64,000 nt of DNA from Thermococcus thermotolerans. GTDB lineage: Archaea; Methanobacteriota_B; Thermococci; Thermococcales; Thermococcaceae. Positions 1 through 64,000 of this stretch are shown here, piece by piece. The stretch is from positions 1,426,001 to 1,490,000 of the forward strand of contig NZ_CP102602.1 in the NCBI RefSeq assembly GCF_024707485.1, given 5' to 3'. The translations under genes and the position numbers were made by a program. The stretch's first letter is position 1; each line of letters begins with the position of its first letter. The notes beneath the pieces are model-generated. The model searched no databases. It had not been told where the DNA came from and saw nothing but the letters and a program-made list of their open reading frames with translations.

Positions 1-740
1 TACAGGAGCCTGAACACCGTTAGAAGGGACTCCCTGATGAAGGAGACGCCATGATTTCCGGTAACCGCAATCAAAGCCACTATTACTCCAAACCCATAAA
101 AGATGCCGTAAAACAAACGCAAAGCGCCACTTTCTGCGTATTTCTCTTCCAGCAGGCCTCTTTCCACGAGTTCCCGTGTTATCCTGTAGTCTCTCTCCGA
201 TACAGCCGCGAAAAGTGCCCCAACTAGACCGCTTATACCTATGTTATCAGTTACAAAGAGATACAGCCCCGAAGTCATGGCAACAAAATTTACAACGGCC
301 CGAATTTTAAGTATCCTGTCAGGAATTACGTACCTGTGGGCCATCATGGAGTAGTACCAGCCGGCCATAACAGGAACATAGAGCGCCATCGAGACGCTCT
401 TTTCCAGACTCACCCCCGAGAAGTAGGCTACGATAAACACGAGAAGGAACGCCGAAAGCTCTCCGAGAAAGTTCCGCCGGGAATAGACGATTTCTTCCCG
501 TCTTTTCTTCTCCCTCCCCTGTAGCGTTGTGGTGAGAAACAGCGCGAGGGCACCGACCAGAAACAAAACGCCGAGCATTTTAACGAGGAGAACAAAAGAT
601 GCACCCGGTCTAGCGAATACCACGTAGATAAGCCCAAATAGTAGCACTCCGAACCCAAAGGAAATCAGGAAAAAGAGAGCGTGCCTAACGGCCGGAGATC
701 CGAAATATTTTCCTCCCACACTGCCTCCCTCTGCTTTCAT
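1..740 (-). CDS. Multi-pass membrane protein, partial (C-terminus outside window)
   Basis: An uninterrupted minus-strand frame starts at an ATG (738-740) and runs off the left edge, so about 246 residues are visible and the C-terminus is missing. The protein opens MKAEGGSVGGKYFGSP and has about six or seven hydrophobic segments, with a charged cytoplasmic-looking stretch (QGREKKRREE) after the second. GGGGAG lies about 8 nt before the ATG, inside the end of the vapC remnant, so it probably shares that transcript. I do not recognise the family; nothing resembles a transporter or enzyme signature. That it is a gene is well supported by the long open frame and hydrophobic pattern; its function is unknown. 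Confidence 0.75.
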   Translation of the reverse strand, partial: MKAEGGSVGGKYFGSPAVRHALFFLISFGFGVLLFGLIYVVFARPGASFVLLVKMLGVLFLVGALALFLTTTLQGREKKRREEIVYSRRNFLGELSAFLLVFIVAYFSGVSLEKSVSMALYVPVMAGWYYSMMAHRYVIPDRILKIRAVVNFVAMTSGLYLFVTDNIGISGLVGALFAAVSERDYRITRELVERGLLEEKYAESGALRLFYGIFYGFGVIVALIAVTGNHGVSFIRESLLTVFRLL

Positions 741-744
741 AGGT

Positions 745-964
745 TTATCTCCCCAACACCTTCACCTTTAGTCCGTACTCATTAAAGCGCTCAAAATCAT
801 CATCGCAGGTGTAGAGCGTGGCGTTGTGGGCTATGGCAGTGGAAGCTATGAGGAGGTCCTTCGTTAGAGGTCTCAGGCCCTTTGACATCAGATCCCTGTA
901 CTGAAACCTTCTGATTGCCCTTGAACAGCTCAATCACCACGCTGGTGTCCAGGAGTCCATCCAT
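745..964 (-). pseudogene. vapC: vapC toxin remnant (PIN-domain RNase, internally deleted)
   Basis: The start ATG (962-964) lies inside the end of vapB and encodes [20 protein letters not shown], the usual first strand and first catalytic Asp of a VapC PIN domain. The frame then fails. In another frame the sequence resumes as FQYRDLMSKGLRPLTKDLLIAS through CDDDFERF, the C-terminal PIN half with its catalytic Asp cluster, and stops at 745. VapC proteins are usually about 130 residues; here the two halves abut with roughly 50-60 residues missing and a frame change. The central acidic residue of the active site is gone, so no working nuclease is expected. A TTG-initiated C-terminal fragment (745-933) is possible but would be inactive. 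Confidence 0.75.
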
Positions 965-1161
965 TCCTCGACCTCCTTCATTTCCTTCTCAAATTCCTTG
1001 GCCCCTTCTTCCGTCATTGTCCCGAACGCTATCATGACCACATCGAGGTTGCCCTTCTTTTTCTTGCCTATGAGCTCCCTCAAAAGCCCGGAGAAACTCT
1101 TCGTCCCCTTCATCTTGACGAGCTCGTAGTAGACGTTATCTATTGTCATCGTCTTTCCCAC
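934..1161 (-). CDS. vapB: VapB-type antitoxin (UPF0330/DUF217 family)
   Basis: A short protein of 75 residues if started at the GTG at 1159-1161, which has GGTGGT 4-5 nt upstream; an in-frame ATG at 1180-1182 and another at 1147-1149 are alternatives. [19 protein letters not shown]...[10 protein letters not shown] matches the archaeal UPF0330 antitoxin pattern: an N-terminal ribbon-helix-helix-like DNA-binding part, then a charged acidic tail ([17 protein letters not shown]) expected to wrap the toxin. It overlaps the start of vapC by 31 bp, the normal antitoxin-toxin arrangement. The antitoxin looks intact although its partner is broken, so it may survive as a DNA-binding repressor or as protection against homologous toxins. 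Confidence 0.75.
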
Positions 1162-1193
1162 CGGCACCACCTGTAAGTGCATGCACTGGATAC

Positions 1194-1973
1194 TTAAAAC
1201 TTGCCCGCGAGCATCCTCCAGACGAGCAGGATTTGGGCCATAACAATCAGCGTTAAAACCAGAGCTGTCAGCTTCCTCGATTTCTCAGGAAGGTAGAGGG
1301 CAGTGAGGCAGTAGAGGAAGTTCAGGCCTGAAAGCTCCAAGAGGGACTTCACAAGGACAGTTTTTCTCCCGAAGACCATAAGTTTACCCACAGGGTCATC
1401 GCCGACCGGATAACCGGAGTGGAGCGCTATAAGCCTGACAGCGATAAGGATTGCCGTGAAGACGAGGTTTTCCCTCATCAGCTCAATCAAGAAGTCCCTA
1501 TTGAGTTCACTTCCGGTAAAGAGCCCGTAGAGTGCGAATGGAAACCCCAAAACCCAGATGACCATCGAGATTAGGAGAATGAAGAAGGCAAAGATTTTAG
1601 CAAACATCGCGATTCCATTGAGAATACCCTTAACGGGGTTTTCGGTCATGATAACGGCCGTAGCAAAAAAGCCCCAGAACATCAGGGCCCGGGCAACGGT
1701 ATTAAAAACCTCCTTTGGAAGGTAGAGCCTGCCGTGGGTTTTCTCAATTATTTCAGGCAATCTTTTGATGTCCTTCCGCGAGTAGCCGTAGCTTTCGAGC
1801 GTCTTACCAACGAAGTGAAGCGCCACGAGGAGAAAGGGAACGAGAAGGAGGAAAGCAACGAAAAGACTCACCGCGCTGAGATTTTTCTTAGGGGGAACGA
1901 GAAGCCAGAGGGCGAGCCAAAAGCCTACCGCCAGCAACCACGGGAGGAGGTAGCTCCTGAGGAAGACCCGCAT
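1194..1973 (-). CDS. Multi-pass membrane protein of unknown function
   Basis: About 259 residues from ATG 1971-1973 (a TTG at 1991 is in frame but less likely). The protein starts [19 protein letters not shown] and has about six hydrophobic segments, including [23 protein letters not shown] and [18 protein letters not shown], separated by a cytoplasmic-looking loop ([24 protein letters not shown]). No enzyme motif or transporter signature is visible and I do not recognise it. It ends 32 bp before vapB and runs in the same direction, so the three or four genes down to the window edge could form one transcript. Confidence 0.7.
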
Positions 1974-2015
1974 GGCGGTTAATATTCCCAAGGGTAAATA
2001 ACCCTTTCGAAACCC

Positions 2016-2047
2016 TTATAACTTATGCCCCCGTAAGTTACTTACGG
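2016..2047. promoter_or_regulatory. TATA-like box and perfect CCGTAAG/CTTACGG palindrome
   Basis: A TATA-like stretch (CTTATAACTT, about 2016-2025) precedes a perfect 7-bp inverted repeat, CCGTAAG (2031-2037) and CTTACGG (2041-2047), separated by TTA. A third CGTAAG follows just before the GTG start at 2056. The palindrome covers the region where transcription would begin, a typical place for an archaeal repressor site. The palindrome is seen directly; the operator role is inferred. Confidence 0.45.
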
Positions 2048-2055
2048 TGGCGTAA

Positions 2056-3105
2056 GTGCTGTTCGACCTGAGGCCAAAGAGCAGGAGGGAGGAAATTTTT
2101 GATAGGGGGAAGGAGTTCAAAGAGCTTGAAAAAAGCATCGAGCGCTATCCCCTAACGCTTCTCCTCGGAATAAGGCGAGTGGGCAAGAGCTCGATACTCA
2201 GGGCTTACCTCAACGAGAATCCCGGGATTTTGATAGACTGCAGGGAGCTTTACGCTGAGAGCGGGCACATAACGAAGGAAGACCTCATCCAGGAACTCCA
2301 GTCGAAAGGGAGTATCTTCCAGAGAATCGCCTCAAGATTCAGGGTAAAACTGAACCTGAGGTTCCTTCAGATCGAACCCCGGGATGCTTCCCTCAGGGAG
2401 ATATTCAGGGAGCTGAATGAACTCGGAGAAAAAACCGGGAAGTTCATCATAGCCTTCGACGAGGCCCAGTACCTTAGGTTCTACGGCTCGCGAGGTGGAA
2501 AGGAACTACTGGCGTTATTCGCCCACGCCTACGACAGCCTGCCCAATCTACGGATCATACTGACGGGCTCTGAGGTTGGACTTTTGCACGACTTTCTTGG
2601 CATAGACGACTACGAGAGTCCGCTCTACGGGAGACTCGGAGGAGAGATTTATGTAAAGCCCTTTGATGGTGAGACATCAAAAGCATTCCTGCGGGCAGGA
2701 TTTAAAGAGGCAGGGGTTGAGATGCCGGAGGAAGATATTGAGAATGCCGTCTCCATACTCGACGGCATACCCGGCTGGCTCGTTCTCTTTGGGACGAAAT
2801 ACCTCGAAACCTATGACTTCCAGAGGGCTATGGAGTCAACCCTCAACATCGCCAAAGGCCTCCTTCTTGGCGAGCTCTCAGAGCTTGAAAGACGGAGCAG
2901 GCGGTACGTTGGAATTTTAAGGGCGATAGCACTGGGTTACAACAGGTGGAGCCTCATACGGGACTACTTAGAACTCAAGAAAATGAGAACCCCCGAACCG
3001 AGGCTTCACGAACTCCTAAAGAACCTGAAGAAGATGGGCTGGATTGAGGAGGAAAATGGGGAGTACTACCTCACTGACCCGCTTGCAAAGCTCGCCCTCA
3101 GGTGA
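2056..3105 (+). CDS. Archaeal AAA-type ATPase (DEXX-box family)
   Basis: A 349-residue protein starting at GTG 2056, with GGTGG upstream. It has a Walker A motif GIRRVGKSS (about residues 38-46), a Walker B/DE motif FIIAFDEAQYLRF (about 132-144), a sensor-like LTGSEVG (about 172-178) and a C-terminal winged-helix-like end (RLHELLKNLKKMGWIEEENGEYYLTDP). This is the layout of the archaeal ATPases (Pfam ATPase_2, AAA 14-like) found in many paralogues in Thermococcales. Their role is poorly known; some resemble STAND-type signalling NTPases. The gene is monocistronic, converges tail to tail with the radical SAM gene 1 bp away, and the palindrome at its start suggests autoregulation. Confidence 0.85.
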   Translation: MLFDLRPKSRREEIFDRGKEFKELEKSIERYPLTLLLGIRRVGKSSILRAYLNENPGILIDCRELYAESGHITKEDLIQELQSKGSIFQRIASRFRVKLNLRFLQIEPRDASLREIFRELNELGEKTGKFIIAFDEAQYLRFYGSRGGKELLALFAHAYDSLPNLRIILTGSEVGLLHDFLGIDDYESPLYGRLGGEIYVKPFDGETSKAFLRAGFKEAGVEMPEEDIENAVSILDGIPGWLVLFGTKYLETYDFQRAMESTLNIAKGLLLGELSELERRSRRYVGILRAIALGYNRWSLIRDYLELKKMRTPEPRLHELLKNLKKMGWIEEENGEYYLTDPLAKLALR

Positions 3106-3106
3106 C

Positions 3107-4192
3107 TTATGGAAGCGGAACCCTCTCGACTTCAAGCCTGTCCCATGTTGGATACTCCTCGACGATGAAGAACCTAACGTCGCCCTCTATCGCCTCGGCG
3201 AGCTCCAAAGCCACCTCCACCGGCATCTCTATTCTGCCCTTCTTGCGGTTGATGTAAAGCCATTCCGCCGGGACTTCTGCCTCATTAACGAGAAACCCGT
3301 AGAGCTCGTCGAGGTCGTCGTATTCGGCAATTCCAAAGCGGAGCGTTCCGTCCTCGGTTATCTCCATGTAGGGTTTGGCGACGTTCCTAGCCATCCGCTT
3401 AAGCCTGTTCTTGAGCTGGACGGCGTCCTTCAGCTTGGCCGTGCACAGGTGGTAGCTCAGCGATGTGTTCTCATCGCCCCATTCTAGGAGCTTCAGACCC
3501 AGCTCAAGGGAGCCCTTTATGGCGGCGCTCTCGTCGCTCACCGGCCTGTACCCCCTGTCGAGGATCGCCCTAAGGTTCGTCTCGCTGAACTCAAGCTCGT
3601 TCACGTTGAGGAACTTCGCGCCGAGGTTGTCGAGGAAGTCAGCGTACCACCTCATCCTCTCGAACTGCCCAGGAATCGAAGGAATCTCGCCGCCGACGTC
3701 CCAGTCAAAGTCGAAGGCGTTTCTTATGTTCTCGATTTCAACTTTGAACAGCTTCGAGTTCGGGTTGAAGAGGTCGGGGTGGAAGCGTATCTCATCCAGA
3801 CCGGCATCGTAGAGCTTTTCCAGGTTCTTCTTCGTGGCCAAGGCACCGGTGGTGTAGAGGTGAATATGGAAACTTTCGCCAAAGGCCTCCTTAAGGGCAC
3901 GGATATACTCAACGGTTCTGTCAAGCCTCGCCAGCGGGTCGCCGCCGGTAACGCCGGCCCCCCTGGCTTCCATCAGAAGGGCTTCCTCACTGATGTCATC
4001 AAGGGTTTTTACGGGTCTCTCGTTGGCGTAGACGACGTCTCCCCTCCGCGTCTCGCTCAGCGGGCAGTAGAAGCAGTCCCTCGGACAGGCGCCGGTCGTG
4101 AAGAGGACGAGCTTCTCACCCCTAACGCAGAGCTGGCAGCCCTTCGGCAACTCGCGAACGGCGTATGAAAAGTAAGGCGTCTCCCAGACCAT
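3107..4192 (-). CDS. Radical SAM protein, COG2108 (PflA-related)
   Basis: A 361-residue protein with a strong ribosome site (GAGGTGAGG) before the ATG. The radical SAM cluster is [13 protein letters not shown] (about residues 53-65), giving the CxxxCxxC ligands of the 4Fe-4S cluster that cleaves S-adenosylmethionine; GGDPL (about 103-107) fits the SAM-binding GGE-like motif. An N-terminal GCQLCVRG adds two cysteines that could bind a further metal. The C-terminal 100 residues form a separate beta-rich domain. The family is conserved in archaea and described as related to pyruvate-formate-lyase activating enzyme, but its substrate is unknown. It converges with the upstream ATPase and diverges from pop5. 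Confidence 0.85.
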
Positions 4193-4258
4193 CGCCTCAC
4201 CTCGCTAACCCTACACGGGGCAAGGGATTTAAAAAGGTTGGCGGGCAAAGTTGAGCAG

Positions 4259-4627
4259 ATGCCTATGAGGGAGAAGCCGAAGTACCTGCCACCTACGCTC
4301 AGGGACAAGCACCGCTACATAGCCTTTCAGGTCATCGGGGAGAGGCCGTTTAAGAAGGACGAGATAAAGAGGGCCATATGGGACGCGAGCCTCTCAACGC
4401 TGGGAACTCTCGGCTCAGCCAAAGCCAAGCCCTGGTTCATCAAGTTCGACGAGAAAAGTCAGACCGGAATCGTAAGGGTTGACCGAAAGCACGTGGAGGA
4501 GCTTCGCTTCGCCCTGACGCTGGTCACCCATATAAACGGCTCAAGGGCTATCTTCAGAACCCTCGGCGTTTCTGGAACGATAAAAAGGCTGAAAAAGAAA
4601 TTTTTAGCCGAGTACGGCTGGCGTTAG
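4259..4627 (+). CDS. rnp2: RNase P protein component 2 (Pop5/Rnp2)
   Basis: About 122 residues, started here at the ATG at 4259 ([20 protein letters not shown]); the ATG at 4265 is an equally plausible start. The sequence closely matches the archaeal Pop5/Rpp14 family: the N-terminal [12 protein letters not shown] signature, IAFQVIG, then a ferredoxin-like core ending [14 protein letters not shown]. Pop5 pairs with Rpp30 and binds the catalytic domain of RNase P RNA to help mature tRNA 5' ends. Its RNA partner is encoded in this same window at about 35.4-35.7 kb. The stop codon overlaps the end of the convergent glycogen synthase gene by 4 bp. Confidence 0.92.
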
Positions 4628-5976
4628 CGAAGGAACGGAACGGCCCTGTCAACAGCGCCCTCGTAAACCCTCATGTATCTTCTGCAGGCGTTCTCCCAGG
4701 TGAAGTCCTCCCTCGCCCTCCTCTTTCCGTTCTCACGGAACTTTCTCAAAGTCTCTTCGTCCAGCTCCTTGGCGAAAACCATCGCCCTGGCGAGGGCAAA
4801 GGCGTCCCTCGGGGGGACGAGTAGTCCCGTGGCATTCTCCGGGTCGGAGTTAAGGTCTACTATGGTGTCCTTTATTCCCCCGACGGAGCTGCCTATCGGC
4901 ACCGCCCCGAGGCACATCGCCTCAAGCTGAACTAAACCGAAGGGCTCGAAGTACGACGGGATTATCACAAAGTCCACTGAGCCGTAGAGCTCTCTGACGG
5001 TCTCCCTGCTGAGGAGCTCGGTAATTACCCTGACGTTCTCGGGGAAGCGGTTTTGCACGGCTCTGGCCCAGGCCTCAAGCTCCGGATCGCCCTTGCCGAT
5101 TATGATGAACCTCATCTCCCTAAAGGCAGGATCAGCAGAGAGAACCTCTATAGCCCTTAGAAGGGTGTCAACTCCCTTCTGGGCCTTGTCAAAGCGCCCT
5201 ATGAACATGAACGCCTTCCCATCGCTCAGGCCGAAACGCTCTAAGACGCGCCTCCTCCGCTCCTCTCTGGGAATATCCTTCGTCTCCATGAGCTCCTCGT
5301 TCCAGAAGGAACAGTCTATGCCGTTGAAGACGTGAGTAACCTTGCCCTCAAAGTGCCTGAAGAACCCCCATTCCTCCCACAGATAGCTCCTGCTGACGGT
5401 CGTTACAGCGTCCGCTATGTATCCGGCGGTGTGCTCGGGGTCTATCTCGGGGTAAGGGGCGAGTTCGGGGAGGTTTGCATCGTGGAAGTAGTGGGCTGGA
5501 ATTTTCGCCTTGTTGAGCCTGTGGACGGTGAAAACACTCCTTATACCGAAGTACTTCTTCAAAAGGCCAAGGGCAAATACTGTGTGCCAGTCGTGAGCGT
5601 GGATCACGTCCGGCTTAAAGGTTTCAATAAGCTCGTTCATAAGCCCCACGCTGGCCTTCCCAAAGAGCACGGTTTTTCGTAATAGGCCCTCCCAGTTCGG
5701 GCCGTAGACATCTCTCTCGCTGAGAAGCCCCCCACCAAGGGAGTAGACAGTAACGCCGTTCTGCTCCCTCTTCCTGACGGTTATATGGACAGACCCCCCG
5801 AACGCCGAGACCTTAAAAGAACCGACGACTTCACCGAGGTTTCTCCCGTGGTCAGGAGTGAAAACAACGACCTCGTTTCCGAGGGTGGCGAGCCCCTCCG
5901 CTATGCTGGTTATCGCCTCTGCAAGGCCCCCCACCTTGACGGGCAGGTACTCAAAGCCTATGATCAGAATCCTCAT
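4624..5976 (-). CDS. glgA: Glycogen synthase (ADP/UDP-glucose glucosyltransferase)
   Basis: A 450-residue GT-B glycosyltransferase (GT5-type archaeal glycogen synthase). The ATG at 5976 ([18 protein letters not shown]) follows GGGGTGATG; a GTG and an ATG slightly upstream are in frame. KVGGLAEAI near the N-terminus is the glucose-nucleotide binding KxGGL motif, HAHDWHT (about 128-134) lies at the acceptor side, [13 protein letters not shown] and the C-terminal [14 protein letters not shown] hold the donor phosphate and catalytic Glu residues. Thermococcales use this enzyme to store glycogen. It lies downstream of tgr on the same strand, 55 bp away with no clear TATA box between, so co-transcription with the sugar regulator is likely. 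Confidence 0.92.
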
Positions 5977-6031
5977 CCACATCACCCCGCGCTTCTAAAG
6001 GAATCCAACGAATTGAAAAGAAAGAATGGCC

Positions 6032-7054
6032 TCACTCAAGGAGAATGAACTTCTCCCCCTCAACGTCCTCAAAGTAGCTGCCGATACCGCCGACCTTAAG
6101 CTCATTTCCGTTGTACTTGAACGTTATGTTCGCCGTTAGCGGGGTGTATTCGTAGTCCACTATGGTGCCATCGAGAGTTACCTTCTCTTTGGTGTCTATC
6201 ATCCTGCCCACTATCTCAGCTTTTCTCGGCATTCCTGCCATTTTTAGTACCGTTATCAGTGTTCTTATGTTGACTAGGGAGAGGGGCTTGGGAAGGGACT
6301 CATAGTCAAGAGGCTTAATGATCTCGCTGTTGTCGAGATATATGGTGTAGAACCAGTGCATGTAGTTCTGGATTATCTTGGGGCTCTTTGCCCAGAAGGA
6401 ATAGAACTTCTCGCGCCTCCTGTCCCTTGGAAGGGCGCCGAAGAAGAGGGCGTAGTTGAGGTCGCCGATTATCCAGCTGGCCATGAGCCAGGGGGCACCG
6501 CCGGTTCTGGCGAGGATTATGTTGTCCCTCTTCAACCAGTCGGGTATCTCCTCGAAGTTGCTTATGATGACGAAGACAATGTCCTTCCTTGCGCGTATCT
6601 CGCCCTTGAGGAGCTTGAGAAACTCGAAGGGCGTATTTATGAGAACCTCATGATTGGCGGTTCTTATGACGTATTCAGCGCGCTCGACGGTGTTGTCGAA
6701 CCCCTGAATCGTCCAGATTTCGGGCAGGTCTTCCCCGTGAACCTCACGGTAGAGGTCGAGGAAAGCGACCTTGAGGTTTTCAATGTCCTCTATGAAGTCC
6801 TCCTTTATCTTTTCAAGCACTACCTCCGGGTTGACCGGCTTGTATAGCCTTGGGGAGCCGTGCATGACGTCAACAAAGCCCTTCCTGTGGAGGGAGCTCA
6901 GGACATCGTAAACCCTCGTGTGGGGAATGCCGCTCTCCTTGGTTATGTCTGTGGCCTTGCTCGGGCCGAGCTTGAGAAGGGTTATGTAGGCAAGGCTCTC
7001 GTACTTGGTGAGGCCAAGCTTCTGGAGTTTCTCAATGATTTCCTCTTCCTTCAT
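6032..7054 (-). CDS. tgr: TrmB-family sugar regulator TrmBL1/Tgr
   Basis: A 340-residue transcription factor. Residues 1-70 form a winged helix (EKLQKLGLTKYESLAYITLLKLG ... HTRVYDVLSSLHRKGFV), followed by a short coiled coil and a C-terminal TrmB sugar-binding domain (about 110-340). In Thermococcales this protein represses glycolytic and maltodextrin genes and activates gluconeogenic genes by binding the Thermococcales glycolytic motif TATCAC-N5-GTGATA; maltotriose or maltose releases it. Its position between glgA and the divergent cyclomaltodextrinase/mdx cluster, with motif-like sites at 7096 and 9142, supports this assignment over other TrmB paralogues. The ATG follows GGAGGTC; a TATA-like CTTAAAAG lies about 20 bp upstream on the minus strand. 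Confidence 0.9.
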   Translation of the reverse strand: MKEEEIIEKLQKLGLTKYESLAYITLLKLGPSKATDITKESGIPHTRVYDVLSSLHRKGFVDVMHGSPRLYKPVNPEVVLEKIKEDFIEDIENLKVAFLDLYREVHGEDLPEIWTIQGFDNTVERAEYVIRTANHEVLINTPFEFLKLLKGEIRARKDIVFVIISNFEEIPDWLKRDNIILARTGGAPWLMASWIIGDLNYALFFGALPRDRRREKFYSFWAKSPKIIQNYMHWFYTIYLDNSEIIKPLDYESLPKPLSLVNIRTLITVLKMAGMPRKAEIVGRMIDTKEKVTLDGTIVDYEYTPLTANITFKYNGNELKVGGIGSYFEDVEGEKFILLE

Positions 7055-7070
7055 ACCGAGACCTCCAAAC

Positions 7071-7112
7071 TTTTAAGTTTCACTCGCAATAGTTTATTCA
7101 TCAGTAGTGATA
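7071..7112 (+). promoter_or_regulatory. Cyclomaltodextrinase promoter with degenerate Tgr site
   Basis: A TATA-like TTTTAAGT (7071-7078) is followed about 25 bp on by a 17-bp element at 7096-7112 whose right half is a perfect GTGATA and whose left half (ATTCAT) matches three of six positions of TATCAC, with the correct 5-bp spacer. The position over the expected transcription start would suit repression by Tgr. The half-site is seen; that the full element works is inferred. Confidence 0.4.
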
Positions 7113-7126
7113 CTTGGGTGGGGAAA

Positions 7127-9070
7127 GTGTATAAAATTTTCGGGTTCAAACCTGACTGGAGGTTTGGCAGGGTCGCAGAGGTGGAGTTCTCGATACCGAG
7201 AGGGGGGAGCTACGCGTACCTCGTGGGGAACTTCAACGCATTCAACGAAGGCAGCTTTCGAATGAGGAAGAAAGGAAAAAGATGGAGCATAAGGCTGGAG
7301 CTCCCCGAGGGAACCTGGCACTACGGCTTCTCAGTGGACGGGGAGTTCCTGCCCGACCCGGAAAATCAGGAAAGGGAAACCTACAGGAGGCTATCGTACA
7401 AGTTCGAGAGGAAGGTCAGCGTGGCGAGAATAATCGCGGAGGGCGGGTTCTTCCACAGGCCGAGCGCCACATACCTCTACTCCTTCGCCGGGAGAACCCA
7501 TGTGATTTTCCGCTCACTTAGGGGGAAGGCCTCAAGGGTAGTCCTAAGGGCCGGGAACGGGGAAATCGTGATGAGACCGAAGACCCACGATGACATCTTC
7601 GAGTACTTTGAGGCGGTTCTTCCCGGTAAGGGGCCAATTGAGTACTCTTTCCTCGTAGAGACCGGAGAGAAAGCAATCGAATACGGCCCGTTTGATGCCG
7701 AACCCTACAGGTCAGAGAGCCCCAAGTGGGTCTTTGGGAGGGTGTTCTACCAGATAATGCCCGACAGGTTCGAGAAAGGCCCGTCGGGGACGCCCGGGGG
7801 TGAGGCACTCAGGAGCGAGGAGTTCCACGGAGGGGATCTGGCAGGGATAGCAAAGAGGCTCGACCACATCGAAGGCCTCGGTGTAAACGCCCTCTACCTC
7901 ACCCCAATATTCGAGTCCATGACGTACCACCGCTACGATGTTACGGACTACTTCAGGGTCGACAGAAAGCTCGGCGGATGGGTGGTCTTCAGGGAGCTGG
8001 TGAGGGAACTCAAAAAGCGGGATATCAGGCTGATTCTCGACGGGGTTTTCCACCACACGAGCTTCTTCCACCCCTACTTCCAGGACGTCATTCTTAACGG
8101 AGAAAAGAGCCGGTATCGGGACTTCTACAGAATCACCGGATTCCCAGCCGTCTCGGAAGAGTTTCTAGAGGTTTTGAAATCGAGGGAACCGTGGTCAGAG
8201 AAGTACAGAGAGCTCAAATGGATGAAACGAAACTACGAGAGCTTCTACTCCGTCTGGCTGATGCCGAGGCTTAACCACGACAGCCCAGAGGTAAAGCGGT
8301 TTATCAAAGATGTTATGCGATACTGGCTTGAGAATGGCGCCGACGGCTGGCGTCTGGATGTTGCCCACGGCGTTCCTCCCGAACTGTGGAGGGGGGTAAG
8401 AAAAGCCATGCCGGGAGATGCATACCTCTTTGGGGAAGTCATGGACGACGCGAGGCTCTGGCTCTTCGACAAGTTCCACGGCACCATGAACTACCCCCTG
8501 TATGAGCTCATCCTGCGGTTCTTCGTCGAGCGGGAGATTGACGCGGAGGACTTCCTCAACGGGCTGGAGCTCCTGAGCGCCCACTACGGGCCGGCAGAGA
8601 ACACCATGTACAACTTCCTCGACAATCACGACACAGAGCGCTTCATCGATTTAGTCGGAGATGAAAGGAAGTACCTCTGCGCGCTGGCGTTTCTGATGAC
8701 GTACAAGGGAATTCCCTCGATATTCTATGGCGACGAGGTCGGTCTCAACGGTGGCGGCGAGGGTCTGAGCGCCGGAAGAACGCCGATGAAGTGGGACGAG
8801 GGAGAGTGGAACCTCAGCCTACTGAACGCCACGAAGGAGCTGGTCAGGCTCAGACGGGAGAACCGGGCCCTCCAGCTGGGTGAGTTCAGGCCCTTATCTT
8901 TCAAGGATGGACTCCTGCTCTATGAGAGGATCCACGGCGATGAAAGCGTTCTCGTCGGGATAAACTACTCCGGGGAGAGGAGAACCATCGAAGTGCCCGG
9001 AAGGTATCTTCTCGAAGGAAGGAAAAAGATTGAGCTGGCGCCCTGGTCGTTCCTCGTGCTCGAAGGATGA
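7127..9070 (+). CDS. Cyclomaltodextrinase/neopullulanase-type GH13 enzyme
   Basis: About 647 residues from GTG 7127, which follows GGGTGGGG; the frame is open further upstream but that part overlaps tgr and reads as non-coding. The N-terminal 120 residues carry an E-set/CBM48-like fold (AYLVGNFNAFNEGSFRMRK). The GH13 catalytic barrel follows: FYQIMPDRF, DGVFHHTS (region I), DGWRLDVAH (region II with the nucleophile Asp), FGEVMDD (region III with the acid Glu) and FLDNHDTERF (region IV). A C-terminal beta domain ends the protein. There is no signal peptide, so it acts in the cytoplasm, opening imported cyclodextrins and cutting maltodextrins delivered by the mdx transporter downstream. Divergent from tgr. 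Confidence 0.9.
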   Translation: MYKIFGFKPDWRFGRVAEVEFSIPRGGSYAYLVGNFNAFNEGSFRMRKKGKRWSIRLELPEGTWHYGFSVDGEFLPDPENQERETYRRLSYKFERKVSVARIIAEGGFFHRPSATYLYSFAGRTHVIFRSLRGKASRVVLRAGNGEIVMRPKTHDDIFEYFEAVLPGKGPIEYSFLVETGEKAIEYGPFDAEPYRSESPKWVFGRVFYQIMPDRFEKGPSGTPGGEALRSEEFHGGDLAGIAKRLDHIEGLGVNALYLTPIFESMTYHRYDVTDYFRVDRKLGGWVVFRELVRELKKRDIRLILDGVFHHTSFFHPYFQDVILNGEKSRYRDFYRITGFPAVSEEFLEVLKSREPWSEKYRELKWMKRNYESFYSVWLMPRLNHDSPEVKRFIKDVMRYWLENGADGWRLDVAHGVPPELWRGVRKAMPGDAYLFGEVMDDARLWLFDKFHGTMNYPLYELILRFFVEREIDAEDFLNGLELLSAHYGPAENTMYNFLDNHDTERFIDLVGDERKYLCALAFLMTYKGIPSIFYGDEVGLNGGGEGLSAGRTPMKWDEGEWNLSLLNATKELVRLRRENRALQLGEFRPLSFKDGLLLYERIHGDESVLVGINYSGERRTIEVPGRYLLEGRKKIELAPWSFLVLEG

Positions 9071-9135
9071 ACCCACCTTTTCATCGGAGTCCCATAATGG
9101 TCATGCCACACAGGATTGAACAGGAAAGCGCAAGG

Positions 9136-9158
9136 TATATATATCACTGCCGATGATA
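9136..9158 (+). promoter_or_regulatory. mdx promoter: TATA box overlapping a Tgr (TGM) site
   Basis: GTATATATA (9135-9143) is a strong TATA box. Overlapping its end is TATCAC (9142-9147), a 5-bp spacer, and ATGATA (9153-9158), which matches the published Thermococcales glycolytic motif TATCAC-N5-GTGATA at 11 of 12 fixed positions. A site at or just downstream of the TATA box is the arrangement of Tgr-repressed sugar-uptake genes, so maltodextrin-dependent release of Tgr should switch on the cluster. Confidence 0.75.
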
Positions 9159-9161
9159 CTA

Positions 9162-10549
<1,388 letters not shown>

Positions 10550-10587
10550 AGCCTTTTCCCTTTTCCTACCTTTTTGGAGGGATTGGG

Positions 10588-11487
10588 ATGAAAAAAATCA
10601 CGACAATCGCCGTGTTTCTGATACTCCCCGGAATAGCAGCGTTCCTGTTCTTCAACCTGTGGCCGATAGTGTACTCCATCTACCTGGCCTTCACCAACGC
10701 TCAGCTCGGAAACTTCCCAATTCAGGCACCGCAGGCACCAAAGCTGACCTTTGTGGGGCTGGACAACTTCAGGTGGATACTGGGCGACGAGAAGTTCAGG
10801 AGCGCATTCCTGTGGACGTGGCTGTTCGTGCTGACGAGCGTCACCCTCAAGGTCCTCGCTGGAATCTTCCTCAGCCTGCTCTACAACAGCAAGTACGTTA
10901 AGGGGAAGATGGTTTACCGCTCGCTTTTGATAATCCCCTGGGCGCTCCCTCTCCTGTTCTCCGTTACCGTGTGGAAGTTCATGTTTGACCCGATTTTTGG
11001 CCCCATAAACCAGATGCTCAAATCCCTCGGGGTCCAAACGCTCCCGAACTGGATTAACGACCCGCTCTGGGGCTTTCTGGCCTTGAACATTATCGAGGTA
11101 TGGCTGGCGTATCCGTTCATGATAACGGTCATAACCGCCGCCCTCCAGTCGGTTCCCGAGACGCTGGTAGAGGCGGCAATAATAGATGGTGCCAGCTACT
11201 GGCAGAGGATAAGGCACGTGGTTCTTCCCATAGTGGGCAAGCCGATAGCCTTTGCCACAATACTAACCAGCGCGGCCAGCTTCCAGTACTTCATGGTGCC
11301 CTACATCTACAACGCGGGCCTCTTCGAGGACAAGTTCATACTGCTCTACGGTTTCAGGAAGGCCTTCGGTGCGACGCCCCACTACGGCAGGGCAGCGGCG
11401 GTGATGATAATAGCGACCCTCGTTCTGGCGATCTACATGTACGTCAACGTTAGGATAACCAGGCTCCAGGAGGGTGCTAAAGGATGA
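10588..11487 (+). CDS. Maltodextrin ABC transporter permease (MalF type)
   Basis: A 299-residue inner-membrane permease with six membrane spans. It begins KKITTIAVFLILPGIAAFLFFNLWPIVYSIYLAF, the usual first span and periplasmic entry of MalF/UgpA-type subunits. The cytoplasmic EAA loop that docks to the ATPase is EAAIIDGASYWQRIRHVVLPI (about residues 192-212). Unlike E. coli MalF it lacks the large second periplasmic loop. It follows mdxE by 38 bp after GGAGGGATTGGG and overlaps the next permease by 4 bp (ATGA), so the two are translated together. Confidence 0.92.
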   Translation: MKKITTIAVFLILPGIAAFLFFNLWPIVYSIYLAFTNAQLGNFPIQAPQAPKLTFVGLDNFRWILGDEKFRSAFLWTWLFVLTSVTLKVLAGIFLSLLYNSKYVKGKMVYRSLLIIPWALPLLFSVTVWKFMFDPIFGPINQMLKSLGVQTLPNWINDPLWGFLALNIIEVWLAYPFMITVITAALQSVPETLVEAAIIDGASYWQRIRHVVLPIVGKPIAFATILTSAASFQYFMVPYIYNAGLFEDKFILLYGFRKAFGATPHYGRAAAVMIIATLVLAIYMYVNVRITRLQEGAKG

Positions 11488-12752
11488 GGGGCATGAGAAA
11501 GGGTGAGGCTCTGAGGAGCCTCGTGCTCACGGCACTGGCAGTGTTCGTCATGTTCATAATACTCTTCCCGGTCTACTACATCTTCGTGGTCTCAATAAGT
11601 CCCGGCTCAACACTCGCAACCACCGAGTTTCATCTGATTCCCCAGAACGTTAGCCTTGACTCATATAGGGAGGTGCTCTTCGGGTTCAAGGGCAGCAAGA
11701 TAAGCGAAAACTTCACGGGAACCATTGAAGGCAGCGCCAACATCCAGGACGGAAAGCTCTACATTACCAACGGTAAGCTCATCGGAAAGGTCAGGTATGG
11801 GCCTTTCACCGGGCTTACGTTTGAAATACCGCTGTCCAATGCGGTCTTCGAGGTCTCCGCGGGCGAAAATGTGCAGGGACAGCTGAAAGGGAACGTTAAG
11901 GGGCTGTTCGTCCTCACCAGAGTCAACGATGACGGGAGCATCGGCTTCGGACTTGTGAGAAATCTAGAAATCACAAGCGGCGAGCTCGGAGGAACTTCAT
12001 TCTCAGGAATACTCCTCCAGGGGCCGACAGGGAAGAACTACATAGTCATCAGGAACTCAGGAAAGGTCACCTTCACAAGGGTGGGAATGTTCGTCAACTC
12101 GGTGTTCTTTGGCTACCTCAAGAACAGCCTCATAATAGCCGGTCTGGCGGTGCTGTTGACCCTCATCTTCGTTGTCCCAGCGGCCTATGCATTCTCGCGC
12201 ATGAAGTTCTTCGGAAGGGACCACGTCCTGTACTTCTACCTGATGTTCACACAGGTCGCTGGAGGTCTCGGCATAGCGGGCCTTATAGCGCTCTACGGCA
12301 TGATAGTCAAGCTCGGCCTCTACGACAAGCTACCGGTTCTGTCCTTCATCTACGCTGCAGGCGGCGTGCCTTTCAACACGTGGCTCCTGAAGGGCTACAT
12401 CGACTCCATCAGCCCGGACTTCGACGAAGCTGCACTCGTTGACGGCGCCAGCTACCTCCAGATAATCAGGTACGTGCTCCTTCCGATGGCCCTGCCGGGA
12501 ATAGCGACCGTTGCGATATTCGCCTTCATAGGAGGCTGGACCGAGTTCATCCTGGCGAGCCTCCTCCTGACCGAGAAGAACCAGCCCCTCGCGGTCTGGA
12601 TATACCTGCTCATGGGCGGCATCGGCAGGGGCATTGACTGGAGCTACTTTGGAGCGGCTGCCCTGCTCTTCGCCCTGCCGGTGTTCGTGATGTTCATGCT
12701 CGCCCAGAACTACATAAGGAGCGGCCTCACGATCGGAGGCCTGAAGGAATGA
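11484..12752 (+). CDS. Maltodextrin ABC transporter permease (MalG type) with large external insertion
   Basis: A 422-residue permease, much longer than the usual 275-300 residues of MalG. After the first span (VFVMFIILFPVYYIFVVSISPGS) it carries about 135 extra residues (about 70-205) that are beta-rich, with repeated short strands around NFTGTIEGSANIQDGKL and GKVRYGPFTGLTF. The ordinary five remaining spans follow. The EAA loop is EAALVDGASYLQIIRYVLLP and the C-terminus ends GLTIGGLKE, as in MalG. The insertion would face the outside and could touch the binding protein, the substrate or the S-layer. The ATG overlaps the preceding stop, with GGAGGGTGCTAAAGG as ribosome site. Confidence 0.9.
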   Translation: MRGMRKGEALRSLVLTALAVFVMFIILFPVYYIFVVSISPGSTLATTEFHLIPQNVSLDSYREVLFGFKGSKISENFTGTIEGSANIQDGKLYITNGKLIGKVRYGPFTGLTFEIPLSNAVFEVSAGENVQGQLKGNVKGLFVLTRVNDDGSIGFGLVRNLEITSGELGGTSFSGILLQGPTGKNYIVIRNSGKVTFTRVGMFVNSVFFGYLKNSLIIAGLAVLLTLIFVVPAAYAFSRMKFFGRDHVLYFYLMFTQVAGGLGIAGLIALYGMIVKLGLYDKLPVLSFIYAAGGVPFNTWLLKGYIDSISPDFDEAALVDGASYLQIIRYVLLPMALPGIATVAIFAFIGGWTEFILASLLLTEKNQPLAVWIYLLMGGIGRGIDWSYFGAAALLFALPVFVMFMLAQNYIRSGLTIGGLKE

Positions 12753-12761
12753 GGTGATAGC

Positions 12762-15700
12762 ATGAAGAGATGGATTGCCCTGCTGCTGGCAATACTCGTT
12801 GTGGGGAGCATCGTTGGAGCGAACGTTAAGACCGTTGGAGCGGCTGAACCAAAGCCGCTGAACGTGATAATAGTCTGGCACCAGCACCAGCCCTACTACT
12901 ACGACCCGATTCAGGACATCTATACCAGACCGTGGGTCAGGCTCCACGCGGCAAACAACTACTGGAAGATGGCCTACTACCTCAGCCAGTACCCGGACGT
13001 CCACGCCACCATCGATTTATCGGGCTCGCTCATAGCCCAGCTCGCCGGCTACATGAACGGCGCCAAGGACAACTACCAGATAGTCACCGAGAAGATAGCC
13101 AACGGGGAGCCCCTCACCGTTGGCGAGAAGTGGTTCATGCTCCAGGCACCGGGAGGGTTCTTCGACCACACCATCCCCTGGAACGGCGAGCCGATAACCG
13201 ACCCCAACGGCAACCCGATAAGGGACTTCTGGGACCGCTACACAGAGCTGAAGAACAAGATGATGGCTGCAAAGGCCAAGTACGCCAATCTGCCACTTGA
13301 GGAGCAGAAGGTGGCAGTGACCAACGAGTTCACCGAGCAGGACTACATAGACCTCGCTGTGCTCTTCAACCTCGCGTGGATAGACTACAACTACATAATG
13401 ACCCACCCCGAGCTCAAGGCCCTCTACGACAAGGTTGACGAGGGCAGTTACACGAGGGCGGACGTTAAGACCGTTCTCGACGCCCAGATGTGGCTCCTCA
13501 ACCACACCTTCGAGGAGCACGAGAAGATAAACCTCCTCCTCGGAAACGGCAACGTCGAGGTCACGGTAGTTCCCTATGCGCATCCAATAGGGCCGATACT
13601 CAACGACTTCGGCTGGGAGAGCGACTTTGATGAGCACGTCAAGAAGGCGGACGAGCTATACAAACAGTACCTCGGCGGTGGAACGGCCCTTCCGAAGGGT
13701 GGATGGGCGGCTGAGAGTGCCCTAAACGACAAGACCCTCGAAATACTGGCCGACAACGGCTGGCAGTGGGTCATGACCGACCAGATGGTTCTCGGGAAGC
13801 TCGGAATAGAGGGAACCGTCGAGAACTACTACAAACCCTGGGTGGCTGAGTTCAACGGGAAGAAAATCTACCTCTTCCCGAGAGATCACGCGCTCAGCGA
13901 CCGCGTTGGCTTTACCTACGGTGGAATGAACCAGTACCAGGCTGTTGAAGACTTCGTTAACGAGCTCCTCAAGCTCCAGAAGCAGAACTACGATGGTTCT
14001 CTGGTCTATGTCGTCACCCTCGACGGCGAGAACCCGTGGGAGCACTATCCATACGACGGCAAACTCTTCCTCACCGAGCTCTACAAGAAGCTGACCGAAC
14101 TCCAGGAGCAGGGCCTCATAAGAACCCTCACCCCGAGCGAGTACATCCAGCTCTACGGAGACAAGGCAAACAAGCTCACGCCGCAGATGATGGAGAGGCT
14201 GAACCTTACGGGCGACAACGTTAACGCCCTCCTCAAGGCCCAGAGCCTCGGCGAGCTCTACGACATGGTCGGGGTTAAGGAGGAGATGCAGTGGCCCGAG
14301 AGCAGCTGGATAGACGGAACCCTCTCAACGTGGATTGGTGAGCCCCAGGAAAACTACGGCTGGTACTGGCTCTACCTGGCGAGAAAGACCCTCATGGAGA
14401 ACAAGGACAGGATGGGCCAGGCGGACTGGGAGAGGGCCTACGAGTACCTGCTGAGGGCTGAGGCGAGCGACTGGTTCTGGTGGTACGGAAGCGACCAGGA
14501 CAGCGGGCAGGACTACACCTTCGACCGCTACCTGAAGACCTACCTCTACGAGATGTACAAGCTAGCCGGAGTCGAGCCGCCGAGCTACCTCTTCGGAAAC
14601 TACTTCCCGGACGGTGAGCCCTACACCACGAGGGCCCTCGTCGGACTTAAAGAGGGTGAAATCAAGAACTTCTCCAGCATGTCGCCAAGCTCAAGCGGTG
14701 TGAGCGTTTACTTCGATGGGGATGGACTGCACTTCGTCGTTAAGGGCAACCTCAACGAGTTCGAGGTGAGCATCTGGGAGAAGGGCAAGCGCGTCGGAAA
14801 CACCTTCACGCTCCTCCAGGAAAAGCCGGGCGAGCTGCGCTACTCAATGTTCCCGTTCTCCAGGGACAGCGTCGGACTGATGATAACCAAGCACATCGTT
14901 TACCGGAACGGCAAGGCGGAAATCTACGGTGCAACCGACTACGAGAGCAATGAGAAGCTCGGGGAGGCGACCGTCAAGGAGACGAGCGGGGGAATCGAGG
15001 TGGTTGTCCCCTTCGACTACATAGAGACCCCAGATGACTTCTACTTCGCGGTCTCGACCGTCAAAGACGGAAACCTTGATGTGATAAGCACCCCAGTGGA
15101 GCTCAGGCTCCCGACGGAGGTCAAGGGAGTTCCCATAGTGGACATAACCGACCCGGAGGGAGATGACTATGGTCCGGGAACCTACACCTACCCGACCGAT
15201 AAGGTCTTCGTTGAGGGGGCCTTTGACCTCCTCCGCTTCAGGATGCTCGAACAGACCGACAGCTACGTTATGGAGTTCTACTTCAAGAACCTCGGTGGCA
15301 ACCCGTGGAACGGGCCGAACGGCTTCAGCCTCCAGATAATCGAGGTCTACCTCGACTTCAAGGACGGCGGTAACAGCTCGGCTATTAAGATGTTCCCGGA
15401 CGGGCCGGGAGCCAACGTCAACCTCGACCCCGACCACCCGTGGGACGTTGCATTCAGGATAGCCGGCTGGGACTACGGAAACCTGATAGTTCTTCCAAAC
15501 GGAACGGCACTACAGGGTGAGATGCAGATTTCAGCCGACCCGGTCAAGAACGCGATAATAGTCAAAGTCCCGAAGAAGTACATTCAGATAAACGAGGATT
15601 ACGGTCTCTGGGGAGTCGTCCTCACGGGAAGCCAAGACGGCTACGGTCCGGACAAGTGGAGACCGGTAGCCGTCGAAGCAGAGCAGTGGAAGGTCGGTGG

Positions 15701-16811
15701 AGCAGACCCACAGGCGGTTATCAACAACGTTGCCCCGCGCGTTATGGACCTGCTCGCTCCTGCCGGCTTCAAGCCGACCCAGGAGGAGCAGTTAAGCTCG
15801 TACGACGCCAACGAGATAAAGCTCGCCACGGTCAAGGCGCTTCCGCTCCTCAAGCAGGGCATAGTCGTGAACGACCCGGAGGGGGACGACCACGGTCCAG
15901 GAACCTACACCTACCCGACCGACAAGGTTTTCGTTCCGGGCCACCTCGACCTGCTCAAGTTCAAGATGGTGGAGGGTAGCGACGACTGGACGCTGGAGTT
16001 CTACTTCAAAGAGCTTGGAGGCAACCCGTGGAACGGACCCAACGGCTTCAGCCTCCAGATAATCGAGGCCTACTTTGACTTCAAGGACGGTGGAAACACG
16101 AGCGCCATCAAAATGTTCCCGGATGGACCGGGAAGCAACGTCCAGCTCGACCCAGCCCACCCGTGGGACTTGGCCCTTAGAATAGCCGGCTGGGACTACG
16201 GAAACCTCATCGTCCTCCCGGACGGAACCTCAATACAGGGAGAGCTCCAGATATCCGCGGATCCCACAAGGAACGCTATAGTGGTCAAAGTTCCGAAGAA
16301 GTACCTGAGCATCTCGGACTACGGCCTCTACGCTTCAATCCTCGTCGGCTCCCAGGACGGCTTTGGGCCGGACAAGTGGAGGCCCGTCGCCGTTCAGGCA
16401 GAACAGTGGAAGCTCGGAGGGGCAGATCCGCAGGCAGTCATAGACAACCTCGCGCCGAGGGTCGTTGACATGCTCATCCCGGAGGGCTTCAAGCCGACTC
16501 AGGAGGAGCAGTTAAGCTCCTACGACCTTGAGAAGAAGACCCTGGCCACGGTGCTCATGATATCGCTCGTTGAGGGAACCGGTGGCGAGCAACCGACGCC
16601 GACAGAGACCCCGACTGAAACTAAAACCGAGACCACATCAACACCCAGCGAGACGACGACCACCCCGAGTGAAACAACTACCACTCCATCAACAACCAGC
16701 CCCAGTGAGACCACCACAACGACCACCCCCGAAGAAGGCGGCGGAATCTGCGGTCCGGGAATAATACTTGCCCTTGCAGTGGCACCGCTCCTCCTCAGGA
16801 GGAGGCGCTGA
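12762..16811 (+). CDS. apu: Secreted GH57 amylopullulanase with surface anchor
   Basis: A 1349-residue extracellular enzyme that cuts alpha-1,4 and alpha-1,6 bonds in starch and pullulan. Residues 1-28 are a signal peptide ending VGAAEP. GH57 motifs are present in order: WHQHQP (about 39-44), YAHPI (about 273), GGWAAES with the nucleophile Glu (about 317), FPRDHALSDRVGF with the acid Asp (about 372-384), and LDGENPWEHY (about 418). Two long repeats (about 790-1025 and 1032-1270), each starting DPEGDD, resemble the SLH-like/glucodextranase C-terminal binding module. A Thr/Ser/Pro linker leads to a C-terminal CGPG, hydrophobic span and Arg tail, the CGP-CTERM sorting signal of Thermococcales. 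Its products should feed the transporter genes on either side. Confidence 0.93.
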   Translation: MKRWIALLLAILVVGSIVGANVKTVGAAEPKPLNVIIVWHQHQPYYYDPIQDIYTRPWVRLHAANNYWKMAYYLSQYPDVHATIDLSGSLIAQLAGYMNGAKDNYQIVTEKIANGEPLTVGEKWFMLQAPGGFFDHTIPWNGEPITDPNGNPIRDFWDRYTELKNKMMAAKAKYANLPLEEQKVAVTNEFTEQDYIDLAVLFNLAWIDYNYIMTHPELKALYDKVDEGSYTRADVKTVLDAQMWLLNHTFEEHEKINLLLGNGNVEVTVVPYAHPIGPILNDFGWESDFDEHVKKADELYKQYLGGGTALPKGGWAAESALNDKTLEILADNGWQWVMTDQMVLGKLGIEGTVENYYKPWVAEFNGKKIYLFPRDHALSDRVGFTYGGMNQYQAVEDFVNELLKLQKQNYDGSLVYVVTLDGENPWEHYPYDGKLFLTELYKKLTELQEQGLIRTLTPSEYIQLYGDKANKLTPQMMERLNLTGDNVNALLKAQSLGELYDMVGVKEEMQWPESSWIDGTLSTWIGEPQENYGWYWLYLARKTLMENKDRMGQADWERAYEYLLRAEASDWFWWYGSDQDSGQDYTFDRYLKTYLYEMYKLAGVEPPSYLFGNYFPDGEPYTTRALVGLKEGEIKNFSSMSPSSSGVSVYFDGDGLHFVVKGNLNEFEVSIWEKGKRVGNTFTLLQEKPGELRYSMFPFSRDSVGLMITKHIVYRNGKAEIYGATDYESNEKLGEATVKETSGGIEVVVPFDYIETPDDFYFAVSTVKDGNLDVISTPVELRLPTEVKGVPIVDITDPEGDDYGPGTYTYPTDKVFVEGAFDLLRFRMLEQTDSYVMEFYFKNLGGNPWNGPNGFSLQIIEVYLDFKDGGNSSAIKMFPDGPGANVNLDPDHPWDVAFRIAGWDYGNLIVLPNGTALQGEMQISADPVKNAIIVKVPKKYIQINEDYGLWGVVLTGSQDGYGPDKWRPVAVEAEQWKVGGADPQAVINNVAPRVMDLLAPAGFKPTQEEQLSSYDANEIKLATVKALPLLKQGIVVNDPEGDDHGPGTYTYPTDKVFVPGHLDLLKFKMVEGSDDWTLEFYFKELGGNPWNGPNGFSLQIIEAYFDFKDGGNTSAIKMFPDGPGSNVQLDPAHPWDLALRIAGWDYGNLIVLPDGTSIQGELQISADPTRNAIVVKVPKKYLSISDYGLYASILVGSQDGFGPDKWRPVAVQAEQWKLGGADPQAVIDNLAPRVVDMLIPEGFKPTQEEQLSSYDLEKKTLATVLMISLVEGTGGEQPTPTETPTETKTETTSTPSETTTTPSETTTTPSTTSPSETTTTTTPEEGGGICGPGIILALAVAPLLLRRRR

Positions 16812-16843
16812 CCCCCAATTTTTTCCTTTTGAGAGGTGAGAAC

Positions 16844-17962
16844 ATGGCGGAAGTAAAGCTCATCGGTGTGTGGAAGCGGTTCGGGGACTTCACGGCTGTT
16901 AAGGATATGAATCTTCACGTTAAGGATGGGGAATTCATGATCCTCCTCGGGCCAAGCGGCTGCGGGAAAACAACAACCCTGAGAATGATCTCCGGCCTGG
17001 AAGAACCCACAAAAGGCCAAATCTACATTGGGGATAAGCTAGTCGCCGACCCGGAAAAAGGCGTCTTCATCCCCCCAAAAGACCGGGACATAGCCATGGT
17101 CTTCCAGAGCTACGCATTATACCCCCACATGACAGTCTACGACAACATAGCCTTCCCCCTCAAACTCAGAAAAGTTCCAAAACAGGAGATCGACCAGCGC
17201 GTCAGAGAAGTCGCGGAAATGCTCGGCTTGACAGAGCTCCTCAAAAGAAAACCGAGAGAACTCTCTGGCGGTCAAAGACAGCGCGTAGCATTGGGCAGGG
17301 CAATCGTGAGAAAACCTCAAGTCTTCCTCATGGACGAACCACTCAGCAACCTGGATGCAAAACTCAGGGTAAAAATGCGCGCGGAACTCAAGAGACTCCA
17401 GAAGCAACTGGGAGTAACCACCATTTACGTGACTCACGATCAAGTTGAAGCCATGACCATGGGTGATAGAATAGCAGTCATAAACGCTGGCGTTTTACAA
17501 CAAGTGGGCACGCCAGAAGAGGTCTACGACAAACCAGCGAACACTTTCGTTGCAGGCTTCATTGGTTCACCACCAATGAACTTCATGGATGCAACAATAA
17601 CAGAGGACGGTTTTGCCGACTTTGGGGAATTCAAGCTCAAACTCCTCCCGGATCAAGTTGAAGTTCTCCGCGAGGAGGGCTTGATTGGAAAGGAAGTCAT
17701 CTTTGGCATTCGCCCAGAGGACGTTTACGATGCAATGTTCGCTCAAGTGAAAGTTCCAGGGGAGAACATGGTTAGAGCAACGGTTGACATTATCGAGAAC
17801 TTAGGGAGTGAAAAGATAGTCCACTTGCGCGTTGGGGAAGTGACGTTCTTGGGAGCCTTCCGCTCGGAGTCCAAGGTGAAGGAAGGCCAGGAGATTGATG
17901 TGGTATTCGACATGCGCAAGGCCCACGTCTTTGAAAAGGGGAGCGGAAAGGCAGTGTTCTGA
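16844..17962 (+). CDS. malK: Maltodextrin ABC transporter ATPase (MalK/MsmX type)
   Basis: 372 residues from ATG 16844 after GAGAGGTGAG; a TTG 15 nt upstream is in frame but less likely. It has Walker A GPSGCGKTT, the ABC signature LSGGQRQR, Walker B VFLMDEPLSNLDAK, the His switch YVTHDQ and a C-terminal TOBE regulatory domain (about 240-372, GIRPEDVYDA). It should power the two permeases encoded upstream of the amylopullulanase. The middle of the gene (about 17.05-17.6 kb) uses AAA, AGA, CCA and GCA codons more than its neighbours do, which hints at gene conversion with a MalK paralogue. Confidence 0.93.
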   Translation: MAEVKLIGVWKRFGDFTAVKDMNLHVKDGEFMILLGPSGCGKTTTLRMISGLEEPTKGQIYIGDKLVADPEKGVFIPPKDRDIAMVFQSYALYPHMTVYDNIAFPLKLRKVPKQEIDQRVREVAEMLGLTELLKRKPRELSGGQRQRVALGRAIVRKPQVFLMDEPLSNLDAKLRVKMRAELKRLQKQLGVTTIYVTHDQVEAMTMGDRIAVINAGVLQQVGTPEEVYDKPANTFVAGFIGSPPMNFMDATITEDGFADFGEFKLKLLPDQVEVLREEGLIGKEVIFGIRPEDVYDAMFAQVKVPGENMVRATVDIIENLGSEKIVHLRVGEVTFLGAFRSESKVKEGQEIDVVFDMRKAHVFEKGSGKAVF

Positions 17963-17994
17963 ATCTTTTTAAACCCCCCCTCCCATTTTCTCCC

Positions 17995-18399
17995 ATGCCA
18001 GTTGAGGATTTCGCGGAGTTTCTCGCGGGAAAAGTGCCCAAGGGGAAGATTGTGGAGCTTGGGGTAGGCTTCCAGTTCAAGGTGGCTCTTAGACTGAAGG
18101 AGCTCGGCTATGACGTTCTTGCTATAGATTGGAACCCGAAGTCCGTTAAGAAAGCGAAAGAGCTGGGCATCAACGCGGCTCGCGACGACCTCTTCAACCC
18201 GAGGCTTGAGCTCTACCACGGGGCAAAGGCGCTCTACTCGGTGAGGCCGACCCCTGAGATAGTAAGGCCCATCCTGAGTCTCGGAGAAAAGCTCGGTCTT
18301 CCAGTGTATATTCTCCCCCTAACGGGCGATGTGATGCCCAGGGGGATGAAACTGGTGAACTATCGAGGACTGCCCATATACGTAGCCAAACCTATTTAA
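17995..18399 (+). CDS. UPF0146 family protein
   Basis: A 134-residue cytoplasmic protein beginning MPVEDFAEFLAGKVPKGKIVELGVGFQFKVA. It resembles the nucleotide-binding half of a SAM-dependent methyltransferase: VELGVGFQFKVALRLKELGYDVLAIDWNP looks like motif I followed by the acidic residue that holds the ribose. There is no catalytic domain behind it. UPF0146 is conserved in archaea and has no established function. A TTTTTAAA box sits about 25-30 bp before the ATG, so the transcript is probably leaderless or nearly so. It sits between malK and the phosphohexomutase, each with its own promoter-like sequence. Confidence 0.85.
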   Translation: MPVEDFAEFLAGKVPKGKIVELGVGFQFKVALRLKELGYDVLAIDWNPKSVKKAKELGINAARDDLFNPRLELYHGAKALYSVRPTPEIVRPILSLGEKLGLPVYILPLTGDVMPRGMKLVNYRGLPIYVAKPI

Positions 18400-18428
18400 A
18401 CCGCCTCCCAAGTAGTTACGGTGGTGAT

Positions 18429-19793
18429 ATGAAGCTCTTCGGAACAGCTGGAATTAGAGGCGTCCTGTGGGAGAAGGTCACGCCTGAACTTGCAATGGAT
18501 ATCGGAAGGGCAATGGGGACGTACATCGATGGAGAAACGGTAGCCGTTGCGAGGGACGGAAGAACCTCAAGCGTAATGCTCCAGAGCGCCCTCATCTCCG
18601 GGCTTCTCTCGACGGGAAAGGAGGTTCTTGATTTCGGGTTGATACCAACGCCCGCTTTAGCATGGGGGACTCGTGAGTACGGCGATGGTGGGGTCATGAT
18701 TACAGCGAGCCACAACCCCCCCACTGACAACGGCATAAAGGTCTTCAACGGGGACGGGACTGAGTTCTACGTCGAGCAGGAGAGGGAGCTGGAGGGGCTC
18801 GTTTTCTCCGGAAGCTTCAGAAAGGCCGAGTGGGACGAGATAAAGACGGTGAAACCCACTGACATCATAGACGGCTACATTGGAGCAGTTCTCGACTTCG
18901 TGAACCACGAGACTAACCTGAAAGTCCTGTACGACGGCGCCAACGGTGCCGGGAGCGTTGTGGCGCCTTACCTGCTCCGCGAGATGGGGGCGAAAGTTAT
19001 AAGCGTCAACGCCCACGTGGACGGCCACTTCCCGGGAAGAAAGCCGGAGCCGAGGTACGAGAACATAGCCTACCTCGGGGAGCTGGCGAGGGAGCTCGGC
19101 GTTGACCTGGTCATAGCGCAGGACGGCGACGCCGACAGGATAGCTGTCTTCGACGAAAAGGGGAACTACATCAACGAGGACACAGTCATAGCGCTCTTCG
19201 CAAAGCTCTACGTGGAAGAGCACAGCGGCGGAACGGTCGTCGTTTCCATAGACACCGGCTCAAGGATAGACCACGTCGTTGAGAACGCCGGCGGTAGGGT
19301 TGTAAGAATTCCCCTCGGCCAGCCACACGACGGGATAAAGAGGTACGGGGCAATCTTCGCCGCCGAACCCTGGAAGCTGGTTCATCCAAAGTTCGGGCCC
19401 TGGATAGACAGCTTCGTGACCATGGGACTTCTCATAAAGCTCATAGACGAGCGCGGAAAGCCGCTCTCGGAGATAATCCGGGAGGAGATACCGACATACT
19501 ACCTCACCAAGAAGAACGTGAAGTGCCCGGACGAGTTCAAGGGTATTGCTCTTGAGGGGGCATACAATGCCCTCAAAGAGAAGCTGGGAGATGATGTTAA
19601 GGAGCTCCTCACGATTTCAGGCTACCGCTTCCAGCTGAAGGACGGCTCGTGGGTCCTCGTGAGACCGAGCGGCACCGAACCGAAGATCCGCGTCGTGGTT
19701 GAGGCCCCCAGCGAGAGGAGACGCGATGAGCTGTTTGAGCTGGCCTACGGAACCGTCAGAAAGGCCGTTGAAGAAGCCATGAAAAAGGGCTGA
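18429..19793 (+). CDS. glmM: Phosphohexomutase (phosphomannomutase/phosphoglucosamine mutase family)
   Basis: A 454-residue alpha-D-phosphohexomutase that moves phosphate between C1 and C6 of a hexose. The N-terminal GTAGIRG loop, the phospho-serine loop TASHNPPTDNGIK (about residues 96-108), the Mg-binding DGDADRIAVFD (about 236-246) and the C-terminal phosphate-binding RPSGTEPKIRV (about 417-427) are all present. Whether glucose, mannose or glucosamine phosphate is preferred cannot be told from the sequence; several paralogues occur in Thermococcales, so the symbol is tentative. The ATG follows GGTGGTGAT. Nearby glycogen and maltodextrin genes would fit interconversion of glucose 1- and 6-phosphate. 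Confidence 0.85.
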   Translation: MKLFGTAGIRGVLWEKVTPELAMDIGRAMGTYIDGETVAVARDGRTSSVMLQSALISGLLSTGKEVLDFGLIPTPALAWGTREYGDGGVMITASHNPPTDNGIKVFNGDGTEFYVEQERELEGLVFSGSFRKAEWDEIKTVKPTDIIDGYIGAVLDFVNHETNLKVLYDGANGAGSVVAPYLLREMGAKVISVNAHVDGHFPGRKPEPRYENIAYLGELARELGVDLVIAQDGDADRIAVFDEKGNYINEDTVIALFAKLYVEEHSGGTVVVSIDTGSRIDHVVENAGGRVVRIPLGQPHDGIKRYGAIFAAEPWKLVHPKFGPWIDSFVTMGLLIKLIDERGKPLSEIIREEIPTYYLTKKNVKCPDEFKGIALEGAYNALKEKLGDDVKELLTISGYRFQLKDGSWVLVRPSGTEPKIRVVVEAPSERRRDELFELAYGTVRKAVEEAMKKG

Positions 19794-19810
19794 GTCCCAA
19801 TTTTCCACTT

Positions 19811-20032
19811 TTAGACGTGGGTTCCGAGCGTCCAGCCCACCGTACCGGCCAGGAAGATTACTCCAAAATCTCTGGCAAGGATCCTTGCGTGGGGCTTTTC
19901 CCCCATCCCTACAAGGTAGAGCCAGTAGATGAACACCGGAACCAGGAGGTCGAGCGACAGGTGGGACTCGCCAAAGAACAGGTTGAGCAGAAATGAGAAA
20001 ATCGAAACCGGGGCGAGAGCCTTTCTGTCCAT
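19811..20032 (-). CDS. Small membrane protein of unknown function
   Basis: About 73 residues from ATG 20030-20032, preceded by GAGGGG. It has three hydrophobic stretches (APVSIFSFLLNLFFG, SLDLLVPVFIYWLYLVGMG, DFGVIFLAGTVGWTLG) and no recognisable motif. It lies 10 bp downstream of the metallo-beta-lactamase-fold gene on the same strand and is probably its co-transcribed partner. I do not recognise the family. Confidence 0.6.
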   Translation of the reverse strand: MDRKALAPVSIFSFLLNLFFGESHLSLDLLVPVFIYWLYLVGMGEKPHARILARDFGVIFLAGTVGWTLGTHV

Positions 20033-20042
20033 CAAAAACCCC

Positions 20043-20858
20043 TCAGACAAACCTAGCCGGTCTCAGCGTTCTAACCGATATTTCGTTCTTTTCCACCATG
20101 ACCTTGAAGCCCTCCTTAGCGACGTACGTCTTGACGCCGGTGACGGTTTCTATGTATTTGGCCTCCTTGTAGGGGTTCGCGAAGTGCATCTTCATCCCGA
20201 TGTGGCTCATCACAAGAACTTCGGGCTTCTCGTTCATTTTCTTGAGCATCATGACGATGTCGTCGGTGCTGAGGTGGTAGGGTATCCCCATATCCCTAGG
20301 CCTCGTCACGGCGGCTATCAGAAGCTTCGAACCGTCGTGCCACTCTATGAGCTCATCGAAGTAAGCAGTGTCCGGAATGTAGGATACGTCACCGTAGTGG
20401 GTCCTCATGCGGAATCCTATCGTCGTGGGGTCTGAGTGGACGGTGGGAGTTATTATCAGCTCTTCATCACCGATGGCTATCTTGCTTCCCGGTTCGGGTA
20501 TGTGGATGCTCTCAAGGACGTCCATGTGGTACTTGCTGACCGCAGGAGTGTGTGTCTCATCGCCGTACACGACGCTCTTCGATGCTATGAGCATGCCCCT
20601 CTTTTTCAAAGCCCCGCCCGTCATGGCCTCTATCATTACCTCGACGTCGTTGCAGTGGTCGACGTGCCTGTGGGAGACGAATATTGCGTCCAGCCTCCTC
20701 GGGTCGAGCTTGTATCTCCAGGAGCGAACCAGTGCACCCGGCCCCGGATCAACGTAGATGTTCCTACTGGCACGAATATGGAACCCACCGGTGGAGCGGA
20801 ACTGCGTTATGGTGATGAACCTTCCACCACCGCTGCCAAGGAAGGTAATCTCTATCAA
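20043..20858 (-). CDS. Metallo-beta-lactamase-fold hydrolase
   Basis: About 271 residues from a TTG at 20856-20858 (LIEITFLGSGGGRF), which has GGGGGTGGCGG just upstream; the open frame continues further up but reads as non-coding past a TATA box. The metal-binding SHRHVDHCND (about residues 65-74) supplies the HxHxDH motif, and further ligands are likely in PTVHSDP, YIPDTAYF and MSHIGMKMHF. The fold and spacing match the RNase Z/phosphodiesterase-like branch (COG1235 or related), so the substrate may be a nucleic acid or a phosphodiester, but this is not shown. A TATA box (CTTATATA on the minus strand, near 20911-20918) fits the chosen start. Confidence 0.85.
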   Translation of the reverse strand: MIEITFLGSGGGRFITITQFRSTGGFHIRASRNIYVDPGPGALVRSWRYKLDPRRLDAIFVSHRHVDHCNDVEVMIEAMTGGALKKRGMLIASKSVVYGDETHTPAVSKYHMDVLESIHIPEPGSKIAIGDEELIITPTVHSDPTTIGFRMRTHYGDVSYIPDTAYFDELIEWHDGSKLLIAAVTRPRDMGIPYHLSTDDIVMMLKKMNEKPEVLVMSHIGMKMHFANPYKEAKYIETVTGVKTYVAKEGFKVMVEKNEISVRTLRPARFV

Positions 20859-20953
20859 ACCGCCACCCCCGCTTTCTTTTGCAGACGTAGGAGTATCACT
20901 CCAGGAGTATATAAGGCATTGCCCCACCACCCTATGCACTTTCTGGCCACATG

Positions 20954-20975
20954 TGTATGATTGCGGGTTCATACA
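20954..20975. promoter_or_regulatory. Inverted repeat between the MBL-fold and OPT transporter genes
   Basis: TGTATGA (20954-20960) and TCATACA (20969-20975) form a perfect 7-bp inverted repeat around an 8-bp spacer. It lies in the 290-bp divergent gap (20859-21148), upstream of the TATA box of the MBL-fold gene and about 175 bp before the transporter. An operator is plausible but unproven. The rest of the gap is AT-rich and holds a TATA-like TTTTTAAT near 21093-21100 for the transporter. Confidence 0.35.
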
Positions 20976-21148
20976 AGTCGACTGGAACACAATGTCCATC
21001 ATATGGGAACACGCAGGAAGTTTGTATAACCATAGGTAATATAAAAATGTAAAGGTTCGACTTTAAAACTTTAAAAACTAGAACTCGGCAAAATGTTTTT
21101 AATTTGGTAGTAATCAGTTAATTATGCTCAACCCATGGGGGTGCAGCC

Positions 21149-23023
21149 ATGGAGTTTAAACCGTACATACCGTCCGAAAAGTCCCTGCCGGAGTACACCA
21201 TAAAGGCCTTTGTTCTGGGTGTTATTTTATCGATAGTGATGGGTGCGGCGAACGCATACCTCGGCATGTACGCCGGTATGACCGTCAGTGCCAGCATTCC
21301 AGCGGCAGTCATATCGATGGCAATACTCTTCGCCTTCAAGGACAGGAACATCCTTGAGAACAACATGGTCCAGACCGCTGCTTCAGCCGGCGAGTCCCTC
21401 GCGGCTGGAGTCATCTTCACCTTCCCGGCGCTGGTAGTCCTCGGCTACTACACGACCTTCCCGTACTACCTGGTGACCATAATAGCGGCCCTTGGAGGCT
21501 CCCTCGGTGCACTCTTCACGGTCGTACTCAGGAGGGCGTTCATAGTCGAGGAGAAGCTTCCATATCCGGAAGGTACCGCCTGTGCCGAGGTTCTCATAGC
21601 AGGGGACAGAGGGGGAAGCCACGCAAAGCCCATTCTCTACGGCGGAATCTTCGGCGGCCTCTTCAAGCTCCTCGGAAGCTCTGGCCTCTGGAAGGGCACG
21701 GTTGAGGCAGCAAAGATGGTCGGCTCCCGCGTTTACTACTTCGGAAGCGACCTCTCGGCGGCGCTCATTGCCGTCGGCTACATCGTCGGGCTCAACATAG
21801 CCTTCCTCGTCTTCCTTGGCGGTGCAATAGCCTGGTTCATAGCCATCCCGCTTTATGCCGGCCAGATGGGAGCCACAGACCTCAGCCCGGTTGACATGGC
21901 ATGGGTAATTTGGAGCACCAAGATCAGGTACATGGGCGTTGGTGCAATGGTCGTCGGTGGAATCTGGAGCCTCATCAAGCTCAGGAACCCGATAAAGAGG
22001 GGCATCAAGGCCGGTCTTGAGGTCGCCAAGAGGAGGCAGGCGGGGGAGACTGTCATCAGGACGGAGGAGGACCTTCCGCTCAACTACGTGCTGATACTCA
22101 TAGCAGCCTTCGTGATACCGCTGTTCCTCCTGTACTTCCACATAATCGGCTCGATAGGGATCGCGGCAGTTATGGCGGTGATACTCCTCATCGTCGGCTT
22201 CCTCGGAAGCTCAATAGCCGGCTACCTCGCGGGTGTCGTCGGTTCCTCCAACAACCCTGTCTCAGGAATCACCATTATGAGCCTGCTCTTCACGGCCTTC
22301 GTGCTCAAGGCCCTAGGCCTCAGCGGGATGGAGGGAATGGCAGCTACCATACTCGTCGCGGCGGTCATATGTACCGCAGCCGCTATAGCCGGTGACACCA
22401 TGCAGGACCTCGCCACCGGTTACCTCGTTGGAGCCACGCCAAAGAGACAGCAGGTCTTCGAGATAGTCGGAACGTTCTTTGCCGCCCTCGTCATGGCCCC
22501 CGTGCTCAACCTCCTCATCCAGGCCTACGGTATAGCCGGAACTCCAACCGCCAAAGAGAACGCTTTGGCCGCCCCGCAGGCCTTCCTCATGGCCAAGGTC
22601 ACCGAGGGCGTCTTCACCGGCAACCTGGAGTGGAACATGATATACATCGGAGCCGGCATAGCGATCGTCCTCATAGTTCTTGACGAGATACTCGCCATGA
22701 AGGGCTCCAAGTTCAGAACCCCTGTCATGCCCGTTGCCGTCGGCATCTATCTGCCGCTCAGCCTCGGCGTCCCGATATTCATCGGCGGCCTAATCAGGTA
22801 CTTCGTCGGCAAGGCCAGGGGAGGCGGTGCAGAGAAGCCGACCGACCCGGGTGTCCTCGGTGCGGCAGGACTCATAGCCGGTGAGGCCCTCATGGGCATA
22901 TTCTTCGCGGCACTGATAGTTGCAGGCGTAGCACCGAGCGTTGGCTTCAGCAGCAACATCCTTGGAATCCTCATCCTGGCAGGAATAGCCGTCTGGCTGT
23001 ACATGACGGGCAGGAAGGAGTGA
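21149..23023 (+). CDS. OPT-family oligopeptide transporter
   Basis: A 624-residue polytopic membrane protein with about 15-16 spans. The N-terminal EYTIKAFVLGVILSIVMGAANAYLGMYAGMTVSASIPAAV and EKLPYPEGTACAEVL are characteristic of the OPT/ISP4-like family (TIGR00733 type), proton-coupled importers of peptides or metal-peptide chelates. A second half containing SSNNPVSGITIMSLLF and AGDTMQDLATGYLVGATPKRQQ supports this. The ATG follows GGGGGTGCAGCC. It is followed within 55 bp by a PqqD-like protein and an M20 peptidase on the same strand, which suggests that imported peptides are passed to the peptidase. Confidence 0.92.
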   Translation: MEFKPYIPSEKSLPEYTIKAFVLGVILSIVMGAANAYLGMYAGMTVSASIPAAVISMAILFAFKDRNILENNMVQTAASAGESLAAGVIFTFPALVVLGYYTTFPYYLVTIIAALGGSLGALFTVVLRRAFIVEEKLPYPEGTACAEVLIAGDRGGSHAKPILYGGIFGGLFKLLGSSGLWKGTVEAAKMVGSRVYYFGSDLSAALIAVGYIVGLNIAFLVFLGGAIAWFIAIPLYAGQMGATDLSPVDMAWVIWSTKIRYMGVGAMVVGGIWSLIKLRNPIKRGIKAGLEVAKRRQAGETVIRTEEDLPLNYVLILIAAFVIPLFLLYFHIIGSIGIAAVMAVILLIVGFLGSSIAGYLAGVVGSSNNPVSGITIMSLLFTAFVLKALGLSGMEGMAATILVAAVICTAAAIAGDTMQDLATGYLVGATPKRQQVFEIVGTFFAALVMAPVLNLLIQAYGIAGTPTAKENALAAPQAFLMAKVTEGVFTGNLEWNMIYIGAGIAIVLIVLDEILAMKGSKFRTPVMPVAVGIYLPLSLGVPIFIGGLIRYFVGKARGGGAEKPTDPGVLGAAGLIAGEALMGIFFAALIVAGVAPSVGFSSNILGILILAGIAVWLYMTGRKE

Positions 23024-23076
23024 TCTCCCCCCTTTTCTTTCCCAACCTTTAAATTTTAAAGGCCGGAGGAATGACC

Positions 23077-23412
23077 ATGGAAGAGTACCTGAACCTTGTC
23101 CCGGTACGCAACGAAAAGGTCGAGCTGAAGAAAATCGATGGGAAGTACTACCTCCTCATCCCGATGGACTCGAAGCTCGACTTTCTCGCGAGGAAGCTCC
23201 ACGGCGAGTACAGGAGAATAGAACTCGATGAGGTCGGGGCATACACATGGGAGCTCTGCGACGGGAGAAGAACAGTAAATGAGATAGGGAAGGCCCTGAA
23301 GGCACGCTTTGGGAATGAAGTTGAGCCCCTCTACGAGCGCCTTGTGACGTTTCTCGTTGAACTTGGGAAGAGGTACCTGGTTGAGTTTAAAAGGATGGAC
23401 GGGATAGTTTAG
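23077..23412 (+). CDS. PqqD-like protein (RiPP recognition element fold)
   Basis: About 111 residues from ATG 23077, which is 7 nt after GGAGG; the ATG at 23071 is only 1 nt from it and is less likely. LNLVPVRNEKVELKKIDGKYYLLIP, LDEVGAYTWELCDGRRTVNEIGKALKARFG and the final helices follow the PqqD fold: a three-stranded sheet then a winged three-helix bundle that in peptide-modifying systems grips a leader peptide. No precursor peptide or radical SAM partner is adjacent. It sits between an oligopeptide transporter and a peptidase, with its stop 12 bp before the peptidase start, so a role in peptide handling or regulation is possible. Confidence 0.8.
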   Translation: MEEYLNLVPVRNEKVELKKIDGKYYLLIPMDSKLDFLARKLHGEYRRIELDEVGAYTWELCDGRRTVNEIGKALKARFGNEVEPLYERLVTFLVELGKRYLVEFKRMDGIV

Positions 23413-23424
23413 GTGGTGGTCGAA

Positions 23425-24693
23425 ATGAGTGAAACCCTCGAAAAGGTCTCACTGGAGATAGAAAAGCTCCGCGATGAGATGGCCAATACTCTCGTCGAAC
23501 TAATAAAAATTCCCGCCATAAGCCCCGACTACGGCTACGAGGGAGAATACGACAAGGCCCAGAAGCTGCTTGAGATAATAAAAGACTGGCCCTTCGACAA
23601 AGTCGAGGTCTACAACGCGCCCGACGAGAGGGCGAAAAATGGAGTCAGACCGAGCATTCTCGCCTACTACTACGGCCAGGACGGTGAGAAGAGCCCAAGG
23701 ATATGGATCCTCACCCACATAGACGTCGTTCCGCCCGGAGACCTGAGCAGGTGGACGGTTACCGAGCCCTTCAAGCCGGTCGTGAAGGACGGGAAGGTCT
23801 ACGGGCGCGGAAGCGAGGACAACGGGCAGAGCCTGGTCGCTTCTCTTTACGCGGTAAGGGCCATGATGAACCTCGGGATAAGGCCGAAGAGAACTATAAT
23901 CCTCGCCTTCGTCAGCGACGAGGAGACAGGGAGCAAATACGGCGTCGAGTGGCTCATGAGAGAGCACCCGGAGCTGTTCAGAAAGGACGACCTCGTTCTC
24001 GTCCCGGACGGCGGAAACGAGGACGGAACCTTCATCGAGGTGGCAGAGAAGAGCATCCTCTGGCTCAGGGTCAGGGTTAAGGGCAAGCAGGTTCACGCCA
24101 GCATGCCTGACAAGGGACTCAACGCCCACCGTGTCGCCCTCGACTTCGCCTACCACCTCGACAGGCTCCTCCACGAGAAGTATTCTGATAGGGACGAACT
24201 CTTCGACCCGCCGGAGAGCACCTTCGAGCCGACGATGGTTAAAAATCCAGCGGACAGCCCGAACATAGCACCGGGCGAGCACGAGGTGGTTTTCGACTGC
24301 AGGATTCTGCCGAGGTACAGTGTAGATGATATCCTCTCCGACGCAAAGGCCCTCGCCGAGGAGATTAAAGAGAAATACAGAAAGGAGTTCGACGGCGAAG
24401 TTCTGCCGGAGATAGAGTTCGAGGTCCTCCAGCGCATGGACGCTCCGGCCCCAACCGACCCGAACAGCGAGATAGTGGTTCTTCTTAAAGAGGCCCTGAG
24501 AAAGCTCCGCGGAAAGGAGGCAAAAGTTGGAGGAATAGGCGGCGGAACCTTCGCGGCCTACTTCAGGAAGCTCGGAATCCCTGCGGTTGTCTGGGCAACC
24601 CTCGACGAGACCGCCCACCAGCCCAACGAGTACGCGAAGGTAGACAACATGGTTGAAGATGCTAAGGTTATGGCGGCCCTGGCGCTCCTCTGA
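23425..24693 (+). CDS. M20-family metallopeptidase (dipeptidase/deacylase)
   Basis: 422 residues from ATG 23425 after GGTGGTGG. The M20 zinc ligands are visible: LTHIDVVPPGD (His and following Asp), GRGSEDNGQ (bridging Asp), SDEETGSKYG (catalytic Glu pair), VLVPDGGNED (Asp) and DETAHQPNEY near the C-terminus (His). The dimerisation domain (about 195-310) contains the family HASMPDKGLNA motif. Members hydrolyse dipeptides, N-acyl amino acids or related amides in the cytoplasm; the preference cannot be read here, but the upstream OPT transporter favours peptides. It is the last gene of the OPT-PqqD-peptidase group. Confidence 0.9.
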   Translation: MSETLEKVSLEIEKLRDEMANTLVELIKIPAISPDYGYEGEYDKAQKLLEIIKDWPFDKVEVYNAPDERAKNGVRPSILAYYYGQDGEKSPRIWILTHIDVVPPGDLSRWTVTEPFKPVVKDGKVYGRGSEDNGQSLVASLYAVRAMMNLGIRPKRTIILAFVSDEETGSKYGVEWLMREHPELFRKDDLVLVPDGGNEDGTFIEVAEKSILWLRVRVKGKQVHASMPDKGLNAHRVALDFAYHLDRLLHEKYSDRDELFDPPESTFEPTMVKNPADSPNIAPGEHEVVFDCRILPRYSVDDILSDAKALAEEIKEKYRKEFDGEVLPEIEFEVLQRMDAPAPTDPNSEIVVLLKEALRKLRGKEAKVGGIGGGTFAAYFRKLGIPAVVWATLDETAHQPNEYAKVDNMVEDAKVMAALALL

Positions 24694-24730
24694 GCGAAAC
24701 CCTTTTCTTTTATCCCTCCCATTCAGAGCC

Positions 24731-25474
24731 ATGCCCGCATGGAAGGACGGAAAGCTGGGACTGCCTGTAAAAGAGGCAGTGAAGCTGTTTCCGGAGCTGA
24801 AGGACTACCTCGACGAGCGCGGAAGGCTTGACTTCTCGAACAGGGAAGCGAGGATACTCTACAACAGGGCGATAGCGGAGGCAATTTTCGGCCTCGATAT
24901 AGAGTACCACCCGCGCGGACTGGTGACCACCCCCGTCTCGCGCTATATCTTCCTGAAGACCTTTCTCCGCGGCGGCGAGAGGGTTCTTGAGATAGGAACC
25001 GGGCACACCGCGATGATGGCCCTCATGGCGGCCAAGCTCTTCGAGTGCGACGTTACCGCGACGGAGATCGACGAGGAGTTCTTCACCCACGCAAAGGCCA
25101 ACATAGGGAGAAACGGAGCGAAGATCAGGCTAATCAAGAGCTGCGGTGGAATAATCCAAGGAGTGATCCCGGAAGGGGAAAAGTTCGACGTAATCTTCTC
25201 CGCTCCGCCCTACTACGAGACTCCGACGAAAGGCGTTCTGACGGAGAGGGAAGGCGTTGGAGGTGGGAAGTACGGTGAGGCATTCTCGGTGAGGCTCATC
25301 GAGGAGGCGATGGAATACTTGAAGCCCGGTGGAAAGGTAGCTCTCTTTCTTCCGGACAAAAAGCCGCTGATAAATGCCATAAGGGAAAAGGGAGAAGAGC
25401 TGGGCTACTCCGTGAGGGACGTGAGGTTCCGGGTCGGAACGCGGTGGAGGTACAGCCTGATACTCAGGCTGTAA
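24731..25474 (+). CDS. SAM-dependent methyltransferase, RlmF/METTL16-like
   Basis: 247 residues from ATG 24731 (MPAWKDGKLGLPVKEAV). A 70-residue N-terminal helical part (DERGRLDFSNREARILYNRAIAEA) precedes a Rossmann methyltransferase: VLEIGTGHTAMMAL (motif I, about 97-110), ATEIDEEFF, and SAPPYYE (motif IV, about 159-165). LDFSNREARILYNRA and the PPYY motif resemble enzymes that make N6-methyladenine in structured RNA (RlmF, METTL16), so an RNA target is likely but the residue modified is unproven. A pyrimidine-rich promoter and short or absent leader are suggested by the 37-bp gap after the peptidase. Confidence 0.75.
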   Translation: MPAWKDGKLGLPVKEAVKLFPELKDYLDERGRLDFSNREARILYNRAIAEAIFGLDIEYHPRGLVTTPVSRYIFLKTFLRGGERVLEIGTGHTAMMALMAAKLFECDVTATEIDEEFFTHAKANIGRNGAKIRLIKSCGGIIQGVIPEGEKFDVIFSAPPYYETPTKGVLTEREGVGGGKYGEAFSVRLIEEAMEYLKPGGKVALFLPDKKPLINAIREKGEELGYSVRDVRFRVGTRWRYSLILRL

Positions 25475-25526
25475 TGGTCCCTAACGACCATAACCTCCAC
25501 GATTTTAGTCGTTTGAGCGACCAAAT

Positions 25527-25639
25527 AAAAAAAGGGTTTCGGTCGGGGGAGCGACCGGTTGAGGGACTCGGACCGTGGGCGTCTCAGCATCCACGCCGGC
25601 TCAGAGGAGGTGCTTTATCCTCATCGTCCCCTGTACCCC
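25527..25639 (-). ncRNA. Candidate structured small RNA with promoter and oligo-T end
   Basis: On the minus strand a TATA-like AAATTTAAA (25655-25663) lies about 25 bp before a GC-rich block in otherwise AT-rich DNA, and the block ends in a T7 run (25527-25533), the usual archaeal terminator. The RNA can fold: an outer stem 25626-25630 with 25563-25567 encloses two hairpins (25618-25622/25604-25608 and 25591-25595/25574-25578), and a 6-bp hairpin (25557-25552/25545-25540) precedes the T run. The second enclosed loop contains GATG and CTGA, which look like a kink-turn or L7Ae-binding loop. It is not coding on either strand. The class is unknown; a guide RNA of H/ACA or unusual C/D type is the best guess. 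Confidence 0.5.
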
Positions 25640-25671
25640 AATGTATGAAAGTGGAAATTTAAACCTAAAGG

Positions 25672-25679
25672 TTATATAT
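25672..25679 (+). promoter_or_regulatory. TATA box of the DDWF membrane protein gene
   Basis: TTATATAT, with an A/G-rich BRE-like AAAGG before it, lies about 28 bp upstream of the TTAGGGGTGA ribosome site of the following gene. It faces away from the TATA box of the candidate RNA at 25655-25663, so the two genes are divergently transcribed from adjacent promoters. Confidence 0.5.
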
Positions 25680-25711
25680 GTAAATACCCTTTTTATTTAG
25701 GGGTGACTATA

Positions 25712-26134
25712 TTGTCCCTAAAGTGGAAAATTGTGGGTCACGTATCATTATTCTATGTAGCATTTGTGGGTTTTATTTATATATATTCAAAAATCGTCTC
25801 AGCATTCCCCGATCTCTACCAAGGGGTCTCCCCTAAGGATATACTGTTTTTTGGCTTTCTGTTTGCGTTAGCGGTGAACATTTTGGTATTTGCTGGTTAT
25901 AGACGATCACCTTCCAGAACTAACCGTAAATCGGGGCCTTATCGGTATGAAGAGGAAGTGATCGAAGTATACGAACCTGAAGATGACTGGTTCAAGCCAC
26001 TTGATGATTTCGATCACCAAGTTAGAAAGCTTAATCAGGACTTCTCAAAGTTTGCTAAGGCGGATTTAACTAAGCGCCGGAGAAGAAAGAAGGATGACGA
26101 CTGGTTTGCCTCGATGAGAGATTTCAAGTTCTAA
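25712..26134 (+). CDS. Small two-TM protein with duplicated DDWF motif
   Basis: About 140 residues from a TTG at 25712 spaced correctly from AGGGGTGA; a GTG at 25703 is in frame but overlaps that site. Two membrane spans (VGHVSLFYVAFVGFIYIYSKIV and DILFFGFLFALAVNILVFAGY) are followed by about 85 cytoplasmic residues. This tail contains a strongly acidic stretch, DDWFKPLDDF, a probable helix, a basic patch KRRRRKK and, at the very C-terminus, a second copy DDWFASMRDF. The sequence is AT-rich compared with flanking genes and I recognise no family. The next gene encodes another membrane protein with an Mrr nuclease domain, behind its own promoter. Confidence 0.7.
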   Translation: MSLKWKIVGHVSLFYVAFVGFIYIYSKIVSAFPDLYQGVSPKDILFFGFLFALAVNILVFAGYRRSPSRTNRKSGPYRYEEEVIEVYEPEDDWFKPLDDFDHQVRKLNQDFSKFAKADLTKRRRRKKDDDWFASMRDFKF

Positions 26135-26271
26135 TTTCTTTGTTATTAAAATGTGTCCTCACAACAGTGCCTCTTCCGTAAATAATCCCCACACTCGCTC
26201 TCCTATCTGTTCAGAGGGTTTACAGATATCTTGCAGTAAAGTGTCCACAACTTGGTAACAACAGCAAAATT

Positions 26272-26281
26272 GATATATATA
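26272..26281 (+). promoter_or_regulatory. TATA box of the membrane-bound Mrr-like gene
   Basis: GATATATATA at 26272-26281 lies about 50 bp before the likely GTG start. The 195-bp gap before the gene also holds a perfect inverted repeat, TATCTGT (26204-26210) and ACAGATA (26222-26228), and near the expected transcription start TTCTTTT (26291-26297) with AAAAGAA (26301-26307), which could form a hairpin in the leader. Confidence 0.5.
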
Positions 26282-26329
26282 CTTTCTCCGTTCTTTTCTT
26301 AAAAGAAAGAAGAAGACCCGGTGGTTAGG

Positions 26330-27220
26330 GTGTCAAATTCCCGGAAGGGTTATGAGTTTGAGAATGAGATTGCACGGATTCTGAAGGATTTAGGGTATGA
26401 GGTGACCCAAACTCCCTTCAGCGGAGATTACGGAGTCGATATTATAGCTGAAAAGTATGGAAAAAGAATTGCTATTCAAGTAAAGAACCAAAATAGGCCT
26501 GTAGGCGTAAGAGCTGTTCAAGAAGTTTTCGCCGGGAAAGAATACTACAGGTGTGATGAGGCGTGGGTAGTTTCACGGAGTGGATTCACAGAGAGAGCCG
26601 AAGAAATGGCTCAAAAACTAGGCATAGAATTAGTGCATTATGTGGAACTACAAAAAAGAGCAAACATACTCCGACAAACTGAGCATTTTCCAACTATCAC
26701 TCAAAGAGAAGATCCCATGACAGAAGATGAGGCTGTGTCAATTCTAATATTGCTAGCTGGCACGATCTTTTCAGTCATTTGGTATATCTTACATTTCTAT
26801 GTCAAACTTTCTGGTGACATTTCTGTAAAGGTGGGAAGTGCTACTTCTATATTTATCCTTATCATTTATATTGGTTCCATTCTTGTTATATTTACCCCAC
26901 CTCTCGTCTTTTTCACCGAACTCCGTGAAAAAGTCAAGGGTCGGTATTATTCCCTCAGCGGCCTTATCCTTAGCAGCTATTTTCTAATGGTAGCTATCAG
27001 AGAACTTCTGAATTATGACTCGATAGTAACTTCGCCCTACGGCCTATTGGGAGTATTGACTAGCGCTGCAACTTTGTTATGGTTAAGCATCGTCGCATAT
27101 GAGGAGTGGCTGAGACATGAGAGAAGGAACTCTCTAAGCTCCGCCCATACTATGCGTAGCATTATCCTCACCTGCTATGCCATTGTTCTAGCTATCTCGA
27201 TGTATTTCTACCCGTTCTAG
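26330..27220 (+). CDS. Mrr-type restriction endonuclease domain fused to five membrane spans
   Basis: About 296 residues from GTG 26330, 6 nt after GGTGG; GTG 26321 is an alternative. Residues 1-112 form a PD-(D/E)xK nuclease of the Mrr type: EFENEIARILKDLGYEV (helix with Glu), SGDYGVDIIA (catalytic Asp) and IAIQVKNQ (the QxK variant usual in Mrr), then AVQEVFAGKEYY and AWVVSRSGFTERA. After a short linker come five hydrophobic spans to the C-terminus (ending MYFYPF). Mrr-like nucleases normally cut modified or foreign DNA; membrane tethering is unusual and would suit DNA entering the cell. The gene is AT-rich and lies in an accessory island, so a defence role is plausible but inferred. Confidence 0.8.
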   Translation: MSNSRKGYEFENEIARILKDLGYEVTQTPFSGDYGVDIIAEKYGKRIAIQVKNQNRPVGVRAVQEVFAGKEYYRCDEAWVVSRSGFTERAEEMAQKLGIELVHYVELQKRANILRQTEHFPTITQREDPMTEDEAVSILILLAGTIFSVIWYILHFYVKLSGDISVKVGSATSIFILIIYIGSILVIFTPPLVFFTELREKVKGRYYSLSGLILSSYFLMVAIRELLNYDSIVTSPYGLLGVLTSAATLLWLSIVAYEEWLRHERRNSLSSAHTMRSIILTCYAIVLAISMYFYPF

Positions 27221-27281
27221 TGCTAGGAGAATAGTAGAAAAAATTTTGTATAATAGACTCTCCATACTCGCCAGACGAGGC

Positions 27282-28472
27282 TCATTTCATATCCTCAACG
27301 TAGAGGAACAGCGCCTTGAGGTACTCCGTGTCCTTCGAGGCCATCAGTATCGGGTGGTCTGGTGCCTGAGTTCTGTACGGCTCAAGGAGCTTAAGGAACT
27401 TGCCGGCCTTGGCTGCCGCTGCAATAACCATGTCCTTGAAGGCCTGCATATCAACGTGCTGGGAGCAGGAGGCCGTAACGAGGATTCCACCCTCCTTCAC
27501 CAGCTGTAAGCCGGCGTAGTTCACGTTGAAGTAAGCGCGAAGCCCCCTCTTGAGGTCCTTCTCGTGCTGGACGAAGGCAGGTGGATCGAGGATAACGATG
27601 TCAAACTTCTCGCCCCTCTTTATCATCTCCTCCATGACAGGGAAGGCCGAGCCAACGACGTACTTCATCCTGTCCTCCACGCCGTTGAGCTTGGCGTTCT
27701 CCTTTACCATGTTGATGGCCCAGGGGGACTTGTCTACAGCCACCACCTCGTCGGCTCCAGCGACGGCGGCGTGTATCGCAAAGCCGCCGGTGTATGTGAA
27801 AACATCGAGAACCCTCATTCCCGGCTTGACGTACTTCTCAAGGGCTATTCTGTTCTCCCTCTGGTCGAGGAAGAAGCCCGTTTTCTGTCCACGCATATCA
27901 ACGATGAACTTGGCTTTGCCTTCCTCGATTACCGTCCGGTACTTCTCCTTGCCGAGGAGAACGCGCTCGATTTCGGGCAGACCCTCCCTTCTCCTTGAGC
28001 GCCCGGTGTTTTTCTCGAAGACCGTCTCGATTTCCGGCTCGGCCTCCATTATTGCCTCCGCAAGGTCGAGCTTGAACTTTTCCATCCCTATGCTCGAAAT
28101 CTGGATCGAGGCTATCTCGTTGAAGCGGTCAACTATAAGGCCAGGCAGATAATCCGCCTCGCCGTATACCATGCGGTAGGCCCCCTCGTAGCCGAGAACC
28201 TTCTTGCGGTACTCATTGGCCTTCCTGATCCTCTCACGGAAGAGCTCCTTGTTTATCTCCGTATCGCGGTCCTTAGTTACGAGCCTGATCATGATGTTTG
28301 AGTTGGGATTGACAAAGCCCTTTCCGAGGAACTTGCCGCCCCGTGTGTAAACCTCAACCACATCCCCCGGCTCAAACTCGCCCTCCGTTCTCACGACACC
28401 CTTTTTGAAGACTATCATCGCGCCCTTTCCTATGGCTCTCGCGGCCTGAGCGTCAACGATTACCCTCGCCAT
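27282..28472 (-). CDS. Class I rRNA methyltransferase with PUA domain (RlmI-like)
   Basis: A 396-residue protein after a strong GGTGGTGAGAG site. An N-terminal PUA domain (ARVIVDAQAARAIGKGAMIVFKKGVVR ... GDVVEVYTRGGKFLGKG) binds RNA; a central EEHEE-like region follows, then a Rossmann methyltransferase with VLDVFTYTGGFAIHAA (motif I), VAVDKSP and IVILDPPAFV (motif IV), and the Cys of TASCSQHV in motif VI expected for m5C chemistry. It matches the archaeal PH1915-type family, related to E. coli RlmI, which methylates 23S rRNA C5 of cytosine. The exact target here is unknown. Confidence 0.88.
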   Translation of the reverse strand: MARVIVDAQAARAIGKGAMIVFKKGVVRTEGEFEPGDVVEVYTRGGKFLGKGFVNPNSNIMIRLVTKDRDTEINKELFRERIRKANEYRKKVLGYEGAYRMVYGEADYLPGLIVDRFNEIASIQISSIGMEKFKLDLAEAIMEAEPEIETVFEKNTGRSRRREGLPEIERVLLGKEKYRTVIEEGKAKFIVDMRGQKTGFFLDQRENRIALEKYVKPGMRVLDVFTYTGGFAIHAAVAGADEVVAVDKSPWAINMVKENAKLNGVEDRMKYVVGSAFPVMEEMIKRGEKFDIVILDPPAFVQHEKDLKRGLRAYFNVNYAGLQLVKEGGILVTASCSQHVDMQAFKDMVIAAAAKAGKFLKLLEPYRTQAPDHPILMASKDTEYLKALFLYVEDMK

Positions 28473-28500
28473 CTCTCACCACCGTTTGAAGTTCGGCGAT

Positions 28501-28512
28501 AGGTATATAACC
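28501..28512. promoter_or_regulatory. Shared TATA element between divergent genes
   Basis: GGTATATAACCC occupies the centre of the 70-bp gap between the rRNA methyltransferase (minus) and the small conserved gene (plus). Read on either strand it gives a TATA box with distances of about 25-35 bp to the likely transcript starts, so one element may serve both directions. Confidence 0.4.
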
Positions 28513-28542
28513 CTTAGCGTCCTATATTATGCCGGTGGTTCT

Positions 28543-28851
28543 ATGCACTTCGAGGTAGTGAAAGAGTTTCTTGAGGAGATAGGGGCGGATTGGATAGAAA
28601 TCGATGGAGAAATCCACCTTGAGCCCGAGGTCTTCTATGAGGTCTGGAAGTACGTGGGCCAGCCCGACCTCGGCATGTACACGGTCGAAGATGAGGTCGT
28701 GGAGCCCGGTTCTTACGATCCGCCTGAGATGAAGTATACAGACATCAAGAAGATCAAAAGGAAAAAAGCATACTTTACAACCCTAGACAACAAGAGGATA
28801 GTAACAGACTACGCCGAACTTCAGAGGATTCTGAAGGAGAAGTCCATCTAA
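28543..28851 (+). CDS. Conserved hypothetical acidic protein
   Basis: 102 residues from ATG 28543 (MHFEVVKEFLEEIGADWIEIDG), which has GGTGG 6 nt upstream. It looks globular and soluble, with no membrane span: an acidic first half (EIHLEPEVFYEVWKYVG) and a lysine-rich middle (DIKKIKRKKAYF) before a C-terminal helix ending LKEKSI. I recognise no domain. It has its own TATA box (28501-28512), shared with the divergent methyltransferase gene, and ends 10 bp before the convergent TctA-like gene. Confidence 0.7.
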   Translation: MHFEVVKEFLEEIGADWIEIDGEIHLEPEVFYEVWKYVGQPDLGMYTVEDEVVEPGSYDPPEMKYTDIKKIKRKKAYFTTLDNKRIVTDYAELQRILKEKSI

Positions 28852-28861
28852 TCCTCTCTTC

Positions 28862-29989
28862 TTATCCGATTATTATTTGGAGCATGAGAACCCCCATGCA
28901 GTTCGTCCTTTTGACACCAAAGAGCACCGTCAGGAAACCCACCATACCTCCTCCCGCCAAGACAAGAAGTCCGAGAAGTCCGTCGAAGTGCAGGGACAGG
29001 AGCACGAGGAGGGCCACCACCGCACCGTTCATAAACCTGTAGGGTATGTAAGCCAGAACTCTGAGCACAGCACCCGCCAAAGCATCTCCATAACTCAGAA
29101 CTAAGAGGGAAACAAAGACCGCCGCCAGGGCGTAGTACGGCAGAAAACCCCGGGCAGGGGGAGCCATGAGTGCCACGATGCCGTTTCTTACCCTCCCGGT
29201 TTCCAAGAAGTTCATGAAGGAGAACAGAAAGTTGGATGTGTTGACCGAAAAGACAACTGCCAGGAACGAACGCTCGTCCCTTGAGAAAAAAGAGCCCATG
29301 AGGGCAGCCTGGGAGGCTGTAAAAGCTGGAATCAGCGAGGCCACCATTCCAAGGAACGTTCCCAGAAGGGAAAAGCCGATAAAGCGCTTTGTGTCCATTT
29401 CAATTTTCCCACTACCCGGGACAACATGTCCACCCCCGTCCACAAGCGCTGCAACCAGCACGGGGATGCCAAAGAGGCCCGTGAAGAGGTGATAGTACGG
29501 CTCCTTCAGCGGAAGCCTGAACGCCAGAATCCCGAGCAGACCGGATAGGAAGAACACCAGCACCGCATAGAGCCTCTTCAGACCGTTCTCAGTGAGGATT
29601 AAGAGAAGAGCCAGAGCCCCTACGGCCACTCTTCCGATCCACGGAGCGTACAGCCTGGCCAGGATGGGATAGACCATGGAAAGCGGTATCGCCATAAGCA
29701 CCGCAAGGAAGCTCGCCCACAGCGCTATTCTGACGACCTCCATTGCCTTTCCACGAATAACGAGCCTGTGTGCAGGAAGGATTCCAAGGGCCGTCCCCTC
29801 GTCGGGAACACCGAGAAAGGCTGATGGGATAACATCAAGAAAAGTGTGGGTTAAACCCATCGAAAAAAGCAACAGGTTATCACCTACACCGATCCCCGCC
29901 AGAAACGCCCCAAGCGTGTTCACATGGATTCCAGGAAGAGTACCGCTGATAGTTCCCGCAATAATTCCCTTCAGCATCTCCCCGAGCAA
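28862..29989 (-). CDS. TctA-like membrane permease (DUF112/COG1784)
   Basis: A 375-residue membrane protein with about 10 spans. The opening KGIIAGTISGTLPGIHVNTLGAFL contains the GTLPGIHVN motif of the TctA/DUF112 family, the large membrane subunit of tripartite tricarboxylate transporters, and the same motif half-repeats at GMVASLIPAFTASQAALMG in the second half. No TctB or TctC partner lies nearby, so the archaeal version probably works alone and its substrate is unknown. A TTG start with GGGTGATG upstream fits better than the ATG four codons on. It overlaps the end of the preceding OB-fold-like gene by 19 bp, so the two are coupled. Confidence 0.85.
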   Translation of the reverse strand: MLGEMLKGIIAGTISGTLPGIHVNTLGAFLAGIGVGDNLLLFSMGLTHTFLDVIPSAFLGVPDEGTALGILPAHRLVIRGKAMEVVRIALWASFLAVLMAIPLSMVYPILARLYAPWIGRVAVGALALLLILTENGLKRLYAVLVFFLSGLLGILAFRLPLKEPYYHLFTGLFGIPVLVAALVDGGGHVVPGSGKIEMDTKRFIGFSLLGTFLGMVASLIPAFTASQAALMGSFFSRDERSFLAVVFSVNTSNFLFSFMNFLETGRVRNGIVALMAPPARGFLPYYALAAVFVSLLVLSYGDALAGAVLRVLAYIPYRFMNGAVVALLVLLSLHFDGLLGLLVLAGGGMVGFLTVLFGVKRTNCMGVLMLQIIIG

Positions 29990-31137
29990 AGGTCATCACC
30001 CGATGGAACTTCAAAGGCGGGCATGCCCCGGTAGGTTGTGAAGAATCCATAGGCTGTAACGGTCTGGTTGACCTTTAGGGAAACGTTGAGGGACTTTCTG
30101 AGTTTAATAAGAACCCAGCAATTGCCATCTGTAACGTTCGCCAGCCCGAAGCCGTTTTTATACACTCTGACCCACTCCACACGTCCGGATACTCTGGCAA
30201 GCTCTCCTAAGGAGAACGAGCATATTCCGTTAGGCAATTCCTCTCTGCTCTCAATGACGTGACAATCAATACAGTAGAGCGAAGACTTCCTCCTGACTGC
30301 TTCGAAGTGAATCCTATCGCCTACCCTCGCCTTGAAGTTGCGGAGCTTCAGTTCTGTGCAGTCGAGCTTGAGCGAACGGCCGGCACCAGCCACCGTGCAG
30401 TTTCCAACGGCAATATCGCCGATGGAGGCCTCAGAAACGGGAACCTTCTCACCGTATCCCCCGAGGGATATATCATCCGGCGAGTCAACGATAAGGGAGA
30501 GCCTTGAGTAGAACCTGACTATGCCCACCACCCTAACGCGCCTTCCAGCCTCGACTTTCGTCCCGTAGGGGAGATAAAGGACTATCTCCTCACTTCCGTT
30601 CCATAGTACGGCTTTAGTACCACCGTAAATAACCGTACCCTCAACCCGCCAGGGCATGCCGTCTCTGGGCTTTTGAGAAAACCCCAACACGCGATATCTG
30701 ATGGGGTAGAACCTGTTCCGGTACCATATTCCCCCCGCCTCTACAAGTTCCCCCTTTTGGATGGGTAGCGGGGCGGCCAGCCTCACCCTCTCCGGGGTTA
30801 ATATGTAGTAGCCGGAGGATACCCAGTAGGCCCCTTTTACGGCTGATAACGGAAAAGTAGCCTCCGCCCGCTCTATTCGGACGTGTCTGAGTCTGAGGCC
30901 AGAGCTCGTGTTGTACATCCTTCCCTCCACCCGGTAGACCACCCCCTCCTGCAGGGATGCGTATACCCCAACGGAAGTACTGCCGTCGCTCAGGACGGAA
31001 AAGGAATCGGTGGAATACACACAGACCCCTATAAATATATCGAAGTCCCCCGGAGCAGAGCCGATGGTTGCCATTGCAATTAAAACTACTATCGAACCAA
31101 TTAAAAGGACAATTTTAAGTTCTCTGTTTGTGACCAT
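29971..31137 (-). CDS. Membrane-anchored extracellular protein with OB-fold-like C-terminus
   Basis: 388 residues from ATG 31135-31137 (MVTNRELKIVLLIGSIVVLIAMATIGSA). One N-terminal span acts as a signal anchor; the rest is extracellular and beta-rich. Repeated blocks of the type VxxGxVxxVxxYxxGxGLANVTDG ... LNVSLKVNQTVTAYGFFTTYRGMPAFEVPS near the C-terminus look like the OB-fold found in secreted nucleases and nucleic-acid-binding surface proteins. Several cysteines (YCIDCHVIES, DDLCSGRC) could form disulphides. The function is unknown. TTTTTAAG about 25 bp before the ATG suggests a promoter of its own and an almost leaderless transcript. Confidence 0.75.
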   Translation of the reverse strand: MVTNRELKIVLLIGSIVVLIAMATIGSAPGDFDIFIGVCVYSTDSFSVLSDGSTSVGVYASLQEGVVYRVEGRMYNTSSGLRLRHVRIERAEATFPLSAVKGAYWVSSGYYILTPERVRLAAPLPIQKGELVEAGGIWYRNRFYPIRYRVLGFSQKPRDGMPWRVEGTVIYGGTKAVLWNGSEEIVLYLPYGTKVEAGRRVRVVGIVRFYSRLSLIVDSPDDISLGGYGEKVPVSEASIGDIAVGNCTVAGAGRSLKLDCTELKLRNFKARVGDRIHFEAVRRKSSLYCIDCHVIESREELPNGICSFSLGELARVSGRVEWVRVYKNGFGLANVTDGNCWVLIKLRKSLNVSLKVNQTVTAYGFFTTYRGMPAFEVPSGDDLCSGRC

Positions 31138-31201
31138 GATTAATAGTAAGAACTGAGACTTAAAAATTTTACCCATAACGGGCGGGGATAAAGAAGAGGG
31201 G

Positions 31202-31951
31202 TCAGTAGACTTCGCCGCTCGGGTAGACAACGATGCCTTCCTCGTTAATTTCGAAGGGATACTTCTTCATCGAGTGCTTGGTTTCACGCATTTTTCTGAT
31301 GAGGAGATAGCGCTTCAGTTCGACCTCTTTTTCCACGAAGTCCAGAAGGACAACACCCCTTGCTATGTACTCCTCCATCCCATAGCGGCTTATTCTACCC
31401 CTGCTGGGATCGGGGGCTTCCGTCGTCAGTATCGATGTGACGCCCATCTCAAGGAGTATCGTGTTGAGCTGAAGAAGGACTTCCCTTATCTTGCTCTCCT
31501 CCTGGAGCCCGAATGCAATGGATGGAATCGAGTCGATAACAAGCCTCTTGGCGTTTATGGCTTTAACGACGCGGTAGATATAGCGGAGGAAGTCCTCGGC
31601 GTTGAGGTTGCCTTCGAGAACGTATTGCTCCTCTGATGGAAGGCCCACAACAGCGCTCACCCCGTCAACTATGGCTATCTTTCTCTCCCTTTCGTACTGT
31701 TCAAGATCCCATCCAAAGGCCAGCATTTCTCTCCTCAGATCCTGCGCCCTTTCCTCAAGGGTAACTATGACTCCAGGCTCACCGTACTCTGCAGCCCCCT
31801 TGTAGACAAACTGGACTCCGAAAGTAGTCTTACCGCTGCCCGTTGGACCGGTGACAAGAACAGTAGTTCCCTTAGGAAAGCCACCCTGGATTAGATCATC
31901 AAAACCAGGAATGCCACTTTTCACTCTTTTGACAGTGTAGTTCATGACCAT
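31202..31951 (-). CDS. KaiC-like RecA-superfamily ATPase
   Basis: 249 residues from ATG 31949-31951 after GGTGAT; an ATG two codons later is possible. It opens KRVKSGIPGFDDLIQGGFPKGTTVLVTGPTGSGKTTFGVQF, with Walker A GPTGSGKTT at about residues 30-38, a catalytic-Glu region VTLEERAQDLRREM and Walker B KRLVIDSIPSIAF. This is a single KaiC domain, as in the archaeal KaiC-like proteins of Pyrococcus and Thermococcus, which bind and hydrolyse ATP and are thought to act in signalling or motility control. A TATA box (GTTTTATATC on the minus strand, 32019-32028) lies upstream. Confidence 0.88.
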   Translation of the reverse strand: MVMNYTVKRVKSGIPGFDDLIQGGFPKGTTVLVTGPTGSGKTTFGVQFVYKGAAEYGEPGVIVTLEERAQDLRREMLAFGWDLEQYERERKIAIVDGVSAVVGLPSEEQYVLEGNLNAEDFLRYIYRVVKAINAKRLVIDSIPSIAFGLQEESKIREVLLQLNTILLEMGVTSILTTEAPDPSRGRISRYGMEEYIARGVVLLDFVEKEVELKRYLLIRKMRETKHSMKKYPFEINEEGIVVYPSGEVY

Positions 31952-32039
31952 CCAAATCACCCGTGAAATCTTTGCGAACTCTCTCTTTACGTCTAATATA
32001 ACATGTGGAACCAAAGAGATATAAAACTTTTGGGGTGCA

Positions 32040-32049
32040 AGTGGCCACT
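32040..32049. promoter_or_regulatory. 10-bp palindrome in the KaiC-like/priL gap
   Basis: AGTGGCCACT is a perfect palindrome just upstream of the KaiC-like TATA box in a 279-bp gap (31952-32230). The priL side of the gap has a TATA-like GTTTTATG near 32190-32197. Nothing else in the gap, including on either strand, looks like a gene to me. A regulator site is possible. Confidence 0.3.
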
Positions 32050-32230
32050 CCAGTTCAAATCAATATGGCCGAAGGGTTGTTCGGAGGTTTGCGCTATTTG
32101 CGCCCACAGGTACCATAAACGGCCTCTCTGAGGCTTTTGAAAAATTCACTCCTATGTACGAGCGGACTTTCACTCACCCACGGAAACCGTTTTATGCCCC
32201 AAGGTGCACCTATCGATGAGAGGTGAAGCC

Positions 32231-33520
32231 ATGCTTGATCCCTTCGGGAAGATGGTTCAAAATTATCTGAAGGATCTAGGAATCGAGCTATTAGATGAAG
32301 TCTTTGTAATAATCCCTGCGAGGGTAAGCATAGATAGTGCCGTCCAAAGGATTTTATGGCTACTTGATAGCAATACTCCCCCTAATGAACTTGTAGATCT
32401 AGATAAAACTCAAGGTGAACTCCAAGACATTCTAACGTTTTATGCATTGCTAGGGGCTTTAGCCATGGCACCCTATGGATTAGAAATGGAGCTTGTAAAA
32501 TCAGCCAACATGAGGATATATAAAGAAAGATTCAATCGACGACTCAAAAATATAACAAAAGAGAAAAGTCCATCTAAACAAATCGAACTTCTCAATGATC
32601 TTCTAAGTCAGTTATCAATAGATGTCAGAGCAGTTGCAAAAGATGAAATTCCTCAAAGGGATAAGGTCATTATTGAGAGAACCTTATGGGAAAAGCAATT
32701 CGAAAAAATAGAAGCAGAGAAAATGAAATTAAAATTCAAGATACATATGAAAGACTTTTTCAAGTTCATTGGAGACAACCTGAAAAAATACTACATAAAA
32801 AGAGGATATGTATACATTCAAAGCAACATGCTAAGCAATGCTTGGGAACGGTCTTTTGAGTTTCATATCGAACGTGCAGTAGTTCAACTTTATGAAAATC
32901 GTGACTCGATTTTTAATAAATATTATGTAGAGTTGTATGAGAAAATAAGGGAAATATCTAGGGAGTACTTCAAAGAGAAGCTTGAGAGGATGGGTTCGGC
33001 AGAGGCACAGCCACTGCGCTTTGAACTCTTCCCTCCGTGTGTGAAGATAGCCCTCGGGGGAGTTCCCGCGGGGCTGAGGAACTACGCCATAACTGTTCTC
33101 CTTACGAGTTTCCTCAGCTACGCTAGGCTGTGCCCAAGCCCATCCCGGAGGGACGTCAGAATACGGGACTGCGTGGGTGACCTGAGCGTGGTCGAGAAGG
33201 AGATACTGCCGGTGATAATCGAGGCCGGAAACCGCTGCTCCCCTCCTCTCTTCGAAGACCAGCCCCACGAGGTCAAGAACATCTGGTACCATCTGGGATT
33301 TGGCCTAACCGACAGGCCAACCCTTGAGGACAGCGGAAACTCCACGTGGTACTTCCCGCCGAACTGCTCCAAGATACAGGCAAACGCTCCCCAGCTCTGC
33401 AAGCCGGACAGGCACTGCAGGAACATCAAGAATCCACTGACGTACTATCTAAGGCGCCTCTATATCGAGAGCAGAAAGGGTAAGGAGGAAGAGGATGCAG
33501 GGGGTAGTGAGAATGGCTGA
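32231..33520 (+). CDS. priL: DNA primase large subunit PriL
   Basis: 429 residues from ATG 32231 after GAGAGGTGA. It begins MLDPFGKM as in other Thermococcales PriL. The N-terminal part (about 1-245) is mostly helical and should contact PriS; the C-terminal part (about 255-429) holds the 4Fe-4S domain with cysteines in LFPPC, NRCSPPLF, PNCSKI and KPDRHC, and NPLTYY. PriL with PriS makes the RNA/DNA primers of replication. The DNA encoding the N-terminal half (to about 32980) is strongly AT-rich, whereas the Fe-S half has the usual GC-rich codons, which points to a recombinant gene. It overlaps priS by 8 bp. Confidence 0.92.
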   Translation: MLDPFGKMVQNYLKDLGIELLDEVFVIIPARVSIDSAVQRILWLLDSNTPPNELVDLDKTQGELQDILTFYALLGALAMAPYGLEMELVKSANMRIYKERFNRRLKNITKEKSPSKQIELLNDLLSQLSIDVRAVAKDEIPQRDKVIIERTLWEKQFEKIEAEKMKLKFKIHMKDFFKFIGDNLKKYYIKRGYVYIQSNMLSNAWERSFEFHIERAVVQLYENRDSIFNKYYVELYEKIREISREYFKEKLERMGSAEAQPLRFELFPPCVKIALGGVPAGLRNYAITVLLTSFLSYARLCPSPSRRDVRIRDCVGDLSVVEKEILPVIIEAGNRCSPPLFEDQPHEVKNIWYHLGFGLTDRPTLEDSGNSTWYFPPNCSKIQANAPQLCKPDRHCRNIKNPLTYYLRRLYIESRKGKEEEDAGGSENG

Positions 33521-34553
33521 GCTGTTCAGGGAAGTCACAGAGAAGGAGAGAAAGCGCTACTATTCGAAGGAATGGAGCGCCAAAAAACTCCCCGAGTTTA
33601 TAGTCAGAACCCTTGAGGAGAGGGAGTTTGGGTTCGACCATACCGGTGAGGGACCGAGCGACAGAAAGAACGTTTTCATGGACGTCCGCGACCTGGAGGA
33701 CTACGTGAGGGCAACGGCCCCGTACGCTATATACTCAAGCGTTGCGCTCTACGAGGAGCCGAAGAGCATGAGCGGCTGGCTCGGGGCGGAGCTGGTCTTT
33801 GACATAGACGCGAAGGATTTGCCCCTGAGGAGATGCTCTCACATCCATGAGCACGGGCAGGTATGTCCGATATGCCTGGAGGACGCCAAGGAGCTCGCGA
33901 GGGATACCCTGATAGTCCTGAAAGAAGATTTCGGATTTGAGAACGTTCACGTCGTTTATTCCGGGAGAGGCTACCATATAAGGGTTCTCGATGACTGGGC
34001 GCTTGGCCTCGACGGGAAGGCCAGAGAGAAGATACTGGCGTATATCTCAGCGGCAGAGGAGATAACCTTCGATGACATCCAGAGCAGGAGGATAATGCTG
34101 TCATCAGGCTATTACCGGGTCTTCCGGCTGAGATTTGGGTACTTCATACGGAGGGTGAACGAGAACCACCTCTTTAACATCGGTCTGAGAAAGGGACAGG
34201 TCGAAAAGGTAATCGAAGGAAGGGAAAGCATCTACGAGGGGTTTGTCAGGAAAGGGCTTCTAACGGCGTTCCCACAGGGCATTGGATACAAGACACTGAC
34301 GAGGTTGTTCGCACTGTCGAGCACCTTCTCAAAGGCCTACTTCGACGGCCGCGTTACGGTTGATGTCAAAAGAATCCTCCGTCTGCCGTCAAGCCTGCAT
34401 TCCAAGGTAGGGCTTATAACAACTTACATCGGCTCAAGCGAGAAAAAGCTCGAAAGGTTCAATCCCTTCCGCGATGCGGTTCCCGGGTTTAGGAAGGAAG
34501 AGGTCAGGGAAGCCTACGAAGAATGGGTGGAAGAGCACGGGGATGAGATGTGA
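33513..34553 (+). CDS. priS: DNA primase small catalytic subunit PriS
   Basis: 346 residues from ATG 33513 (MAELFREVTEKERKRYYS), matching the family length; ATG 33495 is in frame upstream but would extend into priL. Key features: DHTGEGPSDRKNVF, the catalytic ELVFDIDAKDLP with two metal-binding aspartates (about 92-103), a zinc-knuckle region CSHIHEHGQVCPIC, VVYSGRGYHIRV (nucleotide binding) and the conserved DVKRILRLPSSLHSKVGL near the C-terminus. It polymerises primers together with PriL. Its DNA composition is normal for the window, unlike the first half of priL. The stop overlaps the next start (ATGTGA). Confidence 0.95.
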   Translation: MAELFREVTEKERKRYYSKEWSAKKLPEFIVRTLEEREFGFDHTGEGPSDRKNVFMDVRDLEDYVRATAPYAIYSSVALYEEPKSMSGWLGAELVFDIDAKDLPLRRCSHIHEHGQVCPICLEDAKELARDTLIVLKEDFGFENVHVVYSGRGYHIRVLDDWALGLDGKAREKILAYISAAEEITFDDIQSRRIMLSSGYYRVFRLRFGYFIRRVNENHLFNIGLRKGQVEKVIEGRESIYEGFVRKGLLTAFPQGIGYKTLTRLFALSSTFSKAYFDGRVTVDVKRILRLPSSLHSKVGLITTYIGSSEKKLERFNPFRDAVPGFRKEEVREAYEEWVEEHGDEM

Positions 34554-35398
34554 ACGGAAGGCTGAAAATCACAACTTCAATGCTCATCTGGGGGAGCGTT
34601 GGAATATTCGCCCGCTTCTCAAACCTGTCCGGGCTAGGGGTTGCTTTCTTCAGGGTGTCGCTTGGGGCCATCCTGCTCCTGTCCCTCTTGGCGGGCAACA
34701 AAGGATGGGTCTTATCGCTTCCTTCCATAGTTAGAACCAAATGGAAGCCCCTCGTAGCCCTGGGAGTTTCCCTGGCCCTGAACTGGGTATTCCTCTTCAC
34801 GGCGTTCAGCTACACCACCATAGCAAACGCGGTTCTCGTCTATTACATGGCCCCGATAATAGCGACCCTCATCTCGTGGAGGTTCCTTGGGGAGAGGATG
34901 ACCCTGAAAAGGTGGCTCCTGATAGGGACCGCCTTTGCCGGGCTCATCCTGATAATGAGCGGGCAGGATGTCGACCTTGGAAACAGGGACTTCGTTGGAA
35001 TTCTGCTGGCGGCGATAGCGGCCTTCTTCTATTCGCTGATTCCAAATCTCGGACGGTTTCTGCGCGATGTGGACGGAAAGACCCTGACCTTCCTCCAGCT
35101 CGCCGTAGCGTCGGTTGTTTTGGCCCCTTTTATTGCCGCATCGGGCGTTGGAGAGCCCGCCTGGTGGGCGGTTTTTATCCTCGTGAGCGTGCACACGGTA
35201 CTGGCGCTCTTTCTGTACATGGACGGGCTGAAAGAGGTTGAGGTCAACGAGGCGGCTCTGCTGAGCTACCTCGACCCCATGAGCGCCGTGATCTATGCGT
35301 TTCTGATATTCGGGGAGGTTCCAGGGGTTAGAACCGCACTCGGAGGGGCCCTGATACTTCTGGCGTCCCTGCTGGATATTAAGGCGAGGGGGTCGTAG
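34550..35398 (+). CDS. EamA-family (DMT) transporter
   Basis: 282 residues from GTG 34550, overlapping the priS stop by 4 bp. Ten hydrophobic spans arranged as two five-span EamA repeats: the first contains MLIWGSVGIFARF and VLVYYMAPIIATLISWRFLGE, the second LLSYLDPMSAVIYAFLIFGE, the usual repeated P-x-x-A/T glycine-rich signature. The substrate of drug/metabolite transporters of this type cannot be predicted. The last five codons lie within DNA that is also the 3' strand of the RNase P RNA P1 helix on the opposite strand. Confidence 0.88.
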   Translation: MNGRLKITTSMLIWGSVGIFARFSNLSGLGVAFFRVSLGAILLLSLLAGNKGWVLSLPSIVRTKWKPLVALGVSLALNWVFLFTAFSYTTIANAVLVYYMAPIIATLISWRFLGERMTLKRWLLIGTAFAGLILIMSGQDVDLGNRDFVGILLAAIAAFFYSLIPNLGRFLRDVDGKTLTFLQLAVASVVLAPFIAASGVGEPAWWAVFILVSVHTVLALFLYMDGLKEVEVNEAALLSYLDPMSAVIYAFLIFGEVPGVRTALGGALILLASLLDIKARGS

Positions 35399-35706
35399 CC
35401 CGCCTTCTGTGTCAAGGAGGCATTCGACTGAGCGGCCTACCACGGGGCTCCCACCGGGAACTCATCGCCCCTTCCTCGGCCTTGCACCCCGCGGGACGGC
35501 CGTTTCACCGCCCCCCGACGGGTCGTCTGCGGGTTAGCTCGGGCACCGTCGCCGGGCCCTTCGCCGCTTTCATCCCCATATCCGCCGGGACGTGTCGTTT
35601 CTGCGCCGTTGCCCTCCCTCTCGGGAGGTGCCTTGCGGCACCGCGGCCCCGGTGCGGTGGGCGGAACTTCCTCGGGAGCACCCCGAGGGCCCCCGACCCC
35701 CTCGCC
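35383..35706 (-). ncRNA. rnpB: RNase P RNA
   Basis: About 324 nt of very GC-rich, non-coding sequence with the archaeal type-A RNase P RNA signatures on the minus strand: CR-I GAGGAAGTTCCGCCC (35673-35659), the GGTGAAACGGCC element (35509-35498) and CR-V ACAGAAGGCGGGCTAC (35410-35395), which pairs with CR-I to form P4. The ends are set by a perfect 12-bp P1 helix, 35706-35695 (GGCGAGGGGGTC) with 35394-35383. A TATA box (TTTTTTAT, 35737-35730) is placed 25 bp before the 5' end. The RNA is the catalytic part of RNase P; its protein Pop5 is at 4.3 kb. Exact termini are inferred from P1. Confidence 0.95.
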
Positions 35707-35729
35707 TAGGGGGAGTGTAGAAAATAGGG

Positions 35730-35737
35730 ATAAAAAA
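35730..35737 (-). promoter_or_regulatory. TATA box of rnpB
   Basis: TTTTTTAT on the minus strand lies about 25 bp upstream of the 5' end predicted from the P1 helix. It partly precedes the stop codon of the upstream surface-protein gene (35747), so the promoter is squeezed into about 40 bp. Confidence 0.6.
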
Positions 35738-35746
35738 GTTTGGTAT

Positions 35747-37363
35747 TCACTTCTTCTTTGGAAGTTCTCTGTTCTCCCTGAACTCGGGCTCCTTGGGCCT
35801 CTTAAACCTCCCAAGGGGCGAGCGCCTCTTGGGCCTGGGCCGGACGCGTTTTCTGGATTTTCCACCCTCGCGGGTGTTGTAGTAGAACGCCCCGGCGACC
35901 AGCAGGAGGAAGGCCACTACGAGGATCCCCACCCAGAGGCCCGCCGATGTTCCAGCGGAGGCTGTTGTCGTGGTATTTGATGCGGTTGTAGTGGTGGTTG
36001 TTGTGGTTGTCGTAGGTGGAGCGGGAGGTTCCAGATACAGCTCCCCTTTGGAAACGCTGGTTTCACCCATGGCGCTGAGCGTAAATTCGTAACCAACAGC
36101 CCGTCCCACCGGAAGCTGAAACTTTAGGGAGATGTCGTTGATTCCGGGCTTTATTGTGCTCCCCAGGGAGTCCTTGTAGAGAACGCTCCCATTGGCCACT
36201 ATCCTGTAGGAAAGCTGTCCCTCGAAGGGTTCGGAGTTGGGGTTCTCAATGAGTATCTTGAAGACGACCTCATTGTCGGAGACTTTCTCATAGGTTACGT
36301 CCTTTATAGTGGGGGGTGCGAGAACTTTGTACGAAACGTTGCTCTCCCCGATAATCCTCCCATCAAAGGTCAGCTCTATGAGGGACGTCAGCTCTCCGGA
36401 CACGTTGGTCGGGAGGCTCACCTCAATGACGTTCGTACCTCCTCCGATCACGGTGGGTTCAACGGCTCTTGCAACCAACGTCCCGTTTCTGTAGGTCTCC
36501 ACGGTGAGATTCAGGTTAACGTTTCTCTCCGAGAGGAGGGTTAGATAGGCCCTGTTCTCTTCCCCGAGCTTTACCATGTCCGACTGAAGGGAGGCCCCTA
36601 CAAGCTTCACCCCAAACTTGACGGGAATCTCCCGCGAGTATCTGTATGTCCCATCATCATACTTGAGCACGTACTCCAGCCTGTACGTGCCCTCGGGCAG
36701 TTCATACCCTACAGGCACTTCAAAGCGAACTAAGTTGTCCCCGGGAGCCATGTTGAGGGTTCTGTTTTCGAGGAAATACACCTTCCCCCCCAGGGAGAGA
36801 GAGACGGTAGCATGAACGGGAACTCTTGAGTGCCCTATGTTGTTAACATGGGAAAACACCACTATAGTCTCTCCGTTGAGAACATAAGGGGAACCTGGAC
36901 GCTCCTTAACATAGGCATCCGCCACCCCAAAATCCAGAGCCTTCTCAATCACGTGGAGCGGCACTGTGGCGTGGACTATGTACATGGAGTTATCAGAGGT
37001 AAACGCCAGGAAACGCAGATAGAGCGTGTACGTCCCCCCTGAAACATTGGAAGCACAGGATATGTTGTATGACACCGAATAGGTCTTCCGGGATGTCCAA
37101 TCACTGAAAATAGTCGGGGTCAATGTGAGATTAAATCCCGGGACAACGTTGCCGTTATCATCTTCCACCCAGAATTTCTGATAGCTGACGATTTTAAAAC
37201 TGAAGCCACCGGCATTCGTCAGCATTATCGTCCCGGTACTGTAGTCCCCGCGAAGCAGGGTAATTTCGTCGTTTGTTGTAAAAGTGACAAACTGGGCGGA
37301 GGAGCCCGGGAGAAGTGCCATGACCAGAGTTAGGAGGATCAACGCAACCACTGCCTTCCGCAT
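35747..37363 (-). CDS. Large extracellular beta-sandwich protein with C-terminal membrane anchor
   Basis: 538 residues. An N-terminal signal peptide (MRKAVVALILLTLVMALLPGSSAQ) leads to several Ig/CARDB-like beta domains (for example LDFGVADAYVKERPGSPYVLNGETIVVFSHVNNIGHSRVPVHATVSL, and later APPTIKDVTYEKVSDNEVVFKILIENPNSEPFEGQ). A Thr-rich linker (about 455-475) precedes one span (GLWVGILVVAFLLLVAGAFYY) and a very basic cytoplasmic tail (RKRVRPRPKRRSP). Many Asn-x-Ser/Thr sites suggest glycosylation. It is a cell-surface protein of unknown role. It precedes two small genes on the same strand but is separated from them, with TTTTCCCATATAAAGG as its likely TATA region. Confidence 0.8.
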   Translation of the reverse strand: MRKAVVALILLTLVMALLPGSSAQFVTFTTNDEITLLRGDYSTGTIMLTNAGGFSFKIVSYQKFWVEDDNGNVVPGFNLTLTPTIFSDWTSRKTYSVSYNISCASNVSGGTYTLYLRFLAFTSDNSMYIVHATVPLHVIEKALDFGVADAYVKERPGSPYVLNGETIVVFSHVNNIGHSRVPVHATVSLSLGGKVYFLENRTLNMAPGDNLVRFEVPVGYELPEGTYRLEYVLKYDDGTYRYSREIPVKFGVKLVGASLQSDMVKLGEENRAYLTLLSERNVNLNLTVETYRNGTLVARAVEPTVIGGGTNVIEVSLPTNVSGELTSLIELTFDGRIIGESNVSYKVLAPPTIKDVTYEKVSDNEVVFKILIENPNSEPFEGQLSYRIVANGSVLYKDSLGSTIKPGINDISLKFQLPVGRAVGYEFTLSAMGETSVSKGELYLEPPAPPTTTTTTTTTTASNTTTTASAGTSAGLWVGILVVAFLLLVAGAFYYNTREGGKSRKRVRPRPKRRSPLGRFKRPKEPEFRENRELPKKK

Positions 37364-37405
37364 ACGTTCTCACCATGTTTAGTTGTTCCTTTTCCCATAT
37401 AAAGG

Positions 37406-37681
37406 CTACTCTCCATACAACAGAAGAACGACCCCCAGGAGCATCAAAAAGGCAAAAAAGACCATCATAAGCCGGTACCAGAGCACTTTGGAAAAGTGAG
37501 GGCCTATCACGAGGCCAAGTACGAGGAGCATGAACCCGTAGAAGACTGTGAATATCCCAAGGGCGATGTTGACCTGAACCCCCATTATCAGGAGTACCCC
37601 CAGGAGGGCACCGGCGAGTACGGTAACGTGGGGGACGGTAAACATCAGGTAGTCGCGCAGAACCTTGAGGTCTTCGTCCAT
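37406..37681 (-). CDS. Small three-span membrane protein
   Basis: 91 residues from ATG 37679-37681 (MDEDLKVLRDYLMFT), preceded by GGAGTGATG; a start three codons earlier would overlap the preceding gene. Three hydrophobic spans (VTVLAGALLGVLLIMGV, ALGIFTVFYGFMLLVLGLVIG, LMMVFFAFLMLLGVVLLLYG) fill the protein. I see no motif and do not recognise the family. It starts 6 bp after the UPF0216 gene stop and is translated with it. Confidence 0.65.
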   Translation of the reverse strand: MDEDLKVLRDYLMFTVPHVTVLAGALLGVLLIMGVQVNIALGIFTVFYGFMLLVLGLVIGPHFSKVLWYRLMMVFFAFLMLLGVVLLLYGE

Positions 37682-37686
37682 ACCCA

Positions 37687-38094
37687 TCACTCCGTTATGA
37701 ACGCATACGTCGTTGTCGTCGGGAGGGCTTTTCTGATTTTCGGAAGGAGATATCTCGGATAGAGCCCTTCTATTTTTTCATCCAGGATATCATAGGTACC
37801 GAGGATTTTCTCAATGACCTTAACCTCGGTTCTCCCTCTCACCCTGAAGTAGCCCCGGTACAGCGTGCTTATTTCAAGCACTATCGGTATCCTCAAACGT
37901 TCTTCTTCTCCCTCATCGAGGAGTGAGATGAGATACTCCAGCTCGGAACGTCTGAAGTGGTGATAGCTCCCATCGCGCAACCTGACCCTCGGTTCCTTTT
38001 CCTCCAACAGCTGTTTTAGAGTGGGCCTGTTTGCCGGAAGGTGAAGGTTTACCCGAGCTATCTCCCTGTTCAGGATGTCTTCGGCTTTTGGCAT
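37687..38094 (-). CDS. UPF0216/DUF61 family protein
   Basis: 135 residues (MPKAEDILNREIARVNLHLPANRPTLKQLLEEKEP). The family is confined to archaea and marked by NREIARVNLHLP near the N-terminus, PRVRLRDGSYHHFRRSELEYL and RLRIPIVLEISTLYRGYFRVRG, with a positively charged patch that could bind nucleic acid. No function is established. It is soluble and heads a two-gene unit with the small membrane protein. The gap to glnA on the other side (38095-38314) is AT-rich and carries the glnA regulatory repeats. Confidence 0.82.
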   Translation of the reverse strand: MPKAEDILNREIARVNLHLPANRPTLKQLLEEKEPRVRLRDGSYHHFRRSELEYLISLLDEGEEERLRIPIVLEISTLYRGYFRVRGRTEVKVIEKILGTYDILDEKIEGLYPRYLLPKIRKALPTTTTYAFITE

Positions 38095-38172
38095 GTTCCC
38101 TCATACTCCCTGATCCAATAAACCTTTGCTTAACATATGTTTGTTAAAATTAAAAAAGATAAATGATAAAAA

Positions 38173-38188
38173 TGACAGTTTTTTGTCA
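38173..38188. promoter_or_regulatory. Upstream TGACA/TGTCA inverted repeat near glnA
   Basis: TGACA (38173-38177) and TGTCA (38184-38188) form a 5-bp inverted repeat with a 6-bp T-rich spacer, 26 bp upstream of a longer copy of the same element. It may be a second binding site for the factor that controls glnA. Confidence 0.35.
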
Positions 38189-38213
38189 GTCAGCGGGAAC
38201 TCAGACCACACAG

Positions 38214-38228
38214 TTGTCACAATGACAA
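38214..38228. promoter_or_regulatory. glnA upstream operator: TTGTCA-CAA-TGACAA
   Basis: A perfect 6-bp inverted repeat with 3-bp spacer lies about 15-20 bp before the TATA-like CTTTTATT (38244-38251) of glnA. Downstream, GGAA-N6-TTCA (38253-38266) resembles the GGAA-N6-TTCC operator of the archaeal nitrogen repressor NrpR with one mismatch. The upstream repeat is in the place expected for an activator; the downstream one for a repressor. Neither role is demonstrated. Confidence 0.45.
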
Positions 38229-38314
38229 AAATTCAGTAAAAAGGCTTTTATTGGAATAATCGTTCAATAAGATGGCATCAATACTGAACATTAAAGCAAT
38301 AATAGGTGATAAAT

Positions 38315-39646
38315 ATGAACAGTCTGAGCGCCTCAGAAAAGGGAACGGCCCTCGAATCCAGAGGGGTAAGATTCATCCAGCTTATCTTTGTTGATATAAA
38401 CGGGGTTCCAAAAGGCATGGAAGTCCCCATAGGAAGATACGACGAGGCCATAGAAGACGGTATAGCCTTTGATGGCTCATCGATTCCGGGATTCGAAGGA
38501 ATAGAAGACAGCGACTTGATATTCAAAGCGGACCCATCAACCTACGCGGAGATACCATGGGAAGGAATTTCAAGGGTCTATGGATATATACACAAAGGCA
38601 AAAAGCCCTATCCGGCCGACCCCAGAGGTGTCCTCAGGGATACCCTTCAGGAACTCGAAAAGGCCGGATTCAGGGCGTACATAGGACCGGAACCGGAGTT
38701 CTACCTCTTCAAGAAGAACGGTTCCTGGGAGCTTCAGATACCTGACAGCGGTGGTTATTTTGACCTTGTGACCCTAGACAAAGCTAGGGAGTTAAAGAGG
38801 GAGATAGCCCTCCACATGCCAGCCCTCGGCCTCGTTCCCGAGGTTCTCCACCACGAGGTCGGAAGGGCACAGCACGAGATAGACTTCCGCTATGATGAAG
38901 CCCTAAGGACGGCAGACAACATAGTCAGCTTCAAGTACATCGTAAAGGCCATATCGGAGATGCACGGACTCTACGCTACGTTCATGCCAAAGCCCCTCTA
39001 CGGCTTTCCCGGAAACGGAATGCACCTCCACATAAGCCTCTGGAAGGACGGGGAGAACGCATTTATTGGTGATGAAGGGCTCAGCGAGACCGCACTTTAC
39101 TTTGTAGGGGGTATACTCGCCCACGCAAAGGCCCTGACAGCAGTAACCAACCCCACTGTGAACAGCTACAAGCGTCTCGTTCCCGGTTACGAGGCCCCGG
39201 TATACATAAGCTGGGGCTACAGGAACAGGAGTGCACTGATAAGGGTTCCGGCCTTCTGGGGCAACGGGGCGAGGATTGAATACCGCTGTCCCGACCCGAG
39301 TGCCAACCCATACCTGGCATTTGCGGCGATACTGATGGCCGGGCTGGACGGAATAAGGAGAAAAATCGAGCCCGACGCGTATGTTGAGGAAAACGTCTAC
39401 GAGATGGGCGATTCCAAGCGGAAAAGCCTGGGCATAGACACGCTACCCGAAAGCCTTGGCGAAGCCTTGGAGGAACTCAAGAAGGACAGGGTCGTCAGGG
39501 AAGCCCTGGGCGGTGCATACAGGAACTTCCTCACCTACAAGGAGAGTGAGTGGGAGGGGTATCTCGAATACCTGGGCGCTAAAGGTCTTCCCGAGGATAC
39601 GAAGAAGGTAACTGAATGGGAGCTGGAGAGGTACTTCCACGTCTAA
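38315..39646 (+). CDS. glnA: Glutamine synthetase, type I
   Basis: 443 residues from ATG 38315 after GGTGAT; a GTG three codons earlier is in frame. It makes glutamine from glutamate, ammonia and ATP. Visible signatures: FAFDGSSIPGFEGIEDSDL-like AFDGSSIPGF (about 51-60), EPEFYLF (metal Glu), FPGNGMHLHISLW, NPTVNSYKRLVPGYEAPVYISWGYRNRSALIRVP (ATP and glutamate binding) and RIEYRCPDPSANPYLAF. The adenylylation loop with its target Tyr, typical of the beta subgroup, is absent, so it belongs to GSI-alpha, expected to be feedback controlled instead. The promoter region has two inverted repeats. The stop overlaps the convergent transporter gene by 4 bp. Confidence 0.95.
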   Translation: MNSLSASEKGTALESRGVRFIQLIFVDINGVPKGMEVPIGRYDEAIEDGIAFDGSSIPGFEGIEDSDLIFKADPSTYAEIPWEGISRVYGYIHKGKKPYPADPRGVLRDTLQELEKAGFRAYIGPEPEFYLFKKNGSWELQIPDSGGYFDLVTLDKARELKREIALHMPALGLVPEVLHHEVGRAQHEIDFRYDEALRTADNIVSFKYIVKAISEMHGLYATFMPKPLYGFPGNGMHLHISLWKDGENAFIGDEGLSETALYFVGGILAHAKALTAVTNPTVNSYKRLVPGYEAPVYISWGYRNRSALIRVPAFWGNGARIEYRCPDPSANPYLAFAAILMAGLDGIRRKIEPDAYVEENVYEMGDSKRKSLGIDTLPESLGEALEELKKDRVVREALGGAYRNFLTYKESEWEGYLEYLGAKGLPEDTKKVTEWELERYFHV

Positions 39647-40551
39647 TGAACCTCTTCAAGCACCTCTTCGAGCACCTCCTCAAGCACTCCTCCAATGATG
39701 CCCTCTTCCATCTTTTCTTTCTCACTTAGATGCACCAAGGCAGAACCCCCAATTATGAGCGCCGCTCCAATCAGCTGTTCAGCGGTAAGGGACTCACCAA
39801 ATAAAAGGAACGCCAGTGATATCGCCACGACAGGCTCAATCGTGGCGAGTATGCTGGCCCTGCTCACCTCAATCTCCTTTAGGGCGTGGTTGTAGAGTAT
39901 GTACCCCAGGAATGTCGGGAAGAACGCCAGAGCAAACAGATACGGAACCGCGCCTGATGGCACCGAGAAGTCCGTGAAGGGCAGAAGGTAAAGCATGCCA
40001 AAGAGGAGCGTGTAGAAGAGTGCCTTCTCGGGTTCGTCATCCCTAACGGCGAACTTCGCCAGAACACCGTAAAGAGCGTAGGTTAAACCCGTTAGCAGGC
40101 CGAAGAGCAGAGCCTTCGTGGAAAACTGAACATCCCCCCAGTTCACGAGGAGAACGCCGAGCATCACCATCCCCAGGGCGGTGACCTTCTCCCTCACCAA
40201 CGGCTCGTTGAAGACCAGTCTCCCCAGGATTATTGAATATACCGGAGCGGTGTAGAGAAGCAGAACGGCAAATGAAACCGACGATATCGTTACCGTATAG
40301 AAGTAGAGGGTGTAAAATAGGAAGATGCTGAAGAAACCGTAGAGGGCGTAGAATCTGAGGCGGGAGCGCTCAAGGGAGAAACCTACGCCCCTGAGGCGAA
40401 GATACAGTGATAGGAGGACTATGGCGAAAAAAACCCGGTAAAACACCATCGTGAAGGGCGTTAATCCAAAACCGTCAAGGTACTTGGCGAATATGCCCAG
40501 AGTCCCCCACATTGATGCAGCTAGAAAAACGAAAATGTAGCCTCGTTTCAT
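39643..40551 (-). CDS. EamA-family (DMT) transporter with VLEE-repeat tail
   Basis: 302 residues, ten spans in two EamA repeats (MWGTLGIFAKYLDGFGLTPFTMVFYR; LLLYTAPVYSIILGRLVFNEP; then ILATIEPVVAISLAFLLFGE). It ends in a charged cytoplasmic tail with three tandem copies of VLEE, encoded by a 12-bp repeat (about 39651-39686), which probably arose by slippage and may vary between strains. The substrate is unknown. GAGGTGA precedes the ATG. It follows nadE by 9 bp and may be cotranscribed with it. Confidence 0.88.
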   Translation of the reverse strand: MKRGYIFVFLAASMWGTLGIFAKYLDGFGLTPFTMVFYRVFFAIVLLSLYLRLRGVGFSLERSRLRFYALYGFFSIFLFYTLYFYTVTISSVSFAVLLLYTAPVYSIILGRLVFNEPLVREKVTALGMVMLGVLLVNWGDVQFSTKALLFGLLTGLTYALYGVLAKFAVRDDEPEKALFYTLLFGMLYLLPFTDFSVPSGAVPYLFALAFFPTFLGYILYNHALKEIEVSRASILATIEPVVAISLAFLLFGESLTAEQLIGAALIIGGSALVHLSEKEKMEEGIIGGVLEEVLEEVLEEVH

Positions 40552-40560
40552 GGACTCACC

Positions 40561-41322
40561 TCAGAAGACCGGGCCGACTGGAAGGCGCCTCTTGTGCTCG
40601 CTGCCCTTTATCAGTCTCTCGACGTACTCAACCCTCTCCAGAGGTATTTTAAGCTCCTCTGCGATTTCAGCCTTTTCCTTTCCGAGGTCAACCATGCGCC
40701 AGAGAATCTCATCGAGGAGGCGGTAGCTTATTCCAAGCTCGTCCTCGTCGGTCTGTCCCTCCCACAGCCCGGCTGTGGGCTTCTTTTTGATTATCCTCTC
40801 CGGAACTCCAAGTAGTTTCGCTATCTCCCAGACCTCCGTCTTGTAGAGGTTTATGAGCGGAGCGTAGTCGCTGGCACCGTCACCCCACTTGGTGAAGTAC
40901 CCCGTAAGAACCTCGCTCCTGTTGCTGGTTCCAAGAACGAGGCGGTTCATAGCGTTGGCGTGAGCGTACAGCAGAACCATCCGGGTTCTGGCCATTACGT
41001 TACCCCTGCTCTTAACGTCAAGTCCACCGACTGCCCTCTCGAACTCATCCACAATGGGTTTTATACTGATCACCCTGTAATCAATTCCCAGGGTTTCACA
41101 GACGAGCTTGGCATCCTCAAGGTCGCCGTTCTCGTAGTACGGCATTATCAGGCCGAGAACCTTATCTCTTCCAAGTGCCCTTACGGCGAGGTATGCAACT
41201 GTAGCGCTGTCTATGCCCCCGCTTACCCCAACGACAACACCGTCAACACCGGCCTCCTCAACCTTCTCATGGATGAACCCGGTTATCCTATTGATGGCGG
41301 CACCGTAATCAAGCTTCCTCAT
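40561..41322 (-). CDS. nadE: NH3-dependent NAD synthetase
   Basis: 253 residues. It amidates deamido-NAD to NAD with ATP and ammonia. The PP-loop [23 protein letters not shown] (about 28-50) binds pyrophosphate, [27 protein letters not shown] follows the family, and [39 protein letters not shown] carries the deamido-NAD and ATP contacts. [19 protein letters not shown] is also typical. There is no glutaminase domain, so free ammonia is the nitrogen donor. The ATG overlaps the stop of the preceding membrane-protein gene by 4 bp. Confidence 0.95.
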
Positions 41323-41795
41323 TTCTTACCCTCCTTCACATCCCTCAGGAACTGGGAGTATCCCATGAAGGCTATAACAACCCCCACGAGCATCAGCACG
41401 AAAGCAAAGAGGGAGTAGACCGCGTAGGGGTAGTCAACGGCAGTCGCCCTATAGCTATAATTCACGCTCCCATTAAAAACATATATCACCGGCCTCTCCC
41501 CGGGATGAAGCGTTATCTCACGGTTAACAAGTGTGTAGTTCGTTATTTTGGTCCCCTGGATAAGTGAGATGTTTGCACCGGATGATGAAAGGATCAGGGT
41601 CCTGTTATGGTAGAGGTATTCACTTTCAAATTTATCGTCTCCCAGGTAGTACATACCCTCTCCAAGTGTCCCGCTGGCGGAATAAGACTTGTTAACACGG
41701 TAGAAACCGGCAACTGAGATCAGCAATGCCAGAATGAGCATTATCAGACCGGCCCTCAGAAGAGGATATCCCATCGCATCCCTGAGCGTTCCCAT
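41319..41795 (-). CDS. Membrane protein with central extracellular domain
   Basis: 158 residues from ATG 41793-41795 ([20 protein letters not shown]), with GGTGGTG upstream. A first span ([18 protein letters not shown]) and a last span ([21 protein letters not shown]) flank about 85 extracellular residues rich in Asn-x-Ser/Thr sites and beta strands ([26 protein letters not shown]). The C-terminus is short and basic. I do not recognise the family. It lies between the dpp ATPase gene and nadE and overlaps nadE by 4 bp. Confidence 0.7.
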
Positions 41796-41825
41796 CGTCA
41801 CCACCTAAGGAAAGAAAAGGAGAAG

Positions 41826-42833
41826 TCAGTACTTGCCAACGAGGTGGCACTCGGCCCAGTGGTTGTGCTCGTACTCGACGAGCTGCGGGTGTTTGGTGTC
41901 GCAGAGTCCCTTCTGGGCGTAGATACACCTCGGGTGGAAGCGGCACCCGGGTGGTATGTCGACGGCGTTGGGCACCTCACCCCTGATCGGCAGCTCCTTG
42001 ATGATGTTCCGTCTTTCTGGCTTCGGCTCGGGAACCGCCGCCAGTAGCGCTCTGGTGTAGGGGTGAAGCGGGTTGTCAATGACCTTCTCGACTGGACCCA
42101 TCTCGACTATCCTTCCAAGGTACATGACCGCCATCCAGTCGGCGAAGTACCTTGCCGTTGACATGTCGTGGGTGATGTAGAGGTAGGTGACACCCATCTT
42201 CTCCTTGAGCTCCTTCATCAGCTCAAGGATCTCGGCACGGATGGACACGTCGAGCATCGAGACCGGCTCGTCGGCAACGATGAAGGTCGGGTTCAGGATG
42301 AGGGCCCTTGCAATAGCGACACGCTGTCTCTGACCGCCGGACAGCATGTGCGGGAACCTGCCGACGTAGTCCTCGGGCGGGGTTATCTTGACCATCTCAA
42401 GGGCCTTGTAGATGAGCTCCTCACGCTCGGCCTTTGTTTCACCGATACCGTGGATGAGGAGCGGCTCCTCAAGGATGTCAAATATCCTGAACCTCGGGTT
42501 CATTGAGCTGAACGGGTCCTGGAATATCATCTGAACGTGCCTTCTGTAGTCGAGTATCTCCTCTTTGGTCTTGACGTTGGTCACGTCCTTGCCTTCTAGG
42601 TATATCCTTCCGTCGGTGGGCTCCAGCAGTTTAACGATCAGCTTTCCTGTGGTGGACTTACCACACCCGCTCTCACCAACGAGGGCAAAGACCTGTTGCT
42701 TGTATATCTCAAAGCTAATGCCGTCCACCGCGTGAACCTTTTTCTGGGGGGCGCCCTTGATCGTGTCGATGAAGCCCCTCTTGATCGGGAAGTACTTCTT
42801 GAGGTTTTCAACCTTGAGTATCGGCTCCGCCAT
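41826..42833 (-). CDS. dppF: Dipeptide/oligopeptide ABC transporter ATPase (DppF/OppF type)
   Basis: 335 residues. Walker A GESGCGKSTTGK (about 54-65), signature LSGGQRQRVAIARAL (about 165-179), Walker B FIVADEPVSMLDVS and His switch YITHDMS are present. The C-terminal oligopeptide/dipeptide extension has GCRFHPRCIYAQKGLCDTKHP, whose cysteines bind a 4Fe-4S cluster or metal in this family. With DppD it forms the ATPase heterodimer of the peptide importer. Last gene of the dppBCDF group, 10 bp after dppD. Confidence 0.94.
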   Translation of the reverse strand: MAEPILKVENLKKYFPIKRGFIDTIKGAPQKKVHAVDGISFEIYKQQVFALVGESGCGKSTTGKLIVKLLEPTDGRIYLEGKDVTNVKTKEEILDYRRHVQMIFQDPFSSMNPRFRIFDILEEPLLIHGIGETKAEREELIYKALEMVKITPPEDYVGRFPHMLSGGQRQRVAIARALILNPTFIVADEPVSMLDVSIRAEILELMKELKEKMGVTYLYITHDMSTARYFADWMAVMYLGRIVEMGPVEKVIDNPLHPYTRALLAAVPEPKPERRNIIKELPIRGEVPNAVDIPPGCRFHPRCIYAQKGLCDTKHPQLVEYEHNHWAECHLVGKY

Positions 42834-42843
42834 CTCTCACACC

Positions 42844-43803
42844 TCACAGCAGCCAGCATGCGGCATAGTGATCCTTATCAACTTCCTTCAGCTCGGGTTC
42901 CTGCTCCTTACAAACCTGCATCGCATAGGGGCACCTCGGGTGGAAGCGGCATCCTTTGGGCGGGTTGATGAGGTTCGGTGGCTGTCCTGGAATGAACTCC
43001 AGCTTCTCGACGTCTTCATGCAGTCTCGGTATTGCCGAGAGAAGCTTCTGGGTGTACGGGTGGGCCGGCTCGTAGTAGACCTTTTCGCTGTCTCCGATCT
43101 CAACGATCTTACCTGCGTACATGATGGCAACGCGGTCGCTGATCTCGGCGAGGATGCTGAGGTCGTGGGTGATGAATATCATCGAAAGGCCAAGCTCCTT
43201 CTTCAGCTTCTTCATGAGGTTGATGATCTGAGCCTGAACAACGACGTCGAGAGCCGTCGTCGGCTCGTCGGCAATGACAACGTCGGGCTCAAGGAGGAGG
43301 GCCGTTGCGATGATGACACGCTGCTTCATACCGCCTGAAAGCTCGTGCGGGTAGCGATAGACTATCTCGGGGTCGAGACCGACGAGCTCAAGGTACTTCT
43401 GGGCCCTGTCGAGGGCCTCATCCTTGCTCATCCCCTTGTGGAGTATCAGCGGCTCGGTCATCTGATATCCGACGGTATAGACAGGGTTGAGGGCGTTCAT
43501 TGCACCCTGGAATATCATGGATATTTTCTGCCAGCGTATCTCCTTCCTAAGGACATCCTCCGGGAGACCGACTATTTCCCTTCCGTCAATCTTCACGCTA
43601 CCGCTGACGATTTTGCCCGGCGGAGTCGGCATTCCCATAAGGGTAAAACCAAGGGAGGACTTGCCGCATCCGCTCTCACCGGCAAGTCCCAGCACTTCAC
43701 CCTTCCTGAGGTTGAACGAGATGTTGTCGACGGCCTTGACGACACCCTTGCTGGTGAAGTAATACATCTTGAGGTCTTTAACTTCGAGTACGTTCCTAGC
43801 CAT
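42844..43803 (-). CDS. dppD: Dipeptide/oligopeptide ABC transporter ATPase (DppD/OppD type)
   Basis: 319 residues with Walker A GESGCGKSSLG, ABC signature ELSGGMKQRVIIATALLLEP, Walker B VVIADEPTTALDVV and His switch FITHDLSI. The C-terminal GCRFHPRCPYAMQVCKEQEP is the cysteine motif of oligopeptide transporter ATPases. It pairs with DppF and is placed between the permease DppC and DppF with 10-bp gaps, in one operon. Confidence 0.94.
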   Translation of the reverse strand: MARNVLEVKDLKMYYFTSKGVVKAVDNISFNLRKGEVLGLAGESGCGKSSLGFTLMGMPTPPGKIVSGSVKIDGREIVGLPEDVLRKEIRWQKISMIFQGAMNALNPVYTVGYQMTEPLILHKGMSKDEALDRAQKYLELVGLDPEIVYRYPHELSGGMKQRVIIATALLLEPDVVIADEPTTALDVVVQAQIINLMKKLKKELGLSMIFITHDLSILAEISDRVAIMYAGKIVEIGDSEKVYYEPAHPYTQKLLSAIPRLHEDVEKLEFIPGQPPNLINPPKGCRFHPRCPYAMQVCKEQEPELKEVDKDHYAACWLL

Positions 43804-43813
43804 TTATACCACC

Positions 43814-45271
43814 TCACAGCCTCCTGAGCCTCGGGTTGAGTATCTTATCGAGGGCCGTACCGATGAGGACGAAGGTAAGGCCGACGACAGCGATTCCAAG
43901 CCCGGGCGGGAGAACCCACCACCAGTAGCCCTTGGTCGTTGCCGCCTGATTCTGGGCCGCGTTGAGTATCTGGCCCCACGTAACGGCCGTCGGGTCACCG
44001 ATACCAAGGAAGCTCAGCGAAGCCTCCGCTATAACAGCACCCGGAACGCTGAGGGCTATGACCGCGAAGGCATATGGAAGCAGCTGGGGCAGTATGTGCT
44101 TGAAGATTATCCTGCCGTTGCCGGCACCGAGTGCCCTCGCCGCCTCTATGTACGTCTGCTCCTTGATCTGGAGCGCCATACTTCTCGAAATCCTTGCTAT
44201 TCCCATCCATCCGAAGATGACCAACAGCAGCACTATGAACATTAGTGTTATGTGTCCCATTGTGGCTCCAATGAGGATAAGTATCGGCAGGCTCGGGATT
44301 GAGGCGAATATCTCGTTGATACGCATCATGAACTCGTCGGCGTTTCCACCGAGGTATGCGCTGGTGACTCCGTATACAAGGCCGATGACGGTGCTTAGGA
44401 CGGAGACGAGCACACCAATGGTCAGCGAAACTCTGCTACCCCAGATGATACCTGCCCAGAGGTCCCTGCCGAGGTAGTCTGTACCCATGGTTCCGTAGCT
44501 CCTTCCGAGGAAGGTCACCTTTATGTTATCAAGTATAATCTTGTTCTTGTCGGGTGCGGGGTTGTTTATGTCGAGGACAAGCTTGTAGTTACCCCAAAGG
44601 GGCTCGGGGTTTTCTATTATCTGGGTCACGTTCATTCCGGGCTCAACCTTGGCAAACATTGGGGCAACCATGTCGCTGATGAGTATCGTCTGAAGTGGAA
44701 CTTCAAACATGGTTATCTCCCTGCCCTCGGTGACGTTGACGAGCCATATGTAGACATTGGCCGATATCGTACTGTCCCTACCCACGGAGATTGTGCCTGC
44801 GCTCAGAGGCTTGTTTTTGAGCAAGGGGATTTTCTTGCCATCCGGCCTCAAGAGGTACAGGTCAAATACTGGGGCATTCATTGGATCGCCAACAGATACG
44901 TTCAGCCCACGTATAATTATGCCCTGCGGCCCCAGGATATAGCGGTCGGGGAAGTTGTAATCAGCTTCAATTACGGTTCTAGTATCCGAAGGGTGAGTTA
45001 TCTTCAGGTCGTTGATGTAGTATACTTCCTGAGGAACAAGCTTCTGAGAGGTGAACATATTGTACCAGGTCGGCGGAACGTTCTTGGGGTTGTCCTCCCA
45101 GTAAGCGGAGCTTCTCCACTTCTCTGGCAGATCCGGGATGGTGGTGTACGGTGCAGTAAGTGCAACAAGGACAAGGATAACAAGGAGAATAACACCGGCT
45201 ATGCCGGTCTTCTCCCTCTTGAATTCTTCAAGGAATTCCTTAAATCCTTCTTTGACGTCGACCCATCTCAT
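43814..45271 (-). CDS. dppC: Dipeptide/oligopeptide ABC transporter permease DppC with extracellular insertion
   Basis: 485 residues against about 300 for bacterial DppC. The first span (GIAGVILLVILVLVALTAPY) is followed by about 210 extra residues (about 45-250) predicted to be outside the cell, with beta character and glycosylation sites (GLNVSVGDP, WLVNVTEGRE). GTDYLGRDLWAGIIWGSRVSLTIG then restores the normal DppC sequence and the remaining five spans. The EAA loop is IEAARALGAGNGRIIFKHILPQLLP. Archaeal DppC proteins often carry such an insertion; its role may be to receive peptide from the membrane-anchored binding protein. Confidence 0.92.
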   Translation of the reverse strand: MRWVDVKEGFKEFLEEFKREKTGIAGVILLVILVLVALTAPYTTIPDLPEKWRSSAYWEDNPKNVPPTWYNMFTSQKLVPQEVYYINDLKITHPSDTRTVIEADYNFPDRYILGPQGIIIRGLNVSVGDPMNAPVFDLYLLRPDGKKIPLLKNKPLSAGTISVGRDSTISANVYIWLVNVTEGREITMFEVPLQTILISDMVAPMFAKVEPGMNVTQIIENPEPLWGNYKLVLDINNPAPDKNKIILDNIKVTFLGRSYGTMGTDYLGRDLWAGIIWGSRVSLTIGVLVSVLSTVIGLVYGVTSAYLGGNADEFMMRINEIFASIPSLPILILIGATMGHITLMFIVLLLVIFGWMGIARISRSMALQIKEQTYIEAARALGAGNGRIIFKHILPQLLPYAFAVIALSVPGAVIAEASLSFLGIGDPTAVTWGQILNAAQNQAATTKGYWWWVLPPGLGIAVVGLTFVLIGTALDKILNPRLRRL

Positions 45272-45282
45272 CGTGAATCACC

Positions 45283-46338
45283 TCACATCTTGGCGGAAGC
45301 ACCGACCTTGACACGCGGGTCGAGGAATCCGTAAATCATGTCAGCCAGAACCACTCCTGCCAGGTAGAGCACCGTGAAGAAGTACGTCAGCCCTATGAGG
45401 AGGTTGGTCTCGTTCTGCTGGAGGGCAACCCAGTAGAGCCTGCCCATTCCAGGGTAGTTGAAGACGAGCTCACTGATGATTGCACCACCGAGCGATCCAA
45501 GGAGGGCGAAGATGATCATGGTGACTATCGGCGGGGCAGCGGCACGGAGGGCGTGGCCGTAGATGATTTTGTGCTCGGGGACACCCTTGGCCTTGGCGGC
45601 CATGATAAAGTCCTCCTGGAGGGTTCCTATCATGATGTTCCTGGTCGTCCAGGCCCAGCCACCGAAGACGACGAAGACGTAGGTGAACACCGGAAGGGCA
45701 AGCTTCCAGAGAACGTCCTTAACGTGGGCCCAGCCGGTGAGCTGTGGATCGAACATTGAACTGAGCGGGAACCAGCCGAGCTTGAATGCGAATATCAGGA
45801 GGAACATCATTCCGGTCCACCACATCGGCAGACTGTATGTGAGCAGTGCGAAGATAGAGAGGCCCCTGTCAAAGACACTGCCCGCGTGCCTTGCAGCCCT
45901 GACTCCAAGGAAGATACCCAGTATGATAACTATTATCGTTGCCGTTGTGAAGAGCAGGATGCTCCTTGGGACGGCAACCTTAATGATGTCAGAGACATTG
46001 TTCGTACCGAAAATCGGCATGCTCGTCGTTCCAAAGTCCAGCCGCAATGTACGCAAAGCCTTCTTGTAAACTTTCTGCCAGTATGGGATGTTCAGCTCAT
46101 ACTTCTCTTCAAGGGACGCCTGCTTTGCAGCTTTAGCCTGTTCAAAGGCCTCAAGGCCCTGACTCTGTTTGATTTTAGCACCCTCGGTTCTTTCCCACAT
46201 CATCAATTCTTCGTACATTTTGGATCTGTTGCTCTCTTCGGCAACTTTAACGAACAGTGCCGAGATAATAAAAGTCACTATCAACAGGACGAGAATGGCG
46301 TTTAGAATCCTAAACACCAGGTACTTTAGATACCCCAT
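45283..46338 (-). CDS. dppB: Dipeptide/oligopeptide ABC transporter permease DppB
   Basis: 351 residues, six spans. It begins MGYLKYLVFRILNAILVLLIVTFIISALFV and has a charged loop of about 80 residues after span one, ending LRLDFGTTSMPIFGTN, as in other DppB/OppB. The EAA loop is MAAKAKGVPEHKIIYGHALRAAAPP (about 250-274), and ELVFNYPGMGRLYW is a family signature. It has its own TATA box, so dppBCDF can be transcribed separately from the binding-protein gene 182 bp upstream. Confidence 0.93.
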   Translation of the reverse strand: MGYLKYLVFRILNAILVLLIVTFIISALFVKVAEESNRSKMYEELMMWERTEGAKIKQSQGLEAFEQAKAAKQASLEEKYELNIPYWQKVYKKALRTLRLDFGTTSMPIFGTNNVSDIIKVAVPRSILLFTTATIIVIILGIFLGVRAARHAGSVFDRGLSIFALLTYSLPMWWTGMMFLLIFAFKLGWFPLSSMFDPQLTGWAHVKDVLWKLALPVFTYVFVVFGGWAWTTRNIMIGTLQEDFIMAAKAKGVPEHKIIYGHALRAAAPPIVTMIIFALLGSLGGAIISELVFNYPGMGRLYWVALQQNETNLLIGLTYFFTVLYLAGVVLADMIYGFLDPRVKVGASAKM

Positions 46339-46401
46339 TTTTTCACCCCCACGTAGGTTGCTCGTGTTTAATGTATCTTTTTCAGCATTGTAAAACTGAC
46401 T

Positions 46402-46410
46402 TTATATATC
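46402..46410 (-). promoter_or_regulatory. TATA box of dppB
   Basis: On the minus strand GATATATAAAG (46411-46401) lies about 65 bp upstream of the dppB ATG in the 182-bp gap after dppA. It implies separate transcription of the permease/ATPase genes in addition to any read-through from dppA. Confidence 0.55.
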
Positions 46411-46520
46411 TTACTGCATAGATGTGCACATTTTCATAGAAGTGTATTGCAGAAACCCGCAGTTAGAGATCCAGAAGTGAAGGCAAAATTTCAAAAAAGA
46501 AGGGAAAGATCGAAACTGCT

Positions 46521-49010
46521 TCACTTCTTCTTGGTGAAGTACCAGGCGGCCGCGGCGATGATGATTATCACCAGGCCGACAACGACGTAGGTGGTTGTGC
46601 TGGTTCCGCCGGCCGTGGTCGTGGTGGTCTCGGTCGGGGTCTGGGTCGGGCTCGGGCTGCTGGTGGTCTCAGTCGGGCTCGGGCTGCTGGTGGTGGTGGG
46701 CGGCTGGGTGGTTGTGGTCTTGGTTATGTCGTCCCAGGTGAGGCCTGAGATCTTGAGCATGACCTTGGCAAGGTCGTCAACGTGCTCCTTGGTGAGGAGG
46801 TCGAGCCAGAGGACTCCCTCGGCACCGCTGCTGAAGGAGTAGGTCTTGTCGATGCCGTACTCCTTGGCGTTGGCGACGAGCTCACCCATAGCCCAGTAGA
46901 GCTCCCACGGGAGGGTCGGGTAGAACACGTAGAATCCTGCGGTCATGTCGTCGGCGAGCGGGTGCTCGTAGGTACCATAGACGACGTAACCGTTGTCGGT
47001 CCACTGGAATCCAAGTATGTTGCTGAGCGTTCCAGCGGTTCCACCAAGGCTCTCGTCGTAGTACGGGTCGTCGGCGCCGTCCTTGTAGGCCCAGGTGTAG
47101 AGGAAGGCTATGTAGTACTTGAGGTCGTCGATGTTGCCCTTAACACCGTTGTGCCACTCACCGAAGTCGCAGGTGACTGCGACCTTGACCTTGGCGGTCT
47201 TGCCAGCGTTTTCGGCAATCCAGCCCTGGGTCTGGTTGTAGATGACCGCATCGTCCGGAACGGTGAACTCACCGCGCTCAAGGGTCCACTTGCACCTGTA
47301 CGGGGTAACTATACCGTCGAAGTTGGTGGTCGCGCCGTAGTCCCTGATGAGGTTCCAGACACGGACACTGTAAACGTCGTTCAGACCGCCAACCGGGTTG
47401 AAGGCACTCATGAACATGGCACCGGTTGAGGCGAACTGGGCGATCTTAAGGTGCTTGTCCGGGGTCTGAGCGGTCATGATGCTCCAGCGCTGGCCGATAC
47501 CGGTGCTGGCCTCAGGAACGATCTTAACAACCCTCTGCTTGTTGGCCGGGTAGAACTCCCAGGTCTCAATCATGAAGACCCTGGCGCTCTCAAGGACACC
47601 AATGAGCATGCTTATCTTCTGGAGGTCCCAGTACTGCTCCTTGGTAGTGATCTTGATCGGGTCGGTCGGAACGAGGTCAGCGTTGATGTGCGGGGTTCCC
47701 TGAACGGCGTCCTTGCTGATGACGAAGTAGGTCAGCAGGTAGGTGAGCTCCTCCTCGGTCCACTTGAGCATCGGGCCGAGCTTGTCTGAGTTGGTGTAGT
47801 ACTCAGCACCTATCTTCTGGAGACCGGCGTTAACATCGCCGTTGCCTATGTACTTGAGGGCCTCCTCGACGGTGACGGTGTTGACGTGCTTGGGCTCAAC
47901 TGCGCCAGGAACGTATCCGTACCAGGATGCATAGAACCAAGCGGTGTAGTCGTCAATCCAGACGCTCGGGATACCGCTGGTACCCCATCCGCCGGTGTAG
48001 ATGTTCCACTCGTAGTTGCTCGGAGGCTTGGCGAAGACGACCTGACCGGCCTTCTGCCTGTCCCAGAGGAGCCTGTCAACCTTGAATCCGACCTTCTTCT
48101 CAAGCAGGTCGGCAACGTAGAGACCAATCTCCTTCCTCTCGTCCTCGATACGGATGATGAACTTAACCGTAACCGGCTGGCCGTCAAAGTACCACATTCC
48201 GTCCTTCTTCTCAAGGGTGTGGCCGTAGTTGGCAACCTCCTGAGCGGCCTTCTGCATGGCCTGGTCAATCATCTGGAGGGCCAACTGCTCGTTGCCAGCG
48301 CCGGTTATTCCAAGGGCCTTGTAAACTGGCTCGAAGTACTTGTCGGCCGGGTGGCTGGGCCTTATACAGCCGAGCATTGGGGCGCCACTACCCTGGTAGA
48401 TGTTCTGGACGATGTAGTCCCTGCTGACGAGGAAGTTCATTGCAAACCTGACTTCCCTGATGGCGAACGGGTTGAAGTAGACCTGGTCACCAACGGTAAC
48501 GAGCGGAGCGTCCTTGTCCGGGTCGTGGTAGGTGTTGAAGGTCAGCTCGTTGTAGGAGCTGGCACTCTTATAGAGGTTGAGGTTCGCGAGAACGTCGGCA
48601 CCAAGGCCCTGGTACTTTCCAGCCGGGAAGGAGAACATACCGAGGTCGTACTCACCCTTAGCGATCTGGAGGATAACGTTCTCAGGGTTCTGGACACCCT
48701 GGTACTCGATAACGTCGGCATAACCGTCCTTTGGAAGGGTGTTGGTGTAGATGGTCCTCGCACCGGTGAACTTCTCAAGCTTGAGGTAGAGGTTCTCCGG
48801 GGAGTACATGACGAGCATGTACGGACCATTGCTGATAACGAAGTGGCCGTACTGGAGGTACCACTGAAGGTCGGCCTTGAAGCGAGCCTTGGCCTCGTCG
48901 CTGTTCAGGGGTATGTCCTTGGGGGTGTAGTCAGCCGCGCTGACTGCATGGACTGAAAAAATACTAAACAACATCAAACCCATAATAAACAATCCCAAAG
49001 CCTTCTTCAT
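46521..49010 (-). CDS. dppA: Dipeptide/oligopeptide-binding protein with C-terminal anchor
   Basis: 829 residues, a family-5 solute-binding protein. A Sec signal peptide ends HAVSAADYTP; there is no lipobox. The ligand domain (about 30-755) has family features such as NPENVILQIAKGEYDLGMFS, AIREVRFAMNFLVSRDYIVQNIYQGSG and later ADDPYYDESLGGT. A Thr/Ser/Pro linker (TTTTTQPPTTTSSPSP) precedes a C-terminal span (YVVVGLVIIIIAAAAWYF) and KKK stop-transfer, so the protein is tethered at its C-terminus, as is common in Thermococcales and unlike the lipid-anchored maltodextrin-binding protein in this window. It should capture peptides for DppBCDF. Confidence 0.93.
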   Translation of the reverse strand: MKKALGLFIMGLMLFSIFSVHAVSAADYTPKDIPLNSDEAKARFKADLQWYLQYGHFVISNGPYMLVMYSPENLYLKLEKFTGARTIYTNTLPKDGYADVIEYQGVQNPENVILQIAKGEYDLGMFSFPAGKYQGLGADVLANLNLYKSASSYNELTFNTYHDPDKDAPLVTVGDQVYFNPFAIREVRFAMNFLVSRDYIVQNIYQGSGAPMLGCIRPSHPADKYFEPVYKALGITGAGNEQLALQMIDQAMQKAAQEVANYGHTLEKKDGMWYFDGQPVTVKFIIRIEDERKEIGLYVADLLEKKVGFKVDRLLWDRQKAGQVVFAKPPSNYEWNIYTGGWGTSGIPSVWIDDYTAWFYASWYGYVPGAVEPKHVNTVTVEEALKYIGNGDVNAGLQKIGAEYYTNSDKLGPMLKWTEEELTYLLTYFVISKDAVQGTPHINADLVPTDPIKITTKEQYWDLQKISMLIGVLESARVFMIETWEFYPANKQRVVKIVPEASTGIGQRWSIMTAQTPDKHLKIAQFASTGAMFMSAFNPVGGLNDVYSVRVWNLIRDYGATTNFDGIVTPYRCKWTLERGEFTVPDDAVIYNQTQGWIAENAGKTAKVKVAVTCDFGEWHNGVKGNIDDLKYYIAFLYTWAYKDGADDPYYDESLGGTAGTLSNILGFQWTDNGYVVYGTYEHPLADDMTAGFYVFYPTLPWELYWAMGELVANAKEYGIDKTYSFSSGAEGVLWLDLLTKEHVDDLAKVMLKISGLTWDDITKTTTTQPPTTTSSPSPTETTSSPSPTQTPTETTTTTAGGTSTTTYVVVGLVIIIIAAAAWYFTKKK

Positions 49011-49033
49011 ACTCCACTGCCTCCTTCACTTTT

Positions 49034-49047
49034 TGGCAATGTTGCCA
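49034..49047. promoter_or_regulatory. Inverted repeat over the dppA transcription start
   Basis: TGGCAA (49034-49039) and TTGCCA (49042-49047) form a perfect 6-bp inverted repeat around TG, about 25 bp upstream of the dppA ATG and roughly 20 bp downstream of its TATA-like box. This is where an archaeal repressor would block initiation. The regulator is unknown. Confidence 0.45.
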
Positions 49048-49117
49048 CATATGGTGTATAATGGCATGAAGATATACATTGAAAGCCTATTTAAGGGTTA
49101 CGTTCTTGTAAAAGTAG

Positions 49118-49134
49118 TGGCTTTAGAAAAGCCA
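49118..49134. repeat. Hairpin-forming inverted repeat TGGCTTT/AAAGCCA
   Basis: Perfect 7-bp arms (49118-49124 and 49128-49134) around AGA, about 110 bp upstream of dppA and 235 bp upstream of pyrC. It is not followed by a T run on either strand, so it is not an obvious terminator; a binding site is possible. Confidence 0.35.
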
Positions 49135-49368
49135 TCTACAGGTCCCAAAAGATTTCATGACTCTTATCTACCTCTCAATGGCATCTTGCGTTGTGCACCA
49201 TGCTAAAATCTTAATAATAACAGAGGAAAAATCACAAAATGGGTCAGGAAGGCCATATATAATTGAGGAAAGCCGTAAAAATCGTTAGCACCCAGTTTTT
49301 AGCTTCAAGTTGTGAAGTTGGATGCAAAAAACTTAAAATGGAGTATCATCCATCCCGGTGCGGGCGCT

Positions 49369-50601
49369 ATGTACGACCTTGTCATGAAAGGCAGATTCTT
49401 GAAGGGTAGGAAACTGATAGACGGGAGCATAGGGGTTCTTGACGGCAAAATTTCCAGAATATCCACCGGAGAATTAAGGGGAGAAGAAACGGTTAGGATC
49501 GGGCGTGGAAAGGTCATCCTTCCCGGCCTCATAGACGTTCACGTCCATCTCAGAGACTTTCGGCAGCGTTCCAAAGAGACCATCCGAACCGGCACCATGG
49601 CGGCGCTTCACGGTGGCATAACGGCCGTTTTTGACATGCCGAACACCGACCCACCGGTACTCGACTCATCGACATTTCGGAGAAGGGAAGCGGCATTCTC
49701 TGGCAGGGCATACACAGATTATGCGCTAAGTTTTCTCCTAAGCGACAACTGCGATGAAGCCAAAAAGGCGCAGGCAGACTTTTACAAGATATTCATGGGC
49801 GCCTCAACGGGCGGGATTTTTTCCAGGGACTTTGAAAGCGATTACTCCTGTGCTCCAGGGATCGTCAGCGTCCATGCCGAGGACGCTGGAATAATCCAGA
49901 AAAAACCTGAAAGACCACCAGAGGCCGAGATAACCGCCATAAAACGCGCCCTGAAAGCCGCCGAGAAATTCAGAAAACCCCTCAACATCTGCCACGTTTC
50001 CACTGCCGATGGAATAGATGCCATACTGAGCGCGAAGCTCCCATGGGTCAGCTTCGAGGTCACACCACACCACCTCTTCCTGACGAATAAGGACTATGAA
50101 AGGAACCCCCACCTAAAGGTTTATCCCCCGCTGAGGGACGAGGAACACAGGAGGGCACTCTGGAGAAACTTTTCCAGGATTCCGATCATAGCCAGCGACC
50201 ATGCACCCCACACTCTTGAAGACAAGGAAAACGGCGCGGCAGGGATACCCGGTCTTGAGACCGAGGTGGCACTTCTCCTCGATGCGGTGAACAGGGGAAT
50301 GCTGGAGCTCCAGGATATAGTGGAAAAGATGCACGAGAACCCAATTAAGATATTTGGAATAAGGAACAAAGGACTCGAAAACGGTAAGGACGCCGACTTC
50401 ACAGTCGTTGATATGAAGCGAGAATGGCGGGTTAAACCCGAGGAGTTCTATACCAAGGCCAAATGGAGCCCGTGGGAGGGCAGAAAGCTGAGAGGAAAGG
50501 TAGTGATGACGATTCTCAGGGGGAACGTCGTTATGGAAGAGGACGAAATCCTAGGAAAGCCCCTGGGGGTTAGGGTAAATGCTGGAAAGGGTGACGCTTA
50601 G
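49369..50601 (+). CDS. pyrC: Dihydroorotase
   Basis: 411 residues from ATG 49369 (MYDLVMKGRFLKGRK); the frame is open 57 bp further upstream but the family starts here. It closes carbamoyl aspartate to dihydroorotate in pyrimidine synthesis. The amidohydrolase metal site begins LIDVHVHLRDF (about 54-64), followed by GGITAVFDMPNT, metal His residues in NICHVSTADG and FEVTPHHLFL, and the catalytic ASDHAPHTLEDK (about 283-294). The C-terminal GRKLRGKVVMTILRGNVVME is typical of class I enzymes. It overlaps pyrK by 23 bp. Confidence 0.94.
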   Translation: MYDLVMKGRFLKGRKLIDGSIGVLDGKISRISTGELRGEETVRIGRGKVILPGLIDVHVHLRDFRQRSKETIRTGTMAALHGGITAVFDMPNTDPPVLDSSTFRRREAAFSGRAYTDYALSFLLSDNCDEAKKAQADFYKIFMGASTGGIFSRDFESDYSCAPGIVSVHAEDAGIIQKKPERPPEAEITAIKRALKAAEKFRKPLNICHVSTADGIDAILSAKLPWVSFEVTPHHLFLTNKDYERNPHLKVYPPLRDEEHRRALWRNFSRIPIIASDHAPHTLEDKENGAAGIPGLETEVALLLDAVNRGMLELQDIVEKMHENPIKIFGIRNKGLENGKDADFTVVDMKREWRVKPEEFYTKAKWSPWEGRKLRGKVVMTILRGNVVMEEDEILGKPLGVRVNAGKGDA

Positions 50602-51280
50602 GGAAGTTTGGGATGTAGCAAAGGACGTTAAAGCGTTCCGCTTCGATAAGAAGCTGGAATTCAGGGCGGGACAGTTCATAATGGTCTGGCTTCCCAGAGT
50701 TGGAGAAAAACCATTCAGTCTGGCCTGGAACGACACCATAGTCGTCAAGCGCGTTGGACCTTTCACGGGCAGGCTCTTTGAGCTGAGGGAAGGAGATTAC
50801 ATCTGGATCAGAGGCCCCTACGGAAGGGGCTTCGAGCCCAAAGGGGAGAGGATAGCCCTAGTGGGAGGCGGAATAGGGATTCCACCCCTGTATGCATTTG
50901 CAAAACAGCACCGGAACAGATTTGAGAGGATAACCCTCATCTATGGTGCCCGCTCAAGGGACGAGCTGGCACTGATGGACATCGAAAACTACGTGGACGA
51001 AGTTGTTATCACGACAGATGACGGCTCGGCCGGAAGGAGGGGCTTTCCAACGGAGGTTCTCGCCGAAAGGAAAGGAGAATTCGACCAGGCTTACGCCTGC
51101 GGCCCAGAGCCGATGCTCAAGGCCGTTCTCAGGATCATGAACTATAAGAACGTCCAGATATCGGCCGAGCGGTATATGAAGTGCGGAATCGGCGTATGCG
51201 GCTCCTGCAACCTCGGAAAGTACCTCGTCTGCAGGGATGGTCCCGTCTTCGACGGCTTCCAGCTGAGGGGACTGCTCTGA
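50579..51280 (+). CDS. pyrK: Dihydroorotate dehydrogenase electron-transfer subunit
   Basis: 233 residues. A ferredoxin-reductase-like protein: FAD domain with FRAGQFIMVWLPRVGEKPFSLAW, NAD domain with ALVGGGIGIPPLYAFAKQH, and a C-terminal 2Fe-2S centre with cysteines in KCGIGVCGSCNLGKYLVCRDGP (CxxxxCxxC then a distant C). In type 1B dihydroorotate dehydrogenase it passes electrons from PyrD to NAD. pyrD itself is not in the window. The start lies inside pyrC, so the two pyrimidine genes are translationally coupled. Confidence 0.93.
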   Translation: MLERVTLREVWDVAKDVKAFRFDKKLEFRAGQFIMVWLPRVGEKPFSLAWNDTIVVKRVGPFTGRLFELREGDYIWIRGPYGRGFEPKGERIALVGGGIGIPPLYAFAKQHRNRFERITLIYGARSRDELALMDIENYVDEVVITTDDGSAGRRGFPTEVLAERKGEFDQAYACGPEPMLKAVLRIMNYKNVQISAERYMKCGIGVCGSCNLGKYLVCRDGPVFDGFQLRGLL

Positions 51281-51327
51281 CCAATCACCTTTTTAAACCC
51301 CTTTTCTCCGTTTCGGCCGGTGGGAGA

Positions 51328-52470
51328 ATGAAGCGGATGAGCTGGGAGGAGTTTGCGAGAAGCATGGGTGTGGAGCCCCAAATCCTTGAGAACAGGGAGG
51401 CGAGACTGCTAAAGAAGTTCGTGATGGATTTAAAGTTCCCCACTCACTGCCAGGGCTGTCAGGGGCTGGATTTGAGCAATCCCAATCCCGTTCACCACCC
51501 GAGCTACGAGCTAACACCTGCCTGCAACCACGACTGCATATTCTGCTATTCGAACGTCGCGGTCAAGCTCAGGAAAGCCCCCAGACCCGGCTACTACGGC
51601 TGGGACAGGCCGTACGCGATAACGGTCTCCCAGTACGGGGAGCCCCTCATGAGCCCGCGCATAGTCGAGGTCAACAGAATGCTCAGGGAAAGGTTTCCGG
51701 GGGCGAGGCTCGACCTTCAGACCAACGGCTCACTTTTGACTGAGGAGCTGTGGAGCAAGCTCGACTTCGACCTGGTCATGATAAGCCTCGATGCAGCGAG
51801 TAGGGAGAAGCATTTGATGATAACCAACGCCGACACCTTTGAAAACGTCGTGAATGCTCTTAGAATAGTCGGCTCAGATAAAAGCGTCCGCTCGATCGTC
51901 AGGACGATATTCATGCCGGGCATCAACGACGAGGACATACCCAGGATAGCCGAGCTGGCCGCCTCGCTTGGTGTGGACGAGATGATGCTCCAGCCCCTCA
52001 CGATTCACGAGCTGAACGTTGAGAGGCTTAAGAAAGCTGGGCTGGATTTTGAAAGGGCAGAGAGCATAAGGGAATACCTGAAAACGGCAATGGAGGCAAA
52101 GAAATACATAGACGTCCGTATAAGCGGCTGTCAGCTGGCTATATACCGGACAATGGACCCGCTGACGCTCTTCAGCGCGAGGCGCGTTGCCAGGGACGTT
52201 GCTCCAATAGTGAAGAGAAAGCGGGCGGAGATAGAGGAGACCTGCGACGGGGCGTTCAGACTCAACGTCGAAGGGGTAAACCTGGAAGCGCTCGCCTCAA
52301 ATCTAGCTGCCCTCAGGGTTGGATACACTATGAAAAACGGTACCCTCAGGTTTAAGGACGGCGACGCAGAGGTTGTGGTCTTCAAAAGCGGGAAGGTGCT
52401 GATAAAGGGCGTTGGAGAGGAGGAGGCGAGGGAGATTTACAGCAGATATTTCAAGGGCAATTTGTCTTAA
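51328..52470 (+). CDS. Radical SAM protein of unknown substrate
   Basis: 380 residues from ATG 51328 after GGTGGGAGA. The SAM cluster is TPACNHDCIFCYSNVAV (CxxxCxxC, about 75-85), with QYGEPLMSP as the SAM-contacting glycine-rich motif and LDLQTNGSLL and MISLDAASREKH on later strands. An N-terminal HCQGCQG gives two extra cysteines that may bind metal. The last 70 residues form a separate small domain (FRLNVEGVNLEALASNLAAL ... VLIKGVGEEEAREIYSRYF). The family looks archaeal; the target molecule is unknown. Its 47-bp gap after pyrK contains TTTTTAAA, so it probably has its own promoter. Confidence 0.85.
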   Translation: MKRMSWEEFARSMGVEPQILENREARLLKKFVMDLKFPTHCQGCQGLDLSNPNPVHHPSYELTPACNHDCIFCYSNVAVKLRKAPRPGYYGWDRPYAITVSQYGEPLMSPRIVEVNRMLRERFPGARLDLQTNGSLLTEELWSKLDFDLVMISLDAASREKHLMITNADTFENVVNALRIVGSDKSVRSIVRTIFMPGINDEDIPRIAELAASLGVDEMMLQPLTIHELNVERLKKAGLDFERAESIREYLKTAMEAKKYIDVRISGCQLAIYRTMDPLTLFSARRVARDVAPIVKRKRAEIEETCDGAFRLNVEGVNLEALASNLAALRVGYTMKNGTLRFKDGDAEVVVFKSGKVLIKGVGEEEAREIYSRYFKGNLS

Positions 52471-52562
52471 TCCCATCCACTGCACAGCCCCAAATCCCCT
52501 CCGGAGCGCTGAGAGGAAGCGTTAAATATCTCTTCACCTACCTTTTACAGCCGGGGATAGCG

Positions 52563-53246
52563 ATGATACGCGAGATATTTGCCTTCGTATTCCTGATGGC
52601 GTTCCTTTTCCTGAACCTGGCTGTAATCCTTATGAGAACCTTCGGCAGCATCGCCGGCATGACCTGGAGGAAGGTTCTAACGCTGGAGATACCGGAGAAT
52701 GAGAAGAAGGGCATCGAGAGAATCTACACGCTGGTCTGGATAGCCGTTGGGATCTGGGCCTTCTGGAAGCTCTGGGGGGCTTCGTGGGCGGCGGCATTCT
52801 TCGGATTTCTGGCCTTCAGGAGCGGGGCCAACATCACAAGAACCCTCGTCTACGGCCTCCACGACCAGAGGGTCATCGAGGAGTACACCGAGAACAGCAG
52901 GCTTCTGGGGATAATAGGAACGGCCACCAAGCTGACGATAATGCTCGAAACGGTCTTCGTCGTCGCCTTTGCACTGGCGTACAAGGCATTCTCAGTGACC
53001 CTCAGCCCAAACGGAATGAGCGCGAACACTTTCATCCTATCGCTGTGGATTCTCGGGCTTGTATTTGGACTGCTCTTCGGATGGTTTATAGCAAGGAACA
53101 ACCGCGGAATACTCCTCCAGAACGCCATAGCCATAGTGGGCTTCTTCGCAACTAAGAAAGGGAAGAAGAAAACCGAGAAAACCGTTGAAAAGGCCAGGAG
53201 AGCTCCCAAAAAACTTCGTTCGAAGTTCCCGAAGATGGGAAAATAA
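52563..53246 (+). CDS. Membrane protein with basic C-terminal tail
   Basis: 227 residues from ATG 52563. About five spans (FAFVFLMAFLFLNLAVILMRTFG; IYTLVWIAVGIWAFWKLW; ASWAAAFFGFLAF; LTIMLETVFVVAFALAYKAF; FILSLWILGLVFGLLFGWFIA) and a C-terminal tail of about 30 residues packed with Lys/Arg (KKGKKKTEKTVEKARRAPKKLRSKFPK) that could bind nucleic acid or lipid headgroups. TTAAATATC about 35 bp upstream is the likely TATA box. I do not recognise the family. Confidence 0.72.
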   Translation: MIREIFAFVFLMAFLFLNLAVILMRTFGSIAGMTWRKVLTLEIPENEKKGIERIYTLVWIAVGIWAFWKLWGASWAAAFFGFLAFRSGANITRTLVYGLHDQRVIEEYTENSRLLGIIGTATKLTIMLETVFVVAFALAYKAFSVTLSPNGMSANTFILSLWILGLVFGLLFGWFIARNNRGILLQNAIAIVGFFATKKGKKKTEKTVEKARRAPKKLRSKFPKMGK

Positions 53247-53276
53247 CTTTTTAAACCGCCTCTCTTTTCTTCCACC

Positions 53277-54098
53277 ATGCTCAAGTGCTCACTCTGCATA
53301 CACGACGAGAGGACGGCAAAGATAGACATCATCGACGGAAGGCCGATATGCCGGGAATGTCAGGTCTACCTGAAGCATCCCATCGACAGGGAGAAAATCT
53401 GCGCCGAGCTTGATGAGCTCATGAAGGATGTTGACAGGGCAATCGTTGCCTACTCTGGCGGCAAAGACAGCACAGTCGCGCTGTATCTGGCAAAGGAGGC
53501 ATACAAGATTCCGGAACTGGAGGCGGTGATGGTCGACCACGGGCTTATGGCTAAAGAAGCCATAGAAAACGCGGAGAGGATTGCCAAGGCACTTGACGTT
53601 CCATTCACGGTTCTGCACTACGATTACTCAGACATTTTCCGCGAAGCCCTTCTCAAAGGAGATTCCCCCTGCAGGCGCTGTTCCAGGAGAACCCTGAAAA
53701 AACTTCACAAATATGCCCTCAGAAACGGCTACAGATACATCATAACGGGCCACGAGCTTCCCTTCGGTCACCACCCCTACAGGCCCATGAAGGGAGGAGT
53801 GGTTCAGATAAGGCTCCTCTCCATGATACCTGAGAAGGAGAGGCTCGAACTCCTCAAAGGCCTTCCCTTCGAATTCCCAAAGCTACCGGGATACACCACC
53901 AACTGCCTCGTCCTTGGCCCGGCGCTTGAGAGGTACTGGGAGAAGCACGGCCACAGCTTCGAGCAGAGGAGAATAGCCGCACTCGTACGCTACGGCCTGA
54001 TGAGCCGGGAGAAGGCCGAGAGGGAGCTGTCAAGGCCGGTTGTGCCCGAGTTCCAGAGAAAGATCGTCTTCAAAAAACTCGGAATAAGTCACGAATAA
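53277..54098 (+). CDS. PP-loop ATPase, TtuA-like tRNA thiolation family
   Basis: 273 residues. An N-terminal zinc-knuckle (CSLCIHDERTAKI ... PICREC) precedes an N-type ATP pyrophosphatase domain with the PP-loop VAYSGGKDSTVALYLAKEA (about 58-76), a second conserved stretch MVDHGLM and a cysteine motif SPCRRCSRRTLKKL (about 131-144) as in sulphur-transfer enzymes, then IITGHELPFGHHPYRP. Relatives (TtuA, Ncs6) activate tRNA uridines for 2-thiolation, using an iron-sulphur centre. This version lacks the usual C-terminal second zinc finger, so another thiolation or amidation substrate is possible. Confidence 0.75.
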   Translation: MLKCSLCIHDERTAKIDIIDGRPICRECQVYLKHPIDREKICAELDELMKDVDRAIVAYSGGKDSTVALYLAKEAYKIPELEAVMVDHGLMAKEAIENAERIAKALDVPFTVLHYDYSDIFREALLKGDSPCRRCSRRTLKKLHKYALRNGYRYIITGHELPFGHHPYRPMKGGVVQIRLLSMIPEKERLELLKGLPFEFPKLPGYTTNCLVLGPALERYWEKHGHSFEQRRIAALVRYGLMSREKAERELSRPVVPEFQRKIVFKKLGISHE

Positions 54099-54106
54099 AG
54101 GTGTGA

Positions 54107-55333
54107 TTAAAACTCGTCCGACAGAAACGTCAGGCCGATGCCGACGAGGACTATTGCTATGGAAGGCGAGAGCGGCCACCACCAGAGGGTATAGATGGCG
54201 TTTTGAGAGAATGCCTCAGCCACAAAGGAGCCCCAGTTAACGCCAGGGATTATCCCGAAGAGGCCGAGTACGGAAACCACCGCTATCATCTGGGCGAAGA
54301 GGAGCGTGGAGTACGAGAGGGCGTAGGGGACGACTGCCTTCATTATATGCCTCATGATTATCGCCAGGTCGCCCGCACCCAGGGCCCTCGCGGATTCTAT
54401 GTACTCCTGAACCTTCTCGTGCATAACTATTCCTCTGACTGCACTGGCGAACTTGCCCACGAGGAGCACAGCCAGAATGAGTGCCAGCTCGACCGTCCCC
54501 ATCCTGAGCTTCCCATGAGAGCCCGTGGAGGAGAGAACAAACACAATCACTATCGCCAGCGGTAGGTAAGGAATGGAGTTGAGGGCCTCTAGGACAACAG
54601 AGACAGCGTCGCCGAACTTCGATTCGTAATAACCCGAGGCGACACCGAGGAAAAGGCCGATTAATATCACAAAGAGAGTTGTGAGGAAGGCCAAAACCAG
54701 CGTGTTCACCGTGGAGCCAACAAAACCCACCCACAGGTCTCTTCCCTTGTAGTCCGTGCCGAGGAGGCCGTAGGTGTCGCCGACCAATGTGGCCTCAACG
54801 CCAGAAGGATGAACCAGAATCGTGTAAGTGCCCCTCAGCGGTTGCCGGTTTCCGTCCATGAAGAGGGCCTGCGTGGGGGTTATGAATGCCAGATCCTCCC
54901 TCCTGAGACCGAGTTCCTCGATGGCGAAGCGCCTGGCCTGGAGGGCGAGGTCAACGTTCGAGTTCACGCTTGAGGTGCCATTTATCTCCCCTTCAAGATG
55001 AACAACCCGTCCGTCCGGCCGAAATATGGTTATTGAAACCTTTCCCTTCCCCCTGAGAACCAGATTGGAGGGCGCCTTATCTTCTACCGTGTAGTTAACC
55101 CCTCCCCTGAAGGTAAGGGTCTCGGAGTCTACCGTGTAGTTAACCCCTCCCCTGAAGGTAAGGGTCTCGGAGGAATCCCCCAGCCAGACCGGCTTCGCCC
55201 CCCTGGGATAGTCAACCCAGAATAGATAGTTGTCCCAGTTGTCGAGCTTGAGCCGGTCAAGGGTTGCGTAACTTCCAGCGGTGAACGTGAGAAATAGCAG
55301 CAAAACCAGCGCACCCACCTTTCTGCGGTTCAT
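54107..55333 (-). CDS. Orphan DppC-type ABC permease with internal duplication
   Basis: 408 residues. One N-terminal span is followed by an extracellular region of about 175 residues, then GLLGTDYKGRDLWVGFVGSTVNTLVLAF and five more spans of the DppC type. The EAA loop is YIESARALGAGDLAIIMRHIMKAVVP. Residues about 56-85 contain SETLTFRGGVNYTVD and SETLTFRGGVNYTVE in tandem, encoded by a perfect 45-bp direct repeat. It overlaps the DppB-type partner by 4 bp. No binding protein or ATPase gene accompanies the pair, so they may borrow those of the dpp system in the window. Confidence 0.85.
   Translation of the reverse strand: MNRRKVGALVLLLFLTFTAGSYATLDRLKLDNWDNYLFWVDYPRGAKPVWLGDSSETLTFRGGVNYTVDSETLTFRGGVNYTVEDKAPSNLVLRGKGKVSITIFRPDGRVVHLEGEINGTSSVNSNVDLALQARRFAIEELGLRREDLAFITPTQALFMDGNRQPLRGTYTILVHPSGVEATLVGDTYGLLGTDYKGRDLWVGFVGSTVNTLVLAFLTTLFVILIGLFLGVASGYYESKFGDAVSVVLEALNSIPYLPLAIVIVFVLSSTGSHGKLRMGTVELALILAVLLVGKFASAVRGIVMHEKVQEYIESARALGAGDLAIIMRHIMKAVVPYALSYSTLLFAQMIAVVSVLGLFGIIPGVNWGSFVAEAFSQNAIYTLWWWPLSPSIAIVLVGIGLTFLSDEF
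55083..55172. repeat. Perfect 45-bp tandem direct repeat inside the orphan permease gene
   Basis: Two identical 45-bp copies (55083-55127 and 55128-55172) duplicate 15 codons in frame. The lack of any difference between copies, including at third positions, means the duplication is very recent or is an assembly artefact. Confidence 0.9.
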
Positions 55334-56346
55334 GACGACCCCCTCGGCTCCAGCTTTATCGAGAGAACCTCAACGATTATCGAGACGATGAAGTTCATGA
55401 GCACGAGAACGGTGACCACGAAGGCAAAGATGCCTGCGTAGAAGAACACGCTGTCCGGTGTTATGATGAGTGCCGAAGCTAGGAGCGTCCCCAGTCCGTT
55501 GAGCTTGAAGAGGTAGTCAACGACGAGGATCAGCGTTTGAATTTCAATGAAGTTCTGGAGCCAGACGTGCATCACCGGGACTACTGAGGCCCTCACGACG
55601 TGCCGTTTAACCCTCCTCTCGGGAAGACCCATCGCCTTCTTCGCCTCAACATAGGGTTGCTGAAACTCTTCCCTCATAACGACGGTTATGCCCTCGGCCA
55701 GCCCCCAGCTGGCGACGAGCAGAACAGAGAGAACCGGAAAGACGAAGTAGGCGAGCATCTCTAAGCCCAAACCCTTGAGGCCGTTGGCAAGCTCAGAGGG
55801 TATCGGAGAGTAGATTATGAGCAAAAAGAAGAGAACCACGAAGAACCACACGGGAATGCCGTTGAAGGTTCTCGCGGCCATCTGCAGGAAACCATAGAAG
55901 CGTTCACTCCTCACAGCCTTGAATGAGAGAAGAAGAGCCGAGAGCACCACGAAGACCTCGGTCAGAACGAGAAAGATCAGGGTTCTGTATATGTAGCCCC
56001 AGTCCACACTTTGAAAGCCGTAGAGGTAGTCCCATGAACCCCTCGTTTTGTGCCCAAAAAGGTCTTCGATGATAATCCACATGTACTTCAGACCCACGTG
56101 GAGGGAGGACATCCCCAGTTCGGGATGGGTCTTTGGGGCGATGTACCTGACGTAATACTCAAAGGGATCCATACCGAGCTTTTCTGCCGTAGCCACAACC
56201 TTTCCCGCGTTGGGATTGAACTGAAAGAAGCCAACGGCCTCGTAGTACGCCCTTTTCTCCACAACGCCTTTTATGGCGTATCCGAGCACAAAGGCTACCA
56301 GCAGGGTTACTATCGCGTATCTGATTACTATCCGCCTCAGGGACAA
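55330..56346 (-). CDS. Orphan DppB-type ABC permease
   Basis: About 338 residues if started at the TTG at 56344-56346, 5 nt after GGGGGTG; GTG 56352 and a TTG at 56376 are alternatives. Six spans: the first is RRIVIRYAIVTLLVAFVLGYAI, then an extracellular loop of about 100 residues (VRYIAPKTHPELGMSS) and the usual five. The EAA loop is PYVEAKKAMGLPERRVKRHVVRASVVPV and the family signature appears as DYLFKLNGLGTLLASAL. It forms a pair with the DppC-type gene downstream; the lost ATPase and binding-protein genes are not within the window. Confidence 0.82.
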   Translation of the reverse strand: MSLRRIVIRYAIVTLLVAFVLGYAIKGVVEKRAYYEAVGFFQFNPNAGKVVATAEKLGMDPFEYYVRYIAPKTHPELGMSSLHVGLKYMWIIIEDLFGHKTRGSWDYLYGFQSVDWGYIYRTLIFLVLTEVFVVLSALLLSFKAVRSERFYGFLQMAARTFNGIPVWFFVVLFFLLIIYSPIPSELANGLKGLGLEMLAYFVFPVLSVLLVASWGLAEGITVVMREEFQQPYVEAKKAMGLPERRVKRHVVRASVVPVMHVWLQNFIEIQTLILVVDYLFKLNGLGTLLASALIITPDSVFFYAGIFAFVVTVLVLMNFIVSIIVEVLSIKLEPRGSS

Positions 56347-56476
56347 AGACACACCCCCACATGAAGGTGCGTACAACCTTAACCCATTACAGTAAAAATT
56401 CCCAACAATCTTTAAAAAGTTTTACTTTTAATTAAAGCCTGCAACAGGTTCCAAAAGAAAAACCACAAAAGGTGTA

Positions 56477-57700
56477 TCATCCAAGGTGGGCACCCAGAGC
56501 TCTGCGGGCGGTTTCTAGAACCTCCTCGGGTGACACCTTGAACCCCCCTCCCCTTGCGAGGGTCTCGCTTCCGCCTCCACCTCCGCCGACTTCCGAAAGA
56601 ACCTTCCTCAGGAGGTCTCTCATCGAGATGCCTTCAACCTCCCTGTTCTTGGCGAATATAACGTAGTTCTCGCCCGCCACTAGTGCAACGGTCTTGGGAT
56701 TCTTGTCAACGAGGTAAACCACGAAGGCCTGAGCGTCCTTCATTGGAGCGTCCTCTATGTATGAGACGACTTTGATTCCGTTGATTTCCTCTGCGTTGTC
56801 CAGCAGGGCCTTCGCCTTCCATCTCCAGAGCTCCCTTCTAAGGCCGTCCTTTTCCTCCTCAAGCCTATCGATTTCGGCCTTGAGCTCCCGCACGCGCCGG
56901 ACTAGCGGGCGGTTCTTGTTGGGCATCTCATCGAGGCTTAGCCAGTAGTCGGCCATAAGCTCGTCCAGATACTTTAGAGCCCTGTTTCCACAGACGAATT
57001 CGATGCGCCAGAGCTTCCTGCTCTTCCGGTAGAAGTTGACTACCTTTACGATGCCAACTTCCCTCGTGCGCCCCACATGCGTCCCGCCGCAGGGTATTAC
57101 GTCAACATTGGGAATGGAGACTATCCTTATCGGGGGCCTGACTTTATCGGAGAGCTCCTTCCGGAGCTTTTTCTGAAGTTCCTCTGGGAGCTCATCGTAA
57201 ACCTCCACCTCAACAGGAAGGTCCGACCAGACGATTCCGTTGGCGGTTCTCTCCACCTCAAAAATCATCTCCCACGTAAGCTCGCCGGGGTAGTCTATCT
57301 CTATCTTGTTGTAGCCCTCGAATATCTGGAAGCCGGTCGTGTTGGCGCCGTAGAGGTCCTTGAAGACCGCCGAGAGGATATGCTGCCCAGTGTGCTGGCG
57401 CATGTTCTCGTAGCGCCATTCAGCATCGAGGATTAGCCTCACAGGTTCTCCCGACTCCGGAAGGCGGCCCTCAAGTTTTCCTTCGTGCCATATCTCGTCC
57501 TTTCCATTAACCTTTTCGACGGTTATCCTGAAGCCCTCACCGGCTATTATTCCCCTGTCGGAGGGCTGACCGCCACCCTCAGGGTAGAAAATAGTCCTGT
57601 CGAGCAGGATTCTCACTCTCTCGCCCCTTCTCTCGACCATCTTAACCCTCGCGCCGGCCTCCCAGAGGTAGGCGTTTTTGTAGAACAGCTTTTCCGTCAT
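56477..57700 (-). CDS. alaX: Alanyl-tRNA editing protein AlaX (long form)
   Basis: 407 residues. It hydrolyses Ser or Gly wrongly attached to tRNA-Ala. The N-terminal glycine-rich EGGGQPSDRG, the zinc site MRQHTGQHIL (HxxxH) and IPCGGTHVGR (CxxxH) of the alanyl-tRNA synthetase editing domain are present. A coiled coil (RRVRELKAEIDRLEEEKDGLRREL, about 270-293) links to a C-terminal DHHA1-like domain with the GGGGGGSETLARGGG loop, which marks the long AlaX type. It stands alone on the minus strand upstream of the A-ATPase operon end. Confidence 0.93.
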   Translation of the reverse strand: MTEKLFYKNAYLWEAGARVKMVERRGERVRILLDRTIFYPEGGGQPSDRGIIAGEGFRITVEKVNGKDEIWHEGKLEGRLPESGEPVRLILDAEWRYENMRQHTGQHILSAVFKDLYGANTTGFQIFEGYNKIEIDYPGELTWEMIFEVERTANGIVWSDLPVEVEVYDELPEELQKKLRKELSDKVRPPIRIVSIPNVDVIPCGGTHVGRTREVGIVKVVNFYRKSRKLWRIEFVCGNRALKYLDELMADYWLSLDEMPNKNRPLVRRVRELKAEIDRLEEEKDGLRRELWRWKAKALLDNAEEINGIKVVSYIEDAPMKDAQAFVVYLVDKNPKTVALVAGENYVIFAKNREVEGISMRDLLRKVLSEVGGGGGGSETLARGGGFKVSPEEVLETARRALGAHLG

Positions 57701-57748
57701 GTCACCACCAGGAAGAAAAGGAAGGCTGGAAATAAAAGGGTTGTTGCT

Positions 57749-58402
57749 TCACGAACCCTCAGCCTGGGCCCTGGCCTCAATGAGGGCCTTGACCCTCTTC
57801 AGCCTGAAGAAGTTCTCGCGCTCCATCTCGTCGAGGCGCTGCTTGATGAACTTGACGGTGGCTTCCATCCTCGGGATTATTATGTACTCAAGGGCATTGA
57901 CGCGCCTCTTGGTGACCTCTATCTCCTTCGCGAGCCTTTTGAGTGTCTCCTCCACCTCGGCCAAGCGAACCGCCAGGTCGAGAACCTCTTCAAACTTTCC
58001 GGCGGCGAGATCCACCTTGGCCGAGCTGGAAACGAAGGCGTAGCCGCGCTCGTCCGCGCTCCTCCTGAAGGATTCTGCCTCGATGAGAGGAACCGGGACG
58101 CCCATGACGTTCCTCCGCTTTATCTCGACCTCCCGGTTGGGCTTCACAGAGAGACCTATCTCCCTGAGGCGCAGGGTTCCAACGTCTATCTCAGCACTCT
58201 GAAGGGCGGAGAAGGCCTCGGCCATCTTCCTGCCCAGCTCTTCCCTAAGCTGGAGCGCCTCGTCGTATATCGTGAAGAACTCCATCACCAAAGCATCTTG
58301 CTTGTCCTTGAGGAGCTTGTGGCCCTTCTTGGCCAGCTTAATGCGCCTCTTGAGGTTCAGGAGCTCCATACGGGTGGGCTTGACGTTGAGCAACTCTGCC
58401 AT
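57749..58402 (-). CDS. atpD: A-type ATP synthase subunit D
   Basis: 217 residues from ATG 58400-58402 ([36 protein letters not shown]), after GGTGG. It is almost wholly helical: two long helices of the central rotor shaft flank a short beta hairpin ([37 protein letters not shown]). Subunit D turns inside the A3B3 head with subunit F and couples ion flow to catalysis. Last gene of the operon, 28 bp after atpB. Confidence 0.95.
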
Positions 58403-58430
58403 CTCGACCACCTAAAGGTTAAAGGGGAGG

Positions 58431-59822
58431 TCAGCCCTCCCTCTTCCTGTACTTCGGGTGGTACTTGAGGATGTACTCCTTCCTGACACGCTTGAGCTCG
58501 CTCTCCGGAAGCTCCGCCAGAAGCTCCCAGCCGAGGTCGAGGGTCTCCTCGATGCTCCTGTCCTCATCGTAGCGCTGGGCGACGAATTCTCTCTCAAACC
58601 TGTCAGCGAACTTGAGGTACTTCCTGTCGGTTTCACTGAGTGCCTCCTCACCAACGACGGCGACGAGATCCCTAAGCGAGCGCCCCTCAGCGTAGGCAGC
58701 GTATAGCTGCTGGCTGAGCTGCGGGTGGTCTTCCCTAGTCATTCCCTTACCGATACCATCCTTCATCAGACGGCTGAGGCTCGGGAGAACGTCAATGGGC
58801 GGGTAGATACCCTTTCTGTGCAGCTCCCTGCTGAGGACTATCTGTCCCTCGGTGATGTACCCGGTCAAATCCGGAATCGGGTGGGTGATATCGTCGTCCG
58901 GCATCGTCAGGATGGGCACCTGCGTGATGGAACCCTTCCTGCCCCTGACACGGCCGGCACGCTCGTAGATGGTCGCTAAGTCGGTGTACATGTAACCCGG
59001 ATAACCGCGCCTTCCTGGAACCTCTTCACGAGCAGCAGAAATCTCACGCAGAGCTTCTGCGTAGTTGGTCATGTCGGTGAGTATAACCAGAACCTGCATG
59101 TCGTAGTCGAAAGCTAGATACTCAGCAACCGTCAGCGCCATACGCGGGGTGATGATGCGCTCGATTGCCGGGTCATCTGCTAGGTTAAGGAATAGGACGG
59201 CCCTCTCTATTGCTCCGGTCTCCTCGAAGCTCTTCTTGAAGAAGTTGGCTTCCTCGTAGGTGATACCCATCGCGGCAAAGACGACGGCGAACTGCTCCTC
59301 CTCGCCGAGGACCTTCGCCTGCCTGGCTATCTGGGCAGCGAGCATGTTGTGTGGAAGACCGGAACCGCTGAAGATGGGCAGCTTCTGACCACGGATGAGG
59401 GTGTTCATTCCGTCTATAGCGGAAACACCTGTCTGGATGAAGTCCCTCGGGTAGGCCCTCGCGACCGGGTTGAGTGGGGCGCCGTGGACGTCGCGCCTGT
59501 CTTCGGGTATAATCTCTGGGCCTCCGTCTATCGGCTTCCCAATACCGTTGAAGACCCTGCCGAGCATGTCCATGCTAACCGGAACCTTGAGGGTCTCACC
59601 GGTGAAGCGGACGCGGGTGGTCTTTATGTCGAGATCCCTAGTCCCCTCGAAGACCTGAACGATTGCCATGTCCTGCCTGGCTTCAAGAACCTGTCCCTTC
59701 CTCTTCTCCCCGCTCTCGGTCTCTATCTCGACGACCTCACCGTATGCCACACCTTTGACGCCCTGGACGATCATGAGCGGCCCGTAAATCTTGCTAACGG
59801 TCGAGTACTCCATTCCCGGCAT
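58431..59822 (-). CDS. atpB: A-type ATP synthase subunit B (regulatory)
   Basis: 463 residues from ATG 59820-59822 ([17 protein letters not shown]); a GTG three codons before is in frame. Non-catalytic nucleotide-binding subunit alternating with A in the head. It has the beta-barrel N-terminus, [19 protein letters not shown] in place of the catalytic P-loop, [15 protein letters not shown], and the conserved [37 protein letters not shown] instead of GxxxxGKT confirms the B type. The start lies 5 bp after the atpA stop. Confidence 0.95.
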
Positions 59823-59827
59823 CGGAA

Positions 59828-61584
59828 TCACGCTCCGTACTTCCTAAAGAGCTCCTCAAACTGCTCGTTCGTCTCATCGATGAGAGCTTTGACCTTCTCT
59901 ATCTCCGGTTCAAACTTCATACGGCCTATCTTCTCCCTGACCGGGAGCCTGGCTATCTCGTCGACCGGAATCCCTCTGTCGACGGCCTCCATGGTCTTCT
60001 CGTAGAAGTTGAGGATAACCCTCATCATGGTGACCTGCTTCTTCGGCGGGCAGTAGGTGTCCACCTCGTCAAACGCATCCTGCTGGAGGTAGTCCTCACG
60101 GAGCATCCTTGTGACTATGAGCACCGCCTTCTCCCTGTCGGGCAACGCGTCCGGACCGACTATCCTAACTATCTCCTGCAGTTCCGCCTCCTTCTGGAGG
60201 AGTGCCATTGCCGTGTCGCGCATCTTTCTCCACTCGGGGTCAACGTTCTTGTGCCACCAGTCCTGAATTGAGTCGAGGTAGAGGGAGTAGCTCCTGAGCC
60301 AGTTGATTGCCGGGAAGTGCCTCCTCCTGGCCAAGTCAGCATCGAGCGCCCAGAATACCTTGACGACCCTCAACGTGTTCTGGACGACGGGCTCGCTGAA
60401 GTCTCCACCGGGCGGTGAAACGGCACCTATGACGGAAACACTTCCAATCCTCTCGTCGCTTCCGAGGGTGACTACACGGCCGGCACGCTCGTAGAACTCG
60501 GCAATCTTACTGGCTAGGTAAGCTGGATAGCCTTCCTCACCGGGCATCTCCTCAAGCCTTCCGGAAATCTCACGCAAAGCTTCAGCCCACCTGCTTGTGG
60601 AGTCAGCCATGAGAGCGACGTCATAGCCCATGTCCCTGAAGTACTCAGCGATGGTGATTCCGGTGTAGATGGACGCCTCACGGGCAGCGACCGGCATGTT
60701 CGAGGTGTTGGCTATGAGAACCGTCCTCTCCATGAGCGGCTTCCCGGTCTTCGGGTCCTTGAGCTTCGGGAACTCCTCAAGGACGTCGGTCATCTCATTT
60801 CCGCGCTCACCGCATCCGATGTAAACAACCACCTGGGCGTCGCTCCACTTCGCCAGCTGGTGCTGGGTGACGGTCTTTCCTGAACCGAAGGGGCCAGGAA
60901 TGGCGGCGGTTCCACCCTTGGCCTGGCTGAAGAAGGTGTCAATCGTCCTCTGGCCGGTGATGAGCGGGACCTCCGGCGGAAGCTTCCTCTTGTAGGGCCT
61001 TTTAACACGGACCGGCCATTTGTGGTACATCTTGAGCTCCTCAATGCTCCCGTCCGGCTTCTTGACCTTGGCTATGACCTCCTCGATGGTGTAGTCGCCC
61101 TCCTCAGCTATCTCGATTATCTCGCCCTCGACCCACGCGGGACGAGGATTCTGTGCTCGATGATGCTTGTTTCAGGAACAACACCGAGGATGTCGCCGCC
61201 GGTAACCTTATCTCCGACCTTGACCTTCGGTGTGAAGTGCCACTTCTTGTCCCTCGGCAATGCCGGGGCGGTAAGACCCCTCGCTATGAAGTCGCCGCTG
61301 AGCTCCCTGAGAACGTTGAGCGGCCTCTGAATTCCATCGTACATCGCGGTAAGAAGTCCGGGACCGAGCTCGACGCTCAGTGAAGCCCCGGTTCCTTCAA
61401 CCGGCTCACCCGGTCTTATACCTGCAGTCTCCTCATAGACCTGAATGACCGCTTTGTCCCCTTCAAGGCGGATAATTTCTCCTATGAGCCCCATTTCGCC
61501 GACGCGAACCACCTCGTACATCTTGCTTCCTTTCATTCCGTCGGCAACGACGAGCGGACCGGTAACGCGAATTATCCTTCCCAT
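59828..61584 (-). CDS. atpA: A-type ATP synthase catalytic subunit A, interrupted by a frameshift
   Basis: Reading from ATG 61584, [17 protein letters not shown] and the beta-barrel and bulge domains are normal for about 150 residues, to IIEHRILVP, after which the frame hits a stop at 61117. The correct sequence continues in another frame from 61136 ([20 protein letters not shown]) to 59828, including the P-loop [22 protein letters not shown] and the C-terminal helical domain. Adding one base within 61135-61143 would restore a protein of about 585 residues, the family length. The lesion sits in a GC-rich run. As this is the catalytic subunit, a sequencing or assembly error is the likeliest cause. 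No intein is present. Confidence 0.85.
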
Positions 61585-61590
61585 TTCCCT

Positions 61591-61899
61591 TCACCTCTTC
61601 AGCTCAACACCAATTGCCCTTCTAACTATCTCCTTGATCGCCTCTTCACCAAGCCTGGAGCCGGACTTGTCCGGCACCTGAAGGATGATTGGAAGGGTAA
61701 CCTCCGGAAGTTCAACTTTCTGGACGAATCTCTCGGTTATCAGGATTATCCCTATATCGTCCCTCTCTACGAGCTCCTTCAGCTTGTTCTTCAGGCGCTC
61801 CATATCAAGGGGGGTGTCGTCGAAGGAGTAAACCTCGTGGGCACCGGCGAGTTTGAAGCCGAGCGCGGTGTCCTTGTCCCCAAGCACGGCTATCTTCAT
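61591..61899 (-). CDS. atpF: A-type ATP synthase subunit F
   Basis: 102 residues ([24 protein letters not shown]). Small Rossmann-like rotor subunit that binds [15 protein letters not shown] and [28 protein letters not shown] are typical. It overlaps atpC by 4 bp and ends 6 bp before atpA. Confidence 0.95.
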
Positions 61900-62996
61900 G
61901 CAACATCACCCGCGAGTTCCTTTATTCTCTCAGGGTGAACCCCGTCCTCGATGAGCTTCGCTATGGCCCTGAGCTTCCTGACTTCCCTCTCCTTCTGGAG
62001 GATGTAGCTTAACGGAGCCGCGACGCTGAGCGGGTAGAACCTGTTGAGCTCGTTCATCCTCTCAAGGATGTGCCTCTCAAGGGCCCTCTCAAGAACGCTG
62101 AGATCCCTCTCGACTTCCTCCCTGACGTCCCTGATGACCTTGCCGTACTTGGTGGAGTCCAGCTCGGCCAAGGCCATGCTCAGGTCGTCAACGTGGAGGA
62201 GAGGGTCGAGTCTTATGCTCCCTCCAGGTATTATCAGCGGCCTTATCTCCTCTGCGGTCATTCCGGCTGACTTCGCCCTGAGGACCATAAGTATGTTGGT
62301 CTTGTCGATTTTGAGCCTGACGAACTCTTCAAGGATGACGCGCTCGTCGTCTTTCCTTGAGAGAGCATAGCGGAGGAGCTTTCCGTAGTGCATCCTGTAG
62401 AGCTCTGTCTCGAACTCCTGGAGCGATACCTCTCCAAGGAGCAATCTCTGGTAGGGCTCCTCGTAGGGAGTGCCCTCAAGGATAACGAGTATCTCCTCCA
62501 TGGTCTTTGCCTCTGCCATGGCCTTGACCTTCGGGAGCATCGGGCCTATTTCCATGACGTAGTCGCCCGCAACCTCGCCGGCGAACTTGGCCTTGACGAC
62601 ACTCGCTATGTTCCTGACGTCCCACTCCTCGAGCATGAACCTGAAGAACGGGCCAACCCTCTTCGGGAGGATCTTAATCATCAGCTCGTAGGTTCCGGCA
62701 AGGGCCTTTTCCAAGGCCCTCTCTATCTCCTCGACGGTGTAGGTCGAAACGTCGGTGAGGTAGTCCTTGTAGTCGGTGTCTTCCAGACTGACGACAAAGT
62801 TCTGCAGTGTTCTGCTCTCGGCTAACTCATTGAAGCGCTGCTCGGTGAGGAGCTTTGCCTCCATGGCCTTTATCCTGGCGTTTGGGTATGAATAGGGTGT
62901 GTACTTCCATACTATCCTTGCCGTCTTATATCCCACCCAGGCGAACACCACAGCCAGCGTCGTGTTTAGGATTCCACTTACGGCTCCTGCTTCCAT
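61896..62996 (-). CDS. atpC: A-type ATP synthase subunit C
   Basis: 366 residues from ATG 62994-62996 ([16 protein letters not shown]), after GGGTGAGG; a GTG at 63005 overlaps atpE. The helical, three-lobed subunit C (V-ATPase d family) links the central shaft to the K ring in the membrane. Three related helical segments with repeated LLxxxY/SLExFE patterns ([27 protein letters not shown]) fit. The first residues include a hydrophobic stretch that is often present in Thermococcales proteins. Confidence 0.94.
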
Positions 62997-63001
62997 TAAC
63001 C

Positions 63002-63613
63002 TCACCCGAAGAGAGCCTTGGCTATCTCTGCCCTCAGTTCACTCTCAAACCTCTCTATCCTTGCCTCGAAGGTGTTGTCGACCCTAATAGAGCCGTCGGG
63101 GGCCTCCACAAGAACGCCACCTATGCTCTGTATTGGCTCACCGAGGCTTATCTCCACATCCCTTCCGAGCTTTGCCACAACGGACTCCCTGAACTCTCCC
63201 AGCCTGCTCTCAAGGAGCTTCAGGGTCTTCTCGTTGGAGCGAACAATGCAGGCCTCCCCACCGAGCTCCTCGAGGGCCCTAACGGTAAGGTCGATGAGCA
63301 TCGGGAAGTACTCTTCCTCGGGAAGCTCCGCGAGCCTTTCCCTGAGGGCGGTTAGTACTTCCTGAATGAGCTCCTCCTGAACCTCAAGGCGCTTCTTCCT
63401 GACCTCAAGCCTCGCGTTGGCTATTATGCGCTGCTTCTCCGTCTCCGCCTGGGTCTGGGCCTTCCTGAGTATCCACTCAGCCCTCGCTTCGGCCCTCTTT
63501 CTCGCCTCTTCCTTAATCCTCTCCGCCTCTTTCTGGGCCTCGCTGAGTATGTACTGTATCTTCTGCTCCGCTTCCCTGTTTATCTCCTGAATTATCAGCT
63601 CTGCTCCATCCAT
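63002..63613 (-). CDS. atpE: A-type ATP synthase subunit E
   Basis: 203 residues. A long N-terminal coiled coil (ELIIQEINREAEQKIQYILSEAQKEAERIKEEARKRAEARAEW) forms part of the peripheral stalk with subunit H, and a C-terminal globular domain (LPEEEYFPMLIDLTVRALEEL ... PDGSIRVDNTFEARIERFESELRAEIAKALFG) attaches to the head. DNTFEARI is the conserved E-subunit signature. Starts 38 bp after the K gene. Confidence 0.95.
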   Translation of the reverse strand: MDGAELIIQEINREAEQKIQYILSEAQKEAERIKEEARKRAEARAEWILRKAQTQAETEKQRIIANARLEVRKKRLEVQEELIQEVLTALRERLAELPEEEYFPMLIDLTVRALEELGGEACIVRSNEKTLKLLESRLGEFRESVVAKLGRDVEISLGEPIQSIGGVLVEAPDGSIRVDNTFEARIERFESELRAEIAKALFG

Positions 63614-63651
63614 CTTCCTTCCTCCTTGACCTATAAAGAAAGTTGTGGGAG

Positions 63652-64000
<349 letters not shown>

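Follow-up and report, generated by a model that had tools for sequence, protein, structure and literature searches.

A predicted membrane-tethered Mrr-type nuclease in an AT-rich insert at a gene-turnover hotspot beside the sR43 RNA gene of Thermococcus thermotolerans

Classical Mrr type IV restriction enzymes carry an N-terminal winged-helix domain ahead of the nuclease domain, and in ZorD of type I Zorya systems the last ~110 residues form an Mrr-like nuclease. Among Zorya II proteins, the nuclease ZorE is reported to be recruited to the membrane in phage defence (PMC11890865). Here, we describe a gene (positions 26330-27220, + strand, GTG start) whose 296-residue product joins an Mrr-type catalytic domain (Mrr_cat, residues 1-110) to about five predicted transmembrane spans (residues 136-296). 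It lies in a stretch of 64,000 nucleotides, referred to below as the window, from the 2.07-Mb genome of Thermococcus thermotolerans. This architecture, proposed in an earlier note on the same DNA, held up well: the PF04471 profile matches residues 9-112 of the 299-aa frame at E=4e-24 (85.4 bits against a cut-off of 21), and five hydrophobic spans are found at a lenient cut-off and four at a strict one. The charges of the loops suggest a topology in which the nuclease domain sits inside the cell.

The protein differs from each of the described systems. In contrast to classical Mrr enzymes, it has the nuclease at its N-terminus and lacks the winged-helix domain, for which there was no Pfam match at E<=1. 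Its best matches among defence models are PDC-S02 and the Mrr-type C-terminus of ZorD, the latter being the best match in PADLOC, but in ZorD the match is confined to positions 949-1059 of 1071, and in PDC-S02 likewise to the C-terminal part of the model (192-302 of 334) rather than extending over its full length. Moreover, no Pfam match to a helicase, such as the SWI2/SNF2 helicase of ZorD, was found in the window nuclease, and ZorA and ZorB were not found beside it, its sole neighbour on the insert being an orphan gene, here called DDWF, that matches no PADLOC or Pfam model. ZorE is a nuclease of a different type from Mrr, and the likeness lies in its reported recruitment to the membrane during infection.

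Tethering of this catalytic domain is seen in other proteins too. Two relatives in the Thermococcaceae (loci L002 in genome G016 and L003 in G081) have an N-terminal nuclease domain that is 51-55% identical to that of the window protein and is followed by a membrane anchor. Unlike the window nuclease, however, they have one transmembrane helix and a large outside domain, which in L003 shows a weak Laminin_G_3 match, and they occupy a different locus. Both genes (L002:862-1860, - strand; L003:1501-2820, + strand) adjoin the 3' end of a gene whose product ends in RFPENEKRAT or KFPEEEKRAT. Further afield, the domain is ~37-41% identical to plasmid and phage proteins, several of them anchored by transmembrane helices. 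Proteins of Priestia/Bacillus plasmids and of Roseburia phage Jekyll have in common with the window protein the catalytic domain, the D..QxK residues, and membrane anchoring, but place one or two transmembrane helices before the domain, whereas in the window protein the domain is N-terminal and the ~five helices are C-terminal. Searched separately, the transmembrane half had no detectable relative and no PHROG match, and the full-length protein was present in one genome only.

An alignment of eight relatives, drawn from archaea, plasmids, and a phage, shows no variation at residues E11, D33, G35, D37, Q50, and K52. The earlier note had made its reading depend on the nuclease residues being kept in homologues, and D33, D37, Q50, and K52 are among those that are. 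Judging from the sequence, the nuclease is probably catalytically active. A single-sequence structural model was weak (mean pLDDT 61), and a fold search ranked Cdn1/Can2-type proteins, Hjc, and MspJI at the top; the best matches were mostly PD-(D/E)xK enzymes, and none was significant at E<=0.001. Related PD-(D/E)xK nucleases serve in repair too, a fact that counts against a defence reading. In this respect, the window protein also shows a weak similarity to Hjc in profile searches, below the cut-offs of both Pfam (19.9 bits vs 21.1, E=7e-4) and NCBIfam (16 bits vs 70). This similarity, together with the natural competence of some Thermococcus strains, would fit a nuclease that, through Hjc-like processing, serves the uptake or repair of DNA at the membrane rather than defence. 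However, the match to Mrr_cat is far better than that to Hjc, and confinement of the full-length protein to a single genome is unlike core uptake or repair genes. We therefore consider an uptake or repair role highly improbable.

The nuclease gene is part of an AT-rich insert of ~1.64 kb (25640-27281) that lies between the stop codon of an RlmI-like gene and the gene for the small RNA sR43. The GC content of the insert is 40.5%, compared with 54% for the window, and the GC3 of its genes is 0.41-0.44, compared with 0.74-0.75 in the flanking genes. On either side are two convergent RNA-methyltransferase genes, whose stop codons are separated by 1.8 kb: a PF05971-like gene (24731-25474, + strand), which is also found downstream in relatives, and the RlmI-like gene (27282-28472, - strand), identified by profile matches to PUA and Methyltrans_SAM. 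Among 61 genomes of the genus, almost all have an RlmI-like orthologue, mostly at 84-99% identity, with some copies cut by contig ends. An island of foreign composition between two conserved methyltransferase genes had been proposed at 25475-27281. Its composition and its place between these genes are borne out by these data, but its left edge is not, since the compositional island begins near 25640 and the segment from 25475 to 25639 is backbone containing sR43. The insert is missing in the close relatives G038 and G071, where sR43 lies <=30 nt from the RlmI stop codon. No known defence genes adjoin the gene pair, whose immediate neighbours are the two methyltransferase genes, both of the housekeeping type. 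Elsewhere in the window, an archaeal RNase P RNA (RF00373) was detected at 35384-35705 on the - strand with 183.6 bits.

The RNA next to the two genes had previously been considered a candidate member of a joint module. It is instead the catalogued C/D-box sRNA sR43 (Rfam RF01128; 25566-25629, - strand), which matches the covariance model over positions 1-56 of 56 with 67.7 bits against a gathering cut-off of 45. In 26 of 40 relatives that were re-fetched, on which all counts for this hotspot are based, sR43 lies <=30 nt from the RlmI-like stop codon in the same orientation. Because of this conserved place, the gene belongs to the backbone adjoining the insert. It encodes a housekeeping guide RNA, conserved among relatives and older than the insert, and we therefore rejected a place for it within the insert or a module. 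A microRNA-family match at 25477-25555 (E=0.59, 19.8 bits against a cut-off of 99) was also dismissed as chance. While RF01128 in most relatives sits beside the RlmI-like gene, the insert now separates the two in the window, where sR43 has a TATA-like element of its own ahead of it. This candidate promoter, TTTAAATT (25656-25663, - strand), lies ~30 nt upstream of the 5' end of sR43 and may now drive its expression.

Comparison of the 40 relatives identifies the RlmI/sR43 spot as a hotspot of gene turnover. Apart from the 26 in which sR43 stays near RlmI, six have another insert on the same side, two have an element inside sR43, five have sR43 inverted, and one shows none. The six other inserts are diverse: three (L054, L059, and L070) encode a ParE/RelE-type toxin with a likely antitoxin, an assignment tested against Pfam in L054; L071 carries a large orphan protein that is found in pieces in L067; and L082 has a short insert. 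In other relatives, inserted DNA separates sR43 from the second methyltransferase gene, in several cases with an AAA_14/DUF4143 ATPase. In L059, a methyltransferase frame continues into sR43. The five inversions (L048, L051, L065, L074, and L086) place sR43 just after the RlmI stop codon, and what appear by eye to be housekeeping-type genes (lipoate ligase-like, 2-oxoacid dehydrogenase-like subunits) come next in L048 and L074.

In two of the relatives, G028 (L055 at the left end, L095 at the right) and G018 (L072 and L097), an element is integrated exactly inside sR43, which is split after GAGAAAGCAC and followed by a tyrosine-recombinase gene, and an intact sR43 is found at the far end, ~17 and 22 kb away, respectively. 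The duplicated 21-mers agree at 17 and 18 positions, a similarity that none of 200,000 shuffles equalled, and in G018 the far end reads AAGAAAGCAC where the left end has GAGAAAGCAC. The 5' half of sR43 is restored in both genomes, where a new C box contributed by the element end keeps the sR43 gene intact. The integrase family that targets sR43 was found only in G028 and G018 of 94 family genomes, at sR43 in both. By this sequence evidence, the sR43 gene acts as attB for 17-22-kb tyrosine-recombinase elements in two relatives. Archaeal attB sites of tyrosine recombinases have been reviewed (PMC8371274), and the splitting of a gene with restoration of an intact copy by the element, as in G028 and G018, agrees with them. 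Where that review turns to targets other than tRNA genes, the sites it names are intergenic or protein-coding, whereas the target in G028 and G018 is a C/D-box sRNA gene. A literature search turned up no description of sR43 as attB; subscription journals were mostly outside its reach, and this result is accordingly provisional.

In contrast to such elements, the insert of the window carries no comparable att sites. A search of the insert for an integrase, a duplicated att site, or terminal repeats found none of these, the att core is present as a single copy within the window, and no relative of the sR43-targeting integrases was found in this genome. These observations bear on the possibility that the insert is neutral or selfish cargo: a mobile element that had used the sR43 site would have decayed, leaving behind two ORFan-like membrane genes that are unrelated to each other and serve no selected function in the host. 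Such an origin would agree with the gene turnover at the hotspot, with the use of sR43 as attB in two relatives, and with the higher frequency of small proteins and membrane proteins in archaeal dark-matter islands (PMC4158269). On the other hand, the catalytic residues of the nuclease are intact, promoters and Shine-Dalgarno-like sites are still recognizable, and an integrase and a second att copy are missing from the insert. On balance, cargo without a host function appears unlikely, although it deserves serious consideration.

The other gene of the insert, DDWF (25712-26134, + strand), encodes an orphan membrane protein of 140 aa. As the earlier note had it, this protein has two transmembrane spans (residues 7-25 and 44-62) and a tail with two copies of DDWFxxxxDF, namely DDWFKPLDDF at residue 91 and DDWFASMRDF at residue 129, which flank the basic run KRRRRKK. 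The significance of the repeat is modest: when the tail was shuffled 2000 times, 29 shuffles attained its 6 identities in 10 positions. The charged tail is predicted to face the cytoplasm. Chance would produce an open frame as long as that of this smaller gene with P ~0.003, and a single-sequence model of fair quality (mean pLDDT 77) consists of a transmembrane hairpin and a long tail helix, with no significant match in a fold search. No relatives of DDWF were found in 94 Thermococcaceae genomes, viral contigs, phages, or plasmids, nor in 85,000 species genomes searched with patterns suited to close relatives only; Zorya models did not match it either. Weak matches at L014-L017 and L088 were discarded as chance because they are short or fall in intergenic or wrong-frame DNA, and two further DDWF-encoding words in the genome lie inside unrelated large proteins. 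Both genes of the insert have a likely start codon preceded by a Shine-Dalgarno-like run (TTG at 25712 for DDWF, GTG at 26330 for the nuclease), and each has its own TATA-like element on the + strand, as previously claimed, at 25672-25679 and 26272-26281, respectively; both words occur only rarely in the window.

It is possible that these two proteins form a two-component membrane module in which DDWF senses or recruits and the tethered nuclease cuts. The genes are adjacent and in the same direction on one 1.64-kb insert, both products are predicted membrane proteins with their business ends in the cytoplasm, and neither was present in other genomes searched. Nevertheless, the separate TATA boxes and the ~200 bp between the genes do not make an obvious operon, the pair was found at no second locus in the genomes searched, and no DDWF-like gene lies beside the nuclease cousins at L002 and L003. 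Since DDWF and the transmembrane half of the nuclease have no detectable relatives, the lack of co-occurrence is itself uninformative. We regard such a module as distinctly unlikely, and its more specific form, a membrane-bound restriction module of DDWF and the five-TM Mrr protein carried as cargo at a hotspot centred on the sR43 attB, as slightly less likely still. Accordingly, of the defence or DNA-uptake module suggested earlier, a plausible membrane nuclease at a turnover hotspot survives, while we saw no sign of DNA uptake, and a joint module of DDWF, nuclease, and RNA is unsupported.

The explanation we favour, to which we give an even chance, is that the insert is lineage-specific cargo, probably recent, at the RlmI/sR43 hotspot, and that its second gene encodes a membrane-anchored Mrr nuclease that restricts incoming DNA. 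The absence of the insert from close relatives, an Mrr_cat score far above the cut-off, and the recurrence of Mrr relatives with transmembrane anchors all argue for this explanation. In such a mechanism, the ~five helices would keep an Mrr-family nuclease with a D...QxK active site at the membrane's inner face, where the tethered domain would meet and cut incoming DNA that is foreign or modified, in a restriction-like defence. As the protein lacks a winged-helix domain, any choice of target would depend on the nuclease domain, on its location, or on a partner. That partner might be DDWF, to which only its adjacency points, but the gene may also be unrelated cargo.

The role of sR43 as a hotspot and attB is more notable than the module proposed for this locus. 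With a C/D-box sRNA gene as an integration site, the RNA genes used for integration would not be limited to those for tRNA, and the sR43 site offers a place to search for new Thermococcus cargo genes. Mrr nucleases tethered to the membrane are found repeatedly, on differing anchors, in archaea, plasmids, and phages, a pattern that fits the cutting of DNA at its point of entry, and the window protein would be a five-TM archaeal version of these enzymes.
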